Virus record (IMG/VR): IMGVR_UViG_3300030380_004626
Coordinates: 1 to 24,107 of that record
Length of the DNA: 24,107 nt
Direction: 5' to 3' (one strand)
Source of the DNA: a virus
Both the position numbers and the translations under genes were made by a program. Positions 1 to 24,107 of this stretch are shown here, one piece after another (position 1 is the first letter of the stretch; every line of letters begins with the position of its first letter). The notes under the pieces were generated by a model, which was not told where the DNA came from, ran no database searches, and saw only the letters and a list, made by a program, of their open reading frames with translations.

Positions 1-1123
1 CTTGATTAGCCGCAGTGCCTTTTACTTGACCTGTTGAACTTAACTCAGCACCTTGATTAGATAACCCTGTTGAAGTCTTACCCACAAGCAAGTTACCGCT
101 ACTATCGATACGCATACGCTCTGTGTTGCCGCCAGTAGAAAATAACATGTTTGATTGGCTTCGCAATGCAAAATCCCCTGCAGCACTACCACCTACCATT
201 TGTCCAGAAGAGCTAACCGCTTGTATACCAGCTTTAAAGGTTGTACTTGCATCTCTAAAACGGATTACCATATTTGCTGCTACAGTTTCAACATCACCCT
301 TAAATTGTATTGTACTACTGCTAATACGCATACGTTCTACATCATCAGTTTCAAACCGCATACTGTTGTCGCTATGAACATATCTAATTGACCCTGCATC
401 ATCATTCGCAGCATCACCAAAGTAAATACGTCCTGTTGTAGTAGATAGGATAGATAAACCAGTATCGCCTGTCTTTTCTATAACAAGATCATCTGCATCA
501 GTACTTGCAGTGACAACAGAACTTCCTGCAACTTTTAAAGCACCAGTAACATTTACACCAGTTGCGGTAGTTGCAATACGAGGGGCGTTTGATGCGTGAT
601 ATAATGTGACCGCTCCAGTAGAAGCATTACCTTCAAGGTATGTTGATGCACCATCGCTTGTAAGCAGCTGCATATTGTTACCTTGAATTTTCAGTTGACC
701 TGTTGCGTCACTCTCTACAATTCTTGAATGTGTACCATCGTGATAAATCTGTAGATCATTATCGCCAAAGATAGCTTTGTCATTGTCAGCAAATTTTACG
801 TCACCATTTGCCTCCTTTAAAACTAAATCTTCAGCCGCAGCGGTAATAAATACTTCAACATCAGAGCCAGATAAATTTAGAAGTGAGCCAGTTGAGCTTT
901 CAGTAAGTGTGCGAGATAAAGTTGTGCCGCTACTAGTGTATGTACCAGTGCCAATTTCAAAAGCATCGCCATCTATAATTGTGTATCTGACAATATCACC
1001 ATTGCTAATACCGCCATCAGCAAATGTTTGGAAACCAGTTATAGCACTACCCAAAACAATGGGTGAGGTTGTACCAGTTGTTGCTGTCGATACTTTTACT
1101 CGATTTGCTAAAACATTAGCCAT
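1..1123 (-). CDS. Tail-fibre-like structural protein, 3' end outside the window
   Basis: The frame is open from an ATG at 1123 to the left edge, about 374 residues, with no stop, so the C-terminus is missing. An AGGAG ribosome site lies just upstream of the start. The protein is rich in Ser, Thr, Gly and Asp and has short beta-type motifs: [10 protein letters not shown] near the middle and two copies of an ERMRI-x-SS motif (ERMRISSS, then [15 protein letters not shown]). Such motifs are common in tail-fibre and other virion surface proteins of marine phages, where they form extended beta structures and C-terminal receptor-binding parts. It follows the adaptor-like gene and a 123-aa gene in the late operon. 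Host binding is inferred from the family style, not from any binding domain seen here. Confidence 0.75.
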
Positions 1124-1132
1124 CAGTTACTC

Positions 1133-1504
1133 CTAGCTTGGGTCTGGAATACCTACGTCTAATGCCTCTAACGAGAATGTGTTGCCAGATGTAACAGATT
1201 GGCTTGCTGTCAAAGAGCCAGTTACCAATAATCTACTGTTATTTGTATCTGTCAAAGAATAGTGAGTTGCGGTCCCTGTTCCCGTAACCGTTCCATCTGA
1301 TATGGCCGACATAGTGACCTTTCGACCACCGCCTGTTCGATCCGCTGGTGCGCTAATTGTAACAGATGTGGAGTTGCCAAGAGTATGCGTAGAAGTGGCT
1401 TCTGCGTATGTCGTGCTTTCTTGTGATAGTATATCGACCCTTGTCGCCTCAGTATCAAGGACGGTCAATCCATTATCCAAAATTCTGTCTGCTATTGTTG
1501 CCAT
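1133..1504 (-). CDS. Small Ser/Thr-rich virion-like protein
   Basis: A 123-aa protein with an AAGGAG ribosome site a few bases before ATG 1504. The N-terminus (MATIADRILDNGL) is helical in character; the rest is rich in Thr, Ser and Gly with alternating hydrophobic residues, suggesting a beta-rich fold. No transmembrane segment or catalytic motif is visible. It sits between the adaptor-like gene and the tail-fibre-like gene, so a minor tail or decoration role is the natural guess. I do not recognise the family with certainty. Confidence 0.7.
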   Translation of the reverse strand: MATIADRILDNGLTVLDTEATRVDILSQESTTYAEATSTHTLGNSTSVTISAPADRTGGGRKVTMSAISDGTVTGTGTATHYSLTDTNNSRLLVTGSLTASQSVTSGNTFSLEALDVGIPDPS

Positions 1505-1505
1505 T

Positions 1506-2126
1506 TTAGTAACTCCTTATTTTCATTCTACGGCCAGACCCACCTGATCTAGCATTTTCACTTTGGTCATTAAGAGTTGCTACGGCTGACGCATAATAAG
1601 CGCCCCAAACACCTATTCTATTATCATCAGCTAAATAAGGAGCACTGTGCATTAAGCTCCCATAAAGCAAAATATCCGAGTGATATTGTAGCAACCAGTT
1701 AGTTGTGGTTTGTGAGTTTAATTGAGGTATTCGTGAGTAATAAAGAAGCTCTAATGTGTAAGCTTTATCTGGGCGGGGCAAAACCTCTATAGCCCCATCA
1801 ATAATAGTATAATATTTTGGCTCTCCAGCCGCATTAGCTATTTCTGATCTCAAAGTTGAAATTTCAAAATTTCCAACAACCTCAAGCGGTTTAGTGTTGG
1901 CCGTATTAAGAGTTAATCTAATAGGTTCAATGAAATCATCAGGTAAAGAAGTAAATTGAGTATCTAAGATTGCTGTTGAGCGCCTTTCCATACGCCAATG
2001 GCGAACCTCACGGTTAACTTTAGTTTCAGCTAAAGAAATAAAATCAGGAATAATACTTGTTAAATCATCACGATTTAAAAAATCAGCAACGCTAGACTGT
2101 AGCTCTGTATAATTCGTTAACGCCAT
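1506..2126 (-). CDS. Head-tail adaptor-like protein
   Basis: A 206-aa protein. It opens with MALTNYTELQSSVADFLNR, followed by a helical stretch with IPDFISLAETKVNREVR, then a beta-rich section (LPDDFIEPIRLTL, YTIIDGAIEVLP, LELLYYSRIP). This order resembles phage adaptor proteins of the SU10 / T7 gp11-like group, which bind under the portal and connect head to tail. The start ATG directly follows the upstream stop (TAAATG), with GAGGA before it. Its place between the terminase-side basic genes and the tail genes fits a connector. The assignment rests on sequence resemblance recalled from the family and on position. Confidence 0.65.
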   Translation of the reverse strand: MALTNYTELQSSVADFLNRDDLTSIIPDFISLAETKVNREVRHWRMERRSTAILDTQFTSLPDDFIEPIRLTLNTANTKPLEVVGNFEISTLRSEIANAAGEPKYYTIIDGAIEVLPRPDKAYTLELLYYSRIPQLNSQTTTNWLLQYHSDILLYGSLMHSAPYLADDNRIGVWGAYYASAVATLNDQSENARSGGSGRRMKIRSY

Positions 2127-2345
2127 TTATCCTCTAACCGATTTTTTACCACGACAACCCCAAGCCTTACGCCGAACTTTAACCTTAGCTGTTTGTTTTT
2201 GGCCGCTTGATCTCGCACAGTAGTTATCACCCCGTTTTGTTCCTTTTGCTGAAGTGCGCTTATGCGTGCGCCCTTTACTATCCTTATAAGTTGTCCCGTT
2301 TGCATACTTAACGCTGGCCGGGACTTTTTTGCGTTTAGTCGGCAT
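2127..2345 (-). CDS. Tiny basic protein, 72 aa (fourth of the basic gene train)
   Basis: A very basic 72-aa protein beginning MPTKRKKVPASVKYANG. It contains KDSKGRTHKRTSAKGTKRGDNYCARS and ends in a Lys/Arg-rich tail with two Cys residues in all. Its ATG shares one base with the stop of the preceding basic gene (TAATG), so translation is probably coupled. Proteins of this type occur in marine phage genomes near terminase or head genes, with no established function that I can name. Nucleic-acid binding or DNA condensation in the virion is a reasonable inference from charge alone. Confidence 0.75.
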   Translation of the reverse strand: MPTKRKKVPASVKYANGTTYKDSKGRTHKRTSAKGTKRGDNYCARSSGQKQTAKVKVRRKAWGCRGKKSVRG

Positions 2346-2518
2346 TACTTCTTTTTTTTCTTTGCTGGCCGTTTTTTGGCAGTCTTAGCCGCATTTTTAA
2401 AATCTTTTGCGCTAGGAGCTTTTGGATCTTTAGCGCTACGCATTTTCTCTCCGCTACCAGCTTTAATTCGTGCACGTTTTTTTTGGATATTTTTATAAAG
2501 TCCGGGTCGTTTAGCCAT
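2345..2518 (-). CDS. Tiny basic protein MAKRPGLYKNI type, 57 aa
   Basis: A 57-aa gene read directly from the minus strand: ATG at 2518, TAA at 2347-2345. The protein starts MAKRPGLYKNIQKKRARIKA, continues GSGEKMRSAKDPKAPSAKDF and ends in poly-Lys. The N-terminal MAKRPGLY..I...R.RI..GSGEKMR pattern is one I associate with a widespread family of tiny marine-phage proteins of unknown function. It overlaps both neighbours by one base (TAATG at each junction), which marks it as part of a translationally coupled train. About 40% of residues are Lys or Arg. Confidence 0.85.
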   Translation of the reverse strand: MAKRPGLYKNIQKKRARIKAGSGEKMRSAKDPKAPSAKDFKNAAKTAKKRPAKKKKK

Positions 2519-2691
2519 TAGCGTCCTACCTTTTTCATAGCTTTTGAGTGAGCATTTTTAAACGTAGATCCAGAAAGCATAAGCCGCGTCATTTCACGCA
2601 TATGTTTAGAAGTATGATGTTGAGCGTGATTTTTCATTGCCGCTTTCTGTCTGGCAGTAAGGGCTTTTTTCTTAACGGCTTTAGTAGGCAT
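2518..2691 (-). CDS. Tiny basic His/Met-rich protein, 57 aa
   Basis: ATG at 2691, TAA at 2520-2518. The 57-aa product starts MPTKAVKKKALTARQKAAMK and continues with a His-rich helix (NHAQHHTSKHMREMTRLML) and a basic end. It overlaps the genes on both sides by a single base (TAATG). The central part is likely an amphipathic helix with five His residues, different from the poly-Lys neighbours. Function unknown; a DNA-binding or virion-packaged role is only inferred from charge and from the position directly after the large terminase. Confidence 0.85.
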   Translation of the reverse strand: MPTKAVKKKALTARQKAAMKNHAQHHTSKHMREMTRLMLSGSTFKNAHSKAMKKVGR

Positions 2692-2744
2692 TACTTTTTC
2701 TTAGTGCCTTTTTTCTTGCCGCCTTTTTTTGTAGATCCATACAT
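2691..2744 (-). CDS. Micro-ORF of 17 aa, Gly/Lys only tail
   Basis: ATG at 2744 and TAA at 2693-2691 encode MYGSTKKGGKKKGTKKK. A strong AAAGGAG ribosome site lies at about 2752-2757, 8-10 bases before the ATG, the best such site in this part of the window. The stop overlaps the next ATG (TAATG). The ribosome site therefore loads the whole train of four basic genes, and this peptide could be either a true product or a leader that feeds ribosomes into the genes behind it. Tiny MYG..KK..K proteins are something I recall from marine phages, which supports real coding. Confidence 0.65.
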   Translation of the reverse strand: MYGSTKKGGKKKGTKKK

Positions 2745-2816
2745 AAAATAGCTCCTTTAATAACAAAATAAATCTTGCCATCAAATTAACACGACCAGGT
2801 AAAAATCACCTAAATT

Positions 2817-4214
2817 TCATGCAATTCCAGCTAAGTTCCTACGCAACTCACCACGCCACATTTTAAAGCTACCACTCTGAGCCGTTGCAGCATCAGAGGC
2901 CATGGAAAGGCAAAGCGCATCAGCTAAATCAGGGCTTCCAAGCCCCCTTTTCCTCAGCTCATCTTTACCCTCAGCTTTCATCTTGCCTGAACTGGTAAAA
3001 CTATAACGTATGCTTGTAAGCTCAGATAAAAGCCGTTCATCTTTAGGTATTTTACAACCACGGCCCTCTAACCAAGCTTTTGTCTTAAACCATAATTCAG
3101 AACGTAAATTTAAATAGGTATCACCCATGCTTGGGCTTTCTGAAACATTAATGCCCCTAACAGGCAAACCCAACTCTAAACCACGATCCACGACACCGCT
3201 TCCAAGCCCAATCGAATCCACAAGAATTTCCCGAGGGCGCTGAGAAGGGGGCAAACCATTATATTCAGCCATAACCCGGCCCGTAGTCTGCATCAAATCT
3301 AAACCACGCCAACTCTTAATCTCAGTCACCACTGAACCACGCCTTTTACAAAGCGCCGTTGCATCAGTACCATAGCGAGCCACATCCAATGACCACACTT
3401 CCTGAACCCCGTCAGTATCCTCAATATCCCTATGCTGAGCCGCTTCTACCAAATGAATAGGAATGATTGTGTCATCGTCACTCATAGGGAATTCACCCAT
3501 GACCCTTACCCTATAGGCGTTACTCAGTTCCCCAAATCTTTCTTTCATTTCATCTACAAATTCATCAGAAACTAAAGGGCTTTCTATACAACTCCAAGTA
3601 CGGGTCCACCAAGCATGAGATAAACGGTTGTGACTATCAAAAAACGTACCGCTTGACCGGGTAGGGTTGCTTAACATCAACGTAGTTGCATTGTGCCCAC
3701 TCATACTACCAGCAGCGCTTTCAAATATTTTTTCTGCAATTCCAGAACTCTCGTCCACGACTAAAAGCACATTCTCACTATGCACACCCGCTAACGCTTC
3801 TGGCGTTTCTGGCCGGGCAGTCCTACAACTTATAAAAGCCTCAGCCGGGGCCGCTACTAACTCAACACGGTCACCCTTAACATTTAAAAGCTGTTGTAAC
3901 TCTTGAGGCAGTTCGTTTATCCATCTACGCAATTCAGCATACATAGCATCAAAAAGCTGGCTTGAAGTAGGGGCCGTAACAACAATTTTACACGGGTACT
4001 TCAACAACAAAAACCACAACATGGCCCAACTTGCAGTAGTTGATTTACCTACCCCGTGCCCAGCTTTTACACTCATTTTCCTAGTGTTGTTAGCAACCGC
4101 CTCTAAAAACTCAATTTGATAATCAAATGGATCAGCCCCAAGCATTTCCCTAACAAACTTTACCGGGTCATTAGCGTAAGCCTCAACAAATTCTTCCATA
4201 AAATTTTTAGTCAT
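2817..4214 (-). CDS. terL: Terminase large subunit (packaging ATPase and nuclease)
   Basis: A 465-aa packaging motor. The ATPase half has Walker A at residues 51-59 (AGHGVGKST), Walker B at about 150-156 (LLVVDES) and a likely coupling motif near LSNPTRSSG (181-189). The nuclease half has RNase H-like acidic residues: D277 in WSLDVARYGTD, D333 in ILVDSIGLGSG and the C-terminal DLADALCLS. It cuts concatemeric DNA and pumps it through the portal. I chose ATG 4214 (MTKNFMEEF), which overlaps the small-subunit stop as AATGACTAA. A longer frame to 4265 exists but its extra 17 residues lie inside the small-subunit gene and have no reason to be coding. Domain order and length are normal. Confidence 0.95.
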   Translation of the reverse strand: MTKNFMEEFVEAYANDPVKFVREMLGADPFDYQIEFLEAVANNTRKMSVKAGHGVGKSTTASWAMLWFLLLKYPCKIVVTAPTSSQLFDAMYAELRRWINELPQELQQLLNVKGDRVELVAAPAEAFISCRTARPETPEALAGVHSENVLLVVDESSGIAEKIFESAAGSMSGHNATTLMLSNPTRSSGTFFDSHNRLSHAWWTRTWSCIESPLVSDEFVDEMKERFGELSNAYRVRVMGEFPMSDDDTIIPIHLVEAAQHRDIEDTDGVQEVWSLDVARYGTDATALCKRRGSVVTEIKSWRGLDLMQTTGRVMAEYNGLPPSQRPREILVDSIGLGSGVVDRGLELGLPVRGINVSESPSMGDTYLNLRSELWFKTKAWLEGRGCKIPKDERLLSELTSIRYSFTSSGKMKAEGKDELRKRGLGSPDLADALCLSMASDAATAQSGSFKMWRGELRRNLAGIA

Positions 4215-4710
4215 TCTCAATAGCCTTTGTGCTATCACTAACAACTTTAATTTTACGCAAAGCATCTAAGTGCATATCACCAACAGAAAGTGTAACCTGA
4301 GTTTGATTAGCCTTAGCCCCATAACGGTTTTGGTTCCAAGACTGAGCTATAAACTTATGAACCGCTACTTCCTCTTTTGCTATTGCCACATCTATAGGGG
4401 AAATTTCAGCCGTTCTACTGCCTGGATCAGCTTGCTCACGCTCTAACTTACGGTCAGCCCGTAACCTCTTCATAATATCAAAACCAGCTTCAGCATGAGC
4501 GTCAGCCGCTTGCTCACGTACTTCATCTAACGCATCAGAATAAACCTCATGCTTGGTCAATAACGTGTGCATATAACCCCGGCTTATATCAAACTCTTTG
4601 GCTAACTTGGATATTGTACCACCAGACAAAATGTATTCCTGAAAGTATTGCTTGCCGCCCCGCTTTTCTAACTCAGCTAAGACTTTTCTTTTCATGGGTC
4701 TACCAGCCAT
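4207..4710 (-). CDS. terS: Terminase small subunit (DNA recognition)
   Basis: A 167-aa protein directly before the large subunit, overlapping it by 8 bases. Residues 31-55 (GTISKLAKEFDISRGYMHTLL) look like a helix-turn-helix, followed by long charged helices suited to oligomer formation and a short C-terminal segment that would contact the large subunit. Small terminases bind pac or cos DNA and start packaging. AAGGAG sits about 10 bases before ATG 4710. The upstream non-coding region with G-tracts and palindromes is the natural place for its binding site. The identification rests on position, size and the helix-turn-helix, since this family is poorly conserved. Confidence 0.85.
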   Translation of the reverse strand: MAGRPMKRKVLAELEKRGGKQYFQEYILSGGTISKLAKEFDISRGYMHTLLTKHEVYSDALDEVREQAADAHAEAGFDIMKRLRADRKLEREQADPGSRTAEISPIDVAIAKEEVAVHKFIAQSWNQNRYGAKANQTQVTLSVGDMHLDALRKIKVVSDSTKAIEND

Positions 4711-4748
4711 TTTTTATAAAACTCCTTGTTAAATATAAATTAAACTAT

Positions 4749-4833
4749 GGGGGGGCTTAGAGCCAAATTTTGATGGGGGGTGTGTGTGAAAACTAGCACA
4801 AGTACTGCCCCTATGCCGGGGGTCTGGGGGGGG
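4749..4833 (+). other. Cluster of four G-tracts upstream of terS
   Basis: Within 85 bases the plus strand has runs of 7 G (4749-4755), 6 G (4775-4780), 5 G (4818-4822) and 8 G (4826-4833), the last followed by five T. Nothing else in the window looks like this. It lies 39 bases upstream of the terminase small-subunit ATG, on the untranslated side, so the terS leader transcript would carry C-runs. Possible roles are a packaging recognition or cut site, or a G-quadruplex on the plus strand. The loops between tracts 2 and 3 are long (37 bases), so a single four-tract quadruplex is not assured. Confidence 0.6.
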
Positions 4834-4940
4834 TTTTTGATGTCGTTTTCCGCACATTTGAGCATCATAATAATTATGCTTTTTAACCGCGCCGATTATG
4901 CCAATAAAAACAATCAACTAGGCAAATACCCTATTTCGCA

Positions 4941-4957
4941 TAACATACATTATGTTA
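4941..4957. promoter_or_regulatory. 17-bp inverted repeat, operator-like
   Basis: TAACATA-cat-TATGTTA, perfect 7-bp arms with a 3-bp spacer, in the non-coding region between the end of the early operon and terS. Size and symmetry fit a dimeric repressor or activator site. It lies between the GC palindrome at 4974-4993 and the packaging operon start, so control of late transcription is plausible. No binding protein can be assigned from sequence. Confidence 0.5.
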
Positions 4958-4973
4958 ATTATTTGGTTTGTCT

Positions 4974-4993
4974 CTCGCGTGCGCGCACGCGAG
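4974..4993. repeat. Perfect 20-bp GC-rich palindrome
   Basis: CTCGCGTGCGCGCACGCGAG is identical to its own reverse complement over 20 bases with no spacer. It is strikingly GC-rich in an AT-rich region and has no T-run on either side, so it is not a normal intrinsic terminator. It stands 21 bp from the early-operon terminator hairpin and 16 bp from the 17-bp inverted repeat. A protein-binding or cruciform site (for example for packaging or for the phage-encoded RuvC-like resolvase) is possible but inferred. Confidence 0.6.
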
Positions 4994-5023
4994 GCTGTCA
5001 CTATGTAAAACCCTAGATTGGAT

Positions 5024-5052
5024 AAAAAGAGGGCGCTGAATACCAGCGCCCT
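5024..5052 (-). terminator. Rho-independent terminator of the replication operon
   Basis: Read on the minus strand: AGGGCGCTG, 5-base loop, CAGCGCCCT, then C and a run of five T. The stem is a perfect 9 bp and GC-rich. It lies 133 bp after the stop of the last early gene (5186) and before the terS leader, so it separates early from packaging transcription on the same strand. Confidence 0.85.
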
Positions 5053-5096
5053 AAGTTTGATATTACGACAGGGAGGAGCCGTAAAATCGAGCAGTG

Positions 5097-5121
5097 TGTA
5101 AGGTAGACTACAAACCTTACA
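5097..5121. other. 8-bp stem-loop in the untranslated tail of the early operon
   Basis: TGTAAGGT, 9-base loop, ACCTTACA: perfect 8-bp arms. It sits between the last early stop (5186) and the terminator at 5024-5052. With the terminator it gives the operon a structured 3' end of about 130 bases, which could be a processed small RNA or only an mRNA-stabilising element. A minus-strand reading frame starting at 5196 also crosses here, but it runs on through the terminator hairpin and is not favoured. Confidence 0.4.
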
Positions 5122-5185
5122 GAGCAAACAGTGAGGACCATTTGCATCTTTAATTTTACTATAAGTTACGCTGACCACCAAAATA

Positions 5186-5470
5186 TCACGTAGCATTTTT
5201 AGCTAGCTTATGGGCTATCACTAAGTAATTGATTTGGTCTAGCATGCTGTCCTCATGATGACCGTTCTTATCAAGCCTAGCCGCCTTAAGTTCAGCCATC
5301 AGCCTAGCCACATCGTAAGCGCTCACTGTAGCGCCAGGCTTAAGCTTGCCAGCTAGCACGTTACTGAACCTATTACCAAGCGCCTCAAACAATGGCTTAG
5401 CGTCACCGTAAGATTGTTCCCGGTCATTAATAATATTCTCACATTCTTCAAATATTTTCTTATAGCTCAT
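5186..5470 (-). CDS. DUF6378-like phage protein, 94 aa
   Basis: A 94-aa helical protein. The pattern REQSYGDAKPLFEALGNRF, then YDVARLMAELKAARL, then HEDSMLDQINYLVIAHKLA matches the layout of the DUF6378 family as I know it (REx.YGD..., a middle LMxxLKxARL helix, a DSxxDxxxY helix). The spacing of acidic residues resembles all-alpha MazG-type nucleotide pyrophosphatases, so a nucleotide-related role is possible but unproven. AAGGAAT precedes the ATG; the gene overlaps the upstream one by 11 bases. It is the last gene of the early operon before the terminator. Confidence 0.7.
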   Translation of the reverse strand: MSYKKIFEECENIINDREQSYGDAKPLFEALGNRFSNVLAGKLKPGATVSAYDVARLMAELKAARLDKNGHHEDSMLDQINYLVIAHKLAKNAT

Positions 5471-5783
5471 CTTTATTCCTTGCCTTGTAAAATGCGTACC
5501 CCTTCACGCTCACAACTTTCACATAATCTCTATCAATCAGGGTTTGCAGTTGTAGGTGCATTTCCCATTCATCCTCGTCCATAGCCCCGCACAAAGTATC
5601 TCTATCAATCAGGCCGTAATCCCTCATGAATGTGAGAAGGTGTAACTCATGCCTTGTTAGCGGCTCTCTCCACTTACGTTTTTTCTTATCATCTGGCAGC
5701 GCTGCACGTAGCCCAAGCTTTGCCCGCCTACGCTCAAACCTCATCATTTGTTCTTTCAATGTTTTCTCATCCACCGTTCTCAA
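5460..5783 (-). CDS. Basic early protein, possible winged-helix, 107 aa
   Basis: An unrecognised protein of up to 107 aa. The N-terminal third is highly basic (MMRFERRRAKLGLRAALPDDKKKRKWREP). The rest, LTRHELHLLTFMRDYGLIDRDTLCGAM followed by LQTLIDRDYVKVV, looks like a winged-helix fold. The start is uncertain: the longest frame uses TTG 5783, but GTG 5774 in the same frame gives a tighter overlap (GTGGATGA) with the upstream stop. Neither has a strong ribosome site. Being in the early operon beside the putative origin, a replication or regulatory DNA-binding role is plausible. Confidence 0.7.
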   Translation of the reverse strand: MRTVDEKTLKEQMMRFERRRAKLGLRAALPDDKKKRKWREPLTRHELHLLTFMRDYGLIDRDTLCGAMDEDEWEMHLQLQTLIDRDYVKVVSVKGYAFYKARNKDEL

Positions 5784-5994
5784 TTTCCCATTTGCGGGTT
5801 AAGATTGCTTGGGCTTGCCATTTGTTCCACAACGGTAGGTCACGTTTATTCAGCCATTTGCGTCTATTAGCCATTCCCTCAAGTTCTGAGATTGTTTTAA
5901 AATCCTTCAAAACCCTGATGAAATCTTTTTCATTTAATGTGGAGTAATCAGGCTCTTTCCAAGCCAGTCTTTTAAGGTCAGCTTCATGTATCAT
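5767..5994 (-). CDS. Early protein of unknown function, 75 aa
   Basis: A 75-aa hydrophilic, mostly helical protein (MIHEADLKRLAWKEPDYSTL start; Trp-rich: WKEPD, KWLNK, LPLWNKW). It follows the iteron region; its ATG overlaps the stop of the 63-aa frame that crosses the iterons (ATGA). No known domain recognised and no membrane segment. Codon-by-codon coupling with both neighbours supports real coding. Confidence 0.65.
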   Translation of the reverse strand: MIHEADLKRLAWKEPDYSTLNEKDFIRVLKDFKTISELEGMANRRKWLNKRDLPLWNKWQAQAILTRKWEIENGG

Positions 5995-6182
5995 TTGAAG
6001 CCCCGTTTGCTAAGCGTAACGGCACAAGTCGTAACAGTAACATCCCTTAAGGGATATGTTACTGATGTTACGCCTACACTTGTCACGTAACAGTTAGCGT
6101 AACAGTGCGTAACACTTCGTAACAGTTGTGCTATTTTATTGTTTATTATTAGATACTTATTAAAACGGCGTTTTTGTGACAT
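5991..6182 (-). CDS. 63-aa reading frame across the iteron array (coding doubtful)
   Basis: ATG 6182 to TGA 5993-5991. The product has recurring VT pairs (SVTHCYANCYVTSVGVTSVTYPL, DVTVTTCAVTL) that are simply the translation of the repeated GTAAC/GTTAC words beneath. A GGCGGGG stretch sits about 8 bases before the ATG, and the end overlaps the next gene as ATGA, so it could be translated. The repeat structure of the DNA is better explained by replication iterons, so this frame may be incidental, or a short peptide whose main duty is to carry ribosomes through the site. Confidence 0.35.
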   Translation of the reverse strand: MSQKRRFNKYLIINNKIAQLLRSVTHCYANCYVTSVGVTSVTYPLRDVTVTTCAVTLSKRGFK

Positions 6183-6190
6183 ACTGTTAC
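6016..6190. other. Putative replication origin: GTAAC iterons plus AT-rich stretch
   Basis: Ten copies of the word GTAAC or its complement GTTAC occur in 175 bases: direct at 6016, 6031, 6037, 6087, 6099, 6109 and 6119; inverted at 6058, 6067 and 6186. The last four direct copies form a tandem array with CGTAACAGT-like units spaced 12, 10 and 10 bases, close to one helical turn. A perfect 14-bp palindrome ATCCCTTAAGGGAT (6042-6055) stands between direct and inverted copies. An AT-rich stretch, about 6131-6165, follows. Iterons next to an AT-rich unwinding region, directly after the primase-helicase gene, is the classical arrangement of a replication origin. The initiator that would bind it is not identified. 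Confidence 0.65.
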
Positions 6191-8112
6191 ACCCCGCCTA
6201 TTTTGTGCTTATTTCGGGCCAACCATAAAAACCCGTCATTTATGGCCATTTCACCCTTATTTAAGAGTCCGTCCCGTGCCCGTTTATAGGACTGTCTTTG
6301 GTTGCCCGTATTTGTTTTTCCGTAGTAGTGATCTTTTAAATCATCTTCATTAATGCACCATCTTGTGCCGCCTTGAGGCCACCCAGCGCCGCTTGGATTT
6401 TCTTTTCCTATGTGCTCACCCCAAAGCTGAATAAAGCATTCCATGAGGATCTTTTCATTTGGGCTAATTTTTACTTTAGCTTCTGCTTTACGTTCATCAG
6501 AAACGGGTATGATATGGCAACTTGTAACCGGGTCACCATCTTCATCTTTACCTAGCTCCACCGTTTGCAGCTCAAAAGCAAATTCTTTATTGGTGGCAAT
6601 GTCACGTTGTTTAGTTGCTTTGGCAAATCTTATGCCTGTTGTTTCATCAACGTCTAATTCTATTTCTGTCGATGTCGCGGCTCTTAAGGAACTATGGCCC
6701 CTAGCTCCGGCCTCATTACCAGCTTTCCCGCTATGGTGCACTGTAAGCACGCTGCATTGGCCGTGAATAGCTAAGCTATCGCTATTAGAAATATATGAAG
6801 TCATAGCCTCTGGCGCGTTTTCGTTACCCCCGGCCATAGCTCTACTAAGTGTATCGATGATTATTAATTCAATTTTACCATGTGTTTCTTTGACCATATC
6901 AATAATGTTAAAGAGCTTTGGTAAGTCTGCATTTGGGTCCAGCATATTAATAGGGCTTGGTCTAATGGCTAAAGGCACGTTTTTATCACCGTAAAAGTCT
7001 TGCACGGCTCTCATACGTGCTAAAAAGCCTTGCCCACCTTCACCCGCCAAATAAAGAACGGTTCCTTGATTAACTCTATTACCGTGCCAATCCCGTCCAG
7101 CGGCTATGTGATAAGCCAGGTCTAGGGTAAAGAATGATTTACCCACGTTAGATTGCCCATATACAACGGTCATTTGCTGAGCGCCTAGCCAGCCTTTAAT
7201 GAGATAGTTTGATTTCAAGACGGGTTCAGCATCATCTATCCAAACCAGCTCATCTAAAATGCTTTCAGGTGTAACCAGTTTGTTGAGTTGGTCAGCTACG
7301 GCTTTTAAACCAAGACTTACATGAAGGTCATTAAAGTCTGTGTTTTTAGCTTTAGGTACTGCATACGGTCTACCAGTCTTTCTAGCGGCTTCCTGACCCC
7401 CGCCATCAGCATCGTTATCAGCGGCTACAAATACATCCAATTGTGGCCATGTTTCTGCTAGGGCTTCACAAACTGGAACTAAGTTTGATTTATCCAAACC
7501 AAAAAGCACCGGGGTAGGGTCACCGTTAGCTTGAAGCGCCATTCTTATTGAAACGCTTGTGGCCCATCCCTCAGCTAACCAGACTTTGCCGGGTGTATCT
7601 GTGTCTAGGGTTCCTACTACCCCAAATATTCCTGAACTTTTTGAAAGTCCCTTATTAAATCTTTTACTTGAGTCCGGGTATATAGTTTGAATACCTATTT
7701 GCTCTTTTTTGGTATTAAACAACGGAACTACTACGTTGTTACCGTCAAGCTCAGCCCCTATAAGGTCCACTTTCTTTTTTATATGGTAAGGTAGCAGATC
7801 ATCAAAACCATGCGCTGTAGCGCTGTTTATAGGCACTACATTATCATTTTTCTGGTTAGGTACTGGCCAGCAACCATCATGTTCAAGAATGGAAACTATA
7901 TCTGAGAAGCTTTGGCATTGCCGACATTGAAATTTAACTAAGCCGTCTGAGCTAGGGTTTATCCAAAACCTAGTGCTTGGCCAGTCATTATGACCGCAAC
8001 TTGGGCACGCTCCATGCCATTCTTTTGACCCGGAGCCCTGCGGCTTCAGGTCATATCTTTGTATTATTTTATCAGCCCATTCAGACCAATACGCTTTAGG
8101 GTAATCATCCAT
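6187..8112 (-). CDS. Replicative primase-helicase (zinc finger, TOPRIM, RecA-like ATPase)
   Basis: A 641-aa protein in one chain. Residues 36-66 form a primase-type zinc ribbon (CPSC at 36-39 and CRQC at 63-66). A TOPRIM domain follows, with E181 in WLAEGWA and an acidic cluster D232, D234, D236 in AADNDADGG. From about 290 comes a RepA/AAA_25-like ATPase with Walker A GQSNVGKSF at 319-327 and Walker B near IIIDTLSRAM. The last 90 residues look like a winged-helix module. It would lay primers and unwind DNA at the fork. It lies after the ssDNA-binding protein and directly before the putative origin. No DNA polymerase gene is seen in the window, so polymerase may come from the host or from elsewhere in the genome. 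Confidence 0.9.
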   Translation of the reverse strand: MDDYPKAYWSEWADKIIQRYDLKPQGSGSKEWHGACPSCGHNDWPSTRFWINPSSDGLVKFQCRQCQSFSDIVSILEHDGCWPVPNQKNDNVVPINSATAHGFDDLLPYHIKKKVDLIGAELDGNNVVVPLFNTKKEQIGIQTIYPDSSKRFNKGLSKSSGIFGVVGTLDTDTPGKVWLAEGWATSVSIRMALQANGDPTPVLFGLDKSNLVPVCEALAETWPQLDVFVAADNDADGGGQEAARKTGRPYAVPKAKNTDFNDLHVSLGLKAVADQLNKLVTPESILDELVWIDDAEPVLKSNYLIKGWLGAQQMTVVYGQSNVGKSFFTLDLAYHIAAGRDWHGNRVNQGTVLYLAGEGGQGFLARMRAVQDFYGDKNVPLAIRPSPINMLDPNADLPKLFNIIDMVKETHGKIELIIIDTLSRAMAGGNENAPEAMTSYISNSDSLAIHGQCSVLTVHHSGKAGNEAGARGHSSLRAATSTEIELDVDETTGIRFAKATKQRDIATNKEFAFELQTVELGKDEDGDPVTSCHIIPVSDERKAEAKVKISPNEKILMECFIQLWGEHIGKENPSGAGWPQGGTRWCINEDDLKDHYYGKTNTGNQRQSYKRARDGLLNKGEMAINDGFLWLARNKHKIGGV

Positions 8113-8120
8113 TAGAAAAC

Positions 8121-8957
8121 CTAGAAAGGAATTTCATCTTCAACACCCTGCAATGATGGGTGAATACCTATTTCGTCTTTCTTTGGTGCTTCAGCTTGAC
8201 CAAACGGGTTAGGTGCGCTTGCTTGACCGCCAAAAGGGTTAGCTTTTTCAGGTGCTTTTTGCACTGGCGCATCAGGCATTAAAGATGGTTGAGCTGTTGC
8301 ACTTGATCCAGGCGCTAATATATCCTCAAACCCGGTTTTGGGTGCTTGACCTACTAAGTCTTTAAATGGGTGCTCTTTGGGCTTAGCTGGTTCAAACTCT
8401 TTACGCTCAGCCAACTCACTTACCAGTAGTTCCTCTAATCTTAGACTTACACCCGCACTTGCCGCTGCCCACGGGTCTATTTTTATATTTGCGTGACCTT
8501 TTGAGTGTTTGGTTAGCTGAAAGTCATCAGGGTACTCTTTACCCGTAGCATCATATTGGGATGGTTTTGTTTTAGGGTCACCAAAGCAATTATTATTAGT
8601 TTTGACAATCCAGCGGTCACCATATTCCTCACGCTTTTCAAATATGTGCTTTAATTCTGTAACAGGCGTTTCGGCCTTAAAACCAGTTTCAGGATTTGTT
8701 AAATTTCTGGTCCAAGTTTTACCTTTAGTTTTCGGATTGTTTGCAAATGCTTCACCCATTGCTTTCGCTAATTCTTGCGCCTGTTCTTGGGTGACCAAAA
8801 AAGCGCATTGATAAGCGCCACGTTTATCAGTTTTTTCCACCCGTTCATCAAAGCCCATTCTGCTTGGGTCAAATGGATTAGGAGCGTCTTTATTATACCA
8901 ATAAGGTACATCCAATTTCGGCCAAATAATCTCCACGTTTGATAGTCTAAAAGTCAT
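8121..8957 (-). CDS. Single-stranded DNA-binding protein (DUF2815 / gp2.5-like)
   Basis: A 278-aa protein starting MTFRLSNVEIIWPKLDVPYWYN at ATG 8957, with GAGGA 7 bases upstream and the preceding gene's stop alongside. A longer frame to 9047 exists but its extra 30 residues lie within the upstream gene. The N-terminal two-thirds resembles the DUF2815/gp2.5 type of OB-fold phage ssDNA-binding proteins. A low-complexity Pro/Ala/Lys linker leads to an acidic tip ending VEDEIPF. That tip closely mimics the DDDIPF end of bacterial SSB, which binds partner proteins and is also typical in kind of T7 gp2.5. It lies between the nuclease and primase-helicase, fitting a role in replication and strand annealing. 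Confidence 0.75.
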   Translation of the reverse strand: MTFRLSNVEIIWPKLDVPYWYNKDAPNPFDPSRMGFDERVEKTDKRGAYQCAFLVTQEQAQELAKAMGEAFANNPKTKGKTWTRNLTNPETGFKAETPVTELKHIFEKREEYGDRWIVKTNNNCFGDPKTKPSQYDATGKEYPDDFQLTKHSKGHANIKIDPWAAASAGVSLRLEELLVSELAERKEFEPAKPKEHPFKDLVGQAPKTGFEDILAPGSSATAQPSLMPDAPVQKAPEKANPFGGQASAPNPFGQAEAPKKDEIGIHPSLQGVEDEIPF

Positions 8958-8958
8958 C

Positions 8959-9801
8959 TTAGTCCTCACTTTGTTTAAAATATTCTGGTAAAGGGTGCAC
9001 TGTGTAGTCACCCCAATTTGTGGGGTATTCACCCCTTTGTTTTGCATGAAAAAGGTCTACTAACATTCTGTAAACTTGACCTTTTCCATACTGTATAGCT
9101 TCATCATCAAGCATATGATAATGCGCTAAATACGGGTAAGTTTTTTGCACTGCTAAGAAGCTAAAATGATCTATTTCAATCCCAGCTAATTCTGCGACCA
9201 TCAAATAATAACTTGCTTGCACGTAGTACAATCTTTTCCAGATTTCTCTGTTAAACCCTGACGGGCTTGCGTCTTGGGTTGTCTTTACATCACCCATAAT
9301 TCTTAGTTTTTTTGAGAAAATATCCGGGCGGCATTTTAGCATTAACCCGGACTCGTGCTCTACAAATATGCTTGCTTCACAAATGCGGTCTTTGGCGTTT
9401 AATAATTTGGCACAAGCTGGGTCATTTCTTAACCCGCCAATAGTGATAGGTTTGCCATTATCATCTGTAGCCTCAACGCCATGCGCTAAGCCCTGAACCA
9501 TATCAAAATCTTTTTGCGTTAATAGTACCTTACCAGCGGCTCTACATTCTGCATCTTTTTCTTTATAGGCTCTGGTAGCCCTTGTTTTTTCCGTGCTTAA
9601 AACCACGTTATTTTTTTCAGGTTCCAACACTTCTGAATGAGTTGAAGTTCCTATATCGGCAACCAATTTATTAATATCTGACTTGCCATACCGTGCTTGG
9701 AATAAGCTTGTTAAAATAGCTGATTTAAAAAAGCTGGCTGAGACTGCATCCGCTGAATGATATTCTTCATTAGTCATTTCATAGTAAATGCCTGGTTTCA
9801 T
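8959..9801 (-). CDS. RecE-like PD-(D/E)XK nuclease (DUF3799 type)
   Basis: A 280-aa protein opening MKPGIYYEMTNEEYHS, the usual start of the RecE-type PDDEXK family (PF12684-like). GTSTHSEVLEPE at residues 51-62 corresponds to the GTALHxLLLEPE motif. The catalytic part is KCRPD (D160) followed by GDVKTT (D171, K173), an intact D...DxK core. Such enzymes are 5'-3' exonucleases that feed single strands to an annealing protein; the neighbouring ssDNA-binding protein may be that partner. Its start overlaps the end of the methyltransferase by 4 bases. A 17-base element shared with the region downstream of the capsid gene lies just upstream (9815-9831). Confidence 0.85.
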   Translation of the reverse strand: MKPGIYYEMTNEEYHSADAVSASFFKSAILTSLFQARYGKSDINKLVADIGTSTHSEVLEPEKNNVVLSTEKTRATRAYKEKDAECRAAGKVLLTQKDFDMVQGLAHGVEATDDNGKPITIGGLRNDPACAKLLNAKDRICEASIFVEHESGLMLKCRPDIFSKKLRIMGDVKTTQDASPSGFNREIWKRLYYVQASYYLMVAELAGIEIDHFSFLAVQKTYPYLAHYHMLDDEAIQYGKGQVYRMLVDLFHAKQRGEYPTNWGDYTVHPLPEYFKQSED

Positions 9802-10529
9802 GCGCCCTCACTAGTATCTTGTAGTTGTATATTAATTTGCTTAGGTTGCTCTGGTTTTGGCACAAACAAATCTGGCTCCCTAGTTGCTTCAAAAACACGC
9901 TCACAAGCTATGTCATAAAACTCTTTATTTACCTCAATACCAGTGCCATTTAGACCCAGCTTTTCACACGCAACTAGCGTAGTGCCTGACCCTACATAGG
10001 GATCTAAAATAGTTTTAGAATTGCGGGTTTTTTGGATAGCCCATTGCATAACTTCAACAGGTTTTTGAGTAGGGTGTACACGCTTCTCACGCTTGCCCAG
10101 CAAACCATTATATTCATATGTGAGTAACTTAACGCTTTTCTTATCTATGTTGGTCCATGCAAGCTCACAATCACTGAATGAGGGCATTGTGTTCTTTTTA
10201 TCCCAAACCAACCAGTGACCAGAAACGGGTAGCAAATCCGTAAAATAATTACCGCCAAAAATAATAGAATTGTCAGCGCTGTTTAACATCAGATCAAAAG
10301 CTGTAGGGGTAGGGCGCTCACTATCCCAATCGCCTCTATATTGTTTTCTTGCTATTCCTGAACCCTGATTATTAAACCCACCAGAACCAGAAAAACCTTT
10401 ATCTTGTTTTATGCCATATGGCGGGTCAGTAACTAAAGCATCAAATCGGTTTAGCTCTGGCATGACTTTTAAACAGTCACCTAATATAATGCGTTGACCG
10501 CCAATAAATTGTTCGTCAATGATGGTCAT
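9798..10529 (-). CDS. DNA adenine/cytosine-N4 methyltransferase
   Basis: A 243-aa amino-methyltransferase. DPPYGI at residues 35-38 is the catalytic motif IV, and DPYVGSGTT at 176-184 is the AdoMet-binding motif I. The order (IV before I) puts it in the beta class (N6_N4_Mtase, PF01555-like). HPTQKP at 152-157 is the usual motif before motif I. DPPY suggests N6-adenine or N4-cytosine; the target cannot be read from sequence. No restriction endonuclease gene is adjacent, so it is an orphan, likely used to protect phage DNA from host restriction or to mark DNA for control. The ATG overlaps the upstream stop (ATGA). Confidence 0.92.
   Translation of the reverse strand: MTIIDEQFIGGQRIILGDCLKVMPELNRFDALVTDPPYGIKQDKGFSGSGGFNNQGSGIARKQYRGDWDSERPTPTAFDLMLNSADNSIIFGGNYFTDLLPVSGHWLVWDKKNTMPSFSDCELAWTNIDKKSVKLLTYEYNGLLGKREKRVHPTQKPVEVMQWAIQKTRNSKTILDPYVGSGTTLVACEKLGLNGTGIEVNKEFYDIACERVFEATREPDLFVPKPEQPKQINIQLQDTSEGA
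9815..9831 (-). promoter_or_regulatory. Repeated 17-base element, copy 1
   Basis: On the minus strand TATACAACTACAAGATA, identical over 17 bases to the copy at 18146-18162 and similar to TACAACTACTAGACTA near 11442 on the plus strand. Each copy lies 15-30 bases before the start codon of a phage gene. This copy is inside the methyltransferase C-terminal codons, ahead of the nuclease start. A phage-specific promoter or processing signal is the likeliest reason for such conservation. Confidence 0.45.
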
Positions 10530-10690
10530 TTTTTGCCCTCTAATTTATCAAACAATAGTTTAACTAATGCTAATGCCTCTTGGGTTCTTTGGTGCGCTGT
10601 AGGCCGGGCAGGGGTTCGCAGTAAGTCTTTTTCCAGAGTTTCTAATACTCTAATAAGACGATTTTTAGCGCTTTCTAATTCATCTAACAT
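10526..10690 (-). CDS. Small helical protein, 54 aa
   Basis: ATG 10690 to TGA 10528-10526, read directly: MLDELESAKNRLIRVLETLE, then KDLLRTPARPTAHQRTQEAL and a short helix ending GKK. It overlaps the resolvase end by 11 bases and the methyltransferase start by 4 (ATGA), filling a gap otherwise empty on this strand. Likely two helices with a Pro-rich turn. Function unknown. Confidence 0.75.
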   Translation of the reverse strand: MLDELESAKNRLIRVLETLEKDLLRTPARPTAHQRTQEALALVKLLFDKLEGKK

Positions 10691-11144
10691 TTTGGAGTCG
10701 CCCATATTCTGCCATCAATAACGCTTCAGCTCTATGCTCATGCTTTTTTAAGCCAAGCCTAGCCGATAATTGTGGGAAGGTTCTTTGCGCTATTCTTCTA
10801 GCCGCGTCTTTGTCGGACGGCACTGATAAAGTTTTTTTCCACTTGCTTGGCGTTACTTCAGCAAACCTATATTGCATAAGAGTAAGTGACCCTATGATTT
10901 GGCCATAACCCATTCCTAATTTAAAAGAGCTGGCTACCCCTTGCATGGGACGGGCTGATTGTTTTTCTATAATAACACTGTCGATGGAAACACTTTGTAA
11001 AATCTGCGCTAGCTCAAACGTATTAACCCCACCAGCGTCCCAAACAGGTAGGTCATAGACCTCAGACCACTTATCAGTAATGAGCGCTACAGCGCCCGTT
11101 TTGTACCCGGGATCAATGCCGCAAAAGCAAGGTAAATTGCTCAT
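10680..11144 (-). CDS. RuvC-like Holliday junction resolvase
   Basis: A 154-aa RNase H-fold nuclease of normal RuvC length. FCGIDPGYKTGAVAL gives the first catalytic Asp (D11); VIIEKQ gives the Glu (E60); TPSKWKKTL (98-106) matches the TPxxWK motif of phage RuvC proteins. At the C-terminus KKHEHRAEALLMAEY takes the place of the usual HxxDAxxLA, so the last acidic ligand would be E136 or E140 rather than Asp. It would cut branched DNA before packaging. AAGGA precedes the ATG. It is the second gene of the early operon. Confidence 0.88.
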   Translation of the reverse strand: MSNLPCFCGIDPGYKTGAVALITDKWSEVYDLPVWDAGGVNTFELAQILQSVSIDSVIIEKQSARPMQGVASSFKLGMGYGQIIGSLTLMQYRFAEVTPSKWKKTLSVPSDKDAARRIAQRTFPQLSARLGLKKHEHRAEALLMAEYGRLQNVR

Positions 11145-11153
11145 AAAATATCC

Positions 11154-11342
11154 TTATTTTTCTTTGTTATATTTCTGCTCTAAAATAAATTCTAAATGGC
11201 TTGAGGTGCTTCGTTTGTGTAGCTTTGCATCTTCCTCTAACGCCACTTTAAGCTCTTTTGGGAGCCTTGTATAAAGCACGACTCGGTCACTTTCGTCACC
11301 GTAGAACTCGCTAAGTTCCTGATTTTGTTCAGTATAATACAT
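11154..11342 (-). CDS. Arc-like ribbon-helix-helix regulator
   Basis: A 62-aa protein with the ribbon-helix-helix layout: strand at about 21-26 (VVLYTR), helix A 28-41 (PKELKVALEEDAKL), helix B 46-58 (TSSHLEFILEQKY). The Arc/MetJ fold binds DNA as dimers through the strand pair. First gene of the minus-strand early operon and divergent from the plus-strand module, with a palindromic operator in the shared 80-130 bp gap, so autoregulation and control of the divergent genes are likely. Confidence 0.8.
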   Translation of the reverse strand: MYYTEQNQELSEFYGDESDRVVLYTRLPKELKVALEEDAKLHKRSTSSHLEFILEQKYNKEK

Positions 11343-11367
11343 ATTTGCCTGATTGATTAATTATTTT

Positions 11368-11459
11368 TATAGTCTAGTACTTGTATAAGTGATAGCAAAT
11401 TGCTATCTAAAGTGTAGAGAACTATATGAAAACTCTAAGCGTACAACTACTAGACTATA
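11368..11459. repeat. 12-bp inverted repeat flanking the operator
   Basis: TATAGTCTAGTA at 11368-11379 and its exact reverse complement TACTAGACTATA at 11448-11459, 68 bases apart and nearly symmetric about the 17-bp palindrome. Each arm lies before a divergent gene: the same word TACTAGACTATA, read 5'-3', precedes both the ribbon-helix-helix gene and the 87-aa gene. They may be a second pair of operators or twin promoter elements. Confidence 0.5.
11381..11409. promoter_or_regulatory. Divergent promoter region with 17-bp palindromic operator
   Basis: GATAGCAA-a-TTGCTATC at 11391-11407 is a perfect palindrome with 8-bp arms. On the plus strand, TTGTAT (11381-11386) and TATCTA (11404-11409) are 17 bases apart, like -35 and -10 boxes, so the palindrome fills the spacer and overlaps the -10. 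On the minus strand TTTAGA and TTATAC flank the same palindrome with 17-base spacing. A repressor bound here would block both directions. The palindrome is certain; the boxes are weak matches. Confidence 0.55.
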
Positions 11460-11473
11460 TAAAGGAGATTAAA

Positions 11474-11737
11474 ATGAGAATTACATTAGACAATTACCAA
11501 ATAATGGATGCTATCCAAGAATATCTTAACAAAAAAGATTTAAATTTTGACTTCGATAACACTTACACCGAGGTATATGCGAAGGTAACTGAAGACATAA
11601 GACAACACAAAAAGCATAAAAACGGTAAAGTTGTTAAATGCAAACACGGCTATCCTGAGTGGGAAGTAGTAGGGCAAGAAACAAAGTCGCTTCACCTCAA
11701 TGAAACCACAGAATTAGAAATTTTTGTTGAGTGTTGA
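11474..11737 (+). CDS. First gene of the plus-strand module, 87 aa, unknown
   Basis: An 87-aa protein, MRITLDNYQIMDAIQEYLNK at its start, with acidic and basic patches and CKHGYPEWEVVG near the end. AAAGGAG lies 8-13 bases before ATG 11474, so I use this start. A longer frame from ATG 11426 would add 16 residues but has no ribosome site and crosses the inverted-repeat arm at 11448-11459. No family recognised. The first of ten plus-strand genes that run against the surrounding minus-strand genes. Confidence 0.65.
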   Translation: MRITLDNYQIMDAIQEYLNKKDLNFDFDNTYTEVYAKVTEDIRQHKKHKNGKVVKCKHGYPEWEVVGQETKSLHLNETTELEIFVEC

Positions 11738-11750
11738 GGAGCTTAAAGTA

Positions 11751-11936
11751 GTGCAAATTTACATAAATCAAAAAGAAGCTGAAATGCTTCTTAAAGCCTT
11801 ACATGAGCTGCAACACGTAGTTTCTGAAATGGAGTTAGAGGAGCCGGGTTCGTCAAATTATACACCTACTGACATGGTGGCTACAAACACCGTGAAGATG
11901 AAAGTTAAAAGCGCAATGGCTAAAAAAAAGAGGTGA
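11751..11936 (+). CDS. Small helical protein, 61 aa, GTG start
   Basis: GTG 11751 with GAGGAG 9 bases upstream, giving M-QIYINQKEAEMLLKALHEL. An in-frame TTG at 11724 would lengthen it but overlaps the preceding gene and lacks a ribosome site. A long amphipathic helix (residues 7-28) is followed by an acidic turn and a basic C-terminus (SAMAKKKR). No known family; could be a small protein-protein interaction module. Confidence 0.6.
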   Translation: MQIYINQKEAEMLLKALHELQHVVSEMELEEPGSSNYTPTDMVATNTVKMKVKSAMAKKKR

Positions 11937-11945
11937 GGATTTAAA

Positions 11946-12134
11946 ATGACTATACAAGTACAAGACACTCGTGAGCGTAACTATTGGCGTATGCAAGTGG
12001 ATCAAATTACCAGATCAGTTAAAAGCGCTGAATTTTACTTTGAAAAAATAAAAGGGGAGGCGGGTGAAACGCCACTTCCTGAGCTTATGAATGAGTTAAA
12101 ATTATTAACAAAAAAAATTGAGGACGTAAGGTGA
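11946..12134 (+). CDS. Small charged protein, 62 aa
   Basis: ATG 11946 preceded by GAGGAT at 11 bases. The protein starts MTIQVQDTRERNYWRMQVDQ and is predicted mostly helical with a coiled-coil-like C-terminus (LPELMNELKLLTKKIEDV). The end overlaps the recombinase-like gene (TGATG), which indicates translational coupling with it. Function unknown; the coupling suggests a partner role. Confidence 0.6.
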   Translation: MTIQVQDTRERNYWRMQVDQITRSVKSAEFYFEKIKGEAGETPLPELMNELKLLTKKIEDVR

Positions 12135-12943
12135 TGTATAAATTTTATAGACATCCAGATAACCGCCCTTATGCTGATAAATTAAAAACCAACCAAAAAG
12201 GTAGGCATTTGAAAGCGGGAGTTTTTATATTTGGGGGCACTGATGTTAATCAGCAAGGCCAGCGAAAAGCAAACAAAGAGCTTTTTAAGGGTTCAAAATC
12301 CAACGTAAAGTACTTTGTTGAAGAAAATCACCATCAGAAGCGACACGCTGAGGATAGGGACCAATTAATGGCGGCGGCTAGGTATTGCCGTACCGCTGAT
12401 GCAACGTTTGTTGTGTCAACGCTTAAGGGGTTCTTTCCTACCAGGTGGGAGGCTTTAAGCTGGATGTTATCTCAAACAAATCTGTATAAAACTCATTTTT
12501 TAGTTGCAGACGACCCAGCAATTAACAGGGGCAGTATAGCTTTAATGAGTGCTCAAGCTGATGAACAACGTCACAGAATAGCACAAAGTTCAAAAGACGC
12601 ATTAGAAGATATAAAAAAGAAACTTGCCGCTGGAATTCCAATTGTGGCTAAATCTAGTGGCCGTACAGTCACGAAGTTGGGTATTCATGAGGGTCTAACT
12701 GAAAGCCAACAAAAGGGTAATGAGGAGCAAGCACGTTTAGCACGGGAACGTGATAAAAAATATTTACCTGAAATAATGAAACTGCAAGCGCTCGGAATGG
12801 GTTATAATGCCATTGCGCGTCAATTTAACATGATGAATGTACCAACTCCATCTATTCAGAGAAGGCAAAAGTCAGAAACCACTGGAGAATGGTATGCTAG
12901 TACCGTTAGAAATATTGTTCTTCGTAATGAGGAGCAAGACTAA
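12134..12943 (+). CDS. Serine-recombinase homologue lacking catalytic residues
   Basis: A 269-aa protein. Residues 60-165 follow the resolvase fold: YFVEENHHQKRHAEDRDQLM, then ARYCRTADATFVVSTLKG, then FLVADDPAINRGSIALMSAQ and the long helix ADEQRHRIAQSSKDALEDIKK. The C-terminal part (ALGMGYNAIARQFNMMNVPT, then GEWYASTVRNIVLRN) is the helix-turn-helix Recombinase domain (PF07508-like). But the YxRVST start of the enzyme is replaced by FGGTDVNQQGQ, with no Ser at all before residue 54, and the LDRLaR motif reads LKGFFP. It therefore should not cut DNA and may act as a DNA-binding regulator. ATG 12134 is used; GTG 12131 is the alternative. Confidence 0.75.
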   Translation: MYKFYRHPDNRPYADKLKTNQKGRHLKAGVFIFGGTDVNQQGQRKANKELFKGSKSNVKYFVEENHHQKRHAEDRDQLMAAARYCRTADATFVVSTLKGFFPTRWEALSWMLSQTNLYKTHFLVADDPAINRGSIALMSAQADEQRHRIAQSSKDALEDIKKKLAAGIPIVAKSSGRTVTKLGIHEGLTESQQKGNEEQARLARERDKKYLPEIMKLQALGMGYNAIARQFNMMNVPTPSIQRRQKSETTGEWYASTVRNIVLRNEEQD

Positions 12944-13422
12944 TGAAACATGATAATAATTTAGCAAGTATGCAAGACCTGTTAACAAGCCTGAAAAAAA
13001 AGTGGACTATACAAAATTTAGACATTGAAATTCAAATTTCAAAAGGCGCTCGAAACACTGAAACAACGGTCGAACGTAAAATTTTAGAATACTCTGTAAA
13101 TTCTTCCATCAGAAGAAAATTTTTCATGCACGTTTTGAAAGGTACTTACGAAGACCATGCAATTTCTGCATCCCAAGTAAAGCAAGAATTAAGTTGTGTT
13201 GACCGTACAGTTGAGACAATTATTCGAGAATGTGAAAAGGCGGAATGGATAGAAGTTGATAAATGTCAAAAGGGTCGCCGACATATAAAAGCCACGCCAA
13301 TCCTTATTGAAACATACGAAAATTACACTGAATGGCTATGGCAAGCGCTGGAAAAAACTGGTTTGCGCCGCCTCGGATCTGCCGTATCAGAGCTGCAAAA
13401 ACAAATAGATGAAGAGTCATAA
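12943..13422 (+). CDS. Winged-helix-like DNA-binding protein, 159 aa
   Basis: The ATG overlaps the recombinase-like stop (TAATG). Residues about 75-126 (SASQVKQELSCVDRTVETII then RECEKAEWIEVDKC and KGRRHIKATPILI) have the helix-helix-wing pattern of MarR/winged-helix regulators. The N-terminal part is basic and contains KGARNTETTVERKILEYSVN. Coupled translation suggests it works with the recombinase homologue. Family assignment is by fold pattern only. Confidence 0.6.
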   Translation: MKHDNNLASMQDLLTSLKKKWTIQNLDIEIQISKGARNTETTVERKILEYSVNSSIRRKFFMHVLKGTYEDHAISASQVKQELSCVDRTVETIIRECEKAEWIEVDKCQKGRRHIKATPILIETYENYTEWLWQALEKTGLRRLGSAVSELQKQIDEES

Positions 13423-13439
13423 TTGTTGCACAGCTAGCT

Positions 13440-13856
13440 ATGCAAATGTTTCATCTTGATACTAAAATAAAACTCGAACAAAATGAGGACATGAGAAAAA
13501 CCGTGAGAAAACCTTTTAGAAACACTGAAACTGTAAATAGGCTAGGGTCGGGTCAAATGCGCTTCAAACGGCGTCTTGACCTACCTATGTGGCATCAGGA
13601 TCATCTACTTAAAGTATCACGAATTTTAATTGAAGCTGGAAAGCGGATAGAAAAAATCTCTAACGAGTCAGCATTAAGAAATGTTGACAAATGCTTAACT
13701 GCCCAAACTGTGTTAAAATTAGCTAACATTGACGCTAGCCGTTTAACTCCATTGGACCCAAGGGAACGCGGATCTGAATTAGGAGAATACACGGATAGAG
13801 GATGGGTAAATAAAGCGGGTCATGCTGAGTTGAATGCTCGGGATGATTTAGATTAA
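13440..13856 (+). CDS. Basic protein of unknown function, 138 aa
   Basis: Open frame from ATG 13440 to 13856 with no overlapping alternative. No good ribosome site precedes ATG 13440, and later in-frame ATGs (residue 3, residue 18) are possible starts. The middle is strongly basic (MRFKRRLDLPMWHQDHLLK) and contains a helical stretch near residues 60-95; the C-terminus is polar (DPRERGSELGEY). No domain recognised. May bind nucleic acid by charge; unproven. Confidence 0.5.
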   Translation: MQMFHLDTKIKLEQNEDMRKTVRKPFRNTETVNRLGSGQMRFKRRLDLPMWHQDHLLKVSRILIEAGKRIEKISNESALRNVDKCLTAQTVLKLANIDASRLTPLDPRERGSELGEYTDRGWVNKAGHAELNARDDLD

Positions 13857-13918
13857 GAGTATCTTGTACCCGTAAAAAGGTATTTAGTAGTAACATATAT
13901 AGAGCAGAGGACTCAATT

Positions 13919-14134
13919 ATGAAAAAACAAAGGCTTAGCTTGGAAGGTGCAAATCCCTTTCGCATAATATATATTATCTGTGGTTTAACTGTCCCTTTAG
14001 AAAAACTATACAATCAGATTAATCAGAGTAGGGCGCTTAGAACGTTCTATTCCGTAGTTGTGGATATTTTTAGTTTACTTAGCATTTTCGCGCTAGGTTA
14101 TATGTGGCTTGTAGCGGCCACATTTTTTTCATGA
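13919..14134 (+). CDS. Small membrane protein, 71 aa
   Basis: ATG 13919 preceded by AGAGGA. The basic N-terminus (MKKQRLSLEG) and a hydrophobic segment at about 13-27 (PFRIIYIICGLTVPL) are followed by a polar stretch and a strong C-terminal membrane segment (about 44-70, FYSVVVDIFSLLSIFALGYM). Two-helix inner-membrane topology is likely. Small phage membrane proteins outside the lysis module often act in superinfection exclusion; that is only a suggestion here. The 62-base gap upstream may hold a promoter, but no clear boxes were seen. Confidence 0.6.
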   Translation: MKKQRLSLEGANPFRIIYIICGLTVPLEKLYNQINQSRALRTFYSVVVDIFSLLSIFALGYMWLVAATFFS

Positions 14135-14409
14135 AGATTACAAAGGTTACCCCAGCTGACGTAGAAAGTGATTTAGACAACGTTAAGCTAAGGGAAGAGT
14201 TTGGAAAATCGCTTGATATTCTGGCTGAAAATCTTGCAATCGCAATGGCTGAAAGTAAACGCTGGCAATCTATAGAACAGATAAGTTCTGAGTCGTTAGA
14301 TGAAGCAATGGAAATTCTTGAAATTGCAGAAATTAGAAGTTCTTTTTGTACCTTTAAAAGAACAAAAGACGGGCTTTCTGTAGAGTATGAAGGGGGTCAC
14401 TTACATTGA
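14131..14409 (+). CDS. Acidic helical protein, 92 aa
   Basis: ATG 14131 overlaps the membrane-protein stop (ATGA); an in-frame GTG at 14104 would add 9 residues inside that gene and is not used. MKITKVTPADVESDL begins a strongly acidic, helical protein (LAENLAIAMAESKRW, EQISSESLDEAMEILEIAEI). No family recognised. Coupling with the membrane protein suggests they are made together. Confidence 0.6.
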   Translation: MKITKVTPADVESDLDNVKLREEFGKSLDILAENLAIAMAESKRWQSIEQISSESLDEAMEILEIAEIRSSFCTFKRTKDGLSVEYEGGHLH

Positions 14410-14672
14410 ATAGACCACCACTGACCTTAGCCCAAGAGCAAATTTACACTTACATAAAGGAGTTTCAAAAGGTTCATAAAAACCGCACTCCTAGTTTGCG
14501 TGAAATTGGATCTGGCTACATTGATGGTAAACAAGTTATTCCTGAGCGTAAAAGCAAGGGTAGCACATATAGGCTAGTTAAAACGCTAGTTAAGAAAAAA
14601 TATGTTGTGCAAAAGTTTTGGGATAACGTGCCTCATTGGGTTGTCGATGATGAGCAACAGCCTGATAATTGA
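14406..14672 (+). CDS. LexA-like winged-helix protein, TTG start, 88 aa
   Basis: TTG 14406 overlaps the preceding stop (TTGA), with AAGGGGG about 10 bases upstream. Residues 4-38 (PPLTLAQEQIYTYIKEFQKV then KNRTPSLREIG) match the LexA N-terminal DNA-binding domain pattern (LT.RQ..ILEFI...G..PS.REI). The recognition region is altered (SGYIDGKQVIPERKSKGSTY) before the last helix (RLVKTLVKKKYVV). There is no peptidase domain, so it is not a self-cleaving repressor. It may act as a regulator of this module. Confidence 0.6.
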   Translation: MNRPPLTLAQEQIYTYIKEFQKVHKNRTPSLREIGSGYIDGKQVIPERKSKGSTYRLVKTLVKKKYVVQKFWDNVPHWVVDDEQQPDN

Positions 14673-14673
14673 A

Positions 14674-14913
14674 ATGTTAGCTATGGCCGCAATAGAGAAT
14701 GAAAAAGTAAGACGAAGCTGGGGTTTGATGTATCATCAAAAATCAATACGAACCCACGCAGAGAAACTTTTAGATTTGTCTAAAAACGCTAAAAGAGTTG
14801 ATCGTATGTTAAAACGTGGACGTAGTTTAGAACATATAGCTAAGCGGCTTGGTTCATCAAAACAAACAGTAGGGCAGTTGATTAGTATTTATAAGCTGCC
14901 TCGGGAAGAATAA
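14674..14913 (+). CDS. Helix-turn-helix protein, last gene of the module
   Basis: About 79 aa from ATG 14674; in-frame upstream starts (14647, 14650, 14602) lie inside the preceding gene. Ribosome sites are weak for all. RGRSLEHIAKRLGSSKQTVGQLI (about residues 52-74) reads as a helix-turn-helix; the region before it is very basic (MLKRGRS, NAKRVDR). It ends directly before the bidirectional terminator. The third or fourth DNA-binding protein of the module, with no family assigned. Confidence 0.55.
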   Translation: MLAMAAIENEKVRRSWGLMYHQKSIRTHAEKLLDLSKNAKRVDRMLKRGRSLEHIAKRLGSSKQTVGQLISIYKLPREE

Positions 14914-14914
14914 T

Positions 14915-14936
14915 AAGGGGCGGGTAACCGCCCTTT
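14915..14936. terminator. Bidirectional terminator between the plus module and the lysis operon
   Basis: AAGGGGCGG, loop GTAA, CCGCCCTT: a GC-rich stem of six perfect pairs extended by G-T and A-T pairs. T-rich bases follow on both sides (TTTATCA on plus, CTTATTATTCTT on minus). It lies in the 24-base gap between convergent genes (stop 14913 and endolysin stop 14938). A 17-base core, GGGGCGGGTAACCGCCC, is repeated at 18163-18180 on the other strand. Confidence 0.75.
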
Positions 14937-14937
14937 A

Positions 14938-15549
14938 TCACTTCAACCATTCATAAATTTTTTGGGTTTCTTTTATTCTGTGATCAAGCCCGTTATAGCC
15001 CCCATTTACCCTTTTGGTGACTTTCTTAATTACTGGTTGGTCAATTCCTTTATCACATATTGTCCACAGATTGTTACGTTTGAAATACCAAATAGCGCTT
15101 TCCATAGCATAATCAGTAGATACCAGGTCCGGGTTTTCCATTACTTCAGGAATACGCATATCGCTGCTAAAAGCTCTATAGTTGTCCCTATGCGTGAGTT
15201 GTAAAAATCCTCGACCACGCCAAGCAAACCCTTGTCCCTCATTACCACCACGGCCACCATAAACAATGTCAGCTAAAGCTTTAGGGTTACGTTCAACTTT
15301 TTCAGCTTCAGCCTCAGTTTTAAAGTATTTGCCAAATACTCTTAAGATCGCTTCTTTAGAATAATTTAAGTTTTCTTCAGTGTACTTAAATGACCCGGAC
15401 TCGTGCACAGTTTGGCCAAGCAAGTGAGCTGCCCGGTTAGGGTTAAGGTCAAAGTGATTAGCAATTCCACGGGCAGTATTAGGGCCAAATTCTCCATCAG
15501 CAACTAAGCCATCACAACGGCTCTGTAATTTTTTTAATGCTTCACTCAT
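14938..15549 (-). CDS. Endolysin, GH19 chitinase-like muramidase
   Basis: A 203-aa protein. HLLGQTVHESGSFKYTEENL (residues 42-61) carries the general-acid Glu E50 and the second acidic site E58/E59, as in GH19 lysozymes (HExGxF...E). GRGFLQLTHRDNY and the AMESAIWYFKRNN segment match the substrate-cleft motifs of the family. Residues 1-30 (MSEALKKLQSRCDGL, VADGEFGPNTARGI) resemble a peptidoglycan-binding repeat. It cuts the cell wall after the holin opens the inner membrane; no signal peptide is seen, in keeping with holin dependence. The start overlaps the holin stop by 4 bases. Confidence 0.9.
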   Translation of the reverse strand: MSEALKKLQSRCDGLVADGEFGPNTARGIANHFDLNPNRAAHLLGQTVHESGSFKYTEENLNYSKEAILRVFGKYFKTEAEAEKVERNPKALADIVYGGRGGNEGQGFAWRGRGFLQLTHRDNYRAFSSDMRIPEVMENPDLVSTDYAMESAIWYFKRNNLWTICDKGIDQPVIKKVTKRVNGGYNGLDHRIKETQKIYEWLK

Positions 15550-15941
15550 TTTGTCAGACCTTTCTGTTTTTCGTATGTCCTAAGTCCACCTATTCCAAGC
15601 ATTCCACCAAGAACGGTTAGAAGCGTGCCCATATCAAAATCTGGCAAATCAGGTATTTCCAAACCAGCCACAGAACAAATGAAAATAATTAAATCTTTTA
15701 TGATAAAATGATAAGCAAACGCGACTGCACAAACCCAGCCCACGGCTGGACGCCAACCGCCCTTAAAAAGTGATCCTGACGCTGCTTCAGCTTTGTTAAT
15801 TTCCAATTGACCTAGTAACGCTTGTTGGGCGTGCTTATCGGCCATTGTTGCAAGTTCATGAGCAAGCTTTGCTTTTTGATCCTTGTCCTCTATTACCTTG
15901 TCTAATAGCCCAGAAACGGGCGCTATAAGGTCTTTAATCAT
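15546..15941 (-). CDS. Holin, 3TM GTA-type
   Basis: A 131-aa protein with a charged N-terminal half, then GGWRPAVGW (residues 61-69) at the start of the first membrane segment (64-92) and a second segment near 104-120 (MGTLLTVLGGMLGIGGL). The GWRP entrance motif and size match the 3TM holin family (PF11351-like) known from gene-transfer agents and marine phages. It forms the inner-membrane lesion that lets the endolysin out. It lies directly upstream of the endolysin, overlapping it by 4 bases. Confidence 0.8.
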   Translation of the reverse strand: MIKDLIAPVSGLLDKVIEDKDQKAKLAHELATMADKHAQQALLGQLEINKAEAASGSLFKGGWRPAVGWVCAVAFAYHFIIKDLIIFICSVAGLEIPDLPDFDMGTLLTVLGGMLGIGGLRTYEKQKGLTK

Positions 15942-16234
15942 TTTTTGCCTCCTAGTGCATTAAACCCAAAAAAAGCCCCCACAATGGCGCTTAGAGATCC
16001 GTACATCATCATCAAAACTGCATCAGCTTGGGCCATGCGTTCAGGTTGCAAAATGACCGCCACCGTACTGGCACACATTATAAGCAAAACGACCCAACAC
16101 ATTCTAAGTTGATTATCTCTTTTCTGGTTTTGATCTTTGTATTCTTCCTCAAGCCGTTTGAATTCAAGCTCATCAAACTCAGACTTTTCAATGGTTCCAT
16201 TTCCGTTTTTGTCTATTTTATTAAATTCCGTCAT
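15938..16234 (-). CDS. EF-hand membrane protein in the lysis cassette
   Basis: A 98-aa protein. DKNGNGTIEKSE at residues 8-19 is a textbook calcium-binding EF-hand loop (D8, N10, N12, T14, E16, E19). A charged helix (20-45) leads to two membrane segments at about 46-62 and 72-93. The gene overlaps the holin start by 4 bases. I recall similar EF-hand two-helix proteins from marine phages, of unproven role; a holin partner or antiholin is plausible from position. The loop predicts a calcium-dependent change, as only one hand is present, perhaps through dimers. Confidence 0.75.
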   Translation of the reverse strand: MTEFNKIDKNGNGTIEKSEFDELEFKRLEEEYKDQNQKRDNQLRMCWVVLLIMCASTVAVILQPERMAQADAVLMMMYGSLSAIVGAFFGFNALGGKK

Positions 16235-16331
16235 TTTTCATTATCCTTAACGCTAACCCCTTGTCAGATGTTTGAATTACCACCCGGCCATTTTTATAAA
16301 CCACCCATCTATTCCTCTTAACCTCAACCAT
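16221..16331 (-). CDS. Micro-ORF, 36 aa
   Basis: ATG 16331 to TAA 16223-16221: MVEVKRNRWVVYKNGRVVIQ then TSDKGLALRIMKNDGI. The start overlaps the previous gene's end (ATGGTTGA) and the stop overlaps the next gene's start by 14 bases. It has a compact strand-strand-helix pattern with no membrane segment. It fits tightly between two genes on a strand otherwise fully coding, which supports it; function unknown. Confidence 0.65.
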   Translation of the reverse strand: MVEVKRNRWVVYKNGRVVIQTSDKGLALRIMKNDGI

Positions 16332-16497
16332 TTTCATCCAGTAAAACACATTCTAAAATCATGTCATTTGAGGTTACCAACACTCCGGCTTTTTCTCTTT
16401 GAATTTCACAAATTTCTTTGCTGGGGTATTGATCCAAAAGATAATACTGAAGGTGCTCAGTTCTGATAAAATGGAACCATACAAGGGCATACATCAT
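16324..16497 (-). CDS. Small protein, 57 aa, of unknown function
   Basis: ATG 16497 overlaps the previous stop (ATGA). MMYALVWFHFIRTEHLQYYL begins with a beta-type hydrophobic stretch, then a helix (YPSKEICEIQREKAG) and a C-terminal strand (MILECVLLDENG). An in-frame ATG at 16524 is possible but lies inside the preceding gene. Proteins of this M-x-ALV...C...C layout occur in marine phages near lysis genes in my recollection, with no known function. Confidence 0.65.
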   Translation of the reverse strand: MMYALVWFHFIRTEHLQYYLLDQYPSKEICEIQREKAGVLVTSNDMILECVLLDENG

Positions 16498-16961
16498 GGG
16501 AGCCAATCCCTTACGTCCAACCATCCCATGTGATGGAGGTAGGCTGTAGAGCCAACGAAAGCCGCCGCAAGAAGTAGAACAATAGATGCAGTTGTAAGTG
16601 CTAAGTCAGCCCTTTCTTGTGCCTCACGCCTAGCTAAACGCTCTGCTTCTCGTTTTTCTGCTAAAACTTCCCTTCTAATCTTCAATAAAGTGTTCCAATG
16701 GGACGGACCCAACCCCGATTGCCTTACATCACAAACCCAGTCTTTTAGCTCTTTTTCAGCTTCAGCGGCTTGGATTTCTGCGGCCCAACGTGAGTAGGCT
16801 TCAGTCTTAACGTCTTTAGAAGTAATACCTTTTTTTTGTAGCTTCTTTTTAGCGTTGTCGGTTGCATCAAAAAAATTACCGATTTCTTTGCTTAGAGAAG
16901 CTAGAGACTTGCCAGCGGTAACGCCTAATTTTATAGATGAGAGAATGCTAATAGGATCGAT
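16494..16961 (-). CDS. MDPIS-type membrane-anchored protein with apparent ATC start
   Basis: The frame is open from just after a stop at 16967-16965. It encodes (I/M)DPISILSSIKLGVTAGKSL, then ASLSKEIGNFFDATDNAKKK, a charged coiled coil (REVLAEKREAERLARREAQE) and one membrane segment near residues 123-141, 155 aa in all. Related marine-phage proteins begin MDPI(S/T). Here the M codon is ATC (16961-16959), with GGGAG 7 bases upstream at ideal spacing. No ATG, GTG or TTG exists in frame until TTG at 16712, which would remove the first 83 residues. Either a rare AUC start, or a base error or mutation at the start codon. Confidence 0.65.
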   Translation of the reverse strand: MDPISILSSIKLGVTAGKSLASLSKEIGNFFDATDNAKKKLQKKGITSKDVKTEAYSRWAAEIQAAEAEKELKDWVCDVRQSGLGPSHWNTLLKIRREVLAEKREAERLARREAQERADLALTTASIVLLLAAAFVGSTAYLHHMGWLDVRDWLP

Positions 16962-16964
16962 TTT

Positions 16965-17381
16965 TTATCTCCCATCAGAATTGATAGGGCGGCGAGTTAG
17001 GTATTCTATTGTGTTTTCTAGGGTCTTAATTCTAGCTTGCAATTTGATGATTTGATTAAACTGTAAAAGGAACCCTTGCTGCGTTTCGTACACATCCTCA
17101 AATTCCTCATAGATTTCATCAATCGTGTCACCACCATCTTCCTCAACTTCGATGATATATTCAATTATTTCATCTATTTGTTCTGAGTTTTCTTCTACAT
17201 CTCTAATCAAATTAGTGCGGTCTACTGCCGAGTTCTGAACAGTCAACTTTTCCAAATCTGACTGCAATGCTTCAATGACTGAGGCTTGCTGGCTCATATA
17301 CCAGACGCCACCTCCTAAGGTACTACAGATCGCTATCACTGCGCTTCCAGCAAGGGCAATATTGACCTTAGGCAGTTCCAT
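16965..17381 (-). CDS. Membrane-anchored acidic coiled-coil protein
   Basis: A 138-aa protein with an N-terminal membrane segment (residues 9-28, ALAGSAVIAICSTLGGGVWY) and a long periplasmic or cytoplasmic acidic coiled coil, very rich in Glu, Asp and Ile (VEENSEQIDEIIEYIIEVEE). N-in topology with an outside coiled coil resembles i-spanins, but no o-spanin lipoprotein is seen nearby. Lies just before the ATC-start gene, with 3 bases between its stop and that start. Confidence 0.7.
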   Translation of the reverse strand: MELPKVNIALAGSAVIAICSTLGGGVWYMSQQASVIEALQSDLEKLTVQNSAVDRTNLIRDVEENSEQIDEIIEYIIEVEEDGGDTIDEIYEEFEDVYETQQGFLLQFNQIIKLQARIKTLENTIEYLTRRPINSDGR

Positions 17382-17384
17382 AGC

Positions 17385-17585
17385 TTACCCCATCAGGGTC
17401 ATGCGTAAGAGTAGGGCAATGATGAAACCGCTAGTTGCTAAATACACCATTTCCAAACGCTTTACGCGGTTAAATAAATCACGAAACTGTAAATCTACTT
17501 TTGTCTGTAGCTCTATTAGCTGTTTTTCCATCATATCTATTCGAGCGTGAGCTGAGGCTACAGTGCGCTTGTCTTGGTCTACCAT
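17385..17585 (-). CDS. Coiled-coil protein with C-terminal membrane segment
   Basis: About 66 aa from ATG 17585 (MVDQDKRTVASAHARIDMME), with GGAAGG 7 bases upstream; a longer frame to 17597 adds four residues. A heptad-like helix (MEKQLIELQTKVDLQFRDLF) leads to a membrane segment at the C-terminus (MVYLATSGFIIALLLRMTLM). Tail-anchored topology. Probably a lysis-region partner of the following N-terminally anchored coiled-coil protein; the pairing is inferred from complementary topology. Confidence 0.65.
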   Translation of the reverse strand: MVDQDKRTVASAHARIDMMEKQLIELQTKVDLQFRDLFNRVKRLEMVYLATSGFIIALLLRMTLMG

Positions 17586-17869
17586 GTGCCCTTCCAATCA
17601 CCTCTAAGCTTAGAAAATTCATTACTCATTAGTTTTCGTTTTATGACGTCCCTTATGCCCTCAACGTCAGTCCATTCAACACCAGCTTCTTTGAGCCAAA
17701 TGGCTAACACTGGCATTTCAATCTGACCCAAATGGATATTGTCATTCCCAAACTTATGGGGAGCCACTTCACGAGCATATTCAGCGTCTTTAAGCATACC
17801 GCTTACGTCATGCGTGTTTTTGACAATAAGGTTGTCACCATCCATCCACGATTTTTCTGCAATTTTCAT
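17579..17869 (-). CDS. Conserved-looking small phage protein, 96 aa
   Basis: The ATG shares a base with the upstream stop (TAATG). MKIAEKSWMDGDNLIVKNTH is followed by a helical section (DVSGMLKDAEYAREV), a histidine-containing stretch (IHLGQIEMPVLAIWLKEAGV) and a C-terminal LRGDWKGTW. I believe relatives are common after the capsid gene in marine phages, without known function. No membrane segment. Likely a minor virion or assembly protein. Confidence 0.7.
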   Translation of the reverse strand: MKIAEKSWMDGDNLIVKNTHDVSGMLKDAEYAREVAPHKFGNDNIHLGQIEMPVLAIWLKEAGVEWTDVEGIRDVIKRKLMSNEFSKLRGDWKGTW

Positions 17870-18129
17870 TATTCATATGCCTCATTAATGTCTGGCGTAC
17901 TCGGATCATCAGCTTTTAATGTGCCGTTTTTATTACGTGCTCGTTTCTTTTTTGCCGGGGTTTTTTTAGCGGTCGATTTAAACACAATGGTATCTTCAAC
18001 AGCTTCAAACGTGCCTGGTTTCATTTTATGAATTTTTGCAACTTCAGCTTTAGGTATATCAACAATATTGCCTTCAGATTGAATTCCTACAGATGTAGAA
18101 ACGCTTTTTGCTTTAATTATGTATTTCAT
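17869..18129 (-). CDS. Small protein with basic tail after the capsid gene, 86 aa
   Basis: MKYIIKAKSVSTSVGIQSEG starts a short beta-rich domain (to about residue 50), followed by a very basic segment (KSTAKKTPAKKKRARNKNG) and an acidic end. GAGGGGAGA lies before the ATG. It could be a decoration or head-completion protein with a nucleic-acid-binding tail, but no family is recognised. Preceded by a hairpin and a repeated 17-base element, so it may be expressed separately from the capsid gene. Confidence 0.65.
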   Translation of the reverse strand: MKYIIKAKSVSTSVGIQSEGNIVDIPKAEVAKIHKMKPGTFEAVEDTIVFKSTAKKTPAKKKRARNKNGTLKADDPSTPDINEAYE

Positions 18130-18145
18130 GGGTATCTCCCCTCAA

Positions 18146-18162
18146 TATCTTGTAGTTGTATA
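18146..18162 (-). promoter_or_regulatory. Repeated 17-base element, copy 2
   Basis: TATACAACTACAAGATA on the minus strand, identical to 9831-9815. It lies directly after the hairpin that follows the capsid gene and about 16 bases before the 86-aa gene's ATG. Arrangement of terminator-like hairpin then shared element then ribosome site suggests a new transcript start or an RNA processing point. Confidence 0.45.
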
Positions 18163-18180
18163 GGGGCGGTTACCCGCCCC
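18163..18180 (-). terminator. Hairpin after the capsid gene
   Basis: GGGGCGGGTAACCGCCCC on the minus strand: a perfect 7-bp stem with a 4-base loop, starting 8 bases after the capsid stop. No T-run follows, so it is more likely a partial terminator or a barrier that protects the capsid mRNA 3' end than a full stop. It shares 17 bases exactly with the terminator at 14915-14936. Confidence 0.55.
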
Positions 18181-18188
18181 ATAACTTA

Positions 18189-19157
18189 TTAAGATGTTGT
18201 ATTATCAGCTATCAGACCTGAGGCCGATTCATTAGCACACACCATGGTTATTTCCTGCGTGATTTGGCGGCGCTCTGAGTCCCCGGTTTTTGCCAAGGCT
18301 ACGTTTTTAGCCGCACGTAACACGCCTACGTGCCACATATCAGATTGCATAATCCATACATCTGATCCACGCACCTCCCTTGATGGTTGGAAGGAAATCT
18401 GACCCCACGGAGTCAGATACACCGACAAGCTATTAACAACCTTTTCATTGTCAGCCACAACGTTAGCTCTTTGATTGTTGTTTCCAACAAATGCCAATGC
18501 CTTGTTCATTTGGAACGGGCTAAGGTAGCACGTATCTGGCTCCCCTCCGTTGGTCCAAACAGATTGCATAACAGCGTCAAATTTACTCTGTGCAAAAGCC
18601 GTGGGGCTTCCGTCATCAACTCGCGAATCTGACCCGTCACCCGTAGCATTTGCTCCTGACGGTGAACCACCAGTAACAAAGTTAACGTTAGTTGTTACCC
18701 AAGTTGCAGCTCCAGCCATTTTACGGGCTGTAGTGGCATTTCCAGAAACCTTGCTTTGATTTGAAAATAAAGTTTTTTCGCAGTCCAACTTTTGTTCCTT
18801 GAGAACCTTTAGCATCTCGCTTGCCATGACACCACTTCGACCAGCGTGGTCTATGCTTGTATCGGTATCACTTACAGCCACAGAATTCTTAAAAATCTGA
18901 GTAACATTATTTAAGCGAGTTGTCTGAGTACGGGCCTCGGACACTGTATCATCACCTTCTATGTTGGCGTTATTTAGCGTGGATGCTCTTAAAGAAGATG
19001 TATTCCATTCATGCAAAGTGTTTGAAATTGATTTTTTCTGACACTTAGAAAAAAATGGAACACTTTCGGGGCTTATAAGATAAATTACATCCTCTAAGCT
19101 CTCTTTAATCGTATTAACCGCATCATAGGTATCTACGAGATTGCTTGGTTGTGCCAT
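18189..19157 (-). CDS. Major capsid protein, SU10 type (DUF5309)
   Basis: A 322-aa protein. The start (MAQPSNLVDTYDAVNTIKES, then IYLISPESVPFFSKC), the NTLHEWNTSSLRA segment and the VSEARTQTTRLNNVTQIFKN stretch match the SU10 major-capsid / DUF5309 family (PF17236-like) as I know it, a HK97-fold shell protein. AGGAGA precedes ATG 19157. It follows the scaffold gene by 17 bases, as usual. Length is normal, with no sign of truncation. Most highly expressed genes of a phage are here, consistent with the hairpin after it. Confidence 0.85.
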   Translation of the reverse strand: MAQPSNLVDTYDAVNTIKESLEDVIYLISPESVPFFSKCQKKSISNTLHEWNTSSLRASTLNNANIEGDDTVSEARTQTTRLNNVTQIFKNSVAVSDTDTSIDHAGRSGVMASEMLKVLKEQKLDCEKTLFSNQSKVSGNATTARKMAGAATWVTTNVNFVTGGSPSGANATGDGSDSRVDDGSPTAFAQSKFDAVMQSVWTNGGEPDTCYLSPFQMNKALAFVGNNNQRANVVADNEKVVNSLSVYLTPWGQISFQPSREVRGSDVWIMQSDMWHVGVLRAAKNVALAKTGDSERRQITQEITMVCANESASGLIADNTTS

Positions 19158-19174
19158 GGTTATTCTCCTACTGG

Positions 19175-20191
19175 CTAATTATTTAAAAGAAGGGCAATAG
19201 CATCTTCTGCCTTACCCGATTGCTTTAAGCGCTGTAGCGCCTGATCTTGTTGCTTGGATTTTATAGAGCCGGGCCGTTTCTTAACCCCAGCCTTTACGGT
19301 TGGAGTTGTAGCTTTACCCGCTTTAGTATTTGCAGCTTTGCGCTTGTTAACCAGTGCTCGGTATTTCATGGCGTCATTCAAGGTAAGCACATATCTGTGG
19401 TCCCTTACCATTTGTAATTCTTCAGCCTTAAAACCGTAGTGCTCACCAGCTTTTAATAGCTTTGCTTTGTAAGCCGCTTCCTTTTCAGGATTTGCTAACT
19501 CCGGCAATTTCTCCATTAAAATTTTGGTTTGCTCATTAGTATATTGTTGAAGTTGTACTTCTTGCTCTCTTTGGCGTTCAGTGTGCAACTCTTGTAATTT
19601 ACCAACTTTAACGTTGTAATCACCAACTTCCTTGTCATAGATCATTTTGGCCCTCATAAAACCTACGGGGTCCGTTTCAAATAAATCTTCACTTGGAGGT
19701 ATTGGCGCTACAATGGGCGCTTCTTGCATTTGTTGTGAAAGCTCAAGTATTCGTTGGGTTTTGTTTGAATACTCAGACTGTGCACTTTTTAGCTCTTTTT
19801 CCAGTTGTGCAACGTCTTGCATTTTTCTTTGGATATAATCTTGACCAGCATTATTTCGCTTTAGTTCGCCCAAGGTAGCTTTTTTTATTTGACCATCAGA
19901 TTTATACTCAATCTCAATGTCATCAGAAAGCTCTAAGGGAACGGCGGTTTCCTCATCATTGACATCCTCAGTATCAGCCTCAAATTCTTCATCAAAAAGG
20001 TTATCGTCAGCCTCAGCCTCCAGCTCAATATCATCAGTTTCTACAGTCTCAATTTGAGGTTCCGTTTCCACTGGTTCAACTTCAGCCTTTTGGACTTCTT
20101 GGTTTTCTCCCTCAGCGGGAGTGTTTTGTACTTGTAAGATTGACGCTAACGCATCAGCCTCACTTATTGATTGCATAGTCGTGTCAGCCAC
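19175..20191 (-). CDS. Capsid scaffold protein
   Basis: A 338-aa protein from GTG 20191, with GGAAG about 9 bases before. The first 110 residues are extremely acidic (ETVETDDIELEAEADDNLFD), residues 115-230 form long coiled-coil helices (QDVAQLEKELKSAQSEYSNK), and the C-terminus is basic with a TKAGKATTPTVKAGVKKRPG stretch. This acidic-coil-basic layout with position between portal and capsid genes is that of internal scaffolding proteins, which guide procapsid assembly and leave before packaging. Assignment by layout and position. Confidence 0.8.
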   Translation of the reverse strand: MADTTMQSISEADALASILQVQNTPAEGENQEVQKAEVEPVETEPQIETVETDDIELEAEADDNLFDEEFEADTEDVNDEETAVPLELSDDIEIEYKSDGQIKKATLGELKRNNAGQDYIQRKMQDVAQLEKELKSAQSEYSNKTQRILELSQQMQEAPIVAPIPPSEDLFETDPVGFMRAKMIYDKEVGDYNVKVGKLQELHTERQREQEVQLQQYTNEQTKILMEKLPELANPEKEAAYKAKLLKAGEHYGFKAEELQMVRDHRYVLTLNDAMKYRALVNKRKAANTKAGKATTPTVKAGVKKRPGSIKSKQQDQALQRLKQSGKAEDAIALLLNN

Positions 20192-20195
20192 GGTG

Positions 20196-20447
20196 CTACT
20201 TCCTTCTAAGTTCTAAGAGGGTCTTTGCGGCTATTGCAGCGTCAAGATGTACCTCTATTTCTTTTATTGCCCTTATAATTGCATGGGCATCCTCACGCTT
20301 TTCAACTTCATGATTAGCGCTATTCATAAAAACGTCTTTTTGACGTTCACGAACTTCAGCTAACACCTTCAAAAATGAGGTATCAGCCTTTAACCTTTTG
20401 GCCTCTTCAGCCGTTAAAAGTTCTAATTTGTTCATACTTGTTAACAT
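20196..20447 (-). CDS. Small helical protein between portal and scaffold, 83 aa
   Basis: An 83-aa, mostly helical protein (LTAEEAKRLKADTSFLKVLA; MNSANHEVEKREDAHAIIRA). The start may be ATG 20447 or the fourth-next ATG (MNKLELL); neither has a clear ribosome site. It ends 5 bases before the scaffold start. Proteins of this size occur at this place in related phages and may be a scaffold helper; function unproven. Confidence 0.65.
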   Translation of the reverse strand: MLTSMNKLELLTAEEAKRLKADTSFLKVLAEVRERQKDVFMNSANHEVEKREDAHAIIRAIKEIEVHLDAAIAAKTLLELRRK

Positions 20448-20484
20448 AACATGGGTTGTTAAAATCTAACAAAAAACCGCGTTG

Positions 20485-22560
20485 TTATTGAGCTTGAGCT
20501 ACGTTAGCAATCGTTCTTATTTTATCTTGTTCAGCCTTAATAGCTGCAACATCTACGCTTTGCCCATATTGCCCAGCAATCTTAGCACCTTGAATAAACA
20601 AGTCTTGAGCCATTTTATCACGCTCACGATCATCATCAGCCGCAGCTTTTTGAGCATCTAGGCTTAACTTAGCTATATCAGTTTGTGCTTTTGTTTGCGC
20701 TTTCATTTGTTCAGCTTGTAAAAATGCTGCATTTGGATCTTGCTGAGTTTGCGCCATTTGAGCTTGTTGCTGTTGTTGAGCCGCCAATAATTGACCCTCA
20801 ATCTCTTGGTTTATAGGGGCAAAATATCGATCTGAATTTCTTATTCCATTAACTGCCAGCATATCACTCAGCGTATTCCTTATATTAGTAAGTGAGACTA
20901 AACCATTTTGAGGCCCATAACCTTGATATATTTGCATTTGTAGCTGGAGGGCGCTTTGCAAAGATTGTAATTTTTCATCTTCTCGTCCTGTTCCTAAACC
21001 TACATTTATACCTATGTCCCGGCTAACGTCCCAAACACGCGGATCTATAGGCGTATAAATACCGTTTAACCTTACCATTTGTTCCTCATCCACATTTTTG
21101 TGAATTGTTCTAAGTAAGATACCAAACAGATCCCGCATACCTGACGCTATGCTTCGAACCATAACTTCAATTTGCCCCGCCGCTGCCTCTACAGAAGCCG
21201 TAACAGCCGCTTTAGTTGTGCTTTGCATAGCATCTGGATTGAGAGCCATGTTTTGAGTTACACCCGTTTTTTGTTCAACCATCTTATCCATATAGTTTAG
21301 AGCTGATAATGTTTGCCCGGCAACAAACGGCACACTCAAATCTTGTATAGCTGTCCCGGCGTTCTCTCTCATTCTGACCAGTCCGCCGACTTCACTTTGC
21401 ATAAGGTCGTCTATATTCACAGATCCTTCTTTGAAAGCTAATCTTGGTGAATTAGTAAGGGCTACGTTATCTAATATTCCACGAAGAACAGACGTTGCAG
21501 CGTCTTGGTCATCCATACATATTGAAACAAGTGAACGGCCAAAGAAACTATGGGGTTCCGGGTCAACCTCGATTTTTGCAAAAGGTATTTCATCACAAGG
21601 CATATAATCTAGCAGTTCATAATCTTGCCCCGCACATATAAGCTTGTGGAGGGTCGGAACCCCTGTTCCATAAGCGTCAATCCTCATATAAGCTTCACTA
21701 ATTTCTATAGTTTGCATTGACGGATCTAAAACGTGCTCATCTTGGTCAGTGCCAGCAAATCCATGTCTGTAATTTTTTTCTACTTGTGTAAAACTTGAAC
21801 CTTCATCAGTTCCCGCCAAAGCCATAACCTGGTCTGGGTCAAAACCCATTGCTATAACGTCACCAACTCTCATTTCACTTTTTTGGCATACTATGTAGGC
21901 ATCTTGGAAAGTCCGGGCCTCACGATTTACGTACATCTCTTCTGGTGGAATAGCCTCAATGCAAAGCTCACCTTTTTCAGTTGTACGGCTTAATTTAATT
22001 TCATGAGTGGGCACTTCTATTTCCATGCCAAATTCATCTAATGACATACTAACAGTTGTTGTTTGCTCTAAAATTTCAACCTCATCATCATCCGTCAAAA
22101 GTGACAATTCATCATCAGACAAATCAGAAAAGCTAAATATTTCAGACTGAGGGTAACGTTTATAGTATGCCTTTATAAACCCAGCGCTCTTAACAAGGGC
22201 ATCTTCAATAACTTCATTTAAAATATTGAATCCATTATTTCTTTCAAACTCATGCTGAACATAAGAGGTAATTTGCTCAGCTAGAGGGGTGTCCTCTTGA
22301 GATTTTGGTAAATATTCAACTGGCTTACTGGTGGACATAAACACTCTCATTATAGAAGGTTTAACACCCCTCACGGTATCTCGGCATTTTGTAGCGACTA
22401 CTTTGCTGCGTCCTTCTTCATGCCCAAGATCAGTTTCCCCCGCCATATACCTTGCCGCTTTTAAGCGTTCTGTAGATATGTCCTGTTCTAAAAAATCGAC
22501 CGCGTCTTGTATGGCGTCACGTACAATTTCCTGAATGTCTACTTCTGTTAATGGTTCCAT
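20485..22560 (-). CDS. Portal protein
   Basis: A 691-aa protein, the usual length of podoviral portals. The N-terminal clip-wing region contains RSKVVATKCRDTVRGVKPSI and the stem follows about residues 330-480 (DDQDAATSVLRGILDNVALT; MALNPDAMQSTTKAAVTASV). The C-terminal 100 residues form a Gln/Ala-rich coiled coil, typical of a barrel extension inside the head. It forms the twelve-fold ring through which DNA passes. ATG 22560 overlaps the upstream stop (TAATG). Position before scaffold and capsid genes supports the assignment. Confidence 0.85.
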   Translation of the reverse strand: MEPLTEVDIQEIVRDAIQDAVDFLEQDISTERLKAARYMAGETDLGHEEGRSKVVATKCRDTVRGVKPSIMRVFMSTSKPVEYLPKSQEDTPLAEQITSYVQHEFERNNGFNILNEVIEDALVKSAGFIKAYYKRYPQSEIFSFSDLSDDELSLLTDDDEVEILEQTTTVSMSLDEFGMEIEVPTHEIKLSRTTEKGELCIEAIPPEEMYVNREARTFQDAYIVCQKSEMRVGDVIAMGFDPDQVMALAGTDEGSSFTQVEKNYRHGFAGTDQDEHVLDPSMQTIEISEAYMRIDAYGTGVPTLHKLICAGQDYELLDYMPCDEIPFAKIEVDPEPHSFFGRSLVSICMDDQDAATSVLRGILDNVALTNSPRLAFKEGSVNIDDLMQSEVGGLVRMRENAGTAIQDLSVPFVAGQTLSALNYMDKMVEQKTGVTQNMALNPDAMQSTTKAAVTASVEAAAGQIEVMVRSIASGMRDLFGILLRTIHKNVDEEQMVRLNGIYTPIDPRVWDVSRDIGINVGLGTGREDEKLQSLQSALQLQMQIYQGYGPQNGLVSLTNIRNTLSDMLAVNGIRNSDRYFAPINQEIEGQLLAAQQQQQAQMAQTQQDPNAAFLQAEQMKAQTKAQTDIAKLSLDAQKAAADDDRERDKMAQDLFIQGAKIAGQYGQSVDVAAIKAEQDKIRTIANVAQAQ

Positions 22561-24107
22561 TATCTACCACTCCCGCCTAATAATCCTATCATGGATGATG
22601 ACAGATCACCGCCACCCCTTGCGCCTTGTGTCATTCCTATTCCCCTAGCTGTATCAGCCGCCGCCCTATCTAATGGGCGACCTACATTCCTAATTAGAAG
22701 ATTTCCTAGTTTAGCTAATGCGCCATCATCCACTAATGCACGCTGTAATATTGCCGGGTCAGTAGTTGTTAAGATTTTTGCAAGTTGTCTGTTTTCAGCT
22801 TCAGTTAGCCCACGCCCAAATTTGTTAGCTATAGCGTTCCCAACCTGACCTATTAGCATGCCAGGGTTATTTATTGGGTTAACAGCGGTCATAGCTGCCC
22901 TAGATAAAAACCCATCACGAGCAAAGAATTTACCTTCATTTATACCCTCAGTAGTAATTGACCCGGATAATATTCTATCACTAGCCTTTTTAGACTCGTT
23001 GGCTACCTCAAGCTTTCTGAACACGCTTTCAACGCTTTCTTCAGGTAGTATCTTATCTAAAACTTGAGCCGTATGATTTTCAATATCACCTAAATCTTTA
23101 ATCATTGAAGCTTTTTGCTTCCCTACAAATTTATTTTGTAAGGTCATTAGAAAACCTGTTCTGTAAGCATTTAATTCAGCATCAGCCCCAGCTAGAGCTG
23201 CATCTAGCTCATCACCTTGTAAATTTTTGTTTTTAATTGCATCAATAGCATCCTCACGCTTTTTCAATAATTTGTTAAGCTGGATCATTTTTTCGCCGGG
23301 CTTCCCAGCAAGTGCTTCTTCACCAAACTTAAAAGCGTCTTTTTCTAAATTCATAGCTTTAGCTTGCGCCCTAGTTGACGCTAGAGCTGGCAAGTTTTGA
23401 TCCATAATATCACGTAGTTCTTTGGCTACTTCATCATATTCTTTACCAACATAACCACTTGTCCCCATTTTTCCGAATTCTTTGCTGGTAATAGCATCAG
23501 CGCCCCGCCTAATCATTTCAATTTCTTCAACGCTTGGCTTTTTGTTCAATCGGAAGTCACCTTTAGCTATATTAAGCTTTTTAGCCTCATCAGCATCAGT
23601 AACTTTTGTAATTACATCTTTATATGGCTCACCCGTCATAGGGTCTATTTTGCCAGTTCTTGTTTTCTGAACTTTTTGTATAGGCTTGCCAACTCCCGGC
23701 AATCTATTAACCGCGTCAATCATTGCGTCATCAACAACATTTGGAGCCGTTTGCGTTTTAAACGGGTCATACATTACTTTCTGTTGATCTTTCATTTCAT
23801 CTAGTCGGTTATCCCGTCTAAGTGTTGCGCTTGTTCCATCACCGCCTAATGCTTCATCAACTTGACCCATGGCAATATTTCTAGTTTCACCGGGCCTTAC
23901 TTGCGCTGCCCTAGTTATTTCCTCACCGCCTGGCTGACTTCTTAAAGCTTTCATTGCAGCGTTTAATGTTTCATTTTCAGATAGTATTTTGCCATCAATT
24001 AAATCTTGGATAACTTCACCTTCTGGTTTTCCAGTTTTAACAACAAGCCGTTGTACTTCATTATTAACAATGTTTTCACCTCTACGGCCCACTAGCAATT
24101 TAGCTTG
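22560..24107 (-). CDS. Internal virion-like protein, 5' end outside the window
   Basis: The frame is open from the right edge (515 residues) and ends TAA overlapping the portal ATG. A TTG at 24098 lies in frame but the reading continues to the edge, so the true start is likely beyond it. The protein is rich in charged helices (NLEKDAFKFGEEALAGKPGE, KLLKKREDAIDAIKNKNL) with a hydrophobic glycine-rich segment near the end (NPINNPGMLIGQVGNAIANK) and a low-complexity tail. This suits a large internal or ejection protein, but no catalytic domain is visible in this part. Gene order (just before portal) is unusual for T7-like phages. Confidence 0.65.
   Translation of the reverse strand, partial: QAKLLVGRRGENIVNNEVQRLVVKTGKPEGEVIQDLIDGKILSENETLNAAMKALRSQPGGEEITRAAQVRPGETRNIAMGQVDEALGGDGTSATLRRDNRLDEMKDQQKVMYDPFKTQTAPNVVDDAMIDAVNRLPGVGKPIQKVQKTRTGKIDPMTGEPYKDVITKVTDADEAKKLNIAKGDFRLNKKPSVEEIEMIRRGADAITSKEFGKMGTSGYVGKEYDEVAKELRDIMDQNLPALASTRAQAKAMNLEKDAFKFGEEALAGKPGEKMIQLNKLLKKREDAIDAIKNKNLQGDELDAALAGADAELNAYRTGFLMTLQNKFVGKQKASMIKDLGDIENHTAQVLDKILPEESVESVFRKLEVANESKKASDRILSGSITTEGINEGKFFARDGFLSRAAMTAVNPINNPGMLIGQVGNAIANKFGRGLTEAENRQLAKILTTTDPAILQRALVDDGALAKLGNLLIRNVGRPLDRAAADTARGIGMTQGARGGGDLSSSMIGLLGGSGR

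Follow-up and report, generated by a model that had tools for sequence, protein, structure and literature searches.

What lies behind the primase-helicase gene of this marine phage? The window, by which we mean the whole stretch of DNA analysed here, is a 24.1-kb IMG/VR virus record from an SU10-portal-type phage, and its leftward primase-helicase gene ends in an array of short repeats:

6187-8112, minus strand: gene for a primase-helicase with a Toprim-like primase part, an AAA_25/RepA-type helicase part and a winged helix at its C-terminus; the proposed origin-binding initiator
6190-6462, minus strand: winged helix at the C-terminal end of the helicase (approximately residues 551-641, the last ~90; recognition helix 605-618)
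6176-6190, minus strand: left word pair, GTAAC at 6186-6190 (on the stop codon) and degenerate GTCAC at 6176-6180; in relatives, both words of this pair are intact
6126-6165, no strand: AT-rich stretch (85% AT) between the left pair and the direct words, the proposed melting site
6087-6123, plus strand: four direct GTAAC words at 6087, 6099, 6109 and 6119, spacing 12-10-10
6058-6071, minus strand: two inverted words, 6058-6062 and 6067-6071
6042-6055, no strand: palindrome ATCCCTTAAGGGAT, its core kept in relatives with different words
6016-6041, plus strand: right words at 6016, 6031 and 6037
5767-5994, minus strand: small ANRRK gene (..ELEGMANRRKWL..), adjoining the array and kept there in many relatives

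Followed along the reading direction of the helicase, the array opens with an inverted pair at the stop codon (the second copy degenerate) and continues with the AT-rich stretch, four direct words spaced by about one helical turn and, beyond a spacer, two inverted words, then the palindrome and finally three direct words. The initial annotation had counted ten GTAAC/GTTAC words in 175 bp, and all were found (6016, 6031, 6037, 6087, 6099, 6109 and 6119 direct; 6058, 6067 and 6186 on the minus strand); recomputing the 12-10-10 spacing of the last four direct copies gave the same values, and the perfect 14-bp palindrome is present between the direct (6031, 6037) and inverted (6058, 6067) copies. 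The reported AT-rich stretch is borne out by the 40-mer at 6126, which ranks in the window's top 0.06%, and the placing of the array immediately after the primase-helicase gene is exact, since the word at 6186-6190 overlaps the stop codon at 6187-6189. To these words we add a degenerate GTGAC (6176-6180), 10 bp from the word at 6186-6190, with which it makes the left-hand pair. To gauge chance, 2000 copies of the window were simulated with a first-order Markov model, and none had a 175-bp stretch with more than five GTAAC/GTTAC words; with any 5-mer allowed, 1 of 200 simulated copies reached ten.

The gene product matches AAA_25 in Pfam (E 9e-38) and, weakly, Toprim_3. The sole sequence relative of the helicase in the PDB is RepA of RSF1010 (1g8y, E 7e-9), and the helicase model is closest to T7 gp4 and RepA. 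Besides a full-length model, an AF2 model of the tail domain was made (pLDDT 87.8), with the order helix-strand-helix-helix-strand-strand; a fold search with this tail matched nothing more specific than generic winged helices (Z 8-9; ORC and CRP among them), and we therefore claim no family for it. Two of its residues, T602 and R606, are word-associated, with R606 starting the recognition helix (numbering from the ATG; R606 becomes 613 when the seven residues upstream of the ATG are included).

On the other side of the array, the ANRRK gene, possibly encoding a replication accessory protein, was found in 31 of 137 loci (loose pattern) and keeps its place next to the array when the helicase lies 5-7 kb off. 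A general role of the array as operator of this gene was rejected, the gene not being beside most arrays by the same loose pattern. Further along the window, a terminator-like hairpin (AGGGCGCTGGTATTCAGCGCCCT, then CTTTTT; 5030-5052, minus strand) separates the early operon from terminase-like genes, and a serine-recombinase-like gene with a weak Recombinase match (12131-12943, plus strand) belongs to a divergent rightward operon. No DnaA box (TTWTNCACA) was found near the array, an Rfam search gave no match, and a promoter/terminator scan showed no excess, with a single promoter-like site near the array, fewer than in shuffles. A GC-skew minimum had been anticipated at the array; instead, cumulative skew falls through the site and reaches its minimum at 24092, the window end. 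Skew is uninformative on the origin here because it follows gene direction (transcription). Our literature search found no description of such an array, and the word 'repeat' is absent from the paper on CRP-822-type roseophages.

Conserved layout and rewritten words among relatives

Relatives were drawn from IMG/VR, phage records, plasmids and bacterial genomes, most loci being metagenomic fragments. Their helicase is of the AAA_25/RepA type, usually fused to a Toprim primase. In the first set of relatives, an array of the same anatomy follows the helicase stop codon in all loci inspected, with a word that differs by family; among more distant phages, the array is present in most, not all. The common layout consists of inverted words around an AT-rich stretch, followed by inverted words around a CC-TWWA-GG palindrome. 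Whereas the words vary (GTAACA, GTACCA, ATACCA, GTATAA, CTACAA, CGTGAC, GGTTCA, GGTACA, GGGTCA, GGGACA and CGACAC, among others), the general spacing is kept, the AT-rich stretch is kept in many families, and the palindrome is kept with a core of CCTATAGG, CCCTTTAGGG, ACCTTTAGGT or CCTTAAGG.

In a set of 317 loci that includes near-identical records, the 300 bp around the helicase stop codon were the single most repeat-rich window of the locus in 179, while in many of the loci the top repeat window was not after the stop codon. A word repeated five or more times accompanied 170 distinct C-termini. The search of related phages proposed in the initial annotation thus turned up conserved arrays after the helicase in marine phages, other phages, phage-plasmids and satellites, including arrays beside the AAA_25 helicases of E. 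coli satellites, a Klebsiella satellite-like record and two circular phage-plasmids. The outcome it had feared, relatives keeping a protein frame and losing the repeats, did not materialise, as the array architecture and not the frame is what is conserved; the rewriting of the word between relatives was a feature it had not foreseen.

Several relatives carry an N-terminal primase of another type, with the array still present. The palindrome as a recognition site of the primase was accordingly weakened as a candidate: 16-3 (Prim-Pol) and CRP-821 (no Toprim match) keep their arrays, and CRP-821 also keeps the CCCTTTAGGG palindrome.

One subgroup of relatives had no array in the fetched flanks. 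These relatives seemed to contradict the pattern until two of them were read as full records: in both, an array built in the same way precedes the small ANRRK gene, at 5-7 kb from the helicase, and its words (TAATAC, TCATAC) are those expected with arginine; in the first of the two, AT-rich words make the word count less clear-cut. At such a distance, the array is no RNA element at the 3' end of the helicase gene. Displaced repeats were also seen in L161 and L163, where 13 CGGACG words lie ~680 bp after the helicase stop codon instead of adjoining it, and L187 carries 19 copies of GCCAGA in 250 bp (~1175-1425), away from the helicase.

Co-variation between the winged helix and the word

In the window's clan, residue 606 is the best of 567 helicase columns for base 6 of the word (MI/joint entropy 0.83; runner-up 0.34): R goes with C (21/21), S or N with T (11/11), D or T with G (4/4) and W with A (one case). 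Within the subset TGNTAN, residue 602 is the best column for base 3 (0.78; next 0.60), T occurring with T, and A or V with G. With the C-terminal domain left out of the tree, independent pairs agree on residue 606 in 7 of 7 cases (p 0.016), or in all nine when unsupported branches are used. For residue 602 there are two independent pairs only, and its link to the word could therefore reflect kinship. In a distant second clan, residues 615-640 of L028, within the same domain, make up 26 of 660 columns and account for 12 of the 20 columns with the strongest link to the word.

The residue-to-base rule was frozen before new loci were fetched. Scored on those of their distinct, new C-termini that came with an unambiguous word, it held in 23 of 32 (R 5/5, D 5/5, N 4/4, T 2/2, S 7/16), serine being a loose predictor of the word base; in 15 further held-out loci, the residues lay outside the rule. 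All nine misses came from a single lineage with residue S, whose TAGTAT/TAGTAG words had been read from the opposite strand as TACTAA. Once its words are put in the expected register, the lineage mainly shows T or a T/G mixture at this base, which was seen afterwards and not scored as a match. Mixed TGGTAT, TGGTAC and TGGTAG words follow the helicase stop codon in L041 and L066, whose helicases carry V602/S606; these two loci are possibly caught between specificities.

As the word switches from one related phage to another, specific residues of the tail switch too, for the most part predictably, and co-variation of this kind makes it very likely that the helicase tail domain reads the repeat word. 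The initial annotation had looked to the early DNA-binding proteins as binders; going by the co-variation, the likely binder is the helicase's own C-terminal domain.

How quickly do these specificities change? We compared pairs whose helicase bodies are at least 85% identical in DNA. Where the two phages share the word (n=63), the array is the best-conserved stretch (median 95.1%). Where the words differ (n=12, several pairs sharing a phage), identity is 91.9% in the body, 72.5% in the C-terminus, 60.8% in the array and 87.2% downstream, so that near-identical phages with different words differ mainly in the C-terminal domain and the array, whereas same-word pairs do not. CRP-831 and CRP-823, for example, show ~95% before the array, 46-65% across it and 95% after it. 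The source of the switch may be either cassette exchange by recombination or fast divergence in place.

A candidate origin, probably read by its own helicase

The array at 6016-6190 resembles a phage replication origin, a reading that is supported by the conservation of its architecture after the helicase in relatives. By analogy with SaPI/PICI Rep-ori modules and from the sequence comparisons above, we consider it highly probable that the array serves as the origin and that the RepA/T7-type helicase itself acts as the origin-binding initiator. The words would be bound by the protein's C-terminal winged helix, as the co-variation suggests. Bound copies, phased by roughly one helical turn and flanking the AT-rich stretch at 6126-6165, would melt that stretch, and the helicase ring would be loaded there, both steps being modelled on SaPI/PICI and SCC replicons; the fused primase would then prime. 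The mirrored module around the palindrome would be read by something that stays constant as the word changes, perhaps a host factor or a structural step. Since word and winged helix change together, relatives probably acquire origins that do not cross-react.

Alternatively, the words could be operators, bound by the helicase or another protein, that control the helicase operon or the downstream small gene and play no part in initiation. Such operators would be compatible with binding by the helicase tail, and the array does lie inside a leftward operon, often followed by a small conserved gene; yet the gene after the array varies between families, inverted words flanking an AT-rich stretch together with a palindrome fit origins better, and the one promoter-like site near the array is fewer than shuffles yield. 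We regard this alternative as unlikely. The array could also be an origin whose words are bound by a separate phage protein, with the helicase tail co-varying through contact with that protein. A precedent is RSF1010, where RepC, a protein of its own, melts the oriV at which RepA is loaded (PMC8965321, citing Scherzinger 1991). In the present case, however, the columns most closely linked to the word lie in the turn and the recognition helix of the winged helix, and no other gene adjoins the array in all families, which renders a separate binder very unlikely. A packaging (pac/cos) or partition site might be suspected from the terminase small-subunit-like gene 1.3 kb from the array in the window, but the co-variation is with the helicase, and arrays adjoin the helicase also in phages and satellites with different genes behind them; we give this reading next to no weight. 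That the words arose by chance, or are coding repeats of the 63-aa frame that is open across them at 5991-6182 and is probably spurious, is scarcely credible and is refuted by the conserved layout, the count having been reached in 0 of 2000 simulations and relatives rewriting the words yet keeping the spacing and palindrome.

The proposed reading of an origin by its own helicase is reminiscent of several known systems. The phage P4 alpha protein, as is proposed for the window's, combines primase, helicase and origin binder in one polypeptide, though with a different helicase class and with separate ori and crr; alpha and crr are named in PMC6092414. In SaPI/PICI and SCC elements, iterons that closely follow the helicase gene are recognised by the C-terminal domain of its product (PMC7581432), and an origin of similar layout supports replication with its initiator (PMC6092414). 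In the SaPI/PICI Rep-ori replicon (PMC6092414; Ubeda 2007 as cited in PMC7581432), the origin lies directly 3' of the initiator-helicase gene and two sets of short iterons flank an AT-rich stretch, as in the window (6176-6190 and 6087-6123 around 6126-6165); the 3' location, with a word on the stop codon, recurs in 179/317 relatives as a likeness of position. Where the C-terminal domain recognises the iterons in SaPI/PICI, the window's clan offers a strong tail-word co-variation that would fit the same role. Unlike these satellites, the window has an SU10-type portal and terminase-like genes of its own, an added palindrome module, and an AAA_25 RepA/T7-like helicase with Toprim-like primase; the tested EcCICFT073 Pri-Rep initiator is D5-type by our own determination, and SaPIbov1 Rep is DUF927-type (PMC7581432). 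Our data suggest that the SaPI/PICI-type origin layout serves ordinary phages as well, together with a different class of helicase. In SCCmec Cch2, which has a direct-repeat origin, the C-terminal domain in isolation binds repeats that lie downstream of the gene, in the same position as here, but the helicase is D5-related, the iterons number three and the primase-polymerase is separate (PMC7581432). IncQ RSF1010 RepA (1g8y) shares the helicase family, the window's helicase presumably being a hexamer too; RSF1010 has a separate RepC at the origin and a separate primase, whereas helicase, primase and probable DNA-binding domain form one protein in the window. No RepC-like iteron-binding protein was recognised in the window, where several small genes stay unassigned. 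Finally, in PLE RepA/ori, the initiator's DNA-binding domain and the origin swap together between otherwise similar elements, as here, albeit with a RepA_N initiator, ~30-bp iterons and a satellite lifestyle (PMC8263062). The PLE swaps are probably driven by an origin-targeting nuclease, Odn (PMC8263062); that nuclease-like pressure drives the switching in our phages as well is speculation by analogy.

The Rep-ori scheme as such is already known, and what is of interest here is the visible protein-DNA code and the rapid switching of origins. There may be, with even chances in our judgement, an unnamed and very large class of self-recruiting initiator helicases of the RepA/T7 type with a tail winged helix, in which words and residues are rewritten together by a largely readable residue-to-base code, giving near-identical phages non-cross-reacting origins and probably an escape from origin-targeting rivals or satellites, with the word-independent palindrome as an undescribed second origin element. 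Most phage origins are unknown, and a conserved layout next to a common helicase would allow them to be located by sequence in marine phages, phage-plasmids and satellites by the hundreds. The natural word switches, moreover, form a ready series for learning how a winged helix reads DNA, and their speed raises the question of the selector: origin-targeting nucleases, satellites or competition at the origin. Among the plasmid records, the Klebsiella entry CP018459.1, a 17-kb circle with capsid, terminase, tail-measure and integrase genes, an AAA_25 helicase and a GCCGCA array, resembles a phage satellite more than a plasmid.
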